Assembly: GCF_014217805.1 (NCBI RefSeq)
Contig: NZ_CP055156.1
Coordinates: forward strand, 2,796,585 to 2,860,584
Length of the DNA stretch: 64,000 nucleotides
Source of the DNA: Adhaeribacter swui
Lineage (GTDB): Bacteria; Bacteroidota; Bacteroidia; Cytophagales; Hymenobacteraceae
Direction of reading: 5' to 3'
This document shows, one piece after another, positions 1 to 64,000 of the stretch. The notes under the pieces are model-generated. The model did not search any database, had not been told where the DNA came from, and saw only the letters and a program-made list of their open reading frames with translations. The stretch's first letter is position 1, and every line of letters begins with the position of its first letter. Position numbers and translations under genes: made by a program.

Positions 1-170
1 TTTGATGGTATTTACTAGAAAGTAAAAGAATTTAGATAAAGACACCTTAGATTTTAAGTGAAGACAGAATGAAAAAGGTTGAATTTAGAATAAAGACTTA
101 AAAATTGAGCTTATTTTTAAAAGCAGCCTAAATCTAGAAAGTAATTAATAGTCACGAAAACATAAAACGT

Positions 171-2681
171 ATGAGCAGTTTAGTAGCACAGCCCCAACGT
201 ATAGTAGTAATAGGAAATGGTATGGTTGGTTATAAGTTTTGTGAAAAGCTTGTAGCTAAAGCCCAACCCAGTGCTTTCCAAATTATTGTTTTCGGCGAAG
301 AACCTCGCCCCGCTTACGACCGCGTTCACCTGAGTGCTTATTTTTCCGGTACAACCGCCGAAGAACTAACCATGGCGCCGGTAGAATGGTATGCGCAGAA
401 TAATATTAATCTGCATTTAGGCGAATTAGTTACCAGTGTAAATGCCGCTACCCGAACTATTACCACTCATAAAGGAGAATCCATTAGCTACGATAAACTA
501 ATATTAGCTACCGGCTCCAGCGCTTTTGTGCCGCCCATTAACGGCGTGGAAAAAGAAGGCGTTTTCGTGTACCGCACCATCGAAGACCTGGATGCTATGT
601 TGGAATATGCGCCTAAGGCTAAAACTGCTGCTGTTATTGGCGGAGGTTTATTGGGCTTAGAAGCAGCCAAAGCAGCGGTAGATATGGGCCTGACCACTCA
701 TGTAATTGAATTTGCTTCCCGGTTAATGCCGCGGCAATTAGATGAAGCCGGTTCCGAAATGTTGAAGCGAAAACTCGAAAGCCTGGGCATCAGCATTCAT
801 TTAAATAAAAGTACTACCGCTATTCTGGGAGGACCGGGGGTAGAGAAAATGCTTTTTGCGGATGGTAGCGAGTTGGATGTAGATATGATTATTGTGTCGG
901 CGGGTATTAAGCCGCGCGACGAGTTAGCTATTAAAGCCGGTTTAGCCGTAGGGCCTCGGGGTGGTATTATGGTGAATGATGCCTTACAGACGTCGGATGC
1001 TAATATTTACGCTATCGGCGAAAGTGCTTTACACGGTGGCATGATTTACGGTTTGGTAGCGCCCGGTTACGATATGGCCGACACCGTTGTAACTAACTTA
1101 TTGGGCGGCGAGAAAACCTTCAAAGGTTTCGATATGTCTACCAAACTAAAATTGATTGGCGTAGACGTAGCCAGCTTCGGCGATGCATTTGCCAGTCCGG
1201 CCACCAGCCGTTCTATTGTTTTCGAAGACAAAGCCAAAGGTATTTACAAGCGCATTAATATTTCGGAAGACGGCAAACACTTAGTAGGTGGTATTTTGGT
1301 AGGTGATGCCGGTAACTACAACATGTTGCTGCAAACCGTACAAAACAAAATTATCCTACCCCAAGACCCCGAAGATTTGATTTTAGGTTCTCGTGGAGGC
1401 GCTTCTGAATCGGCTGGTGCGGGTGTAATGAGTTTGCCCGACGAAGCTTTGATTTGCTCTTGCGAAAACGTAAGTAAAGGGGATATCTGTTCGTCTGTAA
1501 AAGATGGAACCTGTACGGATGTAGCCGGAATAAAAAAATGCACCAAAGCCGGAACGGGTTGCGGCGGCTGCATTCCGATGGTGAATGATTTACTCAATGC
1601 TACCTTAAAGCAGATGGGTAAAGAAGTGAAAAAAGTATTGTGCGAGCACTTTGATTATTCCCGGCAAGAGTTACTGGATCTTGTAAAAGTAAATAATATC
1701 CGCAGCTTCGACGAATTACTGCACAGCCACGGTCGCGGTGATGGTTGCGAAATATGCAAACCAGCCGTAGCTTCTATCATGGCCAGCACCTGGAACGAGC
1801 TCATTCTAAAACAAGCCACCATCCAGGATACCAACGACCGCTATCTGGCTAATATTCAAAAAGGTGGTACATATTCAGTAGTGCCCCGCATTGCCGGCGG
1901 CGAAATTACTCCGGAAAAATTAATTGTCATCGGGCAGGTGGCGGCTAAATATGGCTTGTACACCAAAATTACCGGCGGCCAACGGATTGATATGTTCGGC
2001 GCCCGGGTGGATCAGTTGCCCGATATCTGGGAAGAATTAATAAATGCCGGTTTCGAAAGTGGCCACGCTTACGGCAAAAGCTTACGAACCGTAAAAAGCT
2101 GCGTGGGTTCTACCTGGTGCCGCTACGGCTTGCACGATTCGGTAGGGTTTGCCATTCAGGTAGAAGAGCGTTACCGAGGCTTGCGTTCGCCGCACAAATT
2201 AAAAGGCGGGGTTTCGGGTTGCGTGCGCGAATGTGCCGAAGCGCAATCGAAAGACTTTGGCATTATTGCCACCGAAAAAGGTTGGAATTTGTACATCTGC
2301 GGTAACGGCGGCGCTAAACCCCAGCACGCCCAGCTTTTCGCCACCGACCTCGACAGTGAAACCTGCATTAAATACCTCGACCGGTTCCTGATGTTTTACA
2401 TTAAAACCGCTGAACCCTTAAACCGAACCGCCACCTGGTTAAACAAAATGGAAGGCGGTATGGAGTACCTGCGCCAGGTGATTGTAGAAGATTCTTTAGG
2501 TATTTGCGCCGACCTGGATCGTGAGATGCAGTTTATGGTTGATACCTACGCCTGTGAATGGAAAGAAGTAGTGAACAATCCGGAGCTGCGCCAACGCTTC
2601 CAGCACTTCATTAACACACCCGAACCTGATCCGTCTATCCGCTTTAAACCCGAACGCGGCCAAAAAGTGCCGGTGGTTTAA
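171..2681 (+). CDS. nirB: Assimilatory nitrite reductase [NAD(P)H], large subunit NirB
   Basis: Reduces nitrite to ammonium in the cytoplasm, drawing electrons from NAD(P)H through FAD, [2Fe-2S], [4Fe-4S] and siroheme. The 836 residues match the usual NirB length. An FAD Rossmann motif lies at 12-20 (G15, G17, G20) and an NAD motif VIGGGLLGLE at 155-164. A BFD [2Fe-2S] module uses C429, C431, C464 and C467, and a second BFD-like helical segment spans about 490-540. A ferredoxin-like half-domain (about 560-630) leads to the siroheme/Fe4S4 ligands C644, C650, C684 and C688. ATG start. The 170 bases upstream are AT-rich and show no clear promoter. It is followed by nirD, porin, narK and nasA on the same strand, which fits an assimilatory role. 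Siroheme synthesis genes are not in the window. Confidence 0.96.
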   Translation: MSSLVAQPQRIVVIGNGMVGYKFCEKLVAKAQPSAFQIIVFGEEPRPAYDRVHLSAYFSGTTAEELTMAPVEWYAQNNINLHLGELVTSVNAATRTITTHKGESISYDKLILATGSSAFVPPINGVEKEGVFVYRTIEDLDAMLEYAPKAKTAAVIGGGLLGLEAAKAAVDMGLTTHVIEFASRLMPRQLDEAGSEMLKRKLESLGISIHLNKSTTAILGGPGVEKMLFADGSELDVDMIIVSAGIKPRDELAIKAGLAVGPRGGIMVNDALQTSDANIYAIGESALHGGMIYGLVAPGYDMADTVVTNLLGGEKTFKGFDMSTKLKLIGVDVASFGDAFASPATSRSIVFEDKAKGIYKRINISEDGKHLVGGILVGDAGNYNMLLQTVQNKIILPQDPEDLILGSRGGASESAGAGVMSLPDEALICSCENVSKGDICSSVKDGTCTDVAGIKKCTKAGTGCGGCIPMVNDLLNATLKQMGKEVKKVLCEHFDYSRQELLDLVKVNNIRSFDELLHSHGRGDGCEICKPAVASIMASTWNELILKQATIQDTNDRYLANIQKGGTYSVVPRIAGGEITPEKLIVIGQVAAKYGLYTKITGGQRIDMFGARVDQLPDIWEELINAGFESGHAYGKSLRTVKSCVGSTWCRYGLHDSVGFAIQVEERYRGLRSPHKLKGGVSGCVRECAEAQSKDFGIIATEKGWNLYICGNGGAKPQHAQLFATDLDSETCIKYLDRFLMFYIKTAEPLNRTATWLNKMEGGMEYLRQVIVEDSLGICADLDREMQFMVDTYACEWKEVVNNPELRQRFQHFINTPEPDPSIRFKPERGQKVPVV

Positions 2682-2781
2682 TGCTTATTAATCAACGATT
2701 TAGTGAAAATTAAAAGATAGGTTTTGGGCTATCCGGCCAGCGGCTTGCCTGATTTTTTAAAAAAATTAAAAATTAACGATC

Positions 2782-3153
2782 ATGATACAAACGCCTCCTT
2801 CTGCCGACCGCCTCGCTGATGTTTCGTTTTGGTTTAAAGCCGCCGAAGTAAGCGCCTTTCCGGAAAACGGTGGGGCCTGCGTGAAATACCAGGACCAACA
2901 AATTGCGGTATATCACTTTGCTAAGCGCAACGAGTGGTACGCTTCTCAGAACTTATGCCCGCATAAACAGCAAATGATTTTGTCGCGCGGCCTTATCGGT
3001 GACCAGTGCGGCGAACCCAAAGTGGCTTGTCCGTTTCACAAAAAAACATTCTCGTTGCTCACCGGTGAAAACCTGAACGGCGAATGCTACCACATTGAAA
3101 CTTACCCGGTTAAAATAGAAGACGGCTACGTGTACATCGGTTTGCGGGATTAG
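2782..3153 (+). CDS. nirD: Nitrite reductase small subunit NirD (Rieske type)
   Basis: A 123-residue partner of NirB with the Rieske fold. The [2Fe-2S] ligands are present as C59-P-H61 and C83-P-F-H86. Many NirD proteins have lost these ligands, so this one should still bind a cluster. It lies 100 bases after nirB on the same strand, with an AT block and no clear terminator between them, so co-transcription is likely. ATG start at 2782. A generic Rieske ferredoxin is the alternative reading, but position and length favour NirD. Confidence 0.9.
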   Translation: MIQTPPSADRLADVSFWFKAAEVSAFPENGGACVKYQDQQIAVYHFAKRNEWYASQNLCPHKQQMILSRGLIGDQCGEPKVACPFHKKTFSLLTGENLNGECYHIETYPVKIEDGYVYIGLRD

Positions 3154-3156
3154 CAC

Positions 3157-3246
3157 CTCACCCTAAATCCCTCTCCTCCAGGCGAGGGACTTCAAAAACG
3201 TGCACAACTCCCCTTCTCCTGGAGGAGAAGGGGTAGGGGGATGAGG
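3157..3246. repeat. Palindromic REP-like element, CCTCACCC type
   Basis: The left arm (3157-3183) and right arm (3217-3246) are imperfect inverted copies: CCTCACCC...CTCCTCCAGG against TCCTGGAGGAG...GATGAGG. A second, tighter palindrome (CCCTTCTCC/GGAGAAGGG) lies inside the right half. It sits directly after nirD. A related C-rich/G-rich hairpin occurs near 61388. No coding potential is evident. Confidence 0.75.
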
Positions 3247-3260
3247 TTCCAAAAATCACT

Positions 3261-3406
3261 GCTGGCGCGAGCGTCCACGCTCGTGTCTAACCATCTGGTA
3301 GGCCTCTGGCCGGGTGAACCGATAAACTTAAAAAAGCCAATCAGCAACAAGTTTCTACCGGCCAGAGGCCGGACGATAAGCATCACGAGCGATGACGCTC
3401 GCGATA
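3261..3406. repeat. About 150-bp compound palindrome, copy 1
   Basis: The outer arms are each a hairpin (GAGCG/CGCTC) and are also inverted copies of one another, matching at about 18 of 20 positions (CGCGAGCGTC against its complement). An inner pair, GGCCTCTGGCCGG near 3300 and CCGGCCAGAGGCC near 3358, forms a 13-bp long-range stem. A second copy lies at 10312-10459. With the element at 3157 it fills the nirD-porin spacer. A reading frame runs through it, but that looks like chance. A REP/MITE-like mobile palindrome is the likeliest class. Confidence 0.8.
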
Positions 3407-3501
3407 TCAGAATTTTAAAAATCCCACGCTAGCAAATTTTAAAAATTTCATTGCCATCCATTTAAACAAAATCAATCCACCCGTGTAACCGCCTAAAATC
3501 C

Positions 3502-4959
3502 ATGAAGAAGAAATACCTTATTCCGTTTCTTGCCCTATTTGCTTACCAAGCGCAGGCGCAGATTACCATTTCGGGGCAACTGCGTACCCGTACGGAGTTA
3601 CGCGATGGATTTGGCAATTTGCCGAACAAAGGTGCCTCGCCGGCCTTTTTTACTTCGCAGCGGGCCCGCCTGAATTTGGGCTACAGCCTGGATAAAATTA
3701 AATTTTTTACGGCTATTCAGGATGTACGCATTTGGGGGCAAGACGCTTCTACGATTAGTAACGCCGACGGCAATAAATTAATGCTGCACGAAATGTGGGC
3801 CGAAATCGTGCTCGCCAATGCTGCGGATTCAACAGCTGCCATTAAAGGCCTGGATTACTTTGGTTTAAAAATCGGCCGTCAAGAAATAAGCTACGACGAT
3901 CAACGCTTACTCGGCAACCTGGATTGGTTGCAGCAAGCCCGCCGCCACGATGCGGCCATTTTTAAATTAATGCACAAAGGTGTGCAGTTAGATGTAGGCG
4001 TAGCTTATAACCAAAATGCTGAATTAAAAGAAGGCAGAATATACGTGCCGGGTAATGTGCCCACAGGAACAACTACCGGGCAGATTCCGGTAACCGGAAC
4101 AGTAAACCCAGCGGGTACCAACGGCATCGGGCAAATGTACAAGGCTTTTCACTATGCTTACCTGAGTAAAAAAGTAGGGGCATTTAAGGTATCAGGGTTG
4201 TTATTTAACGATTATTTTCAAAAATCCAGGGTAACTACTACGGGCCGTATTTTCACGAAGGGCCTGAATTCCCGGTATACCACCGGCCTAAATGCTGCAT
4301 TGCTGCCAAGCCCCACGAATAAATTAATGTTGAATGTTTCGGGTTATTACCAGGGAAACAAAGATAAAGAAGGAAACCCGCTCAAAGCTTATTTTGCCAG
4401 TATCTACAGCAGCTATTCTTTTGGTGTATTTTCGGCCGGTCCGGGTTTTGATTTTTACTCCGGCAACAACGGCGAACAGACTACCAAAGTCAATCACCGT
4501 TTTGATCCGCTCTACGGCACACCGCATAAGTTTGGTGGTTTAATGGATTATTTCTACGCCGCCGATGGTCACGGACCAGCGGGTCTGAAAGATTTTTATG
4601 TAAAAAGTCGCTATACCAAAGGTAATTTTTCTACGGCCGTAGACCTGCACCAGTTTTTATCCGGCAACCAGATTGCCTACCGCGAAAATAATGCGGATGC
4701 CTTAACCCGCTACCAATCCAACCTGGGCACCGAAGTAGATGTGATTTCTACTTTTACTTACGGCAAATACATCACCTTCGAAGCGGGTTATGCCCATATG
4801 TTCGGTACTAATTCCCTAAACCGTATCAAAACTTCCGGGTTTCCGGCCGCTAACAACACTTACCTGCCCAAGCAGCGCCAGGCCAACTGGGCTTACCTCA
4901 TGATTAACATCAAACCTGAATTCCTGGCTACTAAAGCTACGGCGCAACCGAAAGCCTAA
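3502..4959 (+). CDS. Outer-membrane porin, alginate export family-like
   Basis: A 485-residue predicted beta-barrel. Residues 1-20 form a Sec signal peptide ending in AQAQ. The mature part is rich in alternating aromatic/polar strands and Gly/Asn/Tyr turns, with an N-terminal segment (SGQLRTRTELRDGF) typical of the alginate-export barrel family. Its place between nirBD and narK suggests it admits nitrate or nitrite across the outer membrane. That role is inferred from position, since members of this family serve various small anions and sugars. ATG start at 3502. It is 39 bases upstream of narK, so the two are probably one transcript. Confidence 0.8.
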   Translation: MKKKYLIPFLALFAYQAQAQITISGQLRTRTELRDGFGNLPNKGASPAFFTSQRARLNLGYSLDKIKFFTAIQDVRIWGQDASTISNADGNKLMLHEMWAEIVLANAADSTAAIKGLDYFGLKIGRQEISYDDQRLLGNLDWLQQARRHDAAIFKLMHKGVQLDVGVAYNQNAELKEGRIYVPGNVPTGTTTGQIPVTGTVNPAGTNGIGQMYKAFHYAYLSKKVGAFKVSGLLFNDYFQKSRVTTTGRIFTKGLNSRYTTGLNAALLPSPTNKLMLNVSGYYQGNKDKEGNPLKAYFASIYSSYSFGVFSAGPGFDFYSGNNGEQTTKVNHRFDPLYGTPHKFGGLMDYFYAADGHGPAGLKDFYVKSRYTKGNFSTAVDLHQFLSGNQIAYRENNADALTRYQSNLGTEVDVISTFTYGKYITFEAGYAHMFGTNSLNRIKTSGFPAANNTYLPKQRQANWAYLMINIKPEFLATKATAQPKA

Positions 4960-4998
4960 AAAAATTAAAAATAATTTACTAACCATAACCAATCAGTC

Positions 4999-6372
4999 AT
5001 GACGCTACTATCCAGCCCTACAGTCGGTAAAGCCACCAAAATCAAGATTTTTAGTTTTGCCGGCCCGCACATGCGTACGTTTCATATTACGTGGTTTGCC
5101 TTTTTTCTTTGTTTTGTTGCCTGGTTTGGCGTGGCCCCGTTAATGCCAGTAATCCGCGAAGAGTTTCATTTAACTAAAGCCCAAATTGGTAACATTATTA
5201 TCTCCTCGGTAGGTATTACCATTTTTGCCCGCTTGTTTATCGGCTGGCTGTGCGATAGAATTGGTCCCCGGATTACCTACAGTATTATTTTAATTCTGGG
5301 TTCGTTGCCGGTCATGTTTATTGGCCTAAGCAATAGCTACGAATCCTTTTTGCTGTTCCGGTTGGCCATTGGCGTAATCGGGGCATCGTTTGTGGTAACC
5401 CAGTTTCATACCTCATTAATGTTTGCGCCTAACGTAGTAGGCACCGCTAATGCTACTACAGCAGGTTGGGGCAACATGGGCGGTGGCGCCACTCAAATTA
5501 TTATGCCCCTGATTTTTGCCGGGTTTATTGGTTTGGGTTACGTAGATACGGCCGCCTGGCGGTATGCAATGGTAGTACCCGGAGTTTTGTTATTCTTGAT
5601 GGGGATTGCCTATTATAAATTTACCCAGGATACCCCCGAAGGCAACATAGCCGATTTAAAAAAGAACGACCCGGCTTACCGGATGAAAGCAGCCGAGAGC
5701 AAAGGCGCTTTCTGGAAAGCCTGCAAAGATATCCGGGTGTGGATGCTGTTCTTAATCTACGGTGCTTGCTTCGGTATCGAAATCACCATCGACAACATTG
5801 CCGCCATTTACTACTTCGATAAGTTTAAGCTGAACCTGGAAACAGCGGGTTTAATTGCCGGTCTGTTCGGAATGATGAATATTTTTGCCCGCACCCTGGG
5901 CGGTTATTTCGGTGATAAAGCTGGTATCCGGTACGGTTTAAAAGGTCGGGTTTTATTTCTGGCGTTCGCTTTATTCATGGAAGGTGTGGCCCTGATTCTT
6001 TTCTCCCAAATGACCGTTTTACCCATTGCCATTGCCGCCATGTTGTTCTTTAGCTTATTCGTGAAAATGTCGGAAGGAGCTACGTTTTCCGTGGTACCAT
6101 TTATTAATAAAAAAGCCATTGGCTCTGTGTCCGGTATTGTGGGAGCTGGCGGTAACGTAGGCGCCGTACTAGCCGGTTTTCTCCTGAAAGACGAATCCTT
6201 AACCTACAGCGATGCTTTATTTATCATTGGTTGTACGGTAATGGCGGTATCATTCGCCTCGTTCCTGGTACGTTTCACCAAAGCCCACGAAGCCGAAGCG
6301 CAACAAGAAATGAACGAGTCTTTAGGTACCGTTCCGACCAGTTCAGAAACCCCGGTTCCTGCTATCGCATAA
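4999..6372 (+). CDS. narK: Nitrate/nitrite transporter, MFS NNP family (NarK/NasA type)
   Basis: A 457-residue inner-membrane transporter with about 12 hydrophobic segments. It carries both NNP glycine-rich signatures: GWGNMGGGATQ near residue 155 and GIVGAGGNVGAVLAGF near 378. Charged loop motifs such as GWLCDRIGPR fit the major facilitator fold. It probably brings nitrate into the cytoplasm for the reductase encoded next. The C-terminal 25 residues are hydrophilic. ATG start at 4999. The sequence does not decide between nitrate/proton symport and nitrate/nitrite exchange, but the assimilatory context favours uptake. Confidence 0.93.
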   Translation: MTLLSSPTVGKATKIKIFSFAGPHMRTFHITWFAFFLCFVAWFGVAPLMPVIREEFHLTKAQIGNIIISSVGITIFARLFIGWLCDRIGPRITYSIILILGSLPVMFIGLSNSYESFLLFRLAIGVIGASFVVTQFHTSLMFAPNVVGTANATTAGWGNMGGGATQIIMPLIFAGFIGLGYVDTAAWRYAMVVPGVLLFLMGIAYYKFTQDTPEGNIADLKKNDPAYRMKAAESKGAFWKACKDIRVWMLFLIYGACFGIEITIDNIAAIYYFDKFKLNLETAGLIAGLFGMMNIFARTLGGYFGDKAGIRYGLKGRVLFLAFALFMEGVALILFSQMTVLPIAIAAMLFFSLFVKMSEGATFSVVPFINKKAIGSVSGIVGAGGNVGAVLAGFLLKDESLTYSDALFIIGCTVMAVSFASFLVRFTKAHEAEAQQEMNESLGTVPTSSETPVPAIA

Positions 6373-6374
6373 AT

Positions 6375-6435
6375 CAGAATCGCGTATTTCGAATCGCGGA
6401 TATACACAGATTTGACGGATTACGCGGATTTTAGA
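6375..6435. repeat. Degenerate GGATTACGCGGATT-type spacer array
   Basis: Short imperfect repeats of a GCGGATT/GACGGATT unit begin right after the narK stop. On the minus strand they read as a G-poor ATCCGCGATTC-type sequence running into the end of narK, the same orientation seen for other spacer arrays in this window. Confidence 0.55.
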
Positions 6436-6497
6436 ATTAGCAAATTTTTAAAAATCTTGAATTCCAAGACAAGCTGAAGCTAAAAGCAAAGACACCA

Positions 6498-6734
6498 GTT
6501 TGGCTGTTGAGGGCCTTCTAAGGTTCCGGTGCTGCATAGCAGCATTCCGCAGACGGAGTCGAGGAAAGGAAGCTTAGACCGCCCGAAAGAGCCAAACGAG
6601 GCCCGCCGGCCATGAGGCAAAACTTGAAGTTAGCAAGTTAGATAGCACCGTAGCAATCGGGGATTGCAAATCCCCAGCAAGTAAGCTTATGGATTACAAA
6701 TCCGAAAGAGCGAAAATAAAAGGTGAAATACCTT
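6498..6734 (+). ncRNA. Structured leader or palindromic repeat upstream of nitrate reductase
   Basis: An 8-bp closing stem (GTTTGGCT 6498-6504 region with AGCCAAAC 6590-6597) encloses GGGC/GCCC plus TCTAAG/CTTAGA with a 2x2 internal loop. Inside are two hairpins, TGCTGC-ATA-GCAGCA (6530-6544) and TCCG-CAGA-CGGA (6546-6557). Further hairpins follow: AACTTG/CAAGTT (6621-6639), GGGGATT-GCA-AATCCCC (6659-6675), GGATT-ACA-AATCC (6691-6703) and AAGGT/ACCTT (6720-6734). The last ends 21 bases before the ATG. It could be a cis-regulatory RNA for nasA or a cluster of REP-like repeats. I recognise no known riboswitch class. Confidence 0.5.
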
Positions 6735-6755
6735 AAATAATGGAGATTAAAGCAA

Positions 6756-9700
6756 ATGAAAAAGAATAAGAGCCATCGTTTTAAAACTACCTGTTCATAC
6801 TGCGGCGTAGGCTGCGGCATTGTGGTGGAGCAAGACGCGAAAGGTAAAATTCGGGTAGAAGGCGATGCGGAGCATCCGGTAAACAGAGGCATGCTTTGCT
6901 CCAAAGGAATGAATTTGCACTATGTCGTTTCGGACCATTCTGACCGGTTGCTGTACCCCGAAATGCGCTGGGCTAAAAATCAACCGCGCCAACGGGTAAG
7001 CTGGGATACCGCCTTAGACCGGGCTGCCGCCGTTTTCAAAACCATTATTGATAAGTACGGACCCGATTCGGTTGGCTTTTATGCGTCCGGACAATGCCTG
7101 ACAGAAGAATATTACATCGTGAACAAACTGGTAAAAGGCTATTTGGGTACGAATAACCTCGATACCAATTCCCGGTTGTGCATGAGTTCGGCAGTGGTGG
7201 GTTACAAAATGGCCCTCGGCGAAGATGCTGTCCCGGCAAGCTATGAGGATATCGAATTAGCCGATTGTTTTTTTATTGCCGGTGCCAATCCGGCTTGGTG
7301 CCATCCCATTCTTTTCCGGCGTTTAGAGCAGCACAAAGAACAGCATCCGGAAATTAAAATAATTGTAGTTGACCCGCGGCGTACTAAAACCTGCGCGCTC
7401 GCTGATTTACACTTACAGATAAATCCGGGTACCGATATTGTTTTGTACCACGCTATTGCCCGTTATCTCATCGAAGAAAATTTGATTGATGAGGCTTTCG
7501 TGCAGAACCATACCGATGGATTTGAAAATTTTAAAAACTTTGTTTTTCAGACCAGTATCGAAGAAGCGGCTTTTATCTGCGATGTGTCTGTTTCGGATAT
7601 AAAACTGGCCGCTACTTACATTGGCAATGCCAACGGTTTTATTTCGATGTGGGCCATGGGCCTGAACCAAAGCGTAATAGGGGTAGATAAAAACCTGGCT
7701 TTATTAAACTTATCTCTCATCACTGGGCAGATTGGTAAACCAGGTTCCGGGCCTTTGTCCTTAACCGGCCAGCCAAACGCTATGGGCGGTCGTGAAGTAG
7801 GTGGTATGGCTAATTTGTTATCGGCGCACCGCGATTTAGCTAATCCCGTGCACCGCCAGGAAGTGGCGAATTACTGGGGGGTGCCCAGCGTACCCGCTCA
7901 ACCCGGCCTTACCGCCACCGAAATGTTCCGGGCACTACGCGAAGATAAATTAAAAGCCGTTTGGATTATTTGTACCAACCCCTTAGTAAGTTTGCCGGAG
8001 GCCGGTATTATAGAAGAAGCTTTGAAAAAAGCCCGTTTTGTAGTGGTCCAGGATATTTCAAACAAAGCCGATACCTTACAGTACGCCGATTTAATATTGC
8101 CTGCGGCCGGTTGGCTCGAAAAAGAAGGCACCATGACTAACTCCGAGCGACGCATAAGCTACTTAAACAAAGTAGTATCACCTCCCGGCGAAGCCTTGCC
8201 CGACGTAGAAATTCTTTGCCGTTTTGCCAAGAAAATGAATTTCTCTGGGTTTGATTACAAACGAACCGATGAAATTTACGAAGAGCACGCCCGCCTGACC
8301 AAAGGAACCAACATTGATATTAGCGGCTTAAATTACGAAGCGTTGCAGGAAAAACGCAGCATCCAATGGCCGGTTCCGGCATTGGGTCATGAAGGCACGC
8401 CTCGCTTGTTTACCGACCATCAGTTTTACACCCCAAATAAACGCGCTAAAATCTTGTCCCCGGCTTCGGTGCATAACCAGTCGGAGCCGGTGAGTCCGGA
8501 ATTTCCTTTGATTTTAACTACCGGCCGTATTCGTGACCAATGGCATACCATGACGCGCACCGGGAAAGTAAATAAACTCAAGCAACACTTAGGTAAACCC
8601 TTCCTGGAAATTAACCCGTTAGATGCTGCTCTGCGCGATATCAATGACGGAGATACCGTAGAGATTGTAAGCCAGCGCGGTAAAGTTCGGGTAAATGCCG
8701 TGGTTACAACCGATATTAAAACCGGCGTGATATTCCTGCCCATGCACTGGGGAAAAATATTAAACCGCGATTTTGGCCGTACCAACAACTTAACCAATAC
8801 CCTCGTCGACCTAAAATCGAAAGAACCGGATTTTAAATTTTCGGCGGTACAGGTTCAGAAATACCAGAAGCCGTTCGAGAAAATAGTCATTATTGGCGCC
8901 GGGGCAGCTGCTTACCGTTTTATCAATACCTACCGAGAGAAGAATATTACCGACGATATTCATGTGTTTTCGCAGGAAGCTTATCCGTTTTACAACCGGG
9001 TATTATTGCCCGAATACCTGAACGGCCACCTGAACTGGGAACAACTCGAAAAATTTAAAGCCGGTGAACTTGCTAAGTTAGACGTGTACCTGCACGAATC
9101 CACGGGTATCCGGTCCATTAACCGGGTAGCCAAAACTGTTACTGATACCCACGGCAAAGTTCACACTTATGATAAGCTAATTATTGCTACCGGTAGCCGG
9201 GCCTTCGTGCCGAAAGATGTACCCATGGAGCTGCCGGGTATTTTTACCATGCGTAACCGCGGCGATGCCGACCGTTTAAAAACTTTCCTGAACCACCAGG
9301 GGCACGTAGTAATTGTAGGAGGAGGTTTACTAGGTTTGGAGTTAGCCGCCTCCTTACGTGAAATAGATATTAACGTGTCCATTGTGCAACTGAGCTCGCG
9401 GCTCATGGAGCGGCAACTCGACTTAATTTCCGGGGATTTACTGCGCGAGCACATCGACGAGATGGACGTTAAAGTTTATTTCAACGACCAGGTACAAACC
9501 ATTTTCCCGAATAAAAACGAACCTGGACTGGTAGTAAATTTAAAAAGTGGAAAAGCCTTACCGTGTAACGCAGTAGTATATGCCGTAGGAACGCGCCCCA
9601 ACGTAGAACTTGCCCTGGAAGCCCAGATTGCCTGCGGTCGCGGAATTTTAGTAAACGATTACTTACAAACCACTACCGACTCCGACATTTTTGCCATGGG

Positions 9701-10283
9701 CGAAGTAGCCGAATTTAATGGTGTAGTAAACGGCATTACCGCAGCCGCCGAGCAACAAGCCGATGTCGCCGCCCGTTTCCTGGCAGGTGATTTCAGTAGC
9801 TATTATTCTGGCTCCATCTTCATGAATATTTTAAAGCTGGCTGATCTGGACTTGTGTTCTTTAGGCATGGTAGAAGTGCCCGATAATAGCCCGGACTACG
9901 AAGAGGTGATTTTTACGGACAAAGCCAAACGCTATTACAAGAAATGCATTATCCATCAGGATAAGTTAGTGGGAGCTATTTTGATGGGTGACAAAAGCGA
10001 ATTTGCTGAGTTTAAAACCCTCATCGAAAATAAAATTGAATTATCGGAAAAACGCATGGAATTGCTCCGGTCCGGTAAACCGATTGCGCCGGTTATGGGT
10101 AAACTGGTGTGCTCCTGCAACAACGTAGGCGAAGGAAATTTAACCGCCATGGTAAAAGGCGGCTGCACCGATTTCCGGCAACTATGCCAGCAGTCTGGCG
10201 CGGGGCTGGGCTGTGGTTCCTGCAAACCCGAAGTAAAAGCCATTTTGGAACGGGCTTTACCATCGGAACCAATTTCAGTGTAG
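6756..10283 (+). CDS. nasA: Assimilatory nitrate reductase fused to an FAD/NAD(P)H reductase and BFD module
   Basis: Reduces nitrate to nitrite in the cytoplasm. Residues 1-700 form the Mo-bis-MGD enzyme: [4Fe-4S] ligands C13, C16, C20 and C48, probable Mo ligand C142 in RLCMSSAVVGYK, and a molybdopterin dinucleotide-binding domain near 580-690 (TTGRIRDQWHTMTRTGK). A NirB-like FAD/NAD(P) module starts near 711 (IIGAGAAAY) with a second Rossmann motif (IVGGGLLGLELAAS) near 850. A BFD [2Fe-2S] module (CSCNN...GCGSC) lies at about 1119-1155. This combines what Bacillus splits into NasC and NasB. There is no Tat signal, so it is cytoplasmic. ATG start with GGAG about 11 bases upstream. The 382-base spacer before it holds the narK-end array and a structured leader. 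Confidence 0.93.
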   Translation: MKKNKSHRFKTTCSYCGVGCGIVVEQDAKGKIRVEGDAEHPVNRGMLCSKGMNLHYVVSDHSDRLLYPEMRWAKNQPRQRVSWDTALDRAAAVFKTIIDKYGPDSVGFYASGQCLTEEYYIVNKLVKGYLGTNNLDTNSRLCMSSAVVGYKMALGEDAVPASYEDIELADCFFIAGANPAWCHPILFRRLEQHKEQHPEIKIIVVDPRRTKTCALADLHLQINPGTDIVLYHAIARYLIEENLIDEAFVQNHTDGFENFKNFVFQTSIEEAAFICDVSVSDIKLAATYIGNANGFISMWAMGLNQSVIGVDKNLALLNLSLITGQIGKPGSGPLSLTGQPNAMGGREVGGMANLLSAHRDLANPVHRQEVANYWGVPSVPAQPGLTATEMFRALREDKLKAVWIICTNPLVSLPEAGIIEEALKKARFVVVQDISNKADTLQYADLILPAAGWLEKEGTMTNSERRISYLNKVVSPPGEALPDVEILCRFAKKMNFSGFDYKRTDEIYEEHARLTKGTNIDISGLNYEALQEKRSIQWPVPALGHEGTPRLFTDHQFYTPNKRAKILSPASVHNQSEPVSPEFPLILTTGRIRDQWHTMTRTGKVNKLKQHLGKPFLEINPLDAALRDINDGDTVEIVSQRGKVRVNAVVTTDIKTGVIFLPMHWGKILNRDFGRTNNLTNTLVDLKSKEPDFKFSAVQVQKYQKPFEKIVIIGAGAAAYRFINTYREKNITDDIHVFSQEAYPFYNRVLLPEYLNGHLNWEQLEKFKAGELAKLDVYLHESTGIRSINRVAKTVTDTHGKVHTYDKLIIATGSRAFVPKDVPMELPGIFTMRNRGDADRLKTFLNHQGHVVIVGGGLLGLELAASLREIDINVSIVQLSSRLMERQLDLISGDLLREHIDEMDVKVYFNDQVQTIFPNKNEPGLVVNLKSGKALPCNAVVYAVGTRPNVELALEAQIACGRGILVNDYLQTTTDSDIFAMGEVAEFNGVVNGITAAAEQQADVAARFLAGDFSSYYSGSIFMNILKLADLDLCSLGMVEVPDNSPDYEEVIFTDKAKRYYKKCIIHQDKLVGAILMGDKSEFAEFKTLIENKIELSEKRMELLRSGKPIAPVMGKLVCSCNNVGEGNLTAMVKGGCTDFRQLCQQSGAGLGCGSCKPEVKAILERALPSEPISV

Positions 10284-10311
10284 TTAATTTTTAAAATTTT
10301 GCTGGCTAATT

Positions 10312-10459
10312 GCTGGCGCGAGCACGCCTCGCTCGTGTCTACCATCTAGTAGGCCTCTGGCCGGACTAACGGATAAACTTAAATTACGAGCAAATAATAC
10401 AAAGCTACTACCGGCCAGAGGCCGGACAATGGGCATCACGAGCGAGGACGCTCGCGATA
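10312..10459. repeat. About 150-bp compound palindrome, copy 2
   Basis: Shares the outer arms (CTGGCGCGAGC near 10313 and GACGCTCGCGATA near 10447) and the inner 13-bp pair (GGCCTCTGGCCGG, CCGGCCAGAGGCC) with the element at 3261-3406. The central loop has diverged. The strong match at both ends with a variable middle suggests dispersal of a defined element. It sits between nasA and the rubredoxin-domain gene. Confidence 0.8.
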
Positions 10460-10509
10460 GAGAACAGAAAAGGAAATTGAAAATGATAATGGTGAAATGG
10501 AGGTTTGTT

Positions 10510-10559
10510 GAATCTCTAACCTTTCAACTTTCCAACTTTACAACCCTAAAACTTAAACC
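10510..10559. repeat. AACTTTCCAAC-type degenerate array abutting a start codon
   Basis: Imperfect copies of an AACCTTTCAACTTTCC unit run into the ATG at 10560. It belongs to the same family as arrays near 15305, 17075, 37113, 46320, 47456, 61281 and 61550. Confidence 0.65.
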
Positions 10560-12017
10560 ATGGAAAAAAGAGATTTAGTCCGGGTATTTGCCCGGGGGGG
10601 AGTAGTGTCGCCGGGAGATTTAAAGCAGATTCTGACAACTGCTAGTGAGTTTGGGAACGAGGTGATTCATTTTGGGTCGCGGCAGGATATTCTGTTTCCG
10701 GTAAGTATCCGCAGCAAAACGATTCTGGATACTACTTTTCAGGCCATTCGCACGGACTATGATTTTGGCGGCAAGCATTACGAAAATATAGTTAGCTCAT
10801 ACGTAGCCGCCGATATATTACCCGCCACCAGCTGGCTGCACTCTGATACCTATTTGTATATTTTGGATGATTTTGAGCGCTATCGTCCGCAACTAAAAGT
10901 AAACATTGCTGATCCCCGGCAAACGCTGGTACCTCTTTTTACCGGAAATTTAAATTTTGTGGCTTCCAAGCAGGAAAATTACTGGTATTTGTATGTTAGC
11001 TTACCCAAATACGGAAATAAATTGGTTTGCTGGCCAGCCTTGATTTATACTTTCGATGTGGTGCGCACGGTAAAAGCCTTGGAAGCGGTTTACCTGGATC
11101 AACCTAATTTACCCATTACCGGTTTGTACGACCAAACCAACGCCAGCATAAAAGCAAATAACCGGCCTTTGCAAAGCGAACTGGAATTACCTACTGTTCC
11201 TTTCCCGACGTACGAGGGCATGAACAAAATGGCCGGCGATAAATACTGGCTGGGGCTTTATTGGCGCAATAACCAGTATACCATTAACTTTTTGCAGGCT
11301 CTCTGCGATTTATGCGTGCAAACCAATATTGGTAAAATCAGCATTACGCCCTGGAAATCGTTTATTATTAAAGGCATTGCCGAGTGCGATAAAATAAAAT
11401 TTGAAAAGCTGCTGGGTAAATTCGGGATAAACATGCGGCATTCGTCGCTAGAACTAAACTGGCACTTGCCGGTACTCGACGAAGAAGCTCTGCAGTTGAA
11501 ACGTTATCTCGTACGCACCTTCGACCAGAACGACATTAGCACCGAAGGTTTAACGTTCGCGATTAAAACGGTTCCGATGGTCTTGTTCACCTCCATCGTG
11601 ATCGAGAAAAATCCGGCTTCTAAGTATTCCGATAAGTACGAACTGCTGCCCACTTACAATGTTTTGTACTGCCGAGATTTCAATCCAAACAAACGCGATT
11701 ATCTGGCTTACGCGAAAGATGTGTTACAAGAAGACCTGGCGCCTCTGCTCATGGAATTAAGCCGCTTGTACTACGAACAATTACATTACGAGCCCGAAGT
11801 AAAAGTAAGTAAGCCAACCGTGGAGCAAAAATCCCTGCACCCGGTTTACCAATGCTCCCATTGCTTAACGGTTTACGATCAAGCTTTTGGTGATGAAAAT
11901 GCGGGTATTCCGGCCGGAGTTACTTTTAAAGAGTTACCATCATCGTACGTTTGTTCGTTGTGCGAAGCACCTAAAAAAGATTTTGTGGAACTGCATCTGG
12001 AAAAAACACCGCATTAG
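10560..12017 (+). CDS. Siroheme-reductase-like scaffold with C-terminal rubredoxin domain, function unknown
   Basis: A 485-residue protein. Residues 8-48 (ARGGVVSPGDLKQIL...FGSRQDILFPV) and about 240-273 (IGKISITPWKSFIIKGI) resemble the two ferredoxin-like half-domains of nitrite/sulfite reductases. The siroheme/Fe4S4 ligand pattern (C-x5-C and C-x3-C) is absent, so that catalytic centre should be missing. The C-terminus is a rubredoxin domain with C432, C435, C465 and C468 and the usual GIPAGVTFKELP core. A lone C249-x2-C252 pair is also present. Encoded between nasA and moeA, it may carry electrons to, or help assemble, the nitrate or nitrite reductase. That is inference. ATG start follows a G-poor array. 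Confidence 0.85.
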   Translation: MEKRDLVRVFARGGVVSPGDLKQILTTASEFGNEVIHFGSRQDILFPVSIRSKTILDTTFQAIRTDYDFGGKHYENIVSSYVAADILPATSWLHSDTYLYILDDFERYRPQLKVNIADPRQTLVPLFTGNLNFVASKQENYWYLYVSLPKYGNKLVCWPALIYTFDVVRTVKALEAVYLDQPNLPITGLYDQTNASIKANNRPLQSELELPTVPFPTYEGMNKMAGDKYWLGLYWRNNQYTINFLQALCDLCVQTNIGKISITPWKSFIIKGIAECDKIKFEKLLGKFGINMRHSSLELNWHLPVLDEEALQLKRYLVRTFDQNDISTEGLTFAIKTVPMVLFTSIVIEKNPASKYSDKYELLPTYNVLYCRDFNPNKRDYLAYAKDVLQEDLAPLLMELSRLYYEQLHYEPEVKVSKPTVEQKSLHPVYQCSHCLTVYDQAFGDENAGIPAGVTFKELPSSYVCSLCEAPKKDFVELHLEKTPH

Positions 12018-12240
12018 AATTTTAAGAGAGGCTCTAATTTTTTAAAATGTCGAGTTCGTCAGGAAATTAAAGGCTCTGTACAAAGAACACGGAACCTATT
12101 AAAGCTTAGAGCGGATTTTGTTTTGCGTAAGCTGAAAAGCCATTTACTTACCATCTGCTTAAAGGCAATAGAAATGTTGCCCGGTAGAAACTTCTACATT
12201 TCCCGGAAAATTGTGTAAGTTAGAGGCTTTTTAAAAGACG

Positions 12241-13449
12241 ATGATACCAGTTGACGAAGCTTTTGCCCGAATAATGGCCCAGAAAATAGAGCTGCCTGTT
12301 GCCGAGGTTAGCCTGGAAGAAGCCGTAGGAAAAATTTTGCGGGAGCCCATTTATGCCGACCGGGATTTTCCGCCGTACCACCGGGTAACCATGGATGGCA
12401 TTGCGATCCGGTACGAATCGTATCTGGCTGGTGAAGATACTTTTCGGGTAGAAGGCATGCAACTGGCCGGGGCACCAGCCCAAACTTTAACCCACAAAGA
12501 CGAGTGCCTGGAAGTAATGACCGGCGCTATTTTGCCCAAAAATACCGATACGGTAATCCGCTACGAAGATGTAAGCATTATTGAACGGCGGGGAAAACGT
12601 TACGCGCATATTTTAGCTGCTCCCAAAATGCGGCTCCAGAATGTACACCAGCAAGGCTCTGACCGGAAAGCTACAGATTTACTAATTCCGGAAGGTACTC
12701 TTTTATCGCCTGCCGAAATAGCCGTGGCGGCTACCGTGGGTAAAGCGAGTTTAAAAGTTACGCAAGCGCCCCGGGTGGCGATTATCTCAACGGGTGATGA
12801 ATTGGTGAAGGTAACCCAAACGCCTTTGCCCCACCAGATCCGGAAATCTAACAGTTATATGTTGCAGGCGGCCATGCGCGAACAAAACGTGTTGGCCGAT
12901 GTATTTCATTTAATAGATGATAAATCGTTGCTACTGGATGAACTACAACAAAAATTTAAAAAGTATCAGGTGCTGGTGTTAAGTGGGGGCGTAAGTAAAG
13001 GCAAAGCCGATTTTATTCCGGAAGTTTTACAAGAATTAGGCGTAGAGCAGGTTTTTCACGAGGTAGCTCAACGGCCTGGTAAGCCATTCTGGTTCGGGAA
13101 ACAGGCGGCTGGTCCGGTAGTTTTTGCTTTGCCGGGTAATCCGGTTTCTACGTTTGTGTGCTATTATAAATACATCAGGCTCTGGCTGCGGGCAATATTG
13201 GGCGCTGCGCCCGCCTGGAATCTGCAGGCTCATTTAACCACCGAAATTACTTTTAATCCCAAGCTTACTTATTTTTTACCGGTAAAAGTTTTTATTTCCG
13301 CTACTGGCTGGCGCGCGCAACCCGTGCCCATTGGTGGGTCCGGCGATTTTGCCGGCTTGCTGGCCGCCGACGGATTTCTGGAGCTTCCGCCAGACCAAAT
13401 CAAGTTTTCGCCAGGAGATACTTTTCCGTTTATTGGTTTTAGAAGTTAG
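12241..13449 (+). CDS. moeA: Molybdopterin molybdenumtransferase MoeA
   Basis: Inserts molybdate into adenylated molybdopterin to form molybdenum cofactor. The 402-residue length is typical. Motifs seen: PPYHRVTMDGIA near 40, MTGAILPKNTDTVIRYEDV near 95, the MoCF-type IISTGDELV near 180, SGGVSKGKADF near 245, and GKPFWFG...ALPGNPVS near 280-300. ATG start at 12241. The 222-base upstream spacer shows no clear promoter or terminator. It follows the nitrate reductase genes on the same strand and opens the cofactor block. The adenylating partner Mog/MoaB is not in the window. Confidence 0.94.
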   Translation: MIPVDEAFARIMAQKIELPVAEVSLEEAVGKILREPIYADRDFPPYHRVTMDGIAIRYESYLAGEDTFRVEGMQLAGAPAQTLTHKDECLEVMTGAILPKNTDTVIRYEDVSIIERRGKRYAHILAAPKMRLQNVHQQGSDRKATDLLIPEGTLLSPAEIAVAATVGKASLKVTQAPRVAIISTGDELVKVTQTPLPHQIRKSNSYMLQAAMREQNVLADVFHLIDDKSLLLDELQQKFKKYQVLVLSGGVSKGKADFIPEVLQELGVEQVFHEVAQRPGKPFWFGKQAAGPVVFALPGNPVSTFVCYYKYIRLWLRAILGAAPAWNLQAHLTTEITFNPKLTYFLPVKVFISATGWRAQPVPIGGSGDFAGLLAADGFLELPPDQIKFSPGDTFPFIGFRS

Positions 13450-13637
13450 TAATCCGGATTTTTTTAAATAATTCTTTTTCCCCGTAGATAAAACAGATAG
13501 TGGTTGGTTAGCTACCTGTTTTACTGCGCTTTCGGATTAAAGAAATTTTAAAAAATAGGAATAGCTATGTCGCTACATTCAGAATATAATGGTTAAAATG
13601 CAGCATTGTTTTATGCATTTAATCTATTCCGAAAGAA

Positions 13638-14576
13638 ATGGCCATTCCGAAAAATAACCCGACTTTTTTAACCAGCACCACCGATAGAAGGACCTTTATC
13701 ACATCGTTAACCAAAGCCGTTGGGGCTTCGGCATTGCTGGCTAGCCCGTTCGTAACAAATGCCGGAAGTTTAAATTTTCCTCAACAATCGTATACGGTTA
13801 AGCAAATTATAGATTTGTTTTTGAAGGAAATACCGGAAGCTCCGTTTGATAAAACCGTGGATACTTTAAAATCGGGAAGTATGGATACCAAAGTTACCGG
13901 TATCGTAACTACCATGTTTGCCACCGTAGAAGTAATCCGGAAAGCCATTGATTTAAAAGCTAACTTTATCATTGCGCACGAACCCACTTTTTATAGCCAC
14001 CAGGATGATACCGAATGGCTTCAAAAAGACGAGGTGTATCAGTACAAAGCTAATCTACTAAAACAACACAACATTACGGTTTGGCGTAACCACGATTACC
14101 TGCATACCCACAAACCCGATGGTGTTATGGCGGGGCTGGTAGCTGCTTTGAGTTGGCAAAAGTATGTTCAGTCCGGATCTCAGGCCCGTTTTGTACTACC
14201 TGCTACTTCTCTTAAAGATGTAATATCGCATGTAAAATCAAAATTAAATATCCAGATGGTGCGTTACGTAGGAGATCCTACGCAATCCTGCCAGAAGGTT
14301 TTGCTTTTACCGGGAGCATCCGGCGCCAGAAGACATATCGCGGAAATAGAGAAAGAGAAGCCCGATGTAGTGCTGGTGGGCGAAGCGCAGGAATGGGAAA
14401 CCGTAGAATACGTGCGGGATGCCCGGGCGAAAGGCGATAAACTTTCGTTAGTGTTGTTGGGGCACGCTGTAAGCGAAGAACCCGGCGCAGAATGGATGGC
14501 TTCCTGGCTCAAATCTAAATTTTCTGGCTTAAAAGTAACGCACGTGGTGTCTAAAAACCCCTTGTCTTTTATGTAG
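13638..14576 (+). CDS. Nif3-like dinuclear metal-centre protein with a Tat-type signal
   Basis: A 312-residue Nif3/NGG1-interacting-factor-3-like protein. The N-terminus carries a twin-arginine motif (DRRTFITSL, about residues 16-24) followed by a hydrophobic stretch (VGASALLASPFV), so it is probably exported folded. Family-type metal ligands are visible: IIAHEPTFY near 112, RNHDYLH near 150, LVGEAQEWE near 240 and LLGHAVSEEPGAEW near 273. Nif3 proteins are otherwise cytoplasmic and of uncertain function. Its place between moeA and moaC may be incidental. ATG start at 13638, preceded by an AT-rich spacer. Confidence 0.85.
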   Translation: MAIPKNNPTFLTSTTDRRTFITSLTKAVGASALLASPFVTNAGSLNFPQQSYTVKQIIDLFLKEIPEAPFDKTVDTLKSGSMDTKVTGIVTTMFATVEVIRKAIDLKANFIIAHEPTFYSHQDDTEWLQKDEVYQYKANLLKQHNITVWRNHDYLHTHKPDGVMAGLVAALSWQKYVQSGSQARFVLPATSLKDVISHVKSKLNIQMVRYVGDPTQSCQKVLLLPGASGARRHIAEIEKEKPDVVLVGEAQEWETVEYVRDARAKGDKLSLVLLGHAVSEEPGAEWMASWLKSKFSGLKVTHVVSKNPLSFM

Positions 14577-14611
14577 AAATTTTAAAATTTTGACTTGAGC
14601 TATGACCTTCA

Positions 14612-14760
14612 CTGGCGCAAGTCTTAGCGGAGCGAGACTTGTGCCGGAAAGACATTGGTCAGTCTCCAGACTGACGTGTTTAAGTATTGCTATTCGCCAG
14701 TCTGGAGACTGGCTTTTGTATATTAAGCACAAGTGACGCTTCGCTTAACACTTGCGCCAG
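14612..14760. repeat. About 150-bp compound palindrome of a second sequence type
   Basis: The outer 11-bp arms CTGGCGCAAGT (14612) and ACTTGCGCCAG (14750) are perfect inverted copies, and each arm extends into a local hairpin (CAAGTCT/AGACTTG; CAAGTG/CACTTG). The inner CAGTCTCCAGACTG (14660) and CAGTCTGGAGACTG (14699) are inverted copies of each other and self-palindromic. This is the same layout as the elements at 3261 and 10312, with a different sequence apart from the CTGGCGC start. Confidence 0.8.
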
Positions 14761-14807
14761 CGTATGCCATTATAAGGGAAGATAGGAGATCTTAAACTGG
14801 TCGTTTG

Positions 14808-15131
14808 TTAATGTCTGCAGTCTAAATCTTTCTCCACTATAATTCTCAACTGTTTCTCCTTACCTACGTCAATCAGGTCATCAAACCCAACTAAGTTGGT
14901 ATCAGTCCATTTTTTTGCCATTGCTTCCGGAATAGAAACCGTAATAAGGTTGTTGGTAAAACGAACGCTCACTTCTTTATCAGAAGTTTGTTGTAGAAGA
15001 TAGCGCAAAGCGTTGGTAGTATCGGGGCTAAAGGTAATCGTTTCTTCTACCTGGCCTGTGTCGGCAAATTGCGTAACTTCGGCTTCGGAAAGGCGCAAAC
15101 GCAAACTGTTTCCTTGGATTCTGAGTTTCAT
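14808..15131 (-). CDS. Small conserved Bacteroidota protein, DUF7009-like
   Basis: A 107-residue soluble protein that opens with MKLRIQGNSLRLRLSEAEV, a start I associate with the DUF7009 family of Bacteroidota. It has a strand-rich pattern and no signal peptide, membrane segment or catalytic motif. Three of the last five residues are D, C and R/H types, but no metal site is evident. It lies antisense within the molybdenum-cofactor block, between the Nif3-like gene and moaC, which hints at a cofactor-related role without proving one. ATG start, with a GACTATGGACTA array directly upstream. Confidence 0.75.
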   Translation of the reverse strand: MKLRIQGNSLRLRLSEAEVTQFADTGQVEETITFSPDTTNALRYLLQQTSDKEVSVRFTNNLITVSIPEAMAKKWTDTNLVGFDDLIDVGKEKQLRIIVEKDLDCRH

Positions 15132-15230
15132 AGTATATTAGTCCATAGTCCATAGTCGATGGACCATAGGATTATAGTTAAATTTGTTTTTAGTCCATAG
15201 TCTGCAATCAGGTAGACTATAGGACAAAGA
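15132..15230. repeat. GACTATGGACTA-type degenerate array
   Basis: Imperfect copies of AGTCCATAGTC and its relatives. On the minus strand they read GGACTATGGACTA into the ATG of the DUF7009-like gene at 15131. The right half includes a partly inverted second block (AGTCCATAGTCTGC...GACTATAGGAC). Confidence 0.65.
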
Positions 15231-15304
15231 TTATTACTGAACTCCTAAATTGTTTAGGAAGAAAATTACGCCTTCCTTTCGCAAACGTACAACGTATTAC
15301 TTAA

Positions 15305-15391
15305 AACATACAACCAAGATAACCTTTTAACTTTATAACTTTCCAACTTTTCAACCAACTTGTAACCTGTAACTTGCAACTTTCAACTAAA
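15305..15391. repeat. AACTTTCAACC/AACCTGTAAC-type array abutting moaC
   Basis: About eight imperfect units of AACTT(T/G)xAACC run to within a base of the moaC ATG at 15392. The array would form the 5' untranslated leader of moaC if transcription starts upstream of it. Confidence 0.65.
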
Positions 15392-15877
15392 ATGGAACCA
15401 GAGAAAACTTTTTCGCACCTGGATGCGGCCGGTAATCCGGCCATGGTAGACGTAAGCGCGAAATCTCAAACCAAGCGTACGGCCATCGCTCAGAGTATTG
15501 TGGTTTTGGGCGATGATATAATGCAGCATTTAAGTAACGGCGATATCCAAACCAAAAAAGGACCCGTGTTTCAAACGGCGATTATTGCGGGTACCATGGG
15601 TGCCAAAAAAACGTCCGACCTGATTCCCTTGTGCCACCCGTTGGGTCTGGAAAGCTGTAAATTTCAGATTCAGGTAAACGAAGCGAACGAAGTGGTGATT
15701 CAATGCACCGCCAGCTTAACCGGCAAAACCGGCGTTGAAATGGAAGCTTTAACCGGTGCCAGCGTAGCGGCCTTAACTATTTACGATATGTGTAAAGCTT
15801 TTTCGCACGACATTGTTATTAAAGAAACCCGATTAATTAGTAAAACCGGAGGTAAAAGTGACTTCATCCGAAAATAA
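15392..15877 (+). CDS. moaC: Cyclic pyranopterin monophosphate synthase MoaC
   Basis: Converts the MoaA product to cyclic pyranopterin monophosphate. From the ATG at 15392 it has 161 residues, typical of MoaC. A TTG 18 bases upstream is in frame but lies inside the repeat array, so the ATG is preferred. Motifs: LIPLCHPLGLE near 80, VEMEALTGASVAALTIYDMC near 112-131, and the terminal KTGGKS. Its 3' end overlaps the MobB/MobA gene by 20 bases, indicating translational coupling. Confidence 0.94.
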   Translation: MEPEKTFSHLDAAGNPAMVDVSAKSQTKRTAIAQSIVVLGDDIMQHLSNGDIQTKKGPVFQTAIIAGTMGAKKTSDLIPLCHPLGLESCKFQIQVNEANEVVIQCTASLTGKTGVEMEALTGASVAALTIYDMCKAFSHDIVIKETRLISKTGGKSDFIRK

Positions 15878-17039
15878 ACCAGCCTACCAGAAGCATGTTG
15901 CCTTAAGCCGTCCCGCTTTGGGGCATTTTGGAAGAACCGAATTGGCTATTCTGGGTACGCCTTGCGGCAATATTAAAAAATTAGCTTTTGCACTAACTGA
16001 GAAACTAGCCAAAAATTTAAAAATTGCCTACGTAGATGCCGACCATAAAAGCGCCGATGCAGAAGCGAGCAACGGCCCAGACGTAAATACCGCTTTAGCC
16101 TACGGCAGTTTTCTGGAGTATACCGATAAAATTACTTTTCAGCGCTTAGATTACCGGACTACCTGGAACGAATACCAGCAGAAAGTTTTCTTTCAAGCCG
16201 CAGATTTAATTCTAGTAAATGGTAATCATTTTCCAGCCCAAGCCCAAATAATAGTAATTGACCCGACAAAGCCTTTGGAGAAGAAGCTGGATAAACTCAC
16301 CAACGTGCAGTTAATATTATTAAAAGAAGGAGTAACGGAAGTGCCCGACTTCATTCAAAAGCATTTATCGCAAAAATCTCCGATACCCGTTTATCCCGTT
16401 TCTGAAATCGAGAAAATTACAGATTTCGTTTCTGGTTTTTACAAAAAGAACATTCCGCCCGTAAACGGATTGGTTTTAGCCGGAGGTAAAAGTACCCGCA
16501 TGCAAAGCGATAAAGGTTTATTGCGCTACCATGATCGAGACCAACGTACGCATGTTTACCAAATGCTCAGTTCTATTTGCTCCAATACTTTTGTGTCGTG
16601 CAATGCCTCTCAAGCTGCAGAATTGGAAGGAAAGCTGCCTTACTTGGAAGATAGATTTTTAAATTTAGGGCCCAAAGGCGGTATTTTAACGGCTTTGCAA
16701 CATGATCCCAATGCGGCTTGGTTAGCGGTAGCCTGCGATTTGCCTTTTTTAAGTAAAGAAACTCTGGATTATTTAGTGCAGCACCGCGACCCCACCAAAA
16801 TGGCCACAGCGTTTTATGATTCGGATGGCAAATTTCCGGAACCTTTATTGACGATTTGGGAGCCACGCAGTTTTTCGAGCTTGTTGCAGTTTTTAAGTTT
16901 AGGTTATTCCTGTCCGCGGAAAGCCTTAATCAACTCCGATGTAAAATTGCTTACTATTCCGGATGCAGAGGAACTGCGCAATGTAAACGACCCGCAAGCG
17001 TATAAAGAAGCATTAACTGATTTGAGCCAGCAGAAATAG
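15858..17039 (+). CDS. mobA: MobB-like/MobA fusion: molybdenum cofactor guanylyltransferase
   Basis: Attaches GMP to molybdopterin to give the guanine dinucleotide form used by the nitrate reductase. Residues from about 202 form MobA, with LAGGKSTRMQSDKG (206-219), CDLPFL near 293 and FPEPLL near 319. Residues 1-195 look like a degenerate MobB GTPase: a beta-alpha-beta start (ELAILGTPCGNIKKLAFAL, 28-46) stands where a P-loop GxxxSGKT would be, but the GKT is lost. The start is GTG at 15858, inside the end of moaC, with GGAGG about five bases upstream. No in-frame ATG precedes the MobA domain. Confidence 0.85.
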   Translation: MTSSENKPAYQKHVALSRPALGHFGRTELAILGTPCGNIKKLAFALTEKLAKNLKIAYVDADHKSADAEASNGPDVNTALAYGSFLEYTDKITFQRLDYRTTWNEYQQKVFFQAADLILVNGNHFPAQAQIIVIDPTKPLEKKLDKLTNVQLILLKEGVTEVPDFIQKHLSQKSPIPVYPVSEIEKITDFVSGFYKKNIPPVNGLVLAGGKSTRMQSDKGLLRYHDRDQRTHVYQMLSSICSNTFVSCNASQAAELEGKLPYLEDRFLNLGPKGGILTALQHDPNAAWLAVACDLPFLSKETLDYLVQHRDPTKMATAFYDSDGKFPEPLLTIWEPRSFSSLLQFLSLGYSCPRKALINSDVKLLTIPDAEELRNVNDPQAYKEALTDLSQQK

Positions 17040-17074
17040 GAGAATGGGGTTAGCGGCTTGTAATTTAAATTTTA

Positions 17075-17119
17075 ATATTGAATAAAACCTGCAACTTGTA
17101 ACCTGCAACTTTCAACCGT
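17075..17119. repeat. AACCTGCAACTT-type array abutting the moaE stop
   Basis: Imperfect AACCTGCAACTTGTAACC units run rightwards into the stop codon of moaE (minus strand, stop at 17120). This shows the arrays flank gene bodies at 3' ends as well as at starts. Confidence 0.6.
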
Positions 17120-17530
17120 TTAAGGATGCGCTGCTACCCATACTTCGCCATCTTCGAATATTTCTTTCTTCCAGATAGGTACGATTTCTTTTAAGGTATC
17201 AATAATAAATTCGCAGGCTTCGAAAGAGGCTTTCCGGTGCGGGGTAGAAACGGCAATAACTACGGCAGCTTCGCCTATGGGTAATACGCCGGTACGGTGC
17301 ACAATGGCTACTTTTAGTACTGGCCAGCGTTCAGAAGCCATATCTGCCAGTTCCTGCATTTTCTTTACCGCCATGGATTCGTACGCTTCAAACTCTAACC
17401 GCACTACAGGTTTTTTCTGGGTATTATTCCGTACGGTACCAATAAAAACATTTACTGCCCCAGCGCCATCCGACTGCACCGCCGCTATTACTTCTTCTTT
17501 ATTAATTGGTTGGTCCGTTAAGGCAATCAT
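17120..17530 (-). CDS. moaE: Molybdopterin synthase catalytic subunit MoaE
   Basis: With MoaD, transfers sulfur to cyclic pyranopterin monophosphate to make molybdopterin. The 136 residues are normal for MoaE. Motifs: GAGAVNVFIGTVRN near 23, LEFEAYESMA near 45, HRTGVLPIGEAAV near 77 and the lysine-containing PIWKKE near 117. ATG start. It lies on the strand opposite moaC/mobA and in the same direction as moaD. The 202-base gap to moaD is an inverted pair of short repeat arrays. Confidence 0.94.
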   Translation of the reverse strand: MIALTDQPINKEEVIAAVQSDGAGAVNVFIGTVRNNTQKKPVVRLEFEAYESMAVKKMQELADMASERWPVLKVAIVHRTGVLPIGEAAVVIAVSTPHRKASFEACEFIIDTLKEIVPIWKKEIFEDGEVWVAAHP

Positions 17531-17732
17531 GTTGGTATTGAGTATTAAGTAACAGGTATTAAGTATTAAGTAGCAGGATACTGAACGTTAAAGGATAAAT
17601 GATTAAATAATATTTTCAAATTATAAGTAGTTAAAGCAAATAGCACTAAAAAGAGTAAAAAAGTAGAATTTAAGCTTCATGCAAAAGTCTTACTACTTAC
17701 TACTTATAACCTACTACTTACACTTACTACTA
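17531..17732. repeat. Inverted pair of ACTTAATACTT/ACTTACTACTT arrays between moaE and moaD
   Basis: The left arm (17533-17580) is built of TATTAAGTA(G) units and reads ACTTAATACTTAATACC into the moaE start on the minus strand. The right arm (17682-17732) reads ACTTACTACTTATAACC into the moaD stop on the plus strand. The two arms are imperfect inverted copies, and a unique AT-rich stretch separates them. Confidence 0.7.
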
Positions 17733-17975
17733 TTATCCTCCGCTCACGGGTGGGATTAAAGCAATTTCGTCGTTGGGGTTTAAGGTTACATCAGGTTTGG
17801 CGTATTCGTCGTTTACGGCTACTAAAACCGAATGGAGTTTAGTTAAACCCGGATAAGTATTTTTTAAATTTTGCAGTAAATCCTGAACCTTGGCTTGCTC
17901 CGGAATATCTACAGATGTCCAGGTTTGGCCAATTATGTCTTTGGTAATGCCAAATAAACGAATTTTTAATTGCAT
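17733..17975 (-). CDS. moaD: Molybdopterin synthase sulfur carrier subunit MoaD
   Basis: An 80-residue ubiquitin-like sulfur carrier. The C-terminus ends PPVSGG, giving the required Gly-Gly tail that is thiocarboxylated for transfer by MoaE. The acidic NPNDEIALIPP segment just before the tail is typical. ATG start. It is divergent from moaA, with a 106-base gap that should hold promoters for both directions. A TACTTTCG at 18057 is one mismatch from a -7 box for moaA. The MoeB-like activating enzyme is not in the window. Confidence 0.92.
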   Translation of the reverse strand: MQLKIRLFGITKDIIGQTWTSVDIPEQAKVQDLLQNLKNTYPGLTKLHSVLVAVNDEYAKPDVTLNPNDEIALIPPVSGG

Positions 17976-18081
17976 AGATTAAATAATAAACACCTTTTAA
18001 AGTTAACTAATTTATAACAGAATTGGTTATCTATTTACAATTTCAAAATTTTATTGTACTTTCGGTAGCAAGCACCCGATC

Positions 18082-19089
18082 ATGACAAAACATCGCCCGC
18101 AAATAGTAGATAATCATGGCCGTCCGTTAACGTACGTGCGGTTAGCTGTTACTGATCGGTGCAATCTGCGCTGCTTTTACTGTATGCCCGCCGAAGGCAT
18201 TGATTATCTGCCGAAAAAGCAGTTGCTTACTTACGAAGAAATGGAATGTTTGCTGCAGGTGTTAGCCGGTTTGGGTATTAGTAAAGTGCGTATTACGGGC
18301 GGCGAACCTTTTTTGCGGAAAGATTTAACTTATTTTCTGAAGCAGGTAAAGGCTATCCCGGGCATTGACGAAATTCATATTACCACCAATGGCGTGCTTA
18401 CGGAGCAATATATTCCGGATTTAGTGGCACTAGGAATTAATTCGGTTAACCTGAGTCTGGATACTTTAAATCGGGAGCGATTTTTAAAAATTACCCGTCG
18501 CGACGAATTCGAAAAAGTAATGCAAACGTATCATGCATTATTGGCTAATCAGATTCCGGTAAAAATAAACGCGGTTGTAATGGAAGGGCAGAATATTGAA
18601 GATATTGTGCCTTTAGCGGCCTTAACCAAAGACCATCCGGTTTCGGTGAGGTTTATCGAAGAAATGCCTTTTAACGGCGAAGGCCAGCATTATCCGGTGC
18701 TAACCTGGAATTACCGGAAGATAATTCAAGAATTACAAACTGCTTTTCCGGCTTTATCTAGAGCTTCGGATGCGCCGCATTCTACGGCTAATCATTATAC
18801 TATACCAGGTTATAAAGGAAACATTGGAGTAATTGCGGCTTTTTCCCGCACTTTTTGCGGCACTTGCAATCGTATTCGGGTAACTGCCCAAGGCGGGTTA
18901 AAAACCTGTCTTTACGGGAATGATGTGCTGAACGTAAAGGAAATTTTACGTAGCGGGGCATCCGAAACAACCCTGACGGAAGAACTGTTAAAAGCTTTTA
19001 ACAGCCGGGCCAAAGATGGCTACGAAGCTGAAGCGCAGCGACCTATATTGCTGCCGGTCTTCGAATCAATGTCGATGATTGGCGGTTAA
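18082..19089 (+). CDS. moaA: GTP 3',8-cyclase MoaA (radical SAM)
   Basis: First enzyme of molybdenum cofactor synthesis: rearranges GTP to 3',8-cyclo-GTP using S-adenosylmethionine. The 335 residues are typical. The radical SAM [4Fe-4S] ligands are C27, C31 and C34 (CNLRCFYC). The second, substrate-binding cluster uses C259, C262 and C276. ITGGEPFLRKDL lies near 71, and the chain ends in the conserved Gly-Gly. ATG start at 18082. A strong bidirectional terminator lies just downstream, where it meets nuoN. Confidence 0.96.
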   Translation: MTKHRPQIVDNHGRPLTYVRLAVTDRCNLRCFYCMPAEGIDYLPKKQLLTYEEMECLLQVLAGLGISKVRITGGEPFLRKDLTYFLKQVKAIPGIDEIHITTNGVLTEQYIPDLVALGINSVNLSLDTLNRERFLKITRRDEFEKVMQTYHALLANQIPVKINAVVMEGQNIEDIVPLAALTKDHPVSVRFIEEMPFNGEGQHYPVLTWNYRKIIQELQTAFPALSRASDAPHSTANHYTIPGYKGNIGVIAAFSRTFCGTCNRIRVTAQGGLKTCLYGNDVLNVKEILRSGASETTLTEELLKAFNSRAKDGYEAEAQRPILLPVFESMSMIGG

Positions 19090-19097
19090 CCAGTTTA

Positions 19098-19157
19098 AAT
19101 TTTTTAAAATAAAAAAGTGGCCCTGTTTTCAAGGCCACTTTTTTATTTTAAAAAATA
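19098..19157. terminator. Bidirectional terminator between moaA and nuoN
   Basis: A perfect stem of about 24 bp (19099-19122 with 19133-19156; core AAGTGGCC/GGCCACTT) has a 10-base loop and A/T tracts on both sides. It can end moaA on the plus strand and the nuo operon on the minus strand. Confidence 0.88.
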
Positions 19158-19163
19158 ATGTTT

Positions 19164-20546
19164 TTACAAAATATCGCTGAACAATCCCGGGAAAATTCCT
19201 AGAATAAGAGTAAGCACCGCAATAAAAATCAAGGCAAAGCTAGCAGAAGAATCTACTTTTAAGCGGTCGCCGCTGGGTTCGCGCATGTACATGGCTATAA
19301 CCACCCGGAAGTAATAATAAATTCCCACCATCGACATAATAATTGCCACAATAATCAACCACAAAATATTTTGTTCTAAGGCGGCACTAAAAATAAAAAG
19401 TTTACCGAAGAACCCACCCGTTAAAGGAATACCTGCTAAAGAGCACATCGAAATGGTCATTACGGCGGCTAACAAGGGGTTAGTTCTGCCTAAGCCATTA
19501 AAGGCATTGTAGGAAATATCATCCCGCTGATCCGATACTATTTTTAAAATTCCGAATGCTGCTACTGTGGCTACTGAATAAGCTAAGGAATAAAAGAAAA
19601 TAGCATTCTCTGACCGGTCGTTAAAAGATAATAAGGCAATCATCAAATAACCAGCGTGCGAAATACTGGAGTAAGCCATCATGCGCTTAAAGCTGTTTTG
19701 CGCTACAGCGCCAATATTCCCGATGGCTAAAGTAATTACCGTCATGGCTACTAAAGTCGGGAACCAGATGTCATAAGCGCCGGCGAAAGAAACCGACATG
19801 AGTTTGTAAAAACCACCGAAACCAGCTGTTTTTACCACGGTACTCATAAAAGCCGTGAAAAGGGTAGGGGTTCCTTCGTATACATCGGGAGTCCAGAAGT
19901 GGAAAGGAGCAGCCGATAATTTAAAAGAAATTCCGATGAGGGTAAATAATAACCCCATCGCTAACAACGGAGAAGTTAAGGCATCAGCGGAGCCGGTGGT
20001 GGCCACTGAGTTAATCTCGGCAATGGCAAAAGTGCCGGTAGCCCCGTAAATTAATACAATGCCAAACAACAAAATGCCCGAAGCAAAAGAACCCATTAAG
20101 AAATACTTAAGCCCGGCCTCGTTGGATTTTAAATTTTTCTTATCGCTACCTGCCAAAACATACATGCTAATAGATAAGATTTCGATACCTACAAAAAGCA
20201 TGATTAAGTTTTCGTAAGCCACCATCATAATAGCGCCAACTAAAGAAAACAACAGGATGGAGAAAAACTCGGCTAAGCTTTCGTTTTGCTCATCGGCGTA
20301 TCGTTTGGCAAAAGGAACTACCAATATGGTGGTTAATACTACTACTGCTGTAAATGCTACCGCAAAATTATCTACGGTTAACATTTGCTCGAAGTAGGTT
20401 TGGGTATTGTTCCAATCGTAAAAATTGGCGAGCAACACCACAACCAAAAACAAGAATACCAGTGGTAACACCAGCTTGTTCGATTTTCGGAACCCCACAA
20501 ATAGGTTCAAAATGCCAAAGGTTGTTAGTAGTATAATGGAATTCAT
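19164..20546 (-). CDS. nuoN: NADH-quinone oxidoreductase subunit N
   Basis: A 460-residue antiporter-like membrane subunit of complex I with about 13-14 hydrophobic segments. It has the family's conserved membrane Glu and Lys in MLFVGIEILSISMYVLAG and FKLSAAPFHFWTPDVYEG. Last gene of the nuo operon, ending at the bidirectional terminator. ATG start. The 167-base gap to nuoM is AT-rich and shows no gene. Confidence 0.95.
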   Translation of the reverse strand: MNSIILLTTFGILNLFVGFRKSNKLVLPLVFLFLVVVLLANFYDWNNTQTYFEQMLTVDNFAVAFTAVVVLTTILVVPFAKRYADEQNESLAEFFSILLFSLVGAIMMVAYENLIMLFVGIEILSISMYVLAGSDKKNLKSNEAGLKYFLMGSFASGILLFGIVLIYGATGTFAIAEINSVATTGSADALTSPLLAMGLLFTLIGISFKLSAAPFHFWTPDVYEGTPTLFTAFMSTVVKTAGFGGFYKLMSVSFAGAYDIWFPTLVAMTVITLAIGNIGAVAQNSFKRMMAYSSISHAGYLMIALLSFNDRSENAIFFYSLAYSVATVAAFGILKIVSDQRDDISYNAFNGLGRTNPLLAAVMTISMCSLAGIPLTGGFFGKLFIFSAALEQNILWLIIVAIIMSMVGIYYYFRVVIAMYMREPSGDRLKVDSSASFALIFIAVLTLILGIFPGLFSDIL

Positions 20547-20713
20547 GTTATAATTACTCTTTATGGATTACTGGTTGGTAATGCAACGCCCTTCATCCAA
20601 TTTGTTTTAATGTATGTAGCACCAGAAAGTTAAGGCAATGAATAAGCTAACCGGTGATTTTTAAAAATTTTAATTTTCTGACTAAACGATAGCCAGGCAA
20701 CACCTAGTTTGGA

Positions 20714-22168
20714 CTACCGATTGATAATACCCAGTAAATGGCCCACTGTTGGTTCTGTAAGGCTCATAAACGTATTTGGGTGCAAACCAATCCAGAACAC
20801 CATAATCACTAACGGAATCAGTACGGCCTTTTCCAGTCTGGTTAAATCGTGGAATGTGGCCGTAACATTGTTTTGTTCGCCAAACATAACCCCCTGGAAC
20901 ATCCGCAGCATATAAACTGCTCCCAAGATAATGGTTAAACCGGCAATAGCTCCCATCCAGTTATTATACTGGTATACGCCCGATAATAAGAGGAACTCCC
21001 CGACAAAACCATTGGTCAGCGGCAGGGCTACGGTACCTAAAAGTAAAATCAAAAAGAAAATGGATAAAGCGGGAGTAGTTTGGGTAATGCCACCTAAGTT
21101 GGCTATTTCACGGGTGTGGGTACGGCGGTAAATGATATCAATAATAAAGAACAAGCCCACTACATTTATCCCGTGGCTCAACATTTGAATAATGCCCCCT
21201 TGCATGCCGTGCTCGGTTAGAGTAAAAATACCAGCGGCAATTAAACCCACGTGCGAAATTGAAGAAAAGGCCACCAAACGTTTTAAATCACTTTGCCGGA
21301 TAGCGATAATAGCGCCGTAAACAATTCCAATAATTGCCAGAACTACTACTAACGTATCCCATTGGCTTACTCCTTTAGGTACTACGGGCAATAACCAACG
21401 AATAACACCGTAAATCCCCATTTTCAACATAATGCCCGAAAGTAACATGGTAGCCTGGGTGGGCGACTCGGTGTAGGTGTCGGGTTGCCAGGTATGGAAA
21501 GGAAACACCGGCATTTTAATGGCGAAAGCAATAAACAAAAACCAGAAAATCCAGCTTTGGTCGGTAGCGCTTAAGTTTAACTGGTAAAAAGCGTTTATGT
21601 CAGAAGTATGTGTGCCCGGTGTTTGGAAATACAAGTACACAAAACCCACCAGCATAAATAAAGAACCAATAATGGTGTACAAGAAAAACTTAAAAGTAAT
21701 CAGAATGCGACGTTCGCCACCCCAGATACCCGCTATAAAGTAAATCGGAATTAAAGCAACTTCCCAGAAGAAATAAAACAGGAAAGCATCAAACGAAGTA
21801 AATACGCCAATTAAGCCGGTTTGCATAAACAGGATTAAAGCATAAAATACATTCGGATTTTTATAAGAATGCGGGAAAGAAGATAAAATGATTAAAGGCA
21901 CCAGAAAGGTAGTCAAGAAAACCAATAACAGGCTGATGCCATCCATGCCAATGGAAAAGTTGATTCCAAAGTTTTCAATCCAGGTATGATCAAAGGTAAA
22001 CTGCCGGTAAGCATTGGGCTCGTACTGAATCATGGCCAGTATAGCCATAAAAAACTCAATTAAAGCAGCTCCAAAAGCTGTCCGTTTAGCACTCTGACCT
22101 TTTAAAAATAAAATCAGAATACCAGCTATGGTCGGCCAAAGGAGTAGGTAAAGGGTAAGGTTAGACAT
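20714..22168 (-). CDS. nuoM: NADH-quinone oxidoreductase subunit M
   Basis: A 484-residue antiporter-like proton-pumping subunit of complex I. Multiple membrane helices are seen, with the FFWEVALIPIYFIAGIWGG helix-5 glutamate and the MPVFPFHTWQPDTYTESPT signature. It starts 15 bases after nuoL ends, so translation is probably coupled. ATG start. Confidence 0.96.
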   Translation of the reverse strand: MSNLTLYLLLWPTIAGILILFLKGQSAKRTAFGAALIEFFMAILAMIQYEPNAYRQFTFDHTWIENFGINFSIGMDGISLLLVFLTTFLVPLIILSSFPHSYKNPNVFYALILFMQTGLIGVFTSFDAFLFYFFWEVALIPIYFIAGIWGGERRILITFKFFLYTIIGSLFMLVGFVYLYFQTPGTHTSDINAFYQLNLSATDQSWIFWFLFIAFAIKMPVFPFHTWQPDTYTESPTQATMLLSGIMLKMGIYGVIRWLLPVVPKGVSQWDTLVVVLAIIGIVYGAIIAIRQSDLKRLVAFSSISHVGLIAAGIFTLTEHGMQGGIIQMLSHGINVVGLFFIIDIIYRRTHTREIANLGGITQTTPALSIFFLILLLGTVALPLTNGFVGEFLLLSGVYQYNNWMGAIAGLTIILGAVYMLRMFQGVMFGEQNNVTATFHDLTRLEKAVLIPLVIMVFWIGLHPNTFMSLTEPTVGHLLGIINR

Positions 22169-22182
22169 ATTTCAGGAGTAAC

Positions 22183-24132
22183 TTATCTGATAATAAAATT
22201 CAGGAGTAGAATCAAGGCAATGCTGATGACCATGGCAAAAATATAAAAGCCAATGGCGCCAGTTTGTAAAAAGCGCAGATTTCGACCACCCGCAATGGTA
22301 ACTTTGCCGAAACCGTTTACAATCGGATCAATAATTCCTTTTTCCACGAAGCGGTATAAACCAGTAGAAAGAGCCATAATCGGCTGAACTATCAAGGCAT
22401 TGTAAATCTCATCAATGTAATACTTGTGGTAAATGAGCTTATGTAAGCCAGTAGTTTCGATTTTTTCATCAGCCGGAACAGTTTTCTTGCTCACATACAT
22501 AACATAAGCCAGGATGATAGCTACTACGGCCACCGCTACCGATATAGCCATTAACAAGTACTCGGTAGAGTGGTCTAAATGCGCTTTTTCAAAGGCACTG
22601 GGTACCGCTGCACGGGAAAAGCCTAAAACGGGTTCTAAGAAACGGGATAAAATATGATTTTCGCTGAATACTGCTGGTAAACCCATAAACCCACCTACAG
22701 TAGATAGTATGGCCAGAATAATTAAGGGCAAAGTCATGCTACTTGGCGACTCGTGTAAATGGTGGCGTTGTTCTTCGGTACCACGGAAAGTGCCAAAGAA
22801 AGTCAGGAACAGCAACCGGAACATGTAGAACGCCGTCATGAAGGAAGTTAATAAACCAAACGCCCACATAATTTTGCTGTGTTCGTAAACCTGAGCCAAT
22901 AATTCGTCCTTCGAGAAAAAACCCGCAAACGGCGGAATACCCGAAATGGCCAAAGTGCCAATTAAGAAAGTAATAAAAGTGATTGGTAATTTCTTGCGTA
23001 AGCCCCCCATGCTGCGGATATCTTGTTCCCCGCTCATAGCATGAATAACGCTACCAGCCCCTAAGAATAATAAAGCTTTAAAAAAGGCGTGGGTTAATAC
23101 GTGAAACATGGAGGAAGTATAAGCCATTACGCCTAAGGCCAGGAACATGTAACCTAACTGACTTACGGTAGAATAAGCCAATACTTTCTTTATATCGTTT
23201 TGGGCAAGACCAATAGTAGCCGCAAAAACGGCAGTAGCTAAACCAATAATAGCAATAAAATCTAAAGTGGCTGGTGCTAGCGTGTATAATACGTTAGAGC
23301 GGATAACCATGTAAATACCGGCAGTAACCATGGTAGCCGCGTGAATTAAGGCTGAAACCGGGGTAGGACCCGCCATCGCGTCGGGTAACCAGGTATAAAG
23401 CGGTAATTGAGCACTTTTACCCATGGCTCCCACAAATAACAGCAAGGTAATGGTTATGATTACCGACTGATTTACTTCGTGAATTTGCGACGCTTGCTGA
23501 AAAACTTCGGCGTAAGAGACACTGCCAAATGTTATAAAAATTAAAAAAATACCTAGCAAAAAGCCTAAGTCGCCGATACGGTTAATAATAAAGGCTTTTT
23601 TAGCGGCATTATTATAAGGCGTAACTTTGTTCCAGAACCCAATTAATAAATAAGAACACAAACCAACTCCTTCCCAACCCACAAACATCATCACGTAGTT
23701 AGAACCCATTACGAGCAGTAACATCGAGAAAATAAACAAATTCAGGAAAGCGAAGAATTTTCCAAAGTTAACGTCGTGGCTCATGTAGCCGGCGGAGTAC
23801 ACGTGTATCACAAACCCAACACCGGTAACCAAAAGCAACATAATTAAAGACAATTGATCGATTTGAAAGGCAAACGGAATGTGCAGATTGCCTACGTTTA
23901 TCCAATCAAATAAATTAACCACATACGATTGCCCATTAAAATTAAAAAACAGGTAAAGCGAAATAATGAAAGAAGCCAGCACACTGCCGCAACCAATTAA
24001 AGTCTGAACACCTTTTGGGAGCGAGCGATTGCCAAGGCCATTAATTAAAAATCCGATAAAAGGAAGAAGCGGAATAAGTAAGCAGAACAATGCCATGTTG
24101 GAGTTGGTGGCAGGTAGTAAGTTTGTTTGCAT
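22183..24132 (-). CDS. nuoL: NADH-quinone oxidoreductase subunit L
   Basis: A 649-residue antiporter-like subunit that closes the membrane arm and supplies the long lateral helix. Signatures: FVGWEGVGLCSYLLIGFW, AQLPLYTWLPDAMAGPTPVSALIHAATMV (split across about residues 240-268) and a C-terminal amphipathic/transmembrane extension. The annotated ATG adds 12 residues before a second Met at 24096 (MALFCLLIPLLP), which matches the usual NuoL start and may be the real one. A short AACGAAC array lies directly upstream. Confidence 0.95.
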   Translation of the reverse strand: MQTNLLPATNSNMALFCLLIPLLPFIGFLINGLGNRSLPKGVQTLIGCGSVLASFIISLYLFFNFNGQSYVVNLFDWINVGNLHIPFAFQIDQLSLIMLLLVTGVGFVIHVYSAGYMSHDVNFGKFFAFLNLFIFSMLLLVMGSNYVMMFVGWEGVGLCSYLLIGFWNKVTPYNNAAKKAFIINRIGDLGFLLGIFLIFITFGSVSYAEVFQQASQIHEVNQSVIITITLLLFVGAMGKSAQLPLYTWLPDAMAGPTPVSALIHAATMVTAGIYMVIRSNVLYTLAPATLDFIAIIGLATAVFAATIGLAQNDIKKVLAYSTVSQLGYMFLALGVMAYTSSMFHVLTHAFFKALLFLGAGSVIHAMSGEQDIRSMGGLRKKLPITFITFLIGTLAISGIPPFAGFFSKDELLAQVYEHSKIMWAFGLLTSFMTAFYMFRLLFLTFFGTFRGTEEQRHHLHESPSSMTLPLIILAILSTVGGFMGLPAVFSENHILSRFLEPVLGFSRAAVPSAFEKAHLDHSTEYLLMAISVAVAVVAIILAYVMYVSKKTVPADEKIETTGLHKLIYHKYYIDEIYNALIVQPIMALSTGLYRFVEKGIIDPIVNGFGKVTIAGGRNLRFLQTGAIGFYIFAMVISIALILLLNFIIR

Positions 24133-24176
24133 CCTTTGATTTTATTGTTCGTTGTTCGTTATTTTTTCGAACAGAC
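24133..24176. repeat. AACGAACAACGAAC-type array upstream of nuoL
   Basis: On the minus strand the sequence reads AACGAACAACGAACAAT into the nuoL ATG. The same unit appears upstream of nuoD (31578 onward) and against the nuoC stop (31705-31735). Confidence 0.5.
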
Positions 24177-24217
24177 AGGTTTTTTAAAAAAGTAATTTCT
24201 GATAATGGTAAGTTAAA

Positions 24218-24547
24218 CTACCATTTCAAATTGCTTAAAATGTTAATATCCGTTGTGCGCAGGTTCCGGTAAATCATTACAATAATGGCTAAGCCTACAC
24301 AAACTTCGGCAGCAGCAACGGCCATAATAAAAAATACAAAAACCTGCCCGTTTGCATCAGAGCGATAAGCCGAAAACGCGGTTAAAAGAAGGTTTACGGC
24401 GTTGAGCATGAGCTCTATGCACATAAAAATAATAATTGCATTGCGGCGGGTAAGAACGCCTATAATGCCGATAACAAATAAAGTGCTGCTGAAGAACAGG
24501 TAGTAGTGTAAAGGAATGGTTCTGATTACTTCAGGAATTTCGTTCAT
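24218..24547 (-). CDS. nuoK: NADH-quinone oxidoreductase subunit K
   Basis: A 109-residue, three-helix complex I subunit. It has the conserved membrane glutamate in IIFMCIELMLNAVNLL and a second in AAAEVCVGLAIIV. It lies between nuoJ and nuoL in standard order. ATG start. Its upstream spacer holds a 9-bp hairpin. Confidence 0.95.
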   Translation of the reverse strand: MNEIPEVIRTIPLHYYLFFSSTLFVIGIIGVLTRRNAIIIFMCIELMLNAVNLLLTAFSAYRSDANGQVFVFFIMAVAAAEVCVGLAIIVMIYRNLRTTDINILSNLKW

Positions 24548-24656
24548 TGTTTTGTAAGCGCTGGTAGCTTTTTATTAGGTAGCCTTAGCAATAAGCGGCG
24601 CAAGTTACCGCCATTTTACTATTTAGCCAACTATTTATTTTTTTATGTAAATACAA

Positions 24657-24679
24657 ATGGCGGCAAGTTATGCCGCCAT
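24657..24679 (-). other. Intra-operon hairpin between nuoJ and nuoK
   Basis: ATGGCGGCA (24657-24665) pairs with TGCCGCCAT (24671-24679) across a 5-base loop. On the transcript it follows the nuoJ stop and is trailed by only a weak T-rich run. Transcript processing or partial attenuation is more likely than full termination. Confidence 0.55.
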
Positions 24680-24694
24680 CAAAAATTAAAAATT

Positions 24695-25213
24695 TTAAAA
24701 ATGCCGCTGCTGCGATTCTTTTTTACCTAACATTACCGCACCAACCATGGCCGATAAAAACAATACCGATACCAACTCAAAAGGTAAAAGGTATTTAGTA
24801 AATAATAATTGCCCCAGATTTTCTACCATACCAATCTGAGAATCAAAGTTAGCCGTATCCACAGTGCCTAATTCCGCATCTTTTAACACTGCAATCATAA
24901 TAACTAATAACAAACCTCCCGAAATAACGCCGGCTACTTTCATCAGCGTGGATTTGTGTTGGGTTTGCTCCGTATCCTGATTCAAGTTTAAAAACATAAT
25001 CACGAAAAGAAACAAAACCATAATAGCGCCCGCGTACACAATAATATTTACCGCAGCCACAAACTGCGCGTTAAGTAAAATATAGTGCCCGGATAAACTG
25101 AAGAAAGTTAAAATTAAGCAAAGAACGCTGTAAACGGGGTTTTTAGAAAATACCACTCCTAAAGCCGCGAACAAGGTTATAAAAGTCAGGAAGTAAAAAA
25201 GATTACCAGTCAT
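24695..25213 (-). CDS. nuoJ: NADH-quinone oxidoreductase subunit J
   Basis: A 172-residue complex I membrane subunit with five hydrophobic segments and the conserved NIIVYAGAIMVLFLFVIMFL segment. The C-terminal tail is short and charged (GKKESQQRHF). ATG start. The spacer to nuoI is an imperfect palindrome of GACTATCGACC-type repeats. Confidence 0.95.
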   Translation of the reverse strand: MTGNLFYFLTFITLFAALGVVFSKNPVYSVLCLILTFFSLSGHYILLNAQFVAAVNIIVYAGAIMVLFLFVIMFLNLNQDTEQTQHKSTLMKVAGVISGGLLLVIMIAVLKDAELGTVDTANFDSQIGMVENLGQLLFTKYLLPFELVSVLFLSAMVGAVMLGKKESQQRHF

Positions 25214-25300
25214 TTAGTTTTAGTTATTTAGCCGATAGACCACAGCCGTCAGATCAAAATTTAGTGGACTTTGGACTATCGACCGTGGACTATGTTAATA
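25214..25300. repeat. Palindromic GACTATCGACC array between nuoI and nuoJ
   Basis: The left arm (GCCGATAGACCACAG near 25231) and right arm (CTTTGGACTATCGACC near 25266) are imperfect inverted copies. The G-poor orientation of each arm runs into the adjacent gene: nuoJ start on the left, nuoI stop on the right. Confidence 0.6.
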
Positions 25301-25825
25301 TCTGTACTTAATATTTTCTTTTGAATTTGCCCGCGATAATGGCTCTACCAAACGATCTTTGCCATAGATAAATTCGTCGCGCTCGAAACGAGGCGGAGCC
25401 GTTTTATCGTTTTGCAAAAATATAGCTTCTTTTGGGCAAGCTTCTTCGCACAAACCGCAGAAAATACAACGCAGCATGTTTATTTCGTAAGTAACTGCGT
25501 ATTTTTCTTCACGGTACAGATTTTCTTCGCCTTTTTTACGCTCACCGGCTACCATAGTAATAGCTTCGGCCGGGCAAGCTACGGCGCACAGGCCACAAGC
25601 GGTACAACGTTCCCGTCCTTGCTCATCGCGGCGTAAAACGTGTAATCCCCGGAATTCCCGGCCAAATTCCCGCTTTTGCTCGGGGTATTGGATCGTGGGC
25701 TTTTTCTTAAAAAAGTGCCGCATGGTAATAGACAGACCTTGAAAAATAGCCGGAAGGTACATCTTCTCGGTTATTGTCATGGGCTTTTGCTCTAATACCT
25801 TTTTTCTATTCGATAAAGATTCCAT
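25295..25825 (-). CDS. nuoI: NADH-quinone oxidoreductase subunit I
   Basis: A 176-residue ferredoxin-like subunit carrying clusters N6a and N6b, linking the peripheral arm to NuoB. The two 4Cys motifs are CTACGLCAVACP and CIFCGLCEEACP, spaced as expected. The N-terminal KMYLPAIFQGLSITMRHFF helix is typical of Bacteroidota NuoI. ATG start. The 186-base spacer to nuoH contains a long hairpin. Confidence 0.96.
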   Translation of the reverse strand: MESLSNRKKVLEQKPMTITEKMYLPAIFQGLSITMRHFFKKKPTIQYPEQKREFGREFRGLHVLRRDEQGRERCTACGLCAVACPAEAITMVAGERKKGEENLYREEKYAVTYEINMLRCIFCGLCEEACPKEAIFLQNDKTAPPRFERDEFIYGKDRLVEPLSRANSKENIKYRY

Positions 25826-25900
25826 TTATATTTATATCTACTTCTCTTTCAGTATTTATTAACTTTTACTTAGAGAATAATATTTTAAAATTTATTTTGC

Positions 25901-25942
25901 TTCTACTGCATTACGGCTGTTACCAGTTGTAATGCAGTAGAA
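25901..25942 (-). other. Long intra-operon hairpin between nuoH and nuoI
   Basis: TTCTACTGCATTAC (25901-25914) pairs perfectly with GTAATGCAGTAGAA (25929-25942) around a 14-base loop. In the transcript it lies between the nuoH stop and the nuoI start, without a clean U-tract. It could be a processing, stabilising or attenuation element. Confidence 0.65.
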
Positions 25943-26011
25943 AATAATCATTGGTTAATCTAGTATTTCAGCCAGTAAAATCTAAAAATGAGTTTTTAAA
26001 AAATTTAAAAA

Positions 26012-27097
26012 TTAACCTTTAAAGTACTCATACAATAAGATCCCAGCACCAGTTAGAACAATGTTAATGATGGATAAAGGAATTAATCCTTTCCAGCCTA
26101 AATTTAATAGTTGATCGTAGCGGAAACGTGGTAAAGTCCAGCGTACCCACATAAAGAAAAAGATAAAACCGAATATTTTTAAAAATAATACTACTGTCCC
26201 GATAATAGTAACGGCGTTATGGGCCACTACCGGGTCGCTGGATATTAATGCACCAACCTGATCCTGAAAGGGGAAGTTAAAGCCACCAAAGTACAGCGTG
26301 CTCATTACCGCCGACGCCACAATAATATTTACATATTCGGCAAACAAGTATAAGCCTAATTTCATAGAGCCATACTCGGTGTGGTAACCACCTACCAGTT
26401 CTGCTTCCGATTCGGGTAAGTCAAAAGGAGTCCGGTTTGTTTCGGCAAAGGAGCAGGTCAAGAAAATAATAAATCCTAAGGGCTGGTAAAAAATATTCCA
26501 GTTAAAACCTGATATTCCAAACAACGGCTCCGACTGTTGTAAAGCAATTTCGCGCAACGAAAGCGTTCCGGTCATCATCAGCATAGCAATAATAGAAAGA
26601 CCCATGGCAATTTCGTAGCTAATATTTTGCGATGCAGCCCGAATAGCGCCTAATAACGAAAACTTATTGTTAGATGCCCATCCTCCAATCATAATGCCGT
26701 ACACGCCCAAGGATACAACCCCAAAAACATAAAGCATTCCGATGTTTACTTCAATCCCTTGTATTCGGGTAGTACCAAAAGTATCCGACAAAATGGTATT
26801 GCCAAAAGGAACTACGGCACTGCTCATTAAAGCGGTTAACATTGCCAACGATGGACCCGCAATAAATAACCATTTATTGGCAGTAGCCGGAATAAATTCT
26901 TCTTTAAAAAACAACTTCACGGCATCAGCCAGCGGCTGACCTAAACCCCAGGGACCTACCCGGTTTGGACCAGGACGGTCTTGCAGATAACCGGCAATTC
27001 TACGCTCGGCCCAGGTACAATAGGTTGCAATTAATAGAGTAATACCAAAAATAGCTAATATAATGGCGGCCTGTATGGCTAATGCTGGAATCTCCAT
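26012..27097 (-). CDS. nuoH: NADH-quinone oxidoreductase subunit H
   Basis: A 361-residue membrane subunit at the quinone-binding junction. It has about eight hydrophobic segments, with signatures ERRIAGYLQDRPGPNRVGP near 31-49 and the loop FAETNRTPFDLPESEAELV near 218. ATG start, six bases after the nuoG stop, so tightly coupled. Confidence 0.96.
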   Translation of the reverse strand: MEIPALAIQAAIILAIFGITLLIATYCTWAERRIAGYLQDRPGPNRVGPWGLGQPLADAVKLFFKEEFIPATANKWLFIAGPSLAMLTALMSSAVVPFGNTILSDTFGTTRIQGIEVNIGMLYVFGVVSLGVYGIMIGGWASNNKFSLLGAIRAASQNISYEIAMGLSIIAMLMMTGTLSLREIALQQSEPLFGISGFNWNIFYQPLGFIIFLTCSFAETNRTPFDLPESEAELVGGYHTEYGSMKLGLYLFAEYVNIIVASAVMSTLYFGGFNFPFQDQVGALISSDPVVAHNAVTIIGTVVLFLKIFGFIFFFMWVRWTLPRFRYDQLLNLGWKGLIPLSIINIVLTGAGILLYEYFKG

Positions 27098-27103
27098 GCT
27101 TGG

Positions 27104-28096
27104 TTAATATGGTCTCGGGATAATATTTAATTCTTTGGTAGTGCTTTCGGGTAAATCCGCAATAATCTGTGGGTTAATAACCGGCAACTCATAGTGGTTC
27201 GCGGATATTACAGACGCTCTTGCAATATGCCGTGGTCCTTCAATGGTCCAATCAGCTACTTCTTTTTTCTCAAAGCGGCATTCATTACAAATAAAGTCCA
27301 CTACTTCGCCGTACTCATTCTTGCGGGCCGTTACGCGTAACACATCATTCCCACGAGTCCAGAGTACTACTTTACCGGCACATTTAGGGCAATCGCGGTG
27401 CGCGTCTACGGGTTTGGTAAACCATACGCGATTCTTAAACCGGAAAGTTTTATCGGTTAAAGCACCCACCGGACAAACATCAATAACATTTCCCGAGAAA
27501 TCATTATCAATTACATTCTCAATGTAGGTGCCAATTTCTGCAGCATCGCCACGGCCTAGAACTCCATGTACCCGCTTATCCGTAATTTGGTCGGCGGTAT
27601 ACACGCACCGGTAACACAAGATACACCGGTTCATGTGCAATTGAATTAATGGTCCAATATCTTGCCGCTCAAACGTACGCCGTTCCTCTTCGAAACGGGT
27701 AGCCGAGGTACCGTGGGCATAAGAGAAGTTTTGCAAATCACATTCACCGGCCTGGTCACAAACCGGGCAATCCAGCGGGTGATTGATTAACAGCATTTCT
27801 ACAATGCCTTTGCGGGCTTCCATTACTTGCGGCGAAAGCGTATTTTCAACCACCATGCCATCTTGTACCGGTGTTACGCACGATGCAACCAGTTTGGGCA
27901 TGGGACGGGGATCTTTTGCGGAGCCAGCCGTTACTTTCACCAAGCAGGCGCGGCATTTACCACCACTGCCTTTTAAAGGGGTATAGTAACACATGGCGGG
28001 GGGCACTACATCGCCACCTATTTTACGGGCAGCATTCAGGATGGTAGTTCCGTCTTCTACTTCAACCTCAATGCCGTCGAAAGTTATTTTTGCCAT
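27104..28096 (-). CDS. nuoG: NADH-quinone oxidoreductase subunit G, short Fe-S form
   Basis: A 330-residue protein covering only the N-terminal Fe-S part of NuoG. It has a [2Fe-2S] ferredoxin domain (CYYTPLKGSGGKCRACL...SCVTP), the HPLDCPVCDQAGECDLQ cluster motif, and CILCYRCV...DVCPVGAL for a [4Fe-4S] cluster. A further DCPKC...CNEC pair is present. The large molybdopterin-oxidoreductase-like domain of the usual 680-900-residue NuoG is missing. The gene ends cleanly against nuoH, so this looks like a lineage form and not a broken gene. ATG start. Confidence 0.92.
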   Translation of the reverse strand: MAKITFDGIEVEVEDGTTILNAARKIGGDVVPPAMCYYTPLKGSGGKCRACLVKVTAGSAKDPRPMPKLVASCVTPVQDGMVVENTLSPQVMEARKGIVEMLLINHPLDCPVCDQAGECDLQNFSYAHGTSATRFEEERRTFERQDIGPLIQLHMNRCILCYRCVYTADQITDKRVHGVLGRGDAAEIGTYIENVIDNDFSGNVIDVCPVGALTDKTFRFKNRVWFTKPVDAHRDCPKCAGKVVLWTRGNDVLRVTARKNEYGEVVDFICNECRFEKKEVADWTIEGPRHIARASVISANHYELPVINPQIIADLPESTTKELNIIPRPY

Positions 28097-28170
28097 TTAA
28101 TTATTTATTCTTTAACTGCTTTTCGTTCTTTTTAAAACTACTCAGCTTTCAGGTATTTAAATTATATATA

Positions 28171-28255
28171 TGATGTTTGATACTCGATTTTCGAATTTTC
28201 GAATTTAGCTTTTCGAATAATCCAAGATCTAAGAATCGAACATCGCGCGAAGCGC
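28171..28255. repeat. CGATTTTCGAATTTTCGAA-type array against nuoF
   Basis: Imperfect TTCGAA/CGATTTTCGAATT units lie between nuoG and nuoF and run into the nuoF stop (28256). The AACGAAAAG-type arm near 28100-28125 faces the nuoG start. Confidence 0.45.
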
Positions 28256-29602
28256 TTACGCGAAAGCCAAATCTTCGGCTCCGCGGTACACGGCACCCGG
28301 GGCTGTTGCTTTATCCGGATGTTTCACGTGCCATTCAAATTCTTCGCGGAAGTGACGAACTGCACTGGCTACCGGCCAGGCTGCTGCGTCACCCAAGGGG
28401 CAAATGGTATTTCCTTCAATTTGCTTCGATACATTTACCAGCAAATCGATATCGTGCATGTGACCGTGGCCATGCTCAATCCGGTGCAGAATTTTCTCCA
28501 TCCAACCTGTTCCTTCCCGGCAAGGGCTGCACTGTCCGCAGGATTCGTGATGGTAAAACCGTGAGAAGTTCCAGGTATTGCGTACAATACAAGTAGTATC
28601 GTCCATGGCAATAAAGCCACCAGAACCCAGCATAGTACCACTCACAAAACCACCTTCCGACAAGGATTCATAAGTCATTAAGCGCGGGGTACCTTCGGCA
28701 GTTTTTAAAAATAATTGAGCCGGCAAAATAGGAACCGAAGAGCCACCCGCCACTACGGCTTTAAACTGACGGCCTTTCCAGATACCACCGCAGTACTCAT
28801 CCGAGAATAAGAATTCTTCAACGGGTAAACCTAATTCGATCTCGTAAACGCCAGGTTTATTTAAATGACCACCCGCCGAAATTAATTTGGTACCGGTACT
28901 GCGGCCTACGCCAATCTTCGCGTATTCTTCGCCGGTATTATTTACAATCCACGGCACAGTGGCAATGGACTCAACGTTATTAACTACTGTAGGGCAGGCA
29001 TATAACCCCTGCACCGCCGGGAATGGCGGCTTGTTACGCGGGTTACCGCGTTTACCTTCTAGTGATTCTAATAAAGCTGTTTCTTCGCCGCAGATGTAAG
29101 CGCCACCGCCGGGGTGCACGTGTAAATCTAAAGAGTAGCCGGAACCCAGAATGTTCTCGCCCAAAAATCCTGCTGCGTAAGCTTCAGCAATGGCTTTTTC
29201 TAAAATTCGCAGCACAAACATGAGCTCGCCCCGAATGTAGATATAAGAAGTTCGGGCACCTAAAGCGTAGCTGGAGGTGATCATGCCCTCAATTAAGGCG
29301 TGCGGTATTTTTTCCATCAAAACCCGGTCTTTAAAAGTGCCTGGTTCTGATTCGTCGGCATTGCAAACTAAGTAGCGGGGTTTGCCTTCTGGTTTAGCCA
29401 AAAAGCTCCACTTCATACCGGTTGGGAACCCGGCACCACCGCGGCCACGTAAACCAGATTTTTTTACCTCGTCCACCACTTCGTCGGGCGTCATGGTTTT
29501 TAAAGCTTTTTCTACCGACCGATACCCACCCATTTTACGGTAAGTTTCGAAAGTATTAATGCCTGGTACGTTTATATGTTCGGTTAATATTTTAAGTCCC
29601 AT
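28256..29602 (-). CDS. nuoF: NADH-quinone oxidoreductase subunit F
   Basis: A 448-residue NADH- and FMN-binding subunit, the entry point for electrons. It has the Gly-rich FMN/NADH loop GLRGRGGAGFPTGMKWSF near 49-66, a second Gly-rich stretch GGGAYICGEETALLES near 168, and the N3 cluster ligands CGQCSPCREG near 346 plus C in NTICPLGD near 390. ATG start. With NuoE it shows that this complex I oxidises NADH and does not rely on ferredoxin alone. Confidence 0.96.
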   Translation of the reverse strand: MGLKILTEHINVPGINTFETYRKMGGYRSVEKALKTMTPDEVVDEVKKSGLRGRGGAGFPTGMKWSFLAKPEGKPRYLVCNADESEPGTFKDRVLMEKIPHALIEGMITSSYALGARTSYIYIRGELMFVLRILEKAIAEAYAAGFLGENILGSGYSLDLHVHPGGGAYICGEETALLESLEGKRGNPRNKPPFPAVQGLYACPTVVNNVESIATVPWIVNNTGEEYAKIGVGRSTGTKLISAGGHLNKPGVYEIELGLPVEEFLFSDEYCGGIWKGRQFKAVVAGGSSVPILPAQLFLKTAEGTPRLMTYESLSEGGFVSGTMLGSGGFIAMDDTTCIVRNTWNFSRFYHHESCGQCSPCREGTGWMEKILHRIEHGHGHMHDIDLLVNVSKQIEGNTICPLGDAAAWPVASAVRHFREEFEWHVKHPDKATAPGAVYRGAEDLAFA

Positions 29603-29650
29603 TATTATCTATCCTTTCTAAGACACATGTATCAGGACACAAGTATCAAG
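29603..29650. repeat. GATACTTGTGTCCTGATAC-type array upstream of nuoF
   Basis: On the minus strand, two to three imperfect GATACTTGTGTC units read towards the nuoF ATG. A distinct family from the other arrays, with the same orientation. Confidence 0.45.
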
Positions 29651-29750
29651 ACTAATAAAATTTTAAAAATTTTCTATTTAGATGAAAGCTGTTCAATCCG
29701 GAATAATGATCAAAACCCTTATAGCGGATACCTAACGGCTTATTCCTAAA

Positions 29751-30260
29751 TTATTGCTTTCTCAAATCGTCGAGTAACTGATCTATTTTTTCCGGATCGA
29801 GGTTCTCGTAATACTTTTCCCGAATTTGCAGCATCGGGCCAAAACCACAAGCAGCTAAACACTCTACCGTTTTTAAAGTAAACATGCCATCGGCGCTATT
29901 TTCTCCTACGTGGCAACTAAGGCGGTTTTCCAGATGCTCAATTAACTGGTCGGCGCCACGTAACATGCAAGGCCCAGTGCGGCACACTTCCAAAACGTGC
30001 TTACCTACCGGTTTTAAATTAAACATGGTGTAAAAAGTGGCTACTTCGTAAACCTCAATCGGTTGAATTTCTAAGATCTCGGCCACTTTATCTTGAACCG
30101 CGGGGCTTACCCAACCACCAAACTCCGCCTGCGCAATGTGCAGGATAGGAAGCAGAGCTGATTTTTTCCGATCCGGGGGGTAGTGTGAAATATATCTTCT
30201 GATTTCGGCCATTGCCTCTTCAGAAAATTGTACTTCGGCTTGAGTTGTTATTTCGTTCAT
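29751..30260 (-). CDS. nuoE: NADH-quinone oxidoreductase subunit E
   Basis: A 169-residue thioredoxin-fold subunit with the N1a [2Fe-2S] cluster. Ligands are in CRTGPC near 94 and CLAAC near 135. YPPDRKKSALLPILHIAQ at the N-terminus is typical. ATG start. A hairpin lies between it and nuoD. Confidence 0.95.
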   Translation of the reverse strand: MNEITTQAEVQFSEEAMAEIRRYISHYPPDRKKSALLPILHIAQAEFGGWVSPAVQDKVAEILEIQPIEVYEVATFYTMFNLKPVGKHVLEVCRTGPCMLRGADQLIEHLENRLSCHVGENSADGMFTLKTVECLAACGFGPMLQIREKYYENLDPEKIDQLLDDLRKQ

Positions 30261-30276
30261 CTATTCATTAAAGAAT

Positions 30277-30311
30277 TTCAGCCGATTACCTATAATGAGT
30301 AGTCGGCTGAA
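30277..30311 (-). other. Intra-operon hairpin between nuoD and nuoE
   Basis: TTCAGCCGA (30277-30285) pairs with TCGGCTGAA (30303-30311) across a 17-base loop that can extend the stem by a few weak pairs. It occupies most of the 60-base spacer. Confidence 0.5.
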
Positions 30312-30320
30312 TCTATTATT

Positions 30321-31577
30321 TTAAGCGTCTAATTCTCCCGCAATTACGTTCATGCTACTTAAAATTAAAATAGCATCGGATAACTGAGTGCCTACCACCA
30401 TTTCGGGATAGGCTTGGTAATATATAAAGCAAGGGCGCCGGAAATGTAAGCGGTAAGGCGTACGGCCTCCGTCGCTGATTAAATAAAAACCTAACTCGCC
30501 ATTACCACCTTCTACCGAATGGTACACTTCACCAACCGGAGCTTCAATTTCACCCATAATAATTTTGAAGTGATAAATTAAAGCTTCCATGTTTTTATAA
30601 ACAGCTTGCTTTGGCGGCAAAAAGTACTCTGGAGCATCGGCATGGTACGGTCCTTCGGGTAAGTTTTCCAGGGCTTGCTGCACAATCCGGAAGCTTTGCC
30701 AGATTTCTTCGTTCCGAACCATGAAACGATCATAAGTATCGCCGGTGGTACCTACTGGTATTTCAAAATCAAAATCCTGGTAAGACGAGTAAGGGTTCAT
30801 TACCCGTACATCGTAGTCTACGCCAGCAGCCCGTAAGTTAGGGCCGGTAAAGCCATAATTCAGAGCACGTTCCGCCGTAATTGGGCCAACGTTTTTAATA
30901 CGATCTACGAAAATGCGGTTCCGGGTAAACATGGCTTCGAATTCCTTCATCACTTTCGGGAACCCGGCAATCCATTCGCGAAGCTTGTGGATAGCAACCG
31001 GCGATAAATCGCGCTCCATGCCCCCAATCCGGCCCATGTTGGTAGTTAAACGGGCACCGCTAATTTCTTCGTAAATCTCGTAAATTTTTTCCCGCTCCTG
31101 AAACACGTACAAGAAACCAGTAAAAGCACCCGAGTCTACGCCCAAAATACTATTACAAATCAGGTGGTCGGCAATCCGGGCCAGTTCCATTACAATTACC
31201 CGGATATAGTCCGCCCGCTTCGGCGTTTTCACGCCTAATAGCTTTTCTACGGTCATCCACCAGCCCATATTATTAATAGGCGAGGAGCAGTAGTTCATCC
31301 GGTCGGTGAGGGGGGTAATCTGGTAAAATGGACGGCGCTCGGCTATTTTCTCGAAAGCCCGGTGAATGTAGCCAATGGTAGGTACTCCGGAAACAATCCG
31401 TTCCCCGTCCATTTGCAAAATATTTTGAAAAATACCGTGCGTAGCCGGGTGCGTCGGCCCCAGGTTAAGCGTGGTAAGTTCGCGTTCGTTTTCGTTATAT
31501 TGCGCAGGCAGTGAATCCGGAATTTTTTCAACTCCTGTGTTGGTGTTCACTTTTTCTTCTGTTATAATTTCTGCCAT
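30321..31577 (-). CDS. nuoD: NADH-quinone oxidoreductase subunit D
   Basis: A 418-residue 49-kDa-type subunit that forms the quinone pocket with NuoB. It has the N-terminal NLGPTHPATHGIFQ motif and YIHRAFEKIAE that line the quinone site, and LTDRMNYCSSPINN near 89. It is separate from nuoC and not fused as in E. coli. ATG start. The 163-base gap to nuoC carries AACGAAC arrays at both ends. Confidence 0.96.
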   Translation of the reverse strand: MAEIITEEKVNTNTGVEKIPDSLPAQYNENERELTTLNLGPTHPATHGIFQNILQMDGERIVSGVPTIGYIHRAFEKIAERRPFYQITPLTDRMNYCSSPINNMGWWMTVEKLLGVKTPKRADYIRVIVMELARIADHLICNSILGVDSGAFTGFLYVFQEREKIYEIYEEISGARLTTNMGRIGGMERDLSPVAIHKLREWIAGFPKVMKEFEAMFTRNRIFVDRIKNVGPITAERALNYGFTGPNLRAAGVDYDVRVMNPYSSYQDFDFEIPVGTTGDTYDRFMVRNEEIWQSFRIVQQALENLPEGPYHADAPEYFLPPKQAVYKNMEALIYHFKIIMGEIEAPVGEVYHSVEGGNGELGFYLISDGGRTPYRLHFRRPCFIYYQAYPEMVVGTQLSDAILILSSMNVIAGELDA

Positions 31578-31740
31578 GTTAGCGTTTTCCGTTGTTCGTT
31601 ACTTATTGCTCTCCGCTTTCTATCTTCCACTTTAAACAAGTAACGCTAGGTTAATTTTTTAAATTTATTCGTTACGGCAATTTAATACTTGGTTTTAAAT
31701 ACATTTAATTGCCAGGCAACGAACAACATGTACTTCTATA
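31578..31740. repeat. Spacer with AACGAACAAC arms facing nuoD and nuoC
   Basis: On the minus strand, GTAACGAACAACGG reads toward the nuoD ATG. On the plus strand, GGCAACGAACAACATG (about 31713-31728) reads into the nuoC stop. The two arms are inverted relative to each other. Confidence 0.5.
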
Positions 31741-32253
31741 TTAGCGTCCAAATAAAGTATCTACCTTATCTTCCCGGGTACCATCTTCCAATGGATAGTG
31801 CTTGCGCATGGGGTGATAAGTCATGTCTTCTACATTTAAAATGCGGATGAGATTTGGATGACCTTCGAACTGAATACCGTAAAAATCAAAAGCTTCGCGT
31901 TCCATCCAGTTGGCCGCCGCGTACAAATTGGTAGCCGTTGGCACCACCGGATTGTCAATTGGAAAGAAAATCTTTATCCGGAGACGCACATTGTGTACCA
32001 GGCTATGCACGTGATAGATAACCCCTAACTCCTGCTCTTTGTTATCCGGATAATGAATACCGCACATGGTAGTGAGGAAATTCATTTTAAGCTCGGCATC
32101 GTTGTATAAATGCGTGAGTAAAGGAATAATTTGATCGCGGGTGGTAGTTACGGTTAACAAGCCGTAAGGCTCCTCCACATTAAAAATGGCTTCGCCAAAT
32201 TTTGCAGTAATATTTTCTAAAACTTGTTGGTTGGTTAACCCTTGCTCGGCCAT
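31741..32253 (-). CDS. nuoC: NADH-quinone oxidoreductase subunit C
   Basis: A 170-residue 30-kDa-type subunit. The signature YNDAELKMNFLTTMCGIHYPD near 50 and the C-terminal EREAFDFYGIQFEGHPNLIRIL plus HPMRKHYPLEDGTRED mark the family. It starts three bases after nuoB, so translation is tightly coupled. ATG start. Confidence 0.96.
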   Translation of the reverse strand: MAEQGLTNQQVLENITAKFGEAIFNVEEPYGLLTVTTTRDQIIPLLTHLYNDAELKMNFLTTMCGIHYPDNKEQELGVIYHVHSLVHNVRLRIKIFFPIDNPVVPTATNLYAAANWMEREAFDFYGIQFEGHPNLIRILNVEDMTYHPMRKHYPLEDGTREDKVDTLFGR

Positions 32254-32256
32254 GGA

Positions 32257-32799
32257 TTATTTAATGTTGTAAGAAGCCAATAGTTCCTGATATTCCGGCG
32301 AGTTCCGGCGACGTAAAGATTCGTTTTTAGCTAATTCCTGCACCTGCATTAAACCATCCAGCACTTGCTCCGGACGAGGCGGACATCCAGGGATGTACAC
32401 GTCTACCGGGATAATGCGGTCAATGCCTTGTAAAACGCTGTATGTATCAAAAATACCGCCACTGCAAGCACAAGCCCCCATAGCTAATACCCAACGCGGT
32501 TCGGCCATTTGCTCGTAAACCTGCTTTACAATAGGTGCCATTTTTTTAGCAATAGTACCCATTACCATTAACAAGTCGGCTTGGCGGGGCGAGAAACTGG
32601 GTCGCTCAGAACCAAAACGGGCTATATCATACGTAGAGCCCATGGTGGCCATAAATTCAATACCGCAGCAGGAAGTAGCAAAAGGTAGCGGCCAAAGCGA
32701 GTTACTGCGGGCAATACCTACTACTTTTTCCAGAGAAGTAGCAAAAAAGCCTTGTCCTTCTACGCCTTCGGGCGCCTCTACCGTTTTTATATTACTCAT
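32257..32799 (-). CDS. nuoB: NADH-quinone oxidoreductase subunit B
   Basis: A 180-residue subunit carrying the terminal N2 [4Fe-4S] cluster. Ligand motifs: [10 protein letters not shown] near 43, MGACACSG near 107 and [10 protein letters not shown] near 138. ATG start. It lies 98 bases after nuoA. Confidence 0.97.
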
Positions 32800-32897
32800 G
32801 ATAGTTTCAATTTAGAAGTTAAGAATAAGAAATATCCTAAATCTTAACACGGCTATAATCTTAAAAGTTTATCCACACCTAAGTATTTAGGCAGGAG

Positions 32898-33278
32898 TTA
32901 CTCCCATTTTAATATTCCTTTCTTAATTACGTAGAAGAATCCTAACATCAGCATGGCCATAAATACAATCATCTGAATAAAGCCTTCCATGCCTAAACCC
33001 CGGAAATTAACGGCCCAGGGATAAAGGAAAATTACTTCTACGTCAAAAAGTACAAAAAGAATAGCGGTCATAAAGTATTTATAGGACACCGGCGTACGGG
33101 CATTACCTACGGATTCTACGCCGCATTCCCAAGCGGCATCTTTTACTTTACTGTGGCGTTTAGGGCCGATTAAGTGGGTAACTACAATAGCGAAAATAAC
33201 AAAGCCTAAAGCGGCGGCAAATTGTATTAATATCGGTAAATAATCGGAAGGTAATTGAGCAGTTGTGGCTGTTTCCAT
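32898..33278 (-). CDS. nuoA: NADH-quinone oxidoreductase subunit A
   Basis: First gene of the complex I operon: a three-helix membrane subunit. From the ATG at 33278 it has 126 residues. A TTG nine bases upstream is in frame but less likely. The loop KDAAWECGVESVGNARTPVSYKYF (about 46-69) with its conserved Glu and Cys is diagnostic. A consensus promoter lies 32 bases upstream. Confidence 0.95.
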   Translation of the reverse strand: METATTAQLPSDYLPILIQFAAALGFVIFAIVVTHLIGPKRHSKVKDAAWECGVESVGNARTPVSYKYFMTAILFVLFDVEVIFLYPWAVNFRGLGMEGFIQMIVFMAMLMLGFFYVIKKGILKWE

Positions 33279-33309
33279 CTCTAACAAATCGGTTGTTAAA
33301 ATTTGGGAG

Positions 33310-33340
33310 CAAAAGTACGGATAAATCAGAAAGATTCAAA
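33310..33340 (-). promoter_or_regulatory. Bacteroidota-type promoter of the nuo operon
   Basis: On the minus strand TTTG (33340-33337) is followed after exactly 19 bases by TACTTTTG (33317-33310). This fits the Bacteroidota sigma-factor consensus TTTG-N19-TAnnTTTG. Transcription would start near 33303, about 25 bases before the nuoA ATG. The remainder of the 33279-33685 spacer up to the terminator is AT-rich with no further feature seen. Confidence 0.75.
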
Positions 33341-33639
33341 AAATGTGACGTTTGTTAACTAGTCGGCTAAAATAAAGTTAATTGTAATAAAGCGGTTTAA
33401 AATTGATAACTGCCTTAATAACTAGCAGTAAGGTGGTTTAGGCCATTTTTAGAATTATTATAAATTACTTTGAAGATTCGGAATGTTGCATGCCCTTTAC
33501 TTAATAACTCGATTGAAACAGGAAAAAGCAGAAAATAACTTTTTTGTTTTAATCCTATTTTAATGTTGGCTGTTTTACACAGATTTTAAAATTTTATCTA
33601 TAAAACGATAATTCAGGTAGTATGTTTTGGGTATAAATA

Positions 33640-33678
33640 GCGACCGGCCTTTTCTTAAAAGAGAAAAGGCCGGTTGCT
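33640..33678 (-). terminator. Terminator of the esterase gene
   Basis: A stem of about 16 bp (GACCGGCCTTTTCT with AGAAAAGGCCGGTT, 33642-33675) lies eight bases after the esterase stop on the minus strand. Both flanks are A/T rich, so it may act in either direction and insulate the nuo promoter. Confidence 0.75.
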
Positions 33679-33685
33679 TTAATTT

Positions 33686-34624
33686 TTATTTACTAGAAGC
33701 AGCCGGTACTATTTGGCTTGCTATCATCCAATTTAAACAACGGTCGAACCAATAATCCGGAGTAGTGGGGTTTTTAAGTCCGAAACCGTGCCCACCTTTG
33801 GGGTAGATATGCATTTCGGCGGGGATATTTTGTTGTTGCAAGGCCTGGTAAAATAAAATACTGTTATTAGGCGGTACCACTTTATCATCGGAAGCATGCA
33901 CCAAAAAAGTAGGCGGGGTTTGAGCGGTAACTTGTTGCTCGTTGCTGTATTCTTTTAATTTTTCCGGCGAAGCATTCTTGCCCAATAAGTTTTCGAAAGA
34001 ACCTGTATGCGCTACTCCGGGTTGGCTGCTGATTACCGGGTAAACCAAAATCATAAAATCCGGCCGGACCGAGATATTATCGGGGTTGGGGATAACGGCT
34101 TTTTGAAAATGCGTACCGGCCGTAGAGGCTAAATGACCACCGGCCGAAAAGCCGATAATGCCGATGCGCTGCGGATCTACCTGCCACTCCGCCGCCCGTT
34201 TACGTACCACCCGAATGGCTTGCTGCGCATCTTGCAGGGGTGCAATTTCTGGGTTAGTAGAGGTTTTAGCGCTGGGTAAACGGTATTTTACCACAAAAGC
34301 AGCAATGCCTTGTTCGTTAAATTTACGGGCAATATCTACGCCTTCGTGGGCGGCTGCCAAAATAGAGTAACCGCCACCCGGGCAAATTACCACCGCGGCA
34401 CCCGTTGCTTTATCTTTAGCTGGTAAGTAAGCGGTTAACGTTGGTTTGCGCACCTTACTAATGCGCAAAATACCGTCGGTTTCTGATTTTTCTTCGTTCG
34501 GCCCGGGATTTTCATTGGGGATTTTACCTTCGTACAAAGGAAACTCCGCCGGTTTAGTTTGAGCAAACACAGAATGTAAATTAAAGCTAGTAAGAGCAAG
34601 CAGCAGAATAGCTATTTTTTTCAT
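33686..34624 (-). CDS. Secreted alpha/beta hydrolase (BD-FAE/xylan esterase-like)
   Basis: From the ATG at 34624 it has 312 residues. An upstream TTG is in frame but lies before a clear Sec signal peptide (MKKIAILLLALTSFNLHSVFAQ, about 22 residues), so the ATG is chosen. Alpha/beta hydrolase features: oxyanion stretch VICPGGGYS, nucleophile Ser in GFSAGGHLAS, Asp in HASDDKVVP and His in GGHGFGL. Similar proteins act as acetylxylan or other carbohydrate esterases. The substrate here is unknown. It appears monocistronic, with terminators on both sides. Confidence 0.85.
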   Translation of the reverse strand: MKKIAILLLALTSFNLHSVFAQTKPAEFPLYEGKIPNENPGPNEEKSETDGILRISKVRKPTLTAYLPAKDKATGAAVVICPGGGYSILAAAHEGVDIARKFNEQGIAAFVVKYRLPSAKTSTNPEIAPLQDAQQAIRVVRKRAAEWQVDPQRIGIIGFSAGGHLASTAGTHFQKAVIPNPDNISVRPDFMILVYPVISSQPGVAHTGSFENLLGKNASPEKLKEYSNEQQVTAQTPPTFLVHASDDKVVPPNNSILFYQALQQQNIPAEMHIYPKGGHGFGLKNPTTPDYWFDRCLNWMIASQIVPAASSK

Positions 34625-34735
34625 AAACGAATGGTTATTAAACCGCAAATTAATCTTTTCCGGAAAAGCGGGTAAACTTTTTTGGTTCAGGTTTGATTAA
34701 TTTTTAAAAAAATCAATTCTGGAAGTCATTAAAAC

Positions 34736-34768
34736 AAAAAGTCCGGTTCTGTTATAACCGGACTTTTT
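34736..34768 (-). terminator. Rho-independent terminator of pruA
   Basis: AAAAAGTCCGGTT (34736-34748) pairs with AACCGGACTTTTT (34756-34768) around a 7-base loop, with a T-run on the minus strand. It starts 22 bases after the pruA stop. Confidence 0.88.
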
Positions 34769-34790
34769 ATGGCAAATAACCGTTTGGCTG

Positions 34791-36419
34791 TTATTCTGCT
34801 TGTAGAAATGGGTAGCGGTAATCTACCGGTGGTACAAAGGTTTCTTTAATGGTGCGGGTAGAAGTCCAGCGGATCAGGTTAAAAACCGAACCGGCCTTAT
34901 CGTTCGTACCAGATGCCCGGGCGCCACCAAAGGGTTGCTGGCCTACTACGGCACCGGTTGGTTTATCGTTAATGTAAAAATTACCGGCGGCGTGCAGCAG
35001 CTTGCTGGTGGCTAAGTCAATGGCGTAACGGTCGCGCGAAAAAATAGAACCAGTTAAGGCATAAGGCGAAGTGGTATTTATTACCTCCAGTATGTTTTCG
35101 AATTGCGATTCTTCGTACACATAAATGGTAATTACCGGACCAAATATTTCTTCGCACATAGTAACGTAGGTGGGGTCTTTTACTAACAGCACGGTTGGTT
35201 CGATAAAGTAGCCCACGGATTTGTCGAAGTTGCCGCCTGCAATTACTTCTACCTCCGGATCATTTTTGGCAGCTTCGAGGTATTTCGTGATTTTATTAAA
35301 CGATTTTTCGTCGATAACGGCGTTGATGAAATTGCCAAAATCTTCCGGCGAGCCCATTTTAAACGTTTTTAAATCATCCACTATGGCTTGTTTTACTTCC
35401 GGCCACAAGTTAGCCGGAATGTAAGCCCGCGAAGCAGCCGAGCATTTCTGCCCTTGGTATTCAAAAGCTCCGCGGGTAATGCCCGTGGCTACTTCTTTGG
35501 CTTCGGCGGAGGGGTGTGCCACAATAAAGTCTTTACCGCCAGTTTCGCCGACAATACGCGGGTAGCCCCGGTACAGGTGTAAGTTATTGCCGATGGTTTT
35601 CCAGATGTTGTTGAATACCGCGGTAGAACCGGTAAAGTGAATGCCCGCAAACTGACGATGACTGAAAATAACGTCGCCGGCCACCGGGCCATCTACGTAA
35701 ATTAAGTTAATAACCCCATCCGGTAAACCAGCCGCCCGGAATAACTGCATTAAAAATTGCGCGGCAAAAATCTGGGTGTAAGCGGGTTTCCAAACTACCA
35801 CGTTGCCCATCATGGCCGGAGCGGCCGGCAGGTTACCCGCAATAGCCGTAAAGTTAAATGGCGTTAATGCAAACACAAATCCTTCTAAAGGCCGGTGCTC
35901 TAGTCGGTTCCAAACTCCCGGACTCGATTCGGGCTGCTGGGCGTAAATTTCCGTCATGTATTTCGCGTTGAACCGCAGGAAATCTATCATTTCGCAAGCC
36001 GAGTCAATTTCGGCTTGGTACGCATTTTTCGATTGGCCCAGCATGGTAGCGGCATTTAACGTGGCGCGCCAAGGGCCAGCGAGTAAGTCGGCGGCTTTTA
36101 AAAAAATAGCGGCCCGACTTTGCCACGGCATATTGGCCCATTGTTCCCGGGCGGCCAAAGCCGCATCAATAGCCCGCGTTACGTGGCTGGCATCGCCTTC
36201 GTGGAAGTAACCTAATATGTGCTGGTGATCGTGGGGCATGGTAAGCGGTTGTTTATTACCGCTGCGTACTTCCTCGTGGCCAATGTACATGGGTACATCT
36301 AGTTGCTGATTTTTTAAATTTTGGTAGGTTTGTTGTAATTCTTTTCTTTCCGGCGAACCCGGAGCATAACTTTTTACCGGCTCATTTACCGGTTGCGGTA
36401 CTTTAAAAAATCCTGACAT
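34791..36419 (-). CDS. pruA: L-glutamate gamma-semialdehyde dehydrogenase (P5C dehydrogenase)
   Basis: Oxidises glutamate semialdehyde to glutamate with NAD+, the second step of proline catabolism. The 542 residues fit the stand-alone type 1 enzyme. Motifs: FTPFNFTAIAGNLPAAP near 187-201, GST at 264-266, general base E292 in GETGGKD, catalytic C326 in YQGQKCSAASR, and EIFGPV near 425. ATG start. The proline dehydrogenase partner is not adjacent. No promoter box was recognised in the 249-base upstream spacer. Confidence 0.96.
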   Translation of the reverse strand: MSGFFKVPQPVNEPVKSYAPGSPERKELQQTYQNLKNQQLDVPMYIGHEEVRSGNKQPLTMPHDHQHILGYFHEGDASHVTRAIDAALAAREQWANMPWQSRAAIFLKAADLLAGPWRATLNAATMLGQSKNAYQAEIDSACEMIDFLRFNAKYMTEIYAQQPESSPGVWNRLEHRPLEGFVFALTPFNFTAIAGNLPAAPAMMGNVVVWKPAYTQIFAAQFLMQLFRAAGLPDGVINLIYVDGPVAGDVIFSHRQFAGIHFTGSTAVFNNIWKTIGNNLHLYRGYPRIVGETGGKDFIVAHPSAEAKEVATGITRGAFEYQGQKCSAASRAYIPANLWPEVKQAIVDDLKTFKMGSPEDFGNFINAVIDEKSFNKITKYLEAAKNDPEVEVIAGGNFDKSVGYFIEPTVLLVKDPTYVTMCEEIFGPVITIYVYEESQFENILEVINTTSPYALTGSIFSRDRYAIDLATSKLLHAAGNFYINDKPTGAVVGQQPFGGARASGTNDKAGSVFNLIRWTSTRTIKETFVPPVDYRYPFLQAE

Positions 36420-36668
36420 AATATTTTAGGTTTCTTAGTTGCGGGTTTAAAAGGTGTAAAGTTAACTTATGAAAAAGTTAAATCCAGTATTACTAACGCG
36501 AAGCAGGCTTTCGTGTTTATTTTAATGGGCTATTAAAACCATTACTTTTAGATCTATGCTTACTTAAGGAACCCTTTGGCGTATTCCAGTTATTGTGGGT
36601 AGTCACATTAAACATTCTATATTCTAAATCCTTAGTTTTAGAATATAGAATGTTTAAATACTTCTTTT

Positions 36669-37034
36669 TTAATTATCTAAAGTTTTAATTTTATTCTCTT
36701 GAAAATCCAGAGCTATGATATATCCACCAAGCCCCGTTGCAGGATCTAATTCAAATAGATACCCATTCATATTTTTCATTAAATCTAAATAAGCCGCCTG
36801 AACCTCATACTCCTCTAGAATATAAGCCGGTAAAGTTTCGGAATTATAGATTCTAAAATCTAGAAGATGATTTTGGATTTCAAAGGAAGAAAATTCCCAG
36901 CCTAATATTTCTATAAAGCGCAAATCATATATTGCTTCATTATGAGTTCTGATTCTAATAATCAACTCATTCTTTTCTATCAAATATTCTAGTTTAGTAA
37001 TTTCAGCATCGTGATAGTCTAATTGCTTATCCAA
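36669..37034 (-). CDS. AT-rich orphan protein, unknown function
   Basis: A 121-residue acidic soluble protein. No motif is recognised beyond an N-terminal LDYHDAEITKLEYL segment and regular beta/alpha alternation. The only candidate start is TTG at 37034, since no in-frame ATG or GTG precedes the body and a stop lies five codons upstream. It is markedly more AT-rich than its neighbours, suggesting recent acquisition. Size and composition resemble immunity-type cargo proteins, but that is speculative. Confidence 0.6.
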   Translation of the reverse strand: MDKQLDYHDAEITKLEYLIEKNELIIRIRTHNEAIYDLRFIEILGWEFSSFEIQNHLLDFRIYNSETLPAYILEEYEVQAAYLDLMKNMNGYLFELDPATGLGGYIIALDFQENKIKTLDN

Positions 37035-37112
37035 CTTTAATAATAATTATTTAAGAAGTTGAGTTTTTTATTTTAAATATCTGTATGTTGAGGTAAATCT
37101 GTCGTGTATTTC

Positions 37113-37164
37113 AGACCTTCTAACCTTTTAACTTTCCAACCTTCCAACCTTTCAACTAATCAAC
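37113..37164. repeat. AACTTTCCAACCTTCC-type array abutting the HAD gene stop
   Basis: Five to six imperfect AACCTTTTAACTTTCC units run into the stop end of the minus-strand HAD gene (37165). Confidence 0.65.
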
Positions 37165-37875
37165 TCACAACACCCGCATTAACTCGCTAAGGCAGCTTAT
37201 TTCGTAGGTTACTTGCTGGTGGTGCCGTTTTTTATCCGGGTTAAAAAATATCTGGTCGATACCAACGTTTTGGGCGCCCAGGATATCGGCTTCCAGGCTG
37301 TCGCCAATCATCAGGCAATCGGCGGCTTTTACGTTGGCGCGGGTTAGGGCATATTCAAAAATTTTAGGATCGGGCTTACTGCAATTAATGCATTCGGAGG
37401 TAATAACTTCGGTAAAGTAGCCGTGCAGCTTCGAAGACGTCATTTTAATTTTTTGGACATCCTTAAAGCCGTTAGTGATAATATGCAGCTTGTATTTGCT
37501 TTGCAGATAATTTAAAACATCGTAGGTATACGGAAAAACGGCCGTTTTTGTCGGGCAAAGGGTGGTAAACGCTTCGGGTAGCCCGGTAGGTATTTGTTCT
37601 GGCGTTAATCCCAGGGTGGTTAATGTTTGCGTAAACCGGTTAACGCGTAATTCCTGCTGGGTTATTTTGCCCTGGTGGAACAACTGCCACATGCGGTGGT
37701 TAATAATGCTGTATTGTTGGTAAAACGCGGCCGACGTAAATTTTTTAAATTTTGCCAGTTCAAACTGGTCGTAGAGCGTCAGAATGGTTTCTTCGGCGTT
37801 TTTTTCAAAATCCCAGAGGGTATGGTCCAGGTCGAAGAAAATGTGTTTATAGTTTTTTAAGGGAAATATTTTCAC
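37165..37875 (-). CDS. yjjG: HAD-superfamily phosphatase, YjjG-type noncanonical nucleotidase
   Basis: A 236-residue HAD hydrolase. Motif I is FFDLDHTLWDF (about 13-23), motif II IITNGF near 135, a Lys in SKPDPKIFEYAL near 165 and motif IV MIGDSLEADILGA near 193. The family dephosphorylates nucleoside monophosphates, including pyrimidine and noncanonical ones. The start is GTG at 37875: no in-frame ATG exists before motif I and a stop lies four codons upstream. Confidence 0.87.
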   Translation of the reverse strand: MKIFPLKNYKHIFFDLDHTLWDFEKNAEETILTLYDQFELAKFKKFTSAAFYQQYSIINHRMWQLFHQGKITQQELRVNRFTQTLTTLGLTPEQIPTGLPEAFTTLCPTKTAVFPYTYDVLNYLQSKYKLHIITNGFKDVQKIKMTSSKLHGYFTEVITSECINCSKPDPKIFEYALTRANVKAADCLMIGDSLEADILGAQNVGIDQIFFNPDKKRHHQQVTYEISCLSELMRVL

Positions 37876-37931
37876 GGAGATAATTTAATTCGGGTTAAAG
37901 AGGCAACCGCTCACTTTGCTTTTGCATCTGC

Positions 37932-38318
37932 TTATTGCGGCATCCATTTACGGTTGTGAAGTTTGTTTACGGCTAATTCGCGGTTCGAGTATAAAACCTG
38001 ATAAGTTTCCTGGTCTTTCAGTAACAATTCATCTTTTTCCAGGTAATTATAGATAGTGTGCAGGAGTTCAGCGGTTTCGTCGCGTAAGTAATAATAAACC
38101 CAATTATCAATGCGCTTAAAGGCCACTAAACCTGAAAGCTTTAAATAGGATAAGTGCCGCGAGGTTTTAGTTTGGGTAAAATCCAGGACCTGTTCTATAT
38201 CCGAAATACACATTTCGGTATTCCGGTAAATCAGGTTTAAAATCCGCAGCCTGGATTCGTCGCCGAGCGCTTTGAATACCTGCTCCCCAAAAGCTACGTT
38301 AAAATGTTTAAGCCGCAT
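37932..38318 (-). CDS. ArsR-family winged-helix transcriptional regulator
   Basis: A 128-residue regulator with the ArsR DNA-binding core: FKALGDESRLRILNLI (16-31), recognition helix region FTQTKTSRHLSYLKLSGLV (about 47-65) and the wing KRIDNWVYYYL. The cysteine metal-binding motif of ArsR/SmtB (ELCVC) is replaced by EMCISDIE, so metal sensing is uncertain. Its 3' end lies 56 bases before the HAD gene. The two may be co-transcribed. Confidence 0.88.
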   Translation of the reverse strand: MRLKHFNVAFGEQVFKALGDESRLRILNLIYRNTEMCISDIEQVLDFTQTKTSRHLSYLKLSGLVAFKRIDNWVYYYLRDETAELLHTIYNYLEKDELLLKDQETYQVLYSNRELAVNKLHNRKWMPQ

Positions 38319-38518
38319 TTGCGTTAGTTAAAGAGTTTAATAGTAGGCTTATCGTTAATTTTTAAAATTTATGTGTGTTTGCTATACCGTATAACAACAG
38401 ATTAAGCCGAAAATTGATTTTTAATAAAACAGGCAAGCGCCAATATTTAGCAAATTGGACTTAGTTTTAAAGAATAATATGTTCTGATTACTACAGAAAA
38501 ATAGTATACTTGTAAAGA

Positions 38519-39229
38519 ATGAAGTTAGCTATGTTACGAAATTACCCTTTTTATATACAATTTTTAAAAAATACGCATAAAGTAGTATTGCTTGGTTTAC
38601 TGTTTGGTTTCGGTTTTTTGTTACCCGGTAAAGCCTTAGCGCAAGGCAAATCGTCGGTGGTACAGTTATCGGGGGTAGTAGCCAGCGGAGACAGTTTGTA
38701 CGGGGTACCCGGGGTAACCGTGTACGTGCCCAAAGCGGGACGGGGAACCGTTACCAACGAATACGGTTACTTTTCGATGCCAGTGCTGGCGGGTGATAGC
38801 GTGGTAGTGCGGGCGCTGGGTTTTAAACATTTAACGTTAAAAATTCCGAAAAATTACAATAAGCAAAGTTACTCGGTGGTGCTGGAGTTAAAAGAAGATG
38901 CCACCTTACTGCCCGAGGTGCGCGTTTTCCCGTATCCTACCGAAGAATTATTTAAAAAAGCGTTCCTGGCTTTGCGTGTTCCCGATGAACAAAAAACAGC
39001 GGCCGAGAAAAACCTGAACGAACAACTTATGGCCCGCATTTTTGATAATACGCCCGTTGGGCCATCGGCTAACTTCCGGAACACCATGGATATGCAGCAA
39101 ATGTATCTGAATAAGCAATCCATGCCTAACCGTTATAACAATAACCCGCTGCTTAACCCATTTGCCTGGGGCCAACTCATCAACCAAATTAAAAACGGCG
39201 ACTTAAAACGGAAGTATAAAGACGATTAG
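38519..39229 (+). CDS. Carboxypeptidase-regulatory-like domain protein, exported
   Basis: A 236-residue protein. An N-terminal hydrophobic segment (VVLLGLLFGFGFLLPGKALAQ, about 23-43) is a Sec signal or anchor. Residues 48-130 form a CarboxypepD_reg-like beta-sandwich: LSGVVASGDSLYGVPGVTVYVP, then GTVTNEYGYFSMPVLAGDSVVVRALGF. The C-terminal 90 residues are rich in Asn, Gln and Met with no known domain. Such proteins are usually periplasmic or cell-surface in Bacteroidota. A TATACTTG box at 38505 is one mismatch from a -7 element. A second Met lies four codons in. Confidence 0.8.
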   Translation: MKLAMLRNYPFYIQFLKNTHKVVLLGLLFGFGFLLPGKALAQGKSSVVQLSGVVASGDSLYGVPGVTVYVPKAGRGTVTNEYGYFSMPVLAGDSVVVRALGFKHLTLKIPKNYNKQSYSVVLELKEDATLLPEVRVFPYPTEELFKKAFLALRVPDEQKTAAEKNLNEQLMARIFDNTPVGPSANFRNTMDMQQMYLNKQSMPNRYNNNPLLNPFAWGQLINQIKNGDLKRKYKDD

Positions 39230-39251
39230 GTTGCAGTTATAAAAATAAGAA

Positions 39252-39704
39252 ATGTGTGTACTTAGAATTTCGGGGCAAAATTTGAATGTTGAAAAACTTA
39301 TTCTATTAATAGATCAAAAACCAGTTTCTATATACAGAAAAGGAGAACCTTATCTTAAGAGTAAACCTAATGGCCGGAAAAATAAAACGTCTGGAATAAA
39401 TTATAATGTTAGTAATGCAAGTTTCGATGATTTAGAGAAACAAATAAAGGACGCTATCAAATTTATAAAAAAATATAAGGCTCAAATTGCTGAAGTTACT
39501 TTTGATGAATTAGTTGATGGTTCAACTTTGGATTTTGGAATAGATTTGCGCATAGGTTATCAAAATGTTGCTATTCAAGCAGATTCCTTTCCCTCAGAAC
39601 TGTTAAAATTACTAGGCGAACTAAATATAGACCTTGGTTTTACTCTTTATCCTCCTGATCTAGAAAACCAGATAGAGGCCCGGGCAGATAAAAAAGATAA
39701 GTAA
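39252..39704 (+). CDS. AT-rich orphan protein, possible DUF4279/immunity-like
   Basis: A 150-residue protein starting MCVLRISGQNLNVEKLILL. This resembles the opening of DUF4279-type proteins (LRISG near the start), but I cannot confirm membership. No signal or membrane segment; Lys-rich C-terminus. It is strikingly AT-rich compared with the genes on both sides and lies only 22 bases after the preceding gene, suggesting insertion of a small cargo gene. ATG start. Confidence 0.6.
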   Translation: MCVLRISGQNLNVEKLILLIDQKPVSIYRKGEPYLKSKPNGRKNKTSGINYNVSNASFDDLEKQIKDAIKFIKKYKAQIAEVTFDELVDGSTLDFGIDLRIGYQNVAIQADSFPSELLKLLGELNIDLGFTLYPPDLENQIEARADKKDK

Positions 39705-39761
39705 ATTTAAATTCCACAATTGTAATTTTAATCAATAAAAAACAATTAAAAGGCCTTACAA

Positions 39762-39814
39762 GTAACCAGTTGCGGTAAATTTCAGTTTAAAACAGGGTCA
39801 GGGTTAACCTGTTT
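39762..39814. repeat. Hairpin-bearing short repeat, copy 1
   Basis: AACCAGTTGCGG...TTTCAGT...AACAGGGTCAGGGTTAACCTGTT: the end forms an AACAGG/CCTGTT hairpin. A similar arrangement (AACCAGTTGC, CTTCAGTAG, CAGGTCAGGGTCAG, GACCTGTTT) occurs at 56038-56108, where it works as a terminator. It may end the upstream orphan gene. Confidence 0.5.
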
Positions 39815-39835
39815 GTTGAATTAACTGAATTTCCG

Positions 39836-41422
39836 ATGAAAATTAATATACCTCAAACTGATCTGCCGCGGGTAGTTATTATTGGCTGTGGTTTTGCCGG
39901 ACTGCGGCTTGCCAAAAATTTGCGCCACGCCAACGTGCAAGTTGTACTCGTGGACCGGAATAATTACCACAATTTTCAGCCGCTATTGTACCAAGTAGCC
40001 ACCGGTGGCCTCGAGGCCGATTCAATTGCCTACCCGATCCGGAAAATCTTTACCGGTCAGAAAAACTTTTATTTCCGGATGGCCGATGTAACGGCTATTC
40101 ACCCCGAGATCAATCAGATTCAAACGTCCATCGGCGATATTCGCTACGACTACCTGGTGGTTTCTTCGGGCAGCGCTACCAACTTCTTCGGCAATAAGCA
40201 AATCGAAGAAAATGCCATGCAGATTAAAAGCATTCCGAGCGCTTTAAACCTGCGAAGTTTAATTTTTCAAAATTTTGAAAAAGCTTTGCTCATGAGCCGC
40301 ACCGAACAACGCGACCCGCTGATGGATATTGTGGTAGTGGGCGGCGGACCAACCGGCGTGGAGCTAAGCGGCACCCTGGCTGAAATGAAAAAATACGTAC
40401 TGCCGAAAGATTATCCGGAGCTGGATATGAGCATGATGGATATTTACCTGATTGAAGCCGGACCCACTTTACTCAACGGCATGAGCAAAGAATCGCAGGA
40501 AAAAGCTTTAAATTACCTGAAAGATATGGGCGTACACGTAGAATTAAGCGCTCCGGTAGAATCTTTCGAAAATAACGTGGTGAAATTTGGCGGCGGCAAA
40601 ACCATTAATGCTTCTACCATGATTTGGGCCGCCGGTGTATTTGGCGCCAATATCCCGGGCTTAGCCGACCAGGCCGTGAGCCGGAATAAACGCATCAATG
40701 TGAACACCTGGAACCAGGTAATTGGTTATTCTAATATTTTTGCCATCGGCGACATTGCCAACATGGAAACCAAGGATTTCCCCAGAGGGCACCCGATGGT
40801 AGCGCCGGTAGCCATTCAGCAGGCCGAGTTACTCGCCGAAAACTTACCCCGCATTATGGCTGGCCAAACGCCCCACGAATTTTTGTACAAAAACAAAGGC
40901 GTAATGGCAACGGTGGGCCGTAACCGGGCCGTAGTGGATTTACCAAAATTCAAATTTGGGGGCTTCTTTGCCTGGCTCGTTTGGATGTTTGTGCATTTAA
41001 TGACCTTGGTTGGCTTCCGGAATAAGCTGGTAACGTTTGTGGGTTGGGTATGGAATTACTTTGCTTTTGATACCGCTTTGCGTTTAATTATCCGGCCGTA
41101 TTTAAAAGAAACCCGCGATGGGAAAGAACAACAACCCTCGCCCCCGCAACCGCCTGCGGCGCAGGAAGGCAACCCCAACAAACCCGAAGCGCCGCAGCCG
41201 GCAGTACCTACAGTAAACAACAACCCACAAACCGCCGACGCGCCATCACCTGCAACTAATCCGGTTAAACCGGAATTTGCTTCTGCCCCGGTAAATGCCA
41301 CCGCTAATACGAGGCAAAGCGCCACGCAGGCTCAAACTACCGAATCGGTAGCATCAGCTAATACCGGAAGCTTTAACCAACTGGCACCCAATACTTTTAA
41401 AATACCACCAGGAACTCCATAA
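39836..41422 (+). CDS. ndh: Type II NADH dehydrogenase (NDH-2) with a Pro/Ala-rich tail
   Basis: A non-pumping NADH:quinone oxidoreductase at the inner membrane. The 528 residues exceed the usual 430 or so. FAD motif VIIGCGFAGLRLAKNL (14-29), NAD motif VVVGGGPTGVELSGTLAEM near 163, and FAIGDIANM near 301. A hydrophobic/amphipathic C-terminal region (FFAWLVWMFVHLMTLVGF) gives membrane attachment. Residues from about 425 onward form a disordered tail rich in Pro, Ala, Asn and Thr, of unknown role. ATG start. It offers an alternative to the complex I encoded nearby. Confidence 0.9.
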   Translation: MKINIPQTDLPRVVIIGCGFAGLRLAKNLRHANVQVVLVDRNNYHNFQPLLYQVATGGLEADSIAYPIRKIFTGQKNFYFRMADVTAIHPEINQIQTSIGDIRYDYLVVSSGSATNFFGNKQIEENAMQIKSIPSALNLRSLIFQNFEKALLMSRTEQRDPLMDIVVVGGGPTGVELSGTLAEMKKYVLPKDYPELDMSMMDIYLIEAGPTLLNGMSKESQEKALNYLKDMGVHVELSAPVESFENNVVKFGGGKTINASTMIWAAGVFGANIPGLADQAVSRNKRINVNTWNQVIGYSNIFAIGDIANMETKDFPRGHPMVAPVAIQQAELLAENLPRIMAGQTPHEFLYKNKGVMATVGRNRAVVDLPKFKFGGFFAWLVWMFVHLMTLVGFRNKLVTFVGWVWNYFAFDTALRLIIRPYLKETRDGKEQQPSPPQPPAAQEGNPNKPEAPQPAVPTVNNNPQTADAPSPATNPVKPEFASAPVNATANTRQSATQAQTTESVASANTGSFNQLAPNTFKIPPGTP

Positions 41423-41435
41423 AACTAAAGAGATA

Positions 41436-41471
41436 AAAGAAGGCTTTCTGATTAACAGAAAGTCTTTTTTA
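41436..41471 (+). terminator. Terminator of ndh
   Basis: AGGCTTTCTG (41441-41450) pairs with CAGAAAGTCT (41456-41465), including one G-T pair, around a 5-base loop and is followed by a T-run. It begins 14 bases after the ndh stop. Confidence 0.8.
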
Positions 41472-41651
41472 TGCAGAAGTATTTTGGACTTGCTTTTAAG
41501 GATTACTATTAAGCCAACCATTTTTATTGATGCAAAAATGAAAAAATTAAAAAATTTGCTTTTACGGCATTAAGCTTTGTCCTTTAACTCCATAGAGTTT
41601 TAATATTAATCACATTCCGAGTACATTTACCCCGAAGCAAAAAGAGTTATT

Positions 41652-42797
41652 ATGTCGGCTAACGAACACGCACCCATTAAACCCAAAATAACCCCCATTT
41701 ACCAAACTTCGGTTTTTACTTTTTCTGATTTAAACGAACTGGAATTATACTTCGACCAGCCGGGGCAGCATTACATGTACAGCCGTTTTGGAAATCCCAA
41801 TTCCGATGAACTGGCCGCTGAAGTGAATAAACTGGAAAAAGGAGATGGGGCGGTAGTTACTTCGTCGGGTATGTCGGCGATTTTAACAGCGGTGCTTACT
41901 TTTTGCCAGGCCGGCGACCACATGCTTTGCGCCGAAGAAATTTACGGCGGTTCGGCCACTTTACTCCACCAGGAATTACAGCGTTTGGGTATTACCGTAA
42001 CTTTTGTGCCTACCGAGCACACCTACGATTTAGCACCCTACGTGCAGCAAAACACCAAAGCCCTTCTGGCCGAAACTTTAAGCAATCCGCTGTTAACGGT
42101 GCTGGATATTGCCCGCATGGCAACGCTGTGCCGGGAGCATCAGCTTAAGTTAATTATTGATAATACTTTTGCGTCGCCGGTTATTACCCGACCATTAGAC
42201 TTAGGCGCCGATTTAGTGATGCACAGCGTAACCAAATATTTAGCCGGGCACAGCGATGTTACCGCCGGGGTAATTGTGGCGAAAGGCGAAGAAGCCGCTA
42301 AGCGGATTAAGCAAATTGTGATGTATTACGGGTTAAATTTAAGCCCGTTTGATTCGTGGCTGGCCGCCCGGGGACTAAAAACCTTACGTCTCCGTATAAA
42401 ACAACACAGCGCGAATGCGTTAGAAATTGCCCGGTTTTTAAGCCAGCATCCTAAAGTGCGCCGCGTGTATTATCCTGGCCTCGAAAATCATCCGCAGCAT
42501 GAGTTGGCTAAGCAACAAGGTAACGGCTTATTCGGGGGGATGTTATCTTTTCAGATTAGCGATGAGTTGGAGAAAGTGAACGCTTTTATGCAGGCTTTGC
42601 CACATATTCCGTTTGCGCCTTCGCTGGCGGGAGTTACTACTTCTATCTCGCATCCGCTCCGCACATCACACCGGTCTTTTAGCCCCGAAAAACAGGAGAA
42701 ATTAAGGATTACGCTCGGCTTAATTCGGTTGTCGGTGGGGGTAGAAGAAGCAGAAGATTTAATTCAGGAATTGGAAAGTGCCTTAGCTGCAATCTAA
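41652..42797 (+). CDS. PLP-dependent trans-sulfuration enzyme (Cys/Met metabolism family)
   Basis: A 381-residue member of the cystathionine gamma-synthase/beta-lyase/methionine gamma-lyase family. Features: YSRFGNPNSDELAAEVNKLE near 43, SSGMSAILTAVL near 73, DNTFASPVITRPLDLGADLVMHSVTKYLAGHSD region with the PLP lysine in SVTKYLAGHSD near 190-200, and a C-terminal LSVGVEEAEDLIQEL. Sequence alone does not decide the exact reaction. ATG start. The 229-base spacer upstream carries the ndh terminator and an AAGCTTTG box one base from consensus. Confidence 0.87.
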   Translation: MSANEHAPIKPKITPIYQTSVFTFSDLNELELYFDQPGQHYMYSRFGNPNSDELAAEVNKLEKGDGAVVTSSGMSAILTAVLTFCQAGDHMLCAEEIYGGSATLLHQELQRLGITVTFVPTEHTYDLAPYVQQNTKALLAETLSNPLLTVLDIARMATLCREHQLKLIIDNTFASPVITRPLDLGADLVMHSVTKYLAGHSDVTAGVIVAKGEEAAKRIKQIVMYYGLNLSPFDSWLAARGLKTLRLRIKQHSANALEIARFLSQHPKVRRVYYPGLENHPQHELAKQQGNGLFGGMLSFQISDELEKVNAFMQALPHIPFAPSLAGVTTSISHPLRTSHRSFSPEKQEKLRITLGLIRLSVGVEEAEDLIQELESALAAI

Positions 42798-42821
42798 AAT
42801 TTAAAAATTTTAAATTTCTGG

Positions 42822-44363
42822 CTATTCCATCCCGAATTTCTGCCGTTCAGCGATGATTTCGGCGTTCCAGCGTTGCAGTAGCGCTTGGTCTGGTTCCCGT
42901 AAAATACTCACGTGCGTTTCCGATTCGCGGTACAAGGGGTTATTCAACCGGCCAACAATCTGGGTTGATTTAAAATGCGGCATTAAGTCAGTTGCGGCTT
43001 CATCACTTACTAAAATAACAACTTTCGGATTTACCCGGGGCGGACTCCATAAAGAATAACTGGCATTGGTGCTGTGGGCGCGGGGTAAGTGGTATTTGGC
43101 ATTGTAATAATTCACGGCACCCGCTTCGCCGTAATTATCGCACCAGATAATGGTTTCAGCGCGCTCCGCCACCGGAATCTGCGCGTAAGCTTGCCGTACT
43201 AAGGTGGCCATTTCTTCCCAACCTAACATATCGGCGTAATCTTGTGGGAGTAAATGATCCTGCCCGTCTTCCCATCGCAAAATACCAGTGGCTTTAAATT
43301 TCTGGCAATAACGAGCCGTAGCTTCCGGCGACAAAACAGGTAGGAGTAACGGCACAGCAGGAGCTATCAAAAGTAGGGGTATTAAAAGTAAAATCGGTTT
43401 TAAAAACAATTGCCATCTCATAGCTACTATTCTCTCCCAGACTACTCCTCCAAAAGCCAATAATACCGGATATAAACCTAAGGCATAATAACTTTTACCG
43501 TGTAACCACAAAAAGATACCAATAACTGCCAGGTAAATCAAGCCAACTACCGCGTAAGGCCGGGCCCAGCGGGCCAGTAACAAGGCTATTAAACCGGCTA
43601 ACCATATAAACGCCCCCGGAAAACTCATTAGTAATTGGTCTTTTAAAAAATCAGTGGGTTTTACTAAGTCTAGCTGGGTGGCCTTGAGTTCTTGCATGTG
43701 TTGCCAAACCGGAAATTTATGCTGCCATTGCCAGATAAGGTTCGGTAGAAAAATTAAAAACGCAAGACCAATGGCTAGGTAAAAAGCAGGTTTTAAAAAT
43801 ACCACACGATAGCGCGATAAAGCAATGATTGGCAGAGCGCCCGCCAGAAAAAAGATGACGGAATATTTATTCAATAAACCAACCCCGATAAACAAACCCA
43901 AGAGGTACAGGTACTTGTTTTTAGGTTGTTGCAGGTAGCTGATAAGCAGATAGAAATAAACCGACCAGCACAGGAATTCCAGCGCATTTGGTTGAAACAA
44001 AATATTTATCCGGAGGTAGGCCGAAGCTAAAAAGCCAATACCCGCCAGGGCTAAGGCAAACCAGCCACCTTGCAGGCGCTTCACGGTTAAGCCAATTACC
44101 CACATGGTTAAAGCGCCAAACAATGCCGGCCAAAACCGCACCAAGTACCAGTGGTTTCCTAAGGCTTTGGTAAGCCAGGCTTGCAGAGCTAAAGCAGGAG
44201 GCACTTCTAGAAAGCCCCAGGCCAAATGGTTCGCTTCATCCAGGTACAAATACTCGTCCCGCTGAAACTCGTAAGCCGGGTGCACCGACACATAAGAAAG
44301 CGCAAACTTAATAAGCACCAGCACTAGCAGTAAAACAGAAAAGCGAGAGTTGTTCAGTACCAT
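42822..44363 (-). CDS. GT39-like (ArnT/PMT type) membrane glycosyltransferase
   Basis: A 513-residue integral membrane protein with about 10-12 hydrophobic segments followed by a soluble C-terminal part from about 340. The first periplasmic loop has the acidic motif RDEYLYLDEANHLAWGF (about 35-51), typical of dolichyl/undecaprenyl-phosphate sugar transferases of the GT39/ArnT kind. Donor and acceptor are unknown. ATG start. It is convergent with the PLP enzyme gene (24-base gap) and divergent from ispE. Confidence 0.83.
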   Translation of the reverse strand: MVLNNSRFSVLLLVLVLIKFALSYVSVHPAYEFQRDEYLYLDEANHLAWGFLEVPPALALQAWLTKALGNHWYLVRFWPALFGALTMWVIGLTVKRLQGGWFALALAGIGFLASAYLRINILFQPNALEFLCWSVYFYLLISYLQQPKNKYLYLLGLFIGVGLLNKYSVIFFLAGALPIIALSRYRVVFLKPAFYLAIGLAFLIFLPNLIWQWQHKFPVWQHMQELKATQLDLVKPTDFLKDQLLMSFPGAFIWLAGLIALLLARWARPYAVVGLIYLAVIGIFLWLHGKSYYALGLYPVLLAFGGVVWERIVAMRWQLFLKPILLLIPLLLIAPAVPLLLPVLSPEATARYCQKFKATGILRWEDGQDHLLPQDYADMLGWEEMATLVRQAYAQIPVAERAETIIWCDNYGEAGAVNYYNAKYHLPRAHSTNASYSLWSPPRVNPKVVILVSDEAATDLMPHFKSTQIVGRLNNPLYRESETHVSILREPDQALLQRWNAEIIAERQKFGME

Positions 44364-44489
44364 ATCAAGAGCTTAGCTTGCCGCTCAATATCTGCATTTT
44401 TCGTTAAATTTTTAAAAAATTATAAGTGCCGCCGCGATTGGGTTTTTACCGGATTAAAGTTTTGTAAATTGCGAGCTAAAAGTTTTTAA

Positions 44490-45302
44490 ATGATTGCTTT
44501 CCCGAACGCTAAAATAAACATTGGCTTACGTGTTACCGGTTTGCGGCCCGATGGATTCCGGAACCTGGAGTCTTGTTTTTACCCGGTAAACTGGTGCGAT
44601 GCTTTAGAAATTATTCCGGCTACTAACCTGGCGTTTACTTCATCCGGCTTAACCATTCCGGGCAAGGCCAGCACAAATCTTTGTTTAAAGGCTTACCACC
44701 TGCTGCAACAAGATTTTAATTTAAAACCGGTTCGCATTCATTTGCACAAAAATATACCCATTGGGGCCGGCATGGGTGGCGGTTCTTCCGATGCAGCGTT
44801 TACCTTAAAATTACTGAATAACCTGTTTAACCTGGAAATATCCGTACCGGACTTAGAAAATTACGCCCGCCAACTAGGCAGCGATTGCGCTTTTTTTATT
44901 CAGAACAAACCGGTTTTTGCAATTGAGAAAGGCGATGTGTTTGAACCGTTAAAATTAGATTTAAGTAATTACAAGATCGTGGTTATTTATCCGGATTTGC
45001 ATATTACTACCGCCGAAGCGTACCGGGAAGTAGTGCCCCAGGCTCCGGCCGACAATTTACGGGAGTTACTGCAACAACCGCTTCCTACCTGGAAAAACCG
45101 GGTGGATAATGATTTTGAGAAAGCTTTATTTTTAAAATATCCGGTTTTGCCAGAATTAAAAGAATACCTGTACCAATCCGGAGCTATTTACACCTCCATG
45201 ACGGGTTCCGGCTCGGCGGTATTTGGTATTTTTTCGCCGGATTTTACTCAAACTTTACTCGTGCCCCACACCACCTATGCCGTTTGGCAAGGTGCTTTGT
45301 AA
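44490..45302 (+). CDS. ispE: 4-diphosphocytidyl-2-C-methyl-D-erythritol kinase IspE
   Basis: GHMP kinase of the non-mevalonate isoprenoid pathway. At 270 residues it is slightly shorter than E. coli IspE. Motif 1 is PNAKINIGLRVTGLRPDGF (5-23), the ATP loop is IPIGAGMGGGSSDAAFTL near 89-106, and motif 3 is MTGSGSAVFGIF near 238. ATG start. Its 3' end overlaps the convergent EamA gene by 48 bases. Confidence 0.95.
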   Translation: MIAFPNAKINIGLRVTGLRPDGFRNLESCFYPVNWCDALEIIPATNLAFTSSGLTIPGKASTNLCLKAYHLLQQDFNLKPVRIHLHKNIPIGAGMGGGSSDAAFTLKLLNNLFNLEISVPDLENYARQLGSDCAFFIQNKPVFAIEKGDVFEPLKLDLSNYKIVVIYPDLHITTAEAYREVVPQAPADNLRELLQQPLPTWKNRVDNDFEKALFLKYPVLPELKEYLYQSGAIYTSMTGSGSAVFGIFSPDFTQTLLVPHTTYAVWQGAL

Positions 45303-46190
45303 TTGCCGACTTTCGTAACGGCGATCCAGAAATGGGTGAATAAACACGCTGAACAAAATAATTAATGCCCCCAGGTAAAAACCAGTAGACATGTGCTCGC
45401 TTTCGCCGAAAATAAAGTAGGCAAATACAATTCCGTAGACGGGTTCCAGATTAATGCTCAGGTTCATGTTAAAGATAGGGATTCGTTGCATGAGACGCAC
45501 CGAGCCGGTAAACGGATAAACCGTACACACCAAAGCTAAAGTGAGTAGGTAAACCCAATCCATGGTGGTTAAAACAAAGTGCAAGGTATTATCCGGACTC
45601 AGGAAAAGCTGGTAAAAAGGCATAAACAAAGCAGTTCCTATACAGGCGCCCACCATTTCGTAGCAGGTAATGTTAATAGGGGAGTAAGTACGGGTTAACC
45701 TACTATTGATAATAGAAAAAGCCGCGCCCAGCATGGCCGAGCCAACGCCCATTAATATGCCCAGAGCGTGGTCAAATTCAAATTGAAAAATCAGGTATAA
45801 ACCAAAAAATATCAGTAAGGCTAAACCAATTTCGTGCGGTTTAATTTTCTTTTTAAAAAATAATGGTTCCAGAATTGCCGTCCATAAACTACTGGTAGCC
45901 ATACCAGCCAGGCAAATAGAAACAGATGATACCCGTGCCGATGCAAAAAACAACATCCAATGCGCCGCTATCATCATACCTACGCCAATTATTTTAATGA
46001 TGGGTTTGCGGCCAATGCGGTACGATTTGCCGGTAAACTTTATGATTATTGCTAAAGCAGTAGCGGCAATAAAGGTGCGGAGAAATACCAGCTCCACCGC
46101 CGGAATAGAAATTAACTTGCCCAGGATAGCGGTAAACCCCCACACAAATACAATAAAATGCAGTTCTAAATAATGCCGGAACGAAGCCAT
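45255..46190 (-). CDS. EamA/DMT-family transporter
   Basis: A 311-residue inner-membrane protein with ten hydrophobic segments arranged as two EamA repeats (about 5-140 and 150-290). It begins FRHYLELHFIVFVWGFTAILGKL and includes ARVSSVSICLAGMATSSLWTAILEPLF. Substrate unknown; family members export amino acids or other metabolites. ATG start, preceded by a GACTATCGACTATC array. The last 15 codons overlap the end of ispE on the other strand. Confidence 0.87.
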   Translation of the reverse strand: MASFRHYLELHFIVFVWGFTAILGKLISIPAVELVFLRTFIAATALAIIIKFTGKSYRIGRKPIIKIIGVGMMIAAHWMLFFASARVSSVSICLAGMATSSLWTAILEPLFFKKKIKPHEIGLALLIFFGLYLIFQFEFDHALGILMGVGSAMLGAAFSIINSRLTRTYSPINITCYEMVGACIGTALFMPFYQLFLSPDNTLHFVLTTMDWVYLLTLALVCTVYPFTGSVRLMQRIPIFNMNLSINLEPVYGIVFAYFIFGESEHMSTGFYLGALIILFSVFIHPFLDRRYESRQLQSTLPNGIGGVGHE

Positions 46191-46235
46191 TGATTAGTTG
46201 ATAGTCGATAGTCTACGGAGGATAGACCATGATTA
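46191..46235. repeat. GACTATCGACTATC-type array abutting the EamA start
   Basis: On the minus strand, GTCTATCCTCCGTAGACTATCG continuing with ACTATCAACTAATCA reads into the ATG at 46190. Confidence 0.6.
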
Positions 46236-46314
46236 TTAGATTGTTGAATGGTTATATTGCGGATTAGCTTTTAAGTAATCCCCGGAAAGTGAAGAAGTTG
46301 AATGGGAATCCTAA

Positions 46315-46380
46315 AAAATTTAAAATTCCAACCCTTAAACAACTTGAAACCTGCAACCTGTAACTTGCAACCATCAACGT
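46315..46380. repeat. AACCTGTAACTTGCAACC-type array at the LptF/G stop
   Basis: Six to seven imperfect AACTTGAAACCTGC units run rightwards into, and slightly past, the lptF/G stop (46374), so the last bases of the gene are part of the array. A 61-codon plus-strand reading frame across this region is an artefact. Confidence 0.65.
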
Positions 46381-47450
46381 GGTACCGTTTTGTACAGGAT
46401 AATACCAATGCCGGTAAAAATAATAGAAGGAATCCAGGAGGCCAGAAAAGGACTCACATCACCGACTTGCGCCAAGCTGCGACTTAGAATAACAAAAATT
46501 ATAAAAATAAAAGCCAGCGTAAATCCGAGCGCTACCTGCAAGCCAATACCACCCCGCCGTTTCCGGGAACTTAAGATTACTCCAATTACCGTTAAAATAA
46601 TAATAGCAAAAGGATAACTAAAGCGTTCGTACTTTTCAATCAGGTAGATTTCGGTATCGTCGGCACCACGCATTTTTTTCTGTTGGATAAACTTGTTCAG
46701 TTCCGGAAGGGTGAGCGTTTCGGCGAGCCGGTAGGTACTGGCAAAATCTTTAGGTAGCAGGTTTAAAGTAGTATCCAAAGGGCCGTATTGCCGGGTAATT
46801 TCTTTGTCGCCCTCAAATTTCCGGAGTACGTAATTATCCAGGTGCCACTTGTTTTTCTTTTCGTCCCAGGTAATCGCATCGGAGGTTAGTTTAGCTAGCA
46901 GCTCATTGCCTTTAATGGTTTCTAAAGTAAATTTATAGCCAATATTAGCGGTGTTGTTGTAGCTTTCGATGTAGGCGTACGATTCGGGGTTAAGTTTAAA
47001 GTGAATGTTACGGCCTTCAAAAGTGTAAGGCTTTTTAATGTATTTTACCTCAAAAGCTACCCGTGTTTTATTGGAGTTCGGAATAACCCAGCCAATCAGG
47101 GCAAAGGTACAGGCGCCAATAATGCTGGCTCCCATCACATAGGGCACCAGCATCCGCCGGAAACTAACGCCGCTACTCAGAATAGCCACAATTTCGGTGC
47201 GCCCGGCCAACTTAGCCGTTACAAAAACGGTAGCAATAAATACCGTAATCGGGCTTAGCATGTTAGAGTAAAAAGGAATCAGATTCAAATAATAATCGAA
47301 AATAATGGACTTAAACGGCGGATTGGTTTCCAGAAAATCGTCGTTTTTCTCCGTAAAATCGATTACGCAAATAATTACCACCAGAATTAATACCACAAAC
47401 ACAAAGGTGCTTAGGTATTTCTGAAGGATATATTTATCAAGTAATTTCAT
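46374..47450 (-). CDS. LptF/LptG family lipopolysaccharide export permease
   Basis: A 358-residue YjgP/YjgQ-family inner-membrane subunit of the LptBFGC lipopolysaccharide transporter. It has three N-terminal membrane helices (about 13-33, 60-83, 100-122), a large periplasmic beta domain (about 130-265) and three C-terminal helices (about 278-355). The start MKLLDKYILQKYLSTFVFV is characteristic. Sequence alone cannot separate F from G. ATG start directly after a TAACC-type array. Confidence 0.9.
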   Translation of the reverse strand: MKLLDKYILQKYLSTFVFVVLILVVIICVIDFTEKNDDFLETNPPFKSIIFDYYLNLIPFYSNMLSPITVFIATVFVTAKLAGRTEIVAILSSGVSFRRMLVPYVMGASIIGACTFALIGWVIPNSNKTRVAFEVKYIKKPYTFEGRNIHFKLNPESYAYIESYNNTANIGYKFTLETIKGNELLAKLTSDAITWDEKKNKWHLDNYVLRKFEGDKEITRQYGPLDTTLNLLPKDFASTYRLAETLTLPELNKFIQQKKMRGADDTEIYLIEKYERFSYPFAIIILTVIGVILSSRKRRGGIGLQVALGFTLAFIFIIFVILSRSLAQVGDVSPFLASWIPSIIFTGIGIILYKTVPR

Positions 47451-47540
47451 AAATGGGTTACAAGTTGCAGGTTACAGGTTGCAAGTTGTTTTTCAGTTAA
47501 CAGGTTTAAAAGTTAGAAAGTTGTAAAGTTTGGAGCTAGC
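47451..47540. repeat. AACCTGTAACCTGCAACTT-type array abutting the LptF/G start
   Basis: On the minus strand the units read AACTTTCTAACTTTT, then AACTTGCAACCTGTAACC, then AACTTGTAACCC, into the ATG at 47450. With the array at 46315 this gene is bracketed at both ends by the same family in mirror orientation. Confidence 0.65.
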
Positions 47541-47649
47541 AAAGTTATGGATTCTACATTCAAAATTAGTTTTAAGTAATTTATTAGTCTTAAACCATCA
47601 CCTGTAACTAGAAATAATCTGGTAAAGTAACAGATCAGCTAATAATTTA

Positions 47650-47690
47650 CACGTTGACTGTGGACCATCGACCATCGACTACAACCGTAC
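47650..47690. repeat. GACCATCGACCATCGACTAC array at the tgt stop
   Basis: GTTGACTGTGGACCATCG with further GACCATCGACTACAACC units reads rightwards into the tgt stop at 47679. The TAG stop codon itself lies inside the array. Confidence 0.6.
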
Positions 47691-48809
47691 CATTAAATCT
47701 TTCACCATTTTGTCTTTCCAGGTCCGGAAACTGCCGGCCAAAATTTGTTCGCGGGCTTGCTTCACCAGCCACAAATAAAACGTTAAATTATGCACACTGG
47801 AAATTTGGGCACCCAACATTTCGCCGCTGTGCACCAGGTGGCGTAAATACGCTTTGGAGTAAAACGTACTGGCATAACCACCTAGTGTTTCATCGATGGG
47901 TGAAAAATCGTTTTTCCATTTCTCGTTGCGGATGTTGATAATGCCTTGCGTAGTAAATAACATGCCATTGCGGGCATTGCGGGTGGGCAATACGCAGTCG
48001 AACATATCAACGCCCAAAGCAATATTTTCCAGAATATTAGCGGGTGTACCCACGCCCATCAGGTAACGGGGTTTATCGGCGGGTAAAATATCGCAAACCA
48101 ATTCAGTCATTTCGTACATCATCTCGGCTGGCTCGCCTACCGATAAGCCGCCAATGGCATTACCCGCGCGGTTAAAAGAAGCAATCGTTTCGGCGGATTT
48201 TACGCGTAAGTCTTTAAAAGTACTGCCCTGTACGATCGGGAAAAGGTTTTGCTCATAACCGTATTTGCCTTCGGTATTATCAAAGCGGTCGCAGCAGCGC
48301 TTGAGCCAGCGGTGCGTCATGTCCATGGATTTGCGGGCGTAGTTGTATTCGCAAGGGTAGGGCGTACACTCATCAAAAGCCATCATAATATCGGCGCCAA
48401 TGGTTCGCTGAATATCCATTACATTTTCCGGCGAAAAGAAATGCGTAGAACCATCGATGTGTGATTTAAATTTTACGCCTTCTTCCACAATTTTGCGCGT
48501 ACCCGACAAGGAATACACCTGGTAGCCGCCACTATCGGTTAAAATGGGTTTATCCCAACCATTAAAACGGTGTAACCCCCTCGCCTGCTCTAAGGTTTGT
48601 AAACCGGGGCGTAAATACAAATGGTAGGTATTGCCTAAAATGATCTGCGCCTGAATGTCTTCTTTTATTTCGCGTTGGTGTACTGCTTTAACGGTGCCGG
48701 CCGTGCCCACCGGCATAAATATGGGTGTTTGTATGGTTCCGTGAGCGGTAGTAAGCGTACCTGCCCGGGCTTTTGATTCTTTATCGTGTGCAGTTAAAGT
48801 AAATGTCAT
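47679..48809 (-). CDS. tgt: Queuine tRNA-ribosyltransferase Tgt lacking the usual zinc cysteines
   Basis: Exchanges guanine 34 for the queuosine precursor in GUN-anticodon tRNAs. A 376-residue protein with substrate motif ILTDSGGYQVYSLSG (D92), GGLSVGEP near 220, the catalytic-region DMFDCVLPTRNARNG (268-282) and HNLTFYLWL near 340. The zinc motif C-x-C-x2-C expected around 303-315 is replaced by DFSPIDETLGGYASTFYSKAY with no cysteine. Related Bacteroidota enzymes seem to share the loss. ATG start, preceded by a GACTATGTACTAAG array. Confidence 0.93.
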   Translation of the reverse strand: MTFTLTAHDKESKARAGTLTTAHGTIQTPIFMPVGTAGTVKAVHQREIKEDIQAQIILGNTYHLYLRPGLQTLEQARGLHRFNGWDKPILTDSGGYQVYSLSGTRKIVEEGVKFKSHIDGSTHFFSPENVMDIQRTIGADIMMAFDECTPYPCEYNYARKSMDMTHRWLKRCCDRFDNTEGKYGYEQNLFPIVQGSTFKDLRVKSAETIASFNRAGNAIGGLSVGEPAEMMYEMTELVCDILPADKPRYLMGVGTPANILENIALGVDMFDCVLPTRNARNGMLFTTQGIINIRNEKWKNDFSPIDETLGGYASTFYSKAYLRHLVHSGEMLGAQISSVHNLTFYLWLVKQAREQILAGSFRTWKDKMVKDLMVRL

Positions 48810-48845
48810 TTCTTAGTACATAGTCTATGGTCGATAGACCACGGC
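48810..48845. repeat. GACCATAGACTATG array abutting the tgt start
   Basis: On the minus strand, GTCTATCGACCATAGACTATG continuing with TACTAAGAA reads into the ATG at 48809. Confidence 0.6.
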
Positions 48846-48975
48846 TTTATTAATTAAATTGTTGAATTACTAAATTTTTAAAAATTTAAAATTTTAGCAA
48901 TTGTTATAAGTAACAGTTATTGATTCTCTGTTATAAAATCAACTTTTAAACTTTGTAAATTTAAACCTTCCACCT

Positions 48976-49587
48976 TTACGGTCTTTCGCCCAATGGTTTC
49001 GGATCGGTTAAGACAATATGTAAGTACTCCACGAGTTGCTGAACCGCTCGGCCTCGGTGACTAATGCGGTTTTTTTCAACAGCATCCATTTCGGCAAAAG
49101 TTTGGGAGTAGCCTTCCGGAATAAATACGGGGTCGTAGCCAAAACCTTGCGTGCCTCGGGGTTCTTCGGTAATCTGGCCTTGCACCACCCCATCAAACTG
49201 AAACAAGTTATTATCTAAAATTAAAGTAATGGAAGTCCGGAATTGGGCAGCCCGGTTTTCTTTTCCCGCCAGATTTTTTAAAAGTAGCTCTATATTGTCC
49301 TGGCTGCTGCGCTGCAGACCCGCGTACCGGGCCGAGTAAACGCCGGGTTCCATGTTTAAGGCCAGAACTTCCAGACCGGTGTCATCGGCAAAGCAGTTTA
49401 CGTGATAGTTTTGCCAAACGTATTCGGCCTTTTGTCGCGAATTTCCTTCCAAGGTGGTTTGTTCTTCGGGTAATTCTTCGTGGCAACCAATATCCGCCAG
49501 GCTCTTCACATCAAATTGGTCGCCCAGAATTTGCCGGATTTCGGTTAGCTTGTGGGCGTTGTTGCTGGCAAAACATATCGTAAGCAT
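48976..49587 (-). CDS. rdgB: XTP/dITP diphosphatase (RdgB/HAM1)
   Basis: Hydrolyses inosine and xanthosine triphosphates to keep them out of DNA and RNA. A 203-residue protein: ICFASNNAHKLTEIRQIL (4-21), CFADDTGLEVLAL near 65, GVYSARYAG near 82, GYDPVFIPEGYSQTFAEM near 148 and SHRGRAVQ near 176. ATG start. It is 17 bases downstream of an alpha/beta hydrolase on the same strand. Confidence 0.95.
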   Translation of the reverse strand: MLTICFASNNAHKLTEIRQILGDQFDVKSLADIGCHEELPEEQTTLEGNSRQKAEYVWQNYHVNCFADDTGLEVLALNMEPGVYSARYAGLQRSSQDNIELLLKNLAGKENRAAQFRTSITLILDNNLFQFDGVVQGQITEEPRGTQGFGYDPVFIPEGYSQTFAEMDAVEKNRISHRGRAVQQLVEYLHIVLTDPKPLGERP

Positions 49588-49604
49588 AAGCTGTTTGGTG
49601 TTGT

Positions 49605-50288
49605 TTAGAGTTCTGAATAAAATATACGGTTGGCTTCCCGGGTTATAAACGAACTTAATTCATCGGCTTTACCCAGAATAATTAAATGTTCGCCGGCATA
49701 AACCACCGGGTTTTTAATGTACGATAACGGAAAAATTTTATCCTGATTACCGTGCACATGAATCAAGTTAGCCGGTTGCTCCTGGTTTTGCCAGTTTACT
49801 ATGGCTGTAAAAGCCCATTTTACAAAAGAAAGATCCGTGCTTTGAATAATCTGATGAAGAATTTTTTTTTCCAGGGGCGTTTTAGCGCCAAATATCCAGT
49901 TATAAAGCCCAGGCAGTTTTTTAACCCAGTGTAAAGGCAAATAAGGGTGTAGGCCTAGTTGCCCTAAAAAACGCAGATAACCCGGCAATTCGTTGCTGGT
50001 TTTAATACTTGAAATTAAAATAGTACGGGCTGGTTTTAAAATTTTACTTATTTCTACGGCTATCATTCCTCCGAAAGATACCCCCACAAGTAAAATGGGC
50101 TGATTACTTACCAAAATTTGATTGGCCATTCGTTGGGCATAACTTACCAAAGATTCTTGCTTAAAAGGAGTTAACCAATCCAGAATCACCACGTTGTATC
50201 GGCTAACATCCAATTGGAGTAACTGAAACATGCGCGCATCGGCACCCAGGCCCGGAATAAGATACAGTATCGGTAATTCTTTTTGCAA
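49605..50288 (-). CDS. Alpha/beta hydrolase, function unknown
   Basis: A 227-residue cytoplasmic hydrolase: LYLIPGLGADARMF (8-21) for the oxyanion hole, nucleophile Ser in GVSFGGMIAVE near 68-78, and HVHGNQDKIFP near 175 for the acid residue. A final His lies in YAGEHLIIL near 197. The start appears to be TTG at 50288, because no ATG or GTG lies between the upstream stop (four codons away) and the first conserved strand. It ends close to rdgB and begins nine bases after the PRTase, so all three probably form one transcript. Confidence 0.8.
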   Translation of the reverse strand: MQKELPILYLIPGLGADARMFQLLQLDVSRYNVVILDWLTPFKQESLVSYAQRMANQILVSNQPILLVGVSFGGMIAVEISKILKPARTILISSIKTSNELPGYLRFLGQLGLHPYLPLHWVKKLPGLYNWIFGAKTPLEKKILHQIIQSTDLSFVKWAFTAIVNWQNQEQPANLIHVHGNQDKIFPLSYIKNPVVYAGEHLIILGKADELSSFITREANRIFYSEL

Positions 50289-50297
50289 CGAAATTAT

Positions 50298-50828
50298 TTA
50301 AATCAGGTAAGCACCGTACGATTCGTCTTCCGTAAGAACCACCCGGATGTGCTCCAGCAGGGTAGTAGCTAAAGATAAACCAGTATACGTAACCGTTATC
50401 GGGTACAAGGTATTATGCCGGTTAATCAGCGTGGCTGTTTCTATTTTTTTTACTTCGGCATTTAAAAACAAGGGTAAACTGTACGCCATGGTTTTACCGG
50501 AATTTAAAACATCGTCTACCAGGATTACCACCTTTCCTTCTAAATTAAGATTATCCGGTTCCAAGGCGATAGGCTGACTTAGAGGCCGTATTTTATCTAA
50601 AGTAATGCCCAGTAAGTTTATGGTAAGCGACGAAATTTGCCGCAGTTCAGCAGCCAGCAGTTCCGCTAACTGATACCCGTTTTCGTGAATACCGGCCAAG
50701 TAGAGTACTTCCTCTTCAAAGTTTTTCTCGTAAATCTCGTAAGCCATACGCTTAATTTTCTGCATAATTTCCTGGCGGGTAAGAATGCAGGAACTAGGGC
50801 TAAAACTCACAGGTTCGGTAAACATCAT
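50298..50828 (-). CDS. PyrR-like phosphoribosyltransferase
   Basis: A 176-residue type I phosphoribosyltransferase. The PRPP-binding loop is VVILVDDVLNSGKTMAY (about 108-124), with LAGIHENGYQLAELLAAEL near 45 and a C-terminal hydrophobic hood. It resembles Bacteroidota phosphoribosyltransferases annotated as PyrR-like or hypoxanthine-type; base specificity is not clear. Two adjacent ATGs at the start (MM). It is divergent from rpmE. Confidence 0.83.
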   Translation of the reverse strand: MMFTEPVSFSPSSCILTRQEIMQKIKRMAYEIYEKNFEEEVLYLAGIHENGYQLAELLAAELRQISSLTINLLGITLDKIRPLSQPIALEPDNLNLEGKVVILVDDVLNSGKTMAYSLPLFLNAEVKKIETATLINRHNTLYPITVTYTGLSLATTLLEHIRVVLTEDESYGAYLI

Positions 50829-50925
50829 AATTCAATTAAGGTAATTTGCTTGCAAAAATACTCAAGTAACTTATCAATTTTCACAAATATAGTAGGTAAA
50901 ATAGCAATTATATTTGTGAAAATAC

Positions 50926-50956
50926 TTGTTAATAAGAGCGTAATATTTTAATTTTG
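50926..50956 (+). promoter_or_regulatory. Promoter of rpmE
   Basis: CTTG at 50925-50928, then 20 bases, then TAATTTTG at 50949-50956, matching the Bacteroidota TTG...TAnnTTTG consensus. Transcription would start near 50962, leaving a leader of about 40 bases before the rpmE ATG. Confidence 0.7.
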
Positions 50957-51002
50957 CATCCTAAATTTCGAAAGTAGCTCGTTTATAACCATATAAGTAC
51001 CA

Positions 51003-51248
51003 ATGAAAAAAGATATTCATCCTACCTACAGAGAAGTAGTGTTCCAGGATACATCCAGCGATTTTAAATTTATTACCCGCTCTACCATGACTTCTAACGA
51101 AACCATTACCATGGAAGATGGCAAAACTTATCCGGTAATTAAAGTAGAGGTTTCATCAGAGTCGCACCCGTTTTATACTGGTAAAAACATTTTCGTGGAT
51201 ACTGCCGGTCGGGTAGAAAAATTCCAGAAGCGTTACGCAAAAAAATAA
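51003..51248 (+). CDS. rpmE2: 50S ribosomal protein L31 type B
   Basis: An 81-residue zinc-independent form of L31. It has the diagnostic [16 protein letters not shown] start and the [24 protein letters not shown] segment, and lacks the CxxC pair of the type A protein. Single gene with its own promoter and terminator. Confidence 0.96.
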
Positions 51249-51274
51249 GGAAATTATCCTTTTTTATTTTAAAT

Positions 51275-51313
51275 AGAGTCTTCCTGAATAAAGTCGGGAA
51301 GACTTTTTTATTT
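51275..51313 (+). terminator. Terminator of rpmE
   Basis: AGTCTTCC (51277-51284) pairs with GGAAGACT (51297-51304) around a 12-base loop, followed by a T-rich run that ends just before the next ATG. Confidence 0.85.
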
Positions 51314-51320
51314 TTGCCCT

Positions 51321-52529
51321 ATGAACATTATTCTTTTCGACGATAAAATCATTCGTCCGAACTTATTGCCGCTTACATTTACCCGCCCGGTAGCGGAAAT
51401 ACGCGTCGGGATTTTAACGATAGCAGAAAAATGGCAAAAGTTTACCGGCCAGGCGGTTTCTTACTTAACGCAGCCCTACTTACAAAAAAAATATCTTTGC
51501 AGCCCAAAGCCAACGGCTAATTTATACGTTAACGGGGCCGTTTGCCCAAACGCTGATTTGCTGAATGCGCTTAAAAAACTGAAGCCCGGCAAAGCTTTAT
51601 TTAAAAACAACGTGTTATTGGCTTTTAACGGCAACGATCAGGTGTTTGAGACCTTAGCTGATTTTTACAACAGCAGCAACGCCGTACCTAAAAACTTTAA
51701 CGACGAGGTAACCATTATTCAGGAGGTTTGGGAAATATTTACCCGGAACGGCAAGCAAATTAAAGCAGACTTTGATTTAATTACCGCTGGTCGGCAAAGC
51801 TGTCCAGTTACGGATCCGCATTCAGTAGTTTACGCTCCCGAAAACGTGTTTCTGGAAGAAGGCGTAAAGCTGCGAGCCGTAGTACTTAATGCCGAAAGTG
51901 GCCCAATTTACCTGGGTAAAAATAGTGAAGTGCAGGAAGGTGCCGTTATACGGGGCGCATTTGCATTGGGCGAAGGCAGTATGTTAAATATGGGCGCCAA
52001 AATGCGCGGCGATATTACCATTGGACCTTTTTGCAAAGTAGGCGGCGAAATTAGCAATTCGGTTATTTTTGGTTATTCCAATAAAAGCCACGATGGCTTT
52101 TTAGGAAACTCTGTGTTGGGCGAGTGGGTAAATTTAGGAGCCGATACCAATACCTCTAACATGAAGAATAATTATGCCGATGTAAAGCTCTGGAATTATG
52201 CCAAAGGCGGCATGAAAGACACAGGCCTGCAGTTCTGCGGATCTATTATGGGCGATCATACCAAATGTGGCATTAATACCATGCTGAATACGGGTACCGT
52301 AACGGGCGTGAGTGCTAATGTTTTTGGGGCGGGTTATCCGCGTAATTTTATTCCCTCTTTTACCTGGGGTGGGGCTCCCGGCATGGAAACTTACTCCTTG
52401 CCGAAATTTTTTGAATCGGCTGCCCGCGCTATGGAACGCCGCCAACTCCAACTCACCGAAATTGAAAAAAGTATTCTGAGCAATGTATACGAGCAAACCA
52501 AAGAATACCGTACCTGGGAAAAGGGATAA
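51321..52529 (+). CDS. GlmU-like sugar nucleotidyltransferase/acetyltransferase, Bacteroidota type
   Basis: A 402-residue protein of the Bacteroidota alternative GlmU family, which is thought to supply UDP-GlcNAc. The N-terminal nucleotidyltransferase-like half opens NIILFDDKIIRPNLLPLTFTRPV. From about 185 onward there is a left-handed beta-helix of hexapeptide repeats (VFLEEGVKLRAVVLN, IGPFCKVGGEISNSVIFG, SKSHDGFLGNSVLG-type turns), and WVNLGADTNTSNMKNNY near 270. ATG start at 51321. Confidence 0.85.
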   Translation: MNIILFDDKIIRPNLLPLTFTRPVAEIRVGILTIAEKWQKFTGQAVSYLTQPYLQKKYLCSPKPTANLYVNGAVCPNADLLNALKKLKPGKALFKNNVLLAFNGNDQVFETLADFYNSSNAVPKNFNDEVTIIQEVWEIFTRNGKQIKADFDLITAGRQSCPVTDPHSVVYAPENVFLEEGVKLRAVVLNAESGPIYLGKNSEVQEGAVIRGAFALGEGSMLNMGAKMRGDITIGPFCKVGGEISNSVIFGYSNKSHDGFLGNSVLGEWVNLGADTNTSNMKNNYADVKLWNYAKGGMKDTGLQFCGSIMGDHTKCGINTMLNTGTVTGVSANVFGAGYPRNFIPSFTWGGAPGMETYSLPKFFESAARAMERRQLQLTEIEKSILSNVYEQTKEYRTWEKG

Positions 52530-52711
52530 TTATTAAGATAAAAAAGGAATGGCAAGAATCTAACTACTATTTGTTTTGCCGCTTAGTATACAACTTGCCA
52601 ATCTTAAATCCTTAATAAATAGTTTAGTTTTAATTAAAAAGTATAGCAATCAGAAAGAATATTTTTCGTTAGTACCTATTTTAAGTCAGGAGAAATTATA
52701 AAAATTTAAAA

Positions 52712-53044
52712 ATGACCAGCATGCAGCCAAATAGTATTATTTTAATGGTAGTATTTAGCTCTTGTGGGATTTTGCTCGGGTGGATCGGCAATCATATCAG
52801 AAAAAAGCAGTCTATAGAATCTATTATGTTGCCGGGCTTAATTGTAAAAAATGTAAAAGATAAAAAAGCGCTTTCTACTTTTGTGGGTAATAACTTAAGC
52901 AGCATGGGCTTTATCAGTTTGTTAATTGCCGGTAGTATTTTATTGCTACCAACAGTAAAAATGATTGTGCTGTTAATGTTTCTGGTTGCTTTAATTGCTA
53001 TTTGTATCCGGTTAATTTTAGGATTAAGAAAATTTAATAAATAA
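52712..53044 (+). CDS. Small two- to three-helix membrane protein, unknown
   Basis: A 110-residue protein with hydrophobic segments at about 8-25, 68-82 and 83-102 and a basic linker (IRKKQSIES) between the first two. No family is recognised with confidence; the layout recalls DUF3784-type small membrane proteins. ATG start. It is flanked by AT-rich spacers, and a GACGATAGACT arm touches its stop. Confidence 0.65.
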   Translation: MTSMQPNSIILMVVFSSCGILLGWIGNHIRKKQSIESIMLPGLIVKNVKDKKALSTFVGNNLSSMGFISLLIAGSILLLPTVKMIVLLMFLVALIAICIRLILGLRKFNK

Positions 53045-53162
53045 GTCTATCGTCTATGGACAAGAGACCATAGTTTATAACTGCTCATTAATTAAGTTCA
53101 ATGAAAGAAGGCACCATCATTTTTTCTTTGAACCATTGTCTACGGACTAACAACTAAATTGC
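53045..53162. repeat. Palindromic GTCTATGGAC spacer between the membrane protein and holB
   Basis: The left arm (AGTCTATCGTCTATGGAC, from 53046) on its minus strand reads into the stop of the left gene. The right arm (CCATTGTCTACGGACTAACAAC near 53133-53154) reads into the holB ATG. The arms are imperfect inverted copies. Confidence 0.6.
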
Positions 53163-54290
53163 ATGTTTTTTTCTGAAATAGAGGGGCACGACGACACCAA
53201 ACAATTATTAGTAAACTCGGTAAAAAACCGCCATGTGGCGCATGCCCAATTGTTTTTAGGCCCGGAAGGAAGCCCTAATCTGGCCTTAGCTTTGGCTTAT
53301 GCTACCTATCTGAATTGCGAAAACAAGCAAGCTGCCGATGCCTGCGGTACGTGCGCGAGCTGCGTTAAAATAAATAAACTGATACATCCGGATGTTAATT
53401 TTGTAATGCCGGTAACTACCACCAAAGCGCAGCCCAAGGATGCTTTGAGCCAGAAGTTTTTAGCGGAATGGCGGGAGTTTGTATTAACTAATCCGTACCA
53501 GAGTTTAAATGATTGGATGCAGTTTATTGGCGCCGAGAACAAACAAGGTAACATCTCGAAAGATGAGAGCCGGCAGTTGGTAAAGTTTGCCTCATTAAAA
53601 GCGTTTGAAGCCACTTTTAAAATTATTTTAATTTGGCTGCCCGAATTGATGCATCCAGCGGCGGCTAATGCCTTGCTCAAGCTTCTGGAAGAGCCTCCCT
53701 CCAATACAATATTCTTGTTGGTGGCCAATAGCCACGATAAATTACTGGCTACCATTTTGTCGCGCACGCAAATTGTAAAAGTACGCGCCTTTACTGACGA
53801 AGAAATTATTGCTTACCTCACGCGCAAAGGTTTAGCCAACGCTGCCAGTGCGCAGCAAGTTACCTTATTAGCCGAAGGTAATCTGCAGGTGGCGATGCAG
53901 CTCAGCGCCGAAATGACCAACGATTATTTCGATTTCTTTGTGAAATGGATGCGCCATTGCTATGCCAATAAGTTTGGGGAGGTGGTTGATTTAAGCGATG
54001 AATTTCAAAAAATGGGTCGCGAAAACCAGAAAAACTTTTTGCATTATGCTTTAAGTAGCTTGCGCAAAGTATTACTATACGGCATTGATCCCGGCTTAAT
54101 TTCTTTTATTCCGCCCACAGAGAGCGATTTTATTCAAAGATTTTCGAAAGTGGTGCGCGAAAGTAACGCTCCCTTATTAACTGAAGAATTAAACCAGGCG
54201 CATTACCACATCGAACGGAATGCCAATGCCAAAATGGTTTTTATTGATTCTTCTATTCAAATTGCCCGATTTTTAAAATTACAAAATTAA
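53163..54290 (+). CDS. holB: DNA polymerase III subunit delta'
   Basis: A 375-residue AAA+ subunit of the clamp loader. It begins FFSEIEGHDDTKQLLVNSV and has a zinc-binding segment C-x9-CGTCASC (about 45-61). EATFKIILIWLPELMHPAAANALLKLLEEPPSNTIFLLVA (about 162-200) carries the family's HP..ANALLK.LEEPP signature, and LSRTQIV the SRC-like arginine motif. The P-loop is degenerate (GPEGSPNLAL), as is usual in delta' subunits. ATG start. The hemC ATG follows 11 bases later. Confidence 0.92.
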   Translation: MFFSEIEGHDDTKQLLVNSVKNRHVAHAQLFLGPEGSPNLALALAYATYLNCENKQAADACGTCASCVKINKLIHPDVNFVMPVTTTKAQPKDALSQKFLAEWREFVLTNPYQSLNDWMQFIGAENKQGNISKDESRQLVKFASLKAFEATFKIILIWLPELMHPAAANALLKLLEEPPSNTIFLLVANSHDKLLATILSRTQIVKVRAFTDEEIIAYLTRKGLANAASAQQVTLLAEGNLQVAMQLSAEMTNDYFDFFVKWMRHCYANKFGEVVDLSDEFQKMGRENQKNFLHYALSSLRKVLLYGIDPGLISFIPPTESDFIQRFSKVVRESNAPLLTEELNQAHYHIERNANAKMVFIDSSIQIARFLKLQN

Positions 54291-54301
54291 AACTTTTTAT
54301 C

Positions 54302-55243
54302 ATGCCCGAACCGGCTGAAAATACCATTCGCATAGCTACCCGTGGCAGTCGCCTGGCGCTCTGGCAAACCCACCATGTAGCGGAAAAACTACGTGCCGCT
54401 AATTTTAACGTAGAAATAGAAATAATCCAGACCAAAGGTGATTTAGTGCTCGATCGTTCTTTGGATAAAATAGGCGCAAAAGGCGTATTTACCGAAGAAT
54501 TGGAAGAAAGTCTGCGCAACGGAACCGTAGATATTGCCGTGCACAGCGCCAAAGATTTACAATCTACCTTACCCGACGATTTAGAGATCCTGGCTTTTAT
54601 GGAGCGGGAGAAGGTTAACGACGTAGTTATTTCTTTTGATTCCAGCTTTACCCTGGATCGCGAGCAAATTGTAATCGGTACATCGTCTACGCGCCGGCGG
54701 GCCTTGTTCAAGCGTTACTATCCGGATATTATTACGGCTGAGTGCCGGGGCAACCTGCAAACGCGCTTGCAGAAATTAAAAGACGGACAATACGATGCGA
54801 TATTGCTGGCTTACGCCGGAGTACACCGGATGCAATACAGCCATTTAATTACCGAAGTTTTACCCGAAGATAAATTTGTGCCGGCCGCCGGACAAGGCAG
54901 CATTGCCATTGAATGCGCCAAGAATTTGCCTTTATCGAAAAAACTGGCTCTCCGGAATTGCCTGGACCATGAACCCACGCATATTTGTTTAACTGCTGAA
55001 CGCGCTTTTCTGCGCACCATGGAAGGGGGTTGCAGCATTCCGTCGTTTGCGTTGGCTACTTTGCACGGCGCGCACCTGGAAATTACGGGCGGCATCGTCA
55101 GTTTAAATGGCCAGCAAATGATTAACGATACTTTGCAGGCGCCTCCGCACGAAGCCGATGCTTTAGGAACAAAATTAGCCCAAAACATTTTAGGTATGGG
55201 TGGTATCGAAATCCTGGATTCTATTAAGAAAGCCCGTGCTTAA
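54302..55243 (+). CDS. hemC: Hydroxymethylbilane synthase HemC
   Basis: Polymerises four porphobilinogens on the way to heme and siroheme, the latter needed by NirB. A 313-residue protein: IRIATRGSRLALWQTHHVA (9-27), DIAVHSAKDLQSTLP near 80, STRRRALFKRYYPD near 129, and cofactor-attachment cysteine in MEGGCSIPSFALA near 241. ATG start. Probably coupled to holB. Confidence 0.96.
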   Translation: MPEPAENTIRIATRGSRLALWQTHHVAEKLRAANFNVEIEIIQTKGDLVLDRSLDKIGAKGVFTEELEESLRNGTVDIAVHSAKDLQSTLPDDLEILAFMEREKVNDVVISFDSSFTLDREQIVIGTSSTRRRALFKRYYPDIITAECRGNLQTRLQKLKDGQYDAILLAYAGVHRMQYSHLITEVLPEDKFVPAAGQGSIAIECAKNLPLSKKLALRNCLDHEPTHICLTAERAFLRTMEGGCSIPSFALATLHGAHLEITGGIVSLNGQQMINDTLQAPPHEADALGTKLAQNILGMGGIEILDSIKKARA

Positions 55244-55329
55244 AGTTAAGTGGGTATTAACTTATCCATTTGGCATGATCTTATTGTAGCTGAATACAAA
55301 TTTTAAAATTTTTAATTTTTTATCTGGAT

Positions 55330-55992
55330 ATGGTTTATCAAAAGCTGACTTCACTTATTGGTACAGTTATTTTAAAAATCTTTGTTTTACTCTTGTTTTT
55401 GGGAGCAAGTACCACCGAGGGTTTTGCCAAGAAGAAACCCAAGAAAGATAATATAGTTACCATAACCACGCAGTTCGGCAATATGGTGGTGGTACTCTAC
55501 GACGAAACGCCTCAGCATAAAGCAAATTTTTTAAAATTGGCGAAAGAGGGATTTTATAATAACACCACTTTTCATCGTATTATCGATGATTTTATGATTC
55601 AGGGAGGAGATAAAAACTCGAAGGATGATGACCCCACTAATGATGGCGCCGGCGATATCGGCTACCAGATTCCGGCAGAGTTTAACCCTCAATTTAAGCA
55701 CGTGCGTGGTGCCCTGGCCGCTGCCCGGCAAGGTGATTATGTTAATCCCAAAAGAGAGTCGAGTGGTTCGCAGTTTTACATTGTAGAAAACCACGCCGGT
55801 ACACCGCATTTAGATAATCAGTATACCGTTTTTGGCCAGGTAATTAGTGGTTTAGACGTAATTGATAAAATTGCCGAACAACCAAAAGGACCGCGCGACC
55901 GCCCGTTGGCCGATATTCGGATGACGGTAAAAGTAGAAAAATTAAAAAAGAAAAAAATAGCCAAACTGTACGGTTACTCTTATCCGGCTTAA
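55330..55992 (+). CDS. Peptidyl-prolyl cis-trans isomerase, cyclophilin type, exported
   Basis: A 220-residue cyclophilin. Residues 11-33 form a hydrophobic signal or anchor ending TEGFAKK. The catalytic core shows TTFHRIIDDFMIQGGD near 78-93, including the conserved Arg, then RGALAAARQGDYVNPKRESSGSQFYIV region near 125-151 and LDNQYTVFGQVISGLDVID near 160. The tail is Lys-rich. Likely a periplasmic folding helper. ATG start. Confidence 0.92.
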   Translation: MVYQKLTSLIGTVILKIFVLLLFLGASTTEGFAKKKPKKDNIVTITTQFGNMVVVLYDETPQHKANFLKLAKEGFYNNTTFHRIIDDFMIQGGDKNSKDDDPTNDGAGDIGYQIPAEFNPQFKHVRGALAAARQGDYVNPKRESSGSQFYIVENHAGTPHLDNQYTVFGQVISGLDVIDKIAEQPKGPRDRPLADIRMTVKVEKLKKKKIAKLYGYSYPA

Positions 55993-56072
55993 ATAATATA
56001 GCTGCAACTTTAAAATATGAGTAACAAAAGTAATCAGCGAAACCAGTTGCTGGTCATATCAGCTTCAGTAGT

Positions 56073-56108
56073 AAAAAACAGGTCAGGGTCAGCACTGACC
56101 TGTTTTTT
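56073..56108. terminator. Bidirectional terminator between the cyclophilin and Rieske genes
   Basis: AAAAAACAGGTCAG (56073-56086) pairs with CTGACCTGTTTTTT (56095-56108) around an 8-base loop. A/T tracts on both sides serve the two convergent genes. With its left flank it matches the short repeat at 39762. Confidence 0.88.
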
Positions 56109-56114
56109 TTTTAA

Positions 56115-56459
56115 TTATACCTGCAGATAAACACCATCGGGTTTTACTTCTACCACAAAGGTTTTTAGGTTTGTTGTGCGGTTATTACACTCCTGGCCGG
56201 TAAGCAAAGAAAAGCGGTAACTGTGCCACGGGCACACCACTTCGTCGAGGTAATTGGCGGTACCTTTACTTAACGATTCGCCGAGATGCGGGCAATTATC
56301 CTGTACCGCAAAAATGCTTTTTCGTGTTCTGACCAAACAAATAGCTTCTGCCCGACCAGAAATATATAACTTCTGGGGTTTTCCTAAGGGTAAAGCCTGT
56401 TCGGCTGCGGCTAAAGAATCAAAAAGTTTATGTTGCTGGTTCGGAGTTGGTTCGGTCAT
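56115..56459 (-). CDS. Small Rieske [2Fe-2S] protein
   Basis: From the ATG at 56459 it has 114 residues. A TTG 12 bases upstream is in frame but less likely. The Rieske ligands are CPHLG (near 55) and CPWHSY (near 76). It resembles NirD or the ferredoxin component of dioxygenases, but no partner reductase or oxygenase is adjacent, so its electron partner is unknown. The convergent terminator lies seven bases beyond its stop. Confidence 0.88.
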   Translation of the reverse strand: MTEPTPNQQHKLFDSLAAAEQALPLGKPQKLYISGRAEAICLVRTRKSIFAVQDNCPHLGESLSKGTANYLDEVVCPWHSYRFSLLTGQECNNRTTNLKTFVVEVKPDGVYLQV

Positions 56460-56596
56460 AAATAAGCCCAATCAGAATATAGATAGTAGTGGGTTAGAAA
56501 ATTCGGCTTAATAAAGCAGATAGTTGGGATTGTTACAAGTTAAAACAACCGGTTGCCATTTATGCTTACCGAGACAAAACCTTAATTTTTTAAATT

Positions 56597-57346
56597 TTAC
56601 CTTTTTTGGAAAACCAAAATGTGCTGTAAAGGTAAAATACTTTGGTTTTCTACAAATTTTAGGCCCACCCCCGTAACCTCTTTTACTGCTTGTTTCTCCG
56701 ACATCCGGTGCAGCGCTTTAATGGGTACGTAAGGGTCTTCGGCTTTGTATTCTACTAAAATCAGGCGCCCGCCGGGTTTTAAAGATTTTTTGATTGCAAG
56801 CAGCATTTCGTGCGGATACGAAAACTCATGATACGCATCTACCAATAAGGCTACATCTACGCTTTGGTCGGGTAAATTAGGGCTATGTACGGTACCCAGA
56901 ACAGGCTCTACATTAAAAGCGTTGTTTATAATGCGGTTATCCAGCAACATATTTAAAAATTCCTGCTGCACATCCACCGCAAATACTTTTCCTTTGGGTA
57001 CTAAAGGGCTAATTCGGAAAGTCATGTACCCGCTGCCGGCGCCAATATCGGCTACTACATCGGTGGGGTGAAGGTTTAAGGCCGGGAGTAGTAAATCGGT
57101 GCGTTCTTCTTTTTCGCGTTCGCTGCGTTCCAGCCAGCTAGCTTCGGCGTGATCCATGGTATAGGCAATTTGCCGGCCCCGGTAGTACTTACCAATTCCA
57201 TTCGGGTCGATGGGCGGTTTAAACACATACAATGAATCGGTACGTTGCGTAGCAGTAGTAGCCTGGCTGTTGTAATTACAACCCGCTAACCGGCTGATTA
57301 CCGCAAAAACTAAAACAAACCCGCTTAATTTAAAAAATACGTGCAT
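56597..57346 (-). CDS. Lipoprotein-signal class I SAM methyltransferase
   Basis: A 249-residue protein. Residues 1-23 are hydrophobic and end in a lipobox-like LAGC (Cys 23), predicting a lipid-anchored export signal. The rest is a class I methyltransferase: motif I VADIGAGSGYMTFRI near 92-106, VFAVDVQQEFL near 114, DVALLVDAYHEF near 154 and LKPGGRLILVEY near 178. An S-adenosylmethionine enzyme outside the cytoplasm is unexpected, so the signal may not be used or the cofactor site may have another role. ATG start. Confidence 0.82.
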   Translation of the reverse strand: MHVFFKLSGFVLVFAVISRLAGCNYNSQATTATQRTDSLYVFKPPIDPNGIGKYYRGRQIAYTMDHAEASWLERSEREKEERTDLLLPALNLHPTDVVADIGAGSGYMTFRISPLVPKGKVFAVDVQQEFLNMLLDNRIINNAFNVEPVLGTVHSPNLPDQSVDVALLVDAYHEFSYPHEMLLAIKKSLKPGGRLILVEYKAEDPYVPIKALHRMSEKQAVKEVTGVGLKFVENQSILPLQHILVFQKR

Positions 57347-57444
57347 GGTGGGTACGCTGCAACTGTTCCTTGTTATTTACAACGCACTGGGTTGCATTAC
57401 TAATATACCGATGCCCTTGTTAGATTGAAAAACTAGCTCCCAGT

Positions 57445-58509
57445 TTAATTAAAGCCTAAACCGATACCTGCCGAAACGGTTGGGTACTTGGCCCAGGTAC
57501 CTTCGGCATTAATACTCAATATAGATAGTTTTAAGCGCAACCCCGCCGTTAACCCTAGTTGGTTATAATCTAAAGGAATATTTACCGGATCTGTGATATT
57601 TTGAATTTCTTTGGTGTAAGGCGCTTGTTCCCGGATAGTGGTTACGGGATAATTGCCCCGCATGGCCGTAGTGGAATGGCTCTGGCTATAGGTTACGCCG
57701 GCATACCCGGTAATAACCGAAATAGTTTTAGAAGCAACTAGCTGGGCCATAATAGCTTTGGAATTAAAAATAACTTTCTGATTGGAATAATCCAGGGGAT
57801 TAGGGTTAGCTACGCCGCTCTGAGGGTTTAATTGCAAACCATAATTAGATCTAAAAGAAGAAAAAGCTACGGCGGCGGTAAGATCGAAAGGTAAGGCACT
57901 TAAAGCCGGAAGCCACTGGCTCACATTATTTTTGATGCCAATACCCCATAAATTAAGCTTTAAATCGCCCACCTTGCTTTCGGGAATAAACCGGAACATC
58001 AATTCTGTACCTTTTACTACCCCAACAGAAAGCTGAGCCATGGGAATAGGGGCAATGTTGGTTCCAATGCCTTGTGGGGTATTAAAAGAGGCCACTTGTT
58101 CTTCTTGTTTTGTATCGGGACGGGTGGCATATACGTTTAACAAAGGGCCAGGCGAATCTGCCCCAAAAACGGTAGGCGCTTGGGTACCACTGCCCGAGGC
58201 CACCCGAACGTTAGAGTTTAACCCAAGCGTACTAACATCAAATGTCTGGTCTTTTTGGGGCACAAAGGTAGCATTGGCGAATATTCTAATCTCAAACCGA
58301 CCGGGTTTAAAAGCTTCGCCGGTAGTAATCCAGCCGGTATTTATGTCGGTACCAAAAGCCTTACTTAAAGGAGTGCCGTAAGCCTTGCCTAATAATTCGG
58401 CATTTACAATGCCGCTCTTTATCAACTCGGCAGTTTCGGATTGGGCTTGAGCCTCGTTTTTTACTAACAACAAACCAATAGTTAAAACAAGAAGATAAAC
58501 TTTTCTCAT
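57445..58509 (-). CDS. DUF6588-like outer-membrane protein
   Basis: From the ATG at 58509 it has 354 residues. An in-frame TTG 24 bases upstream is rejected because the ATG gives a clean signal peptide (RKVYLLVLTIGLLLVKNEAQAQ). The mature protein is strand-rich with many Gly/Asn/aromatic residues and ends in a beta-signal-like SAGIGLGFN. I associate it with the DUF6588 family of Bacteroidota barrel proteins. Function unknown. Confidence 0.75.
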   Translation of the reverse strand: MRKVYLLVLTIGLLLVKNEAQAQSETAELIKSGIVNAELLGKAYGTPLSKAFGTDINTGWITTGEAFKPGRFEIRIFANATFVPQKDQTFDVSTLGLNSNVRVASGSGTQAPTVFGADSPGPLLNVYATRPDTKQEEQVASFNTPQGIGTNIAPIPMAQLSVGVVKGTELMFRFIPESKVGDLKLNLWGIGIKNNVSQWLPALSALPFDLTAAVAFSSFRSNYGLQLNPQSGVANPNPLDYSNQKVIFNSKAIMAQLVASKTISVITGYAGVTYSQSHSTTAMRGNYPVTTIREQAPYTKEIQNITDPVNIPLDYNQLGLTAGLRLKLSILSINAEGTWAKYPTVSAGIGLGFN

Positions 58510-58672
58510 TTTTAGAAGATAGATAAAGTACAAAAATGAATTATACAGGAATTTAGCAAAAAAGTGCTTGATTCTAGCGCAATAGTTATTTTTGCTAATC
58601 TTTAATTACTCCTTTAAGTTCCGAAATTTAAATTTTTTAAAGATTTCAGTTTTTATCATGTAAACTCTAGCT

Positions 58673-61201
58673 TTATACGGGGTCTACATCTACCACTACC
58701 CGGATGTTACGAAAATCTTTATTTAATTTTACCTGGTTAATGGCATCGGCAATCAAGAGTTTAGCCGATTTCAGGCTGGTATGTTCACGGTCGAGTTTAA
58801 TGTGAATTTCGCTGAGGTAATAATTCCGAATTTTAAAAATATAAGGCACTTCCGGGCCAAGCACCTGGTTTTTCGGTAAACGCGTAGTAAATTCTTTCGC
58901 CAATACTGCCGCGGCTTGCTCGTTTATTTTCTCATCCACGTGTTTAACGGTAATTTTAATAACACGCATAAACGGCGGGAAATTAAATTTACGACGTTCC
59001 TGTATTTCAAATTCGTATAAAGCCAAATAATCGTTCTCGATTACTTTTTGGAATATACCCTGTGTAGGATTGCCGGTTTGTATAATTACCAAGCCTTTTT
59101 TGCCTTTGCGGCCAGCCCGGCCGCTTACCTGCACAAACATTTGGTAAGCGCGTTCGTGAGCCCGGTAATCCGGGTAATTAATAATACTATCGGCATTGAT
59201 AATGCCCACTAAACTTACATTTTCAAAATCTAGGCCTTTTGTTACCATTTGGGTACCCACAAGCACGTTGGTGTTATTGGCTTCAAAATCCGCAATAATT
59301 TGCTGGTAGCTGTTTTTACTACGGGTGGTATCTAAGTCCATCCGCTGGATATTGGCTTCAGGCAGTAATAATTTTAAATCATCTTCGATTTTCTCGGTGC
59401 CAAAACCTACGGTTTTAATCATGGTAGAGCCACAAGCGGGGCAATCGTGCGGCATTCCTTCGTGGTAGCCGCAGTAATGGCATCGCAACTCGCGATTGTA
59501 TTTATGGTAGGAGAGGCTTACCGCGCAGTTTTTACATTTTGGAATCCAGTCGCAGTCGTGACAGTTAATGTAAGGCGCATAGCCCCGCCGGTTTTGAAAC
59601 AAGATTACCTGTTCTTGTTTTTTTAATTTTTGCTCAATTTCATGCAGCAGTTTTTGCGAAAAGTGACTGTGCATGTTTTTTTTCTGGCTTTCCCGGCGCG
59701 TATCTACCAGTTCAATTTCGGGTAATCCCGCCTCGCCAAAACGTTTGTTCATGGTTACTAAACCCCATTTCCCGGTTTTGGCGTTGTAGTAAGTTTCAAC
59801 GGCGGGAGTAGCCGAACCCAGTAAAGTTTTGCTTTTGTGGTAAGTGGCCAACATCAGCGCCACTTCGCGGGCATTGTAGCGGGGGGCTGGCTCGTATTGT
59901 TTGTAAGACGATTCGTGTTCTTCGTCTACAATGATGAGCGATAAATTATGGAAAGGCAGGAAAATGGCTGACCGCACCCCGATAACTACCGAAAAACGAC
60001 CCGATAAAATTCCGTTCCAAACTTCAACGCGCTCGTTGTCGGAGAACTTCGAATGATACACGCCTAACCGGTTGCCAAACACTTTAATCAGACGGGTTAC
60101 AATTTGCGCCGTAAGGGCAATTTCGGGCAGTAGATACAACACCTGACCGCCACCATCCAGGGCTTTCTTAATCAGGTCGATGTAAACTTCGGTTTTTCCG
60201 CTGCCGGTAATTCCGTGCAGCAATACAATATCTTTGCTCTCAAATAAATCTAAAATCTCGTCGCGGGCCGCTAACTGGTGTACCGATAAATTAAATGCCG
60301 GAAGAGGTTTGGTATCATCTACCGGAAACCGGGAAACGATTGTCTCGAACTGCTCCAGAATGCCTTTTTTAATTAAAGCATTAATCGCCGACAACGATAA
60401 ATGGGGGCTGGAAGTAAGCACGTTTTTCTCCAGGCCTTTTTCGTTGAGGTGTACATTTTGGTGCACGGGTACTTTTTGCAGGTAATTCAGAATCACGTCT
60501 AACTGCTTGGGGCGGGCAGCTAGCTGGTTCATGAGTTCTTCCAGCATCTCGGCTTCGTGAATAAAGTACGGCGATATACGTAGCTTTTTGACTACTTTAG
60601 GCGTGTACTTATCGGCTATTTCTTCAAAAATAATGATAGCCTCTTTTTGGATGAGCGATTTTATTATTTTATGAAAATGATTGATCTGGAGAAGATTACC
60701 TACCTCGGTAAAGGTGAGGGTTTTATTCTGGTCTAAAGCAAATATAATTTTTTCTTCGGCCGCCGAAAGCGGATATTTGGAATACTCCGGATTAAACTGC
60801 GGGTGTAACTGAATGCGCGACTCGCTGCTTAGTTTTAACGCCGATGGTAAAGCTGCGTTTATTACCTCGCCAATGGTGCACATGTAATACTCGGCAATCC
60901 AATTAAAAATTTTAAGCTGGGGAGGAGTTACAACCGGCGTTTCATCGATAATTTCCAGAATGTATTTGGCCTGATAACCCGCAGGCGGCGTTTCGTGCAC
61001 ATCGGCTACAATGCAACTTAAAATTTTCTTGGCCCCAAACTGTACAATAACCCGGGTTCCCACGAAGATATCGTCGTTCATTTCGTAGGGTACGCGGTAG
61101 GTGTAAAGTTTAGGTAAAGGTAATGGCAGAATAACGTCGGCAAATAAAGTTATCCGCTCGGTAGCTTGTTCTGATGATTGAAATAATAATGGCTGGCTCA
61201 A
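58673..61201 (-). CDS. priA: Primosomal protein N', replication restart helicase PriA
   Basis: An 842-residue helicase that reloads the replisome at stalled forks. It has an N-terminal 3'-end-binding domain (FADVILPLPLPKLYTYRVP, about 21-39), Walker A LLHGITGSGKTEVY near 329, DEEH in IIVDEEHESSYKQ near 425, and the eight-Cys zinc region CHDCDWIPKCKNC...CHYCG...CPACG (about 555-603). The start is TTG at 61201: no in-frame ATG lies between the upstream stop and the conserved core, and AGGAGA precedes the TTG by a few bases. Confidence 0.95.
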   Translation of the reverse strand: MSQPLLFQSSEQATERITLFADVILPLPLPKLYTYRVPYEMNDDIFVGTRVIVQFGAKKILSCIVADVHETPPAGYQAKYILEIIDETPVVTPPQLKIFNWIAEYYMCTIGEVINAALPSALKLSSESRIQLHPQFNPEYSKYPLSAAEEKIIFALDQNKTLTFTEVGNLLQINHFHKIIKSLIQKEAIIIFEEIADKYTPKVVKKLRISPYFIHEAEMLEELMNQLAARPKQLDVILNYLQKVPVHQNVHLNEKGLEKNVLTSSPHLSLSAINALIKKGILEQFETIVSRFPVDDTKPLPAFNLSVHQLAARDEILDLFESKDIVLLHGITGSGKTEVYIDLIKKALDGGGQVLYLLPEIALTAQIVTRLIKVFGNRLGVYHSKFSDNERVEVWNGILSGRFSVVIGVRSAIFLPFHNLSLIIVDEEHESSYKQYEPAPRYNAREVALMLATYHKSKTLLGSATPAVETYYNAKTGKWGLVTMNKRFGEAGLPEIELVDTRRESQKKNMHSHFSQKLLHEIEQKLKKQEQVILFQNRRGYAPYINCHDCDWIPKCKNCAVSLSYHKYNRELRCHYCGYHEGMPHDCPACGSTMIKTVGFGTEKIEDDLKLLLPEANIQRMDLDTTRSKNSYQQIIADFEANNTNVLVGTQMVTKGLDFENVSLVGIINADSIINYPDYRAHERAYQMFVQVSGRAGRKGKKGLVIIQTGNPTQGIFQKVIENDYLALYEFEIQERRKFNFPPFMRVIKITVKHVDEKINEQAAAVLAKEFTTRLPKNQVLGPEVPYIFKIRNYYLSEIHIKLDREHTSLKSAKLLIADAINQVKLNKDFRNIRVVVDVDPV

Positions 61202-61280
61202 CAGTTCTCCTGATTTAAATAGCCGAAGAGTTTTCAGCTAAAGCAAAGGTCGCAAGATCCCGAATCTTTCCCAAATAGTT

Positions 61281-61357
61281 AGAAGGTTGGTAAGTTGAAA
61301 GGTTGGAAAGTTGGAAAGTTGAAAGGTTAGAAAGTTGGAAAGTTACAGGTTGGGAAA
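61281..61357. repeat. AACTTTCCAACTTTCC array upstream of priA
   Basis: The plus strand shows about eight units of GGTTGGAAAGTTGAAA. The minus strand reads AACTTTCCAACCTTTC towards priA. It is the most regular of the arrays in the window and is mirrored by an opposite-orientation array at 61546-61603. Confidence 0.7.
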
Positions 61358-61387
61358 TGAATGACACCCGATAAGTTGAGGTACAAG

Positions 61388-61421
61388 CTCCCCTCCTAAG
61401 TTTAGGAGGGGTAGGGGTGGT
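61388..61421. repeat. Short CTCCCCTCC/GGAGGGG palindrome
   Basis: CTCCCCTCCTAA (61389-61400) pairs with TTAGGAGGGG, followed by TAGGGGTGG. It resembles the palindrome after nirD (3157-3246). The remainder of the 402-base spacer (61202-61603) holds the two AACTTTCC arrays and AT-rich filler. Confidence 0.6.
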
Positions 61422-61545
61422 TGTTTTCCATTGAAGCTGTGCCGGTAAATGCTGCTAATGCCTATCAACCAAATAAGCACGAGCAAAACGCCCGCTCCAG
61501 CATTAATTATCAGAATTTTTTAAATTTTTCAATTTTCAATCACCA

Positions 61546-61603
61546 ACCTAACCTTGCAACTTTTAAACTTTCCAACCTTCCAACTTTTCAACCAGCAACC
61601 TGC
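61546..61603. repeat. AACTTTCCAACCTTCC array abutting the YyaL-type gene stop
   Basis: AACCTTGCAACTTTTAAACT continuing with TTCCAACCTTCCAAC units runs rightwards into the stop at 61604. It is inverted relative to the array at 61281, so the two could pair over about 200 bases. Confidence 0.65.
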
Positions 61604-63631
61604 TTACCCAATTTTATCTAACTGCTCCAGCGCTTCGGCTACGCTGTTTACGGGTAATTGGCAGGTTTTATTAAAGCACACGTAAATGGTTGTTTCTTCC
61701 TCTAAAGCCAGGCGGTCGGTGAGTAAGGGCAATTGGCTCTCGGTCTCGGTTCCGGCGAAAATGGCATTGGGTAAGTAAAAATCGGCAAAAGAGTTCCGGA
61801 AGCTTTGTGCTTCTGGGCCCACAATAGCTATTTCGGCGGTAGGTTTTAGTTTGGTATAATAAACATTAGCCCAGTTAGCTAAATGGGAGGGTTGTTTTAC
61901 CAAAAGTTGTTTTACCTGGCTCAGCATAGCTTCCGAAATCTCTGCGTACTTTGGTTGATCGAAATACAAGCTTAAAAAATGCAGGTTAGCCGCCAATACC
62001 GAGTTGGAAGCCGGAATAACATTGTCCATGATTTCTTTTTTACGGGCAATTAATTGTTCGCCTTCTTTATCGGTATAAAAGAATAAACTTTCGGTTTCGT
62101 CGTAAAAATTACGGAGGGTATATTTTGTTAACTGATGGGCTTCGTTGAGCCAGGTTTCGTCGAAGGTAATTTCGTATAGCCGGATGAAAGCCTGAATCAA
62201 CAATGCATAATCTTCCAGAAAAGCAGGAATGGTGGCTTTTCCGTTTTTATAGTTCCGGAACAGCTTTGACCCGTTTTTCATATTTTGCCGTAAAAAATAA
62301 GCGTTCTGTAAAGCTAATTGGCGAAACTTTTCATCCTGAAAAACATAATACGCATCGGCTAAGCCTTTCAGCATTAAAGCATTCCAGGAGGTAAGAATTT
62401 TATCATCCAGGCCCGGTCGAACCCGTTTAGAACGGGCTTGCATTATTTTTTCTTTCCAGCCTTTAACCAGCTCTTTTAAAACGGGCAACTCTAACTGGTG
62501 TGTAGCGGCAAATGCTTCATCGGTTTGCCGGCGGTGCAGAATGTTTAGGTTGTGTTCCCAGTTTCCTTCCGCCCGAATGTTGTAGTAAGCCGAAAATAAA
62601 GGTTCCTCCGCGCCAATAATTTCTTGGAGTTCTTCTTTAGTAAAAACGTAAAACTTGCCTTCTTCCCCTTCGCTATCCGCATCCAGTGAGGAGTAGAATC
62701 CATTTTCCGGGCTCATGAGTTCGCGTTCTACAAAAGCAATAGTTTCGTAAACTACTTCTTTATAGAGCGGGTTTTTGGTAACTTGGTAAGCTTCGGAATA
62801 TAAACTAATTAGTTGGCCATTGTCGTATAGCATTTTTTCGAAGTGGGGTACCAGCCACTCGCTATCTACCGAATACCGGGCAAAGCCGCCACCAGCCTGG
62901 TCGTAAATACCACCAAAAGCCATTTCGCGGAGCGTTAAGTTTACGTGATCCAGGGCAGCCGTATGATTGTCGTATTGATAGTACCGCAGCAAGAACAGGT
63001 AATTTACCGGCATCGGAAATTTAGGCGCTTGCCCCATGCCACCACGTTCTTTTTCGAAACGTAAACTAAAATTAGAGTAAAGCAGCCGGAAGTCCTGATC
63101 GGTAAATTCTGAATTAGCTTGTTGTATGCCGTATTTTTGTAAATCTGAAATGTTTAAGTGTTCGGCAAACTGCTCTGCCGATTGGTCCAGTTCTTCGCGG
63201 TTTTCGGTATACGCTTTGGCAATATTTTGCAGCAATTGCGCCCAGTTTTGCGGTGGAAAATACGTACCCCCGTAAAAAGGTTTTGCTTCAGAATTTAAAA
63301 AAACGTTTAAGGGCCAGCCACCTTGTAAACCCATCGCATGCAGGGCATCCATGTAAATCTGGTCTACATCCGGGCGTTCTTCCCGGTCTACCTTAATACA
63401 AACAAAATGCTCGTTCATCAGCTTTGCAATGCCTTCGTGCTCGAACGATTGATGTTCCATAACGTGGCACCAGTGGCAAGCGGCATAGCCAATGCTTACG
63501 ATAATAGGCTTTTGCTCTTCTTGGGCTTTTTGCAAAGCTTCATCACCCCAGGGGTACCAATCTACCGGATTATAAGCATGTTGTAGCAAATAAGGGCTGG
63601 ATTCGTGTACCAAACGGTTCGCTTTCTTCAT
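61604..63631 (-). CDS. yyaL: Thioredoxin-fold/glycosidase-like protein, YyaL (DUF255) family
   Basis: A 675-residue protein. Residues 1-160 form a thioredoxin-like domain: [20 protein letters not shown] (6-25), the CxxC redox pair in [11 protein letters not shown] near 52 and [18 protein letters not shown] near 83. The rest resembles the (alpha/alpha)6 barrel of glycoside hydrolases and sugar epimerases, with [25 protein letters not shown] near 247-271. Members occur in nearly all phyla and their reaction is not settled. ATG start at 63631. Confidence 0.93.
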
Positions 63632-63701
63632 AGTTAGTATCGGTTACATGTGGCAAACCAGCAAACAGCTGCCGGTGATAGGCATACGTAAAAACCTGTT
63701 T

Positions 63702-64000
63702 TTAACCTGCAATTAATTGCTTTTTTACAGCAGAAATCTCACTGCGGCAATCAACTTTGGTATTTAACTCTTCTAGCTGGTTAAGCAATTTTTTTAAAAA
63801 TTGTTGATGATTAACCGATTCCGGATGAAAAGGTTTATGCGCCAGCGCTTGCCTGATTTTGTCCCATTTTTCGGTAAACTGCTGGAAGTCCTGGTCGAAG
63901 TAAGCAGTTTTAAACTTTTCCCAAATATAATCTTCGGCAACTTCCGTCGGATGAATCAGATCGGGTTTGTAAAATCTATAATCACGTAAATCGTCTAAAA
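63702..64000 (-). CDS. GSCFA-domain protein, C-terminal part (cut by window end)
   Basis: An open frame on the minus strand runs from the right edge to a stop at 63702, giving about 99 residues. It begins DDLRDYRFYKPDLIHPTEV and continues EDYIWEKFKTAYF and WDKIRQALAHKPFHPE, which match the end of GSCFA proteins, an SGNH-hydrolase-like Bacteroidota family. The catalytic N-terminus lies beyond the window. It is 70 bases upstream of the YyaL-type gene and may share its transcript. Confidence 0.85.
   Translation of the reverse strand, partial: LDDLRDYRFYKPDLIHPTEVAEDYIWEKFKTAYFDQDFQQFTEKWDKIRQALAHKPFHPESVNHQQFLKKLLNQLEELNTKVDCRSEISAVKKQLIAG

Follow-up and report, generated by a model that had tools for sequence, protein, structure and literature searches.

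We analysed a window of 64,000 nucleotides from Adhaeribacter swui that carries a nitrate assimilation cluster in the order nirB-nirD-porin-narK-nasA, followed by the gene studied here and then by moeA. For this gene we use the working name psiR (pseudo-siroheme-reductase/rubredoxin gene) and for its product PsiR. The features of the window that bear on it are as follows.

171..2681, + strand: nirB, large subunit of the NADH nitrite reductase (TIGR02374)
2782..3153, + strand: nirD, small subunit of the nitrite reductase (TIGR02378)
4999..6372, + strand: nitrate/nitrite transporter of the narK family (TIGR00886)
6756..10283, + strand: nasA, nitrate reductase with a Mo domain and a NirB-like FAD plus BFD [2Fe-2S] module (Pfam)
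8880..10037, + strand: FAD/NADH module of NasA, NirB/rubredoxin-reductase type, residues 709-1094 (PF07992, PF18267)
10104..10253, + strand: BFD [2Fe-2S] domain of NasA, residues 1117-1166 (PF04324)
10310..10480, no strand assigned: one copy of an interspersed element with inverted repeats, in the 276 bp that separate nasA from psiR (own-genome search)
10560..12017, + strand: psiR, an open reading frame with an ATG start, 485 aa
10572..11792, + strand: predicted complete two-repeat sulfite/nitrite reductase fold lacking the Fe4S4/siroheme Cys, residues about 5-411
10578..10700, + strand: first NIR_SIR_ferr half-domain, residues 7-47, with R8, R41, and Q42 (PF03460)
11190..11450, + strand: second half-domain region, residues about 211-297, with a conserved TPWKS motif (weak CobG/CysI/NirA matches; second repeat in hhalign)
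11304..11315, + strand: C249-x-x-C252 pair in the second half-domain, conserved among 44 members
11847..11984, + strand: rubredoxin domain, residues 430-475, with C432, C435, C465, and C468 (PF00301, E 1e-13)
12241..13449, + strand: moeA, molybdenum cofactor synthesis, an occasional neighbour of psiR

In its Pfam architecture (Rubredoxin_C, PF18267, with Fer2_BFD, PF04324), the NasA of the window is built like the first half of NirB; flavin modules of the NirB type are in general expected to carry Rubredoxin_C. The protein holds FAD, [2Fe-2S], and Fe4S4 domains and none for siroheme, and its FAD module also matched NorW in NCBIfam. About 150 bp of the gap between nasA and psiR consisted of the interspersed repeat, a REP/MITE-like element of some 150 bp with nested inverted repeats, a second copy of which lies at about 3260-3406 of the window. 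The own-genome search, in which 40 of 52 candidates were scored, gave 47 matches to this element; six were reverse-strand doubles inside others, so that about 40 places remained.

The Pfam scan of PsiR gave two domains above the gathering score, a rubredoxin (PF00301) whose cysteines lie in C-x2-C pairs, and PF03460, which matched in two stretches, the best at residues 7-47 (E 1.2e-10). In the NCBIfam scan, the rubredoxin match was sub-threshold and CobG, CysI, and NirA matched the second half-domain weakly. Modelling and profile alignment with hhalign predicted a complete two-repeat nitrite/sulfite reductase fold for PsiR, which is the fold of the nitrite-reducing module. An earlier sequence-only reading of this DNA had seen two half-domains and suggested comparing a predicted structure with the half-domain fold. 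The prediction was not of an unrelated structure, and the half-domains are real, but they are predicted to be parts of a whole two-repeat reductase. The predicted-fold matches, together with the profile alignments, argue for full-length homology between PsiR and the reductases. The PsiR profile found nothing significant among PDB sequences (best E 0.36, with NirA at 1.2), and hhalign of PsiR against three NirA rows covered one half-domain only. The possibility that psiR is a decayed gene or an artefact was ruled out, as the frame is open and conserved across many genera.

To place the gene in a family, we used a genome scan (tblastn, E up to 1e-3) in which at least 594 stretches matched and at least 570 encoded a PsiR relative. 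The best 80 of these at least 570 relatives were read, a sample that favours close relatives; judged by record titles, their genera were mostly of the Cytophagales and Flavobacteriia types, plus Fodinibius, which we take to belong to Balneolota. Two annotated homologues on plasmids carried just the product name 'rubredoxin'.

The sequence-only reading had also reported that the C-x5-C and C-x3-C ligands of siroheme and Fe4S4 are absent, and this was borne out across the family. None of the nine cysteines of the window PsiR (positions 157, 249, 252, 276, 371, 432, 435, 465, and 468) form such pairs. The PF01077 siroheme/Fe4S4 domain was absent from the window PsiR and, at E up to 1, from 44 of 44 diverse members, all of which matched PF03460. 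A Cx4-6C...Cx2-4C pattern in the relevant region was found in 0 of 125 PsiR rows, a set that includes the window gene (L002), one gene entered twice (L019 and L023), and the truncated L009 (excluded from alignment A3), and that excludes L085 and L097, two loci at contig ends. A siroheme enzyme masked by sequence drift was, with 0 of 125 rows, ruled out as far as the Cys ligands are concerned. In the hhalign alignment, the first Cys pair of the reductases fell on P304 and a deletion immediately after it, and the second pair fell in a deletion after residue 336.

The remainder of the pocket was partly retained. We take R8, R41, N76, K113, the Arg before 'NI', and the Arg and Lys of the LPRKF motif to be siroheme-lining or substrate residues of the reductases. 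R41, its neighbour Q42, and N76 were invariant in all 44 members, position 8 was R in 34 and K in 8, and position 113 was K in 36 and R in 5. The Arg before 'NI' was replaced by Q, P, or E in 41 of the 44, and in the LPRKF motif the Arg had become Pro in 41 and the Lys was variable (K in 16, R in 5). The basic residues R8/K8, R41, and K113 were thus largely kept and two others were lost or variable. Because the Cys ligands are gone and part of the pocket is replaced, a siroheme-Fe4S4 active site of known kind is, judged from the sequence, excluded in PsiR. The protein may still bind a tetrapyrrole loosely.

The sequence-only reading had suggested that PsiR perhaps guards siroheme, in which case the protein would hold siroheme or sirohydrochlorin and deliver it to NirB. 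The partial survival of R8/K8, R41, N76, and K113 is consistent with this role, as is the constant occurrence of psiR with NirB in our samples, one orphan (genome G182) excepted. However, the axial Cys and the cluster ligands have gone from 125 of 125 rows, two pocket Arg residues are each replaced in 41 of 44 members, and the gene partner nasA encodes no siroheme domain. Moreover, a PF01077 search of this genome found NirB, an ORF of 711 aa of the sulfite-reductase type (matched in two stretches), and nothing else, and directly behind the 711-aa ORF lies a NAD_binding_7 ORF, presumably of the siroheme-synthase type. The variant in which the genome lacks a siroheme pathway and PsiR supplies siroheme is unsupported, since both of these ORFs are present. 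Neighbours resembling uroporphyrinogen methyltransferase by eye occurred at 14 of the best 80 of at least 570 loci, and no siroheme gene was a constant neighbour. With four Cys and part of the pocket lost and a separate NAD_binding_7 ORF at hand, the guarding of siroheme found no support, and we rate it the least probable of the roles considered.

The conserved positions of PsiR also raised the question of catalysis of another sort, namely a CobG-like tetrapyrrole-modifying or NO/NOx-handling enzyme on the reductase fold that would draw its electrons from the attached rubredoxin. Several polar residues that do not vary (N115, D118, Q121, N132, E298, and T328) point in this direction, as does the C249/C252 pair, in which C249 was kept in 41 and C252 in 42 of the 44 members. 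The second half-domain also matched CobG weakly (E 1e-4), and did so at E up to 0.001 in 4 of 28 members. This match reached 21.4 bits against a cut-off of 234.8, and membership in the CobG family (TIGR02435) was rejected; no solved CobG structure was among the fold matches listed, which says nothing for or against such a relationship. No other set of cofactor ligands was recognised in PsiR, and inspection by eye of the 28 largest neighbour clusters of the best 80 of at least 570 loci revealed no cobalamin gene. An active enzyme of this kind is, in our judgement, very unlikely. The C249/C252 pair also modifies the statement that the rubredoxin is the only metal site of the protein: its four Cys are present as described, but a second conserved Cys pair lies outside it.

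The rubredoxin itself was nearly constant. Its four Cys were found at 80 of 80 loci (the best 80 of at least 570 relatives) and in 44 of 45 rows from other genomes sampled. In the distant member L019 the rubredoxin was shortened, and it was missing from the orphan psiR of G182 (L046, also L136, on contig C4 near its start), a genome with neither a NasA-fusion nor a NirB match. This orphan could represent a remnant or another use of the scaffold.

Among the best 80 of at least 570 relatives, nasA lay directly upstream of psiR on the same strand at 80 of 80 loci (at L085 and L097 the contig ends inside nasA and the FAD part alone is present), with a median gap of 18 bp, a gap of at most 100 bp at 64 loci, and overlapping genes at 21. 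Likewise, in the phylum sample nasA was directly upstream in 26 of 26 genomes with both genes; the orphan of G182 is the exception to the pairing. The distance from psiR to nirB was 5.9-22 kb in 24 of these 26 genomes, and in 2 nirB was on another contig. A MoeA match lay within 10 kb of psiR at 22 of the best 80 of at least 570 loci, and some clusters contained moeA, moaA, moaC, or moaE. The position between nasA and moeA, noted in the sequence-only reading, therefore describes the window correctly, but of the two neighbours nasA is constant and moeA occasional. The same reading had asked whether the family co-occurs with nasA/nirB; both genes do co-occur with psiR, but the gene partner is nasA and nirB is distant or on another contig.

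Other neighbours were recorded in passing. Near moeA and moaC, the window encodes a DUF7009 protein (14808-15131, - strand; PF22668, E 1e-31), and proteins resembling it by their N-terminus lay one or two genes downstream of psiR at 9 of the best 80 of at least 570 loci. A conserved protein of about 194 aa was found at 23 of these 80 best loci (L051-L130), and on a Hymenobacter plasmid (L137) a DUF4202 protein adjoins cobA, close to psiR.

Given its reductase shape without catalytic ligands, its rubredoxin, and the position of its gene directly behind nasA, PsiR is therefore probably a helper subunit of nitrate reductase in many Bacteroidota. The main rival to a subunit that relays electrons is a maturation factor, a NasA-specific chaperone for insertion of the Mo-cofactor or Fe-S clusters or for assembly of the fused NasA, in which the rubredoxin would be a structural or sensing metal knuckle. 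NarM and NarJ are such factors for other nitrate reductases. The tight one-to-one nasA-psiR gene pair, the moeA, moaA, moaC, or moaE genes of some clusters, and the full electron chain already present in NasA would all suit this role. It gives no reason, however, why NasA fusions lacking NirB are also without psiR, or why the rubredoxin was kept at 80 of 80 loci (the best 80 of at least 570), and no chaperone family was matched in the Pfam and NCBIfam scans of PsiR. We consider a maturation factor unlikely.

The distribution of psiR was followed in several samples. Of 59 near relatives of the source genome, 19 carried a relative of the gene. A sample of 345 genomes from across the phylum gave strong matches (E below 1e-120) in 27; 18 further genomes had weak matches only, and those with ORFs of about 700 aa resemble CysI. 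NasA fusions were counted at E below 1e-200 where the frame was open for 1168 aa or more, and NirB at E up to 1e-100. The 345 genomes then contained 27 psiR, 31 NasA fusions, and 26 NirB, with all three together in 26. NasA fusions without NirB occurred in 5 genomes, all without psiR, psiR alone in 1 (G182), and NirB without psiR in 0, and psiR was found in 0 of the 15 genomes with an unfused NasA-like match alone. The class of G234, inferred to be Rhodothermia in the wide sense, had 12 NasA fusions in 195 genomes, 5 with NirB and psiR and 7 with neither. When these overlapping samples (345 and 195) were merged, 34 genomes had a NasA fusion, 27 of them with NirB and psiR and 7 with neither. 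On plasmids, psiR was present in 4 of 72,556 records; a NasA match was found in 337, and at least 80 % of the fused NasA was covered in 4, the same 4 that carry psiR. Together with the operon data, this co-occurrence supports the proposal of the sequence-only reading that a reductase fold without its metal centre has been reused in nitrate assimilation.

Since psiR accompanied 27 of 27 genomes with both a NasA fusion and NirB and 0 of 7 without NirB, PsiR might instead be a scaffold that joins NasA to NirBD and lets nitrite be handed on before it accumulates; its fold, predicted to be that of the nitrite-reducing module, would mimic the NirB partner and the rubredoxin would be secondary. A nirB gene 5.9-22 kb away or on another contig does not favour such coupling, and the seven negatives came from three genera, five of them from one genus, so that ancestry may explain the pattern. 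Indeed, the five psiR-less NasA fusions that were put in a tree formed one clade (support 1.0) among 85, and a single gain inherited with the cassette may therefore explain presence and absence of psiR, rather than dependence. We regard the scaffold as quite unlikely, ranking behind the maturation factor. Tree distances of PsiR and NasA were correlated with r 0.91 over 80 pairs (including the window and three plasmid loci and excluding L085 and L097). This correlation is not specific to the pair, because other pairs from the cluster reached 0.77 (PsiR-NarK, 49 loci), 0.84 (PsiR-NirB, 15 loci), and 0.91 (NasA-NirB, 15 loci).

In each of the five psiR-less clusters L131-L135, NasA was adjoined by an ORF with a NirA-type Cys motif. 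Flavodoxin/FNR candidates resembling a split CysJ, recognised by a shared N-terminal stretch, likewise lay there in all five; Pfam confirmed the NIR_SIR, flavodoxin, and FNR domains in L131 and L134 only. The partner proteins of these five loci start with a similar 'APF..EQR.WLNGF' stretch, which may be a shared docking peptide. Because the five clusters carry a NirA-type ORF and CysJ-like candidates instead of psiR, the ancestor of PsiR may have been a NirA-type nitrite reductase whose place NirB took. That a nitrite/sulfite reductase was stripped of its metal centre and, with the rubredoxin attached, became a subunit given over to relaying electrons for the nitrate reductase of Bacteroidota is a tentative possibility.

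The reading that we prefer, with a rough probability of 0.48, is that PsiR serves the assimilatory NasA of the Bacteroidota type as an accessory subunit without catalysis of its own, in which the dead reductase docks and the rubredoxin relays single electrons. The sequence-only reading had already proposed a carrier or docking platform that might pass electrons to the nitrate or nitrite reductase, and this too is an inference. NirB has an FAD-BFD module similar to that of NasA, and there it feeds the siroheme-reductase module of the same chain. In PsiR, the dead reductase module would be a separate partner that still recognises redox modules of the FAD-BFD type and so serves as a docking platform, and the flexibly tethered rubredoxin could act as a one-electron relay within NasA or between NasA and NirB, keeping nitrate and nitrite reduction balanced. 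An AlphaFold2 run on locus L063, in which PsiR and the FAD-BFD module of NasA were joined in one chain, gave a pTM of 0.48 (a shallow alignment of 21 paired rows, with the Mo domain omitted and no positive control), and hence no confident docking of PsiR on this module was obtained. Nor is the relay chemically required, because NasA itself holds FAD, [2Fe-2S], and Fe4S4 and NasA fusions exist without psiR.

If the accessory-subunit reading is true, the nitrate reductase of a large group of Bacteroidota has one subunit more than has been described, listed in databases as 'rubredoxin', and PsiR would show clearly how a redox enzyme can become a pseudoenzyme and yet go on handling electrons. The balance of nitrate and nitrite reduction in a system with the flavin module on the nitrate reductase would become directly testable, and the nasA-psiR pair could serve as a gene marker for this type of nitrate assimilation.

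Among open-licence PMC papers, we found no description of the PsiR architecture; its parts are known, and we could not find their combination described, nor any nitrate reductase partner that has lost its metal centre. PsiR shares its predicted fold with CysI/SiRHP, NirA, and plant NiR, but lacks their four Fe4S4/siroheme Cys and has a partly replaced pocket; compared with the siroheme-Fe4S4 reductases, PF01077 is not recognised and a rubredoxin is added. With CobG, precorrin-3B synthase, it has the weak similarity of the second half-domain in common. Flavorubredoxin NorV, which works with NorW, likewise has a C-terminal rubredoxin, and PRK05452 matched the rubredoxin end of 24 of 28 PsiR members, whereas no flavodiiron-core match was found in PsiR. 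The passages on rubredoxin in two further papers concern flavodiiron proteins and rubrerythrin (PMC7412212, PMC6616624).

Two systems come closer. NIRFU of Micromonas and other prasinophytes, described in the relevant passages as a putative ferredoxin-nitrite reductase that is 53 % identical to a tomato NIR, is a fusion of nitrite reductase, rubredoxin, and an FNR-superfamily domain (PMC5344333). It resembles PsiR in its nitrite reductase fold and C-terminal rubredoxin, whereas PsiR lacks the metal ligands, shows no FNR domain in the Pfam scan, and has its flavin module on NasA. In Paracoccus, the ferredoxin NasG is said to take electrons at the NADH site of NasB and deliver them to NasC and NasB, preventing nitrite build-up (PMC4724949). 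Here, too, a small carrier is encoded with the nitrate reductase and is thought to split electrons between nitrate and nitrite, although NasG is called a ferredoxin, with no reductase scaffold mentioned in the passages on it (PMC4724949), and PsiR is a rubredoxin on a pseudo-reductase. Because of these precedents, as far as those passages describe them, NIRFU (PMC5344333) and NasG (PMC4724949) make an electron relay through PsiR plausible.
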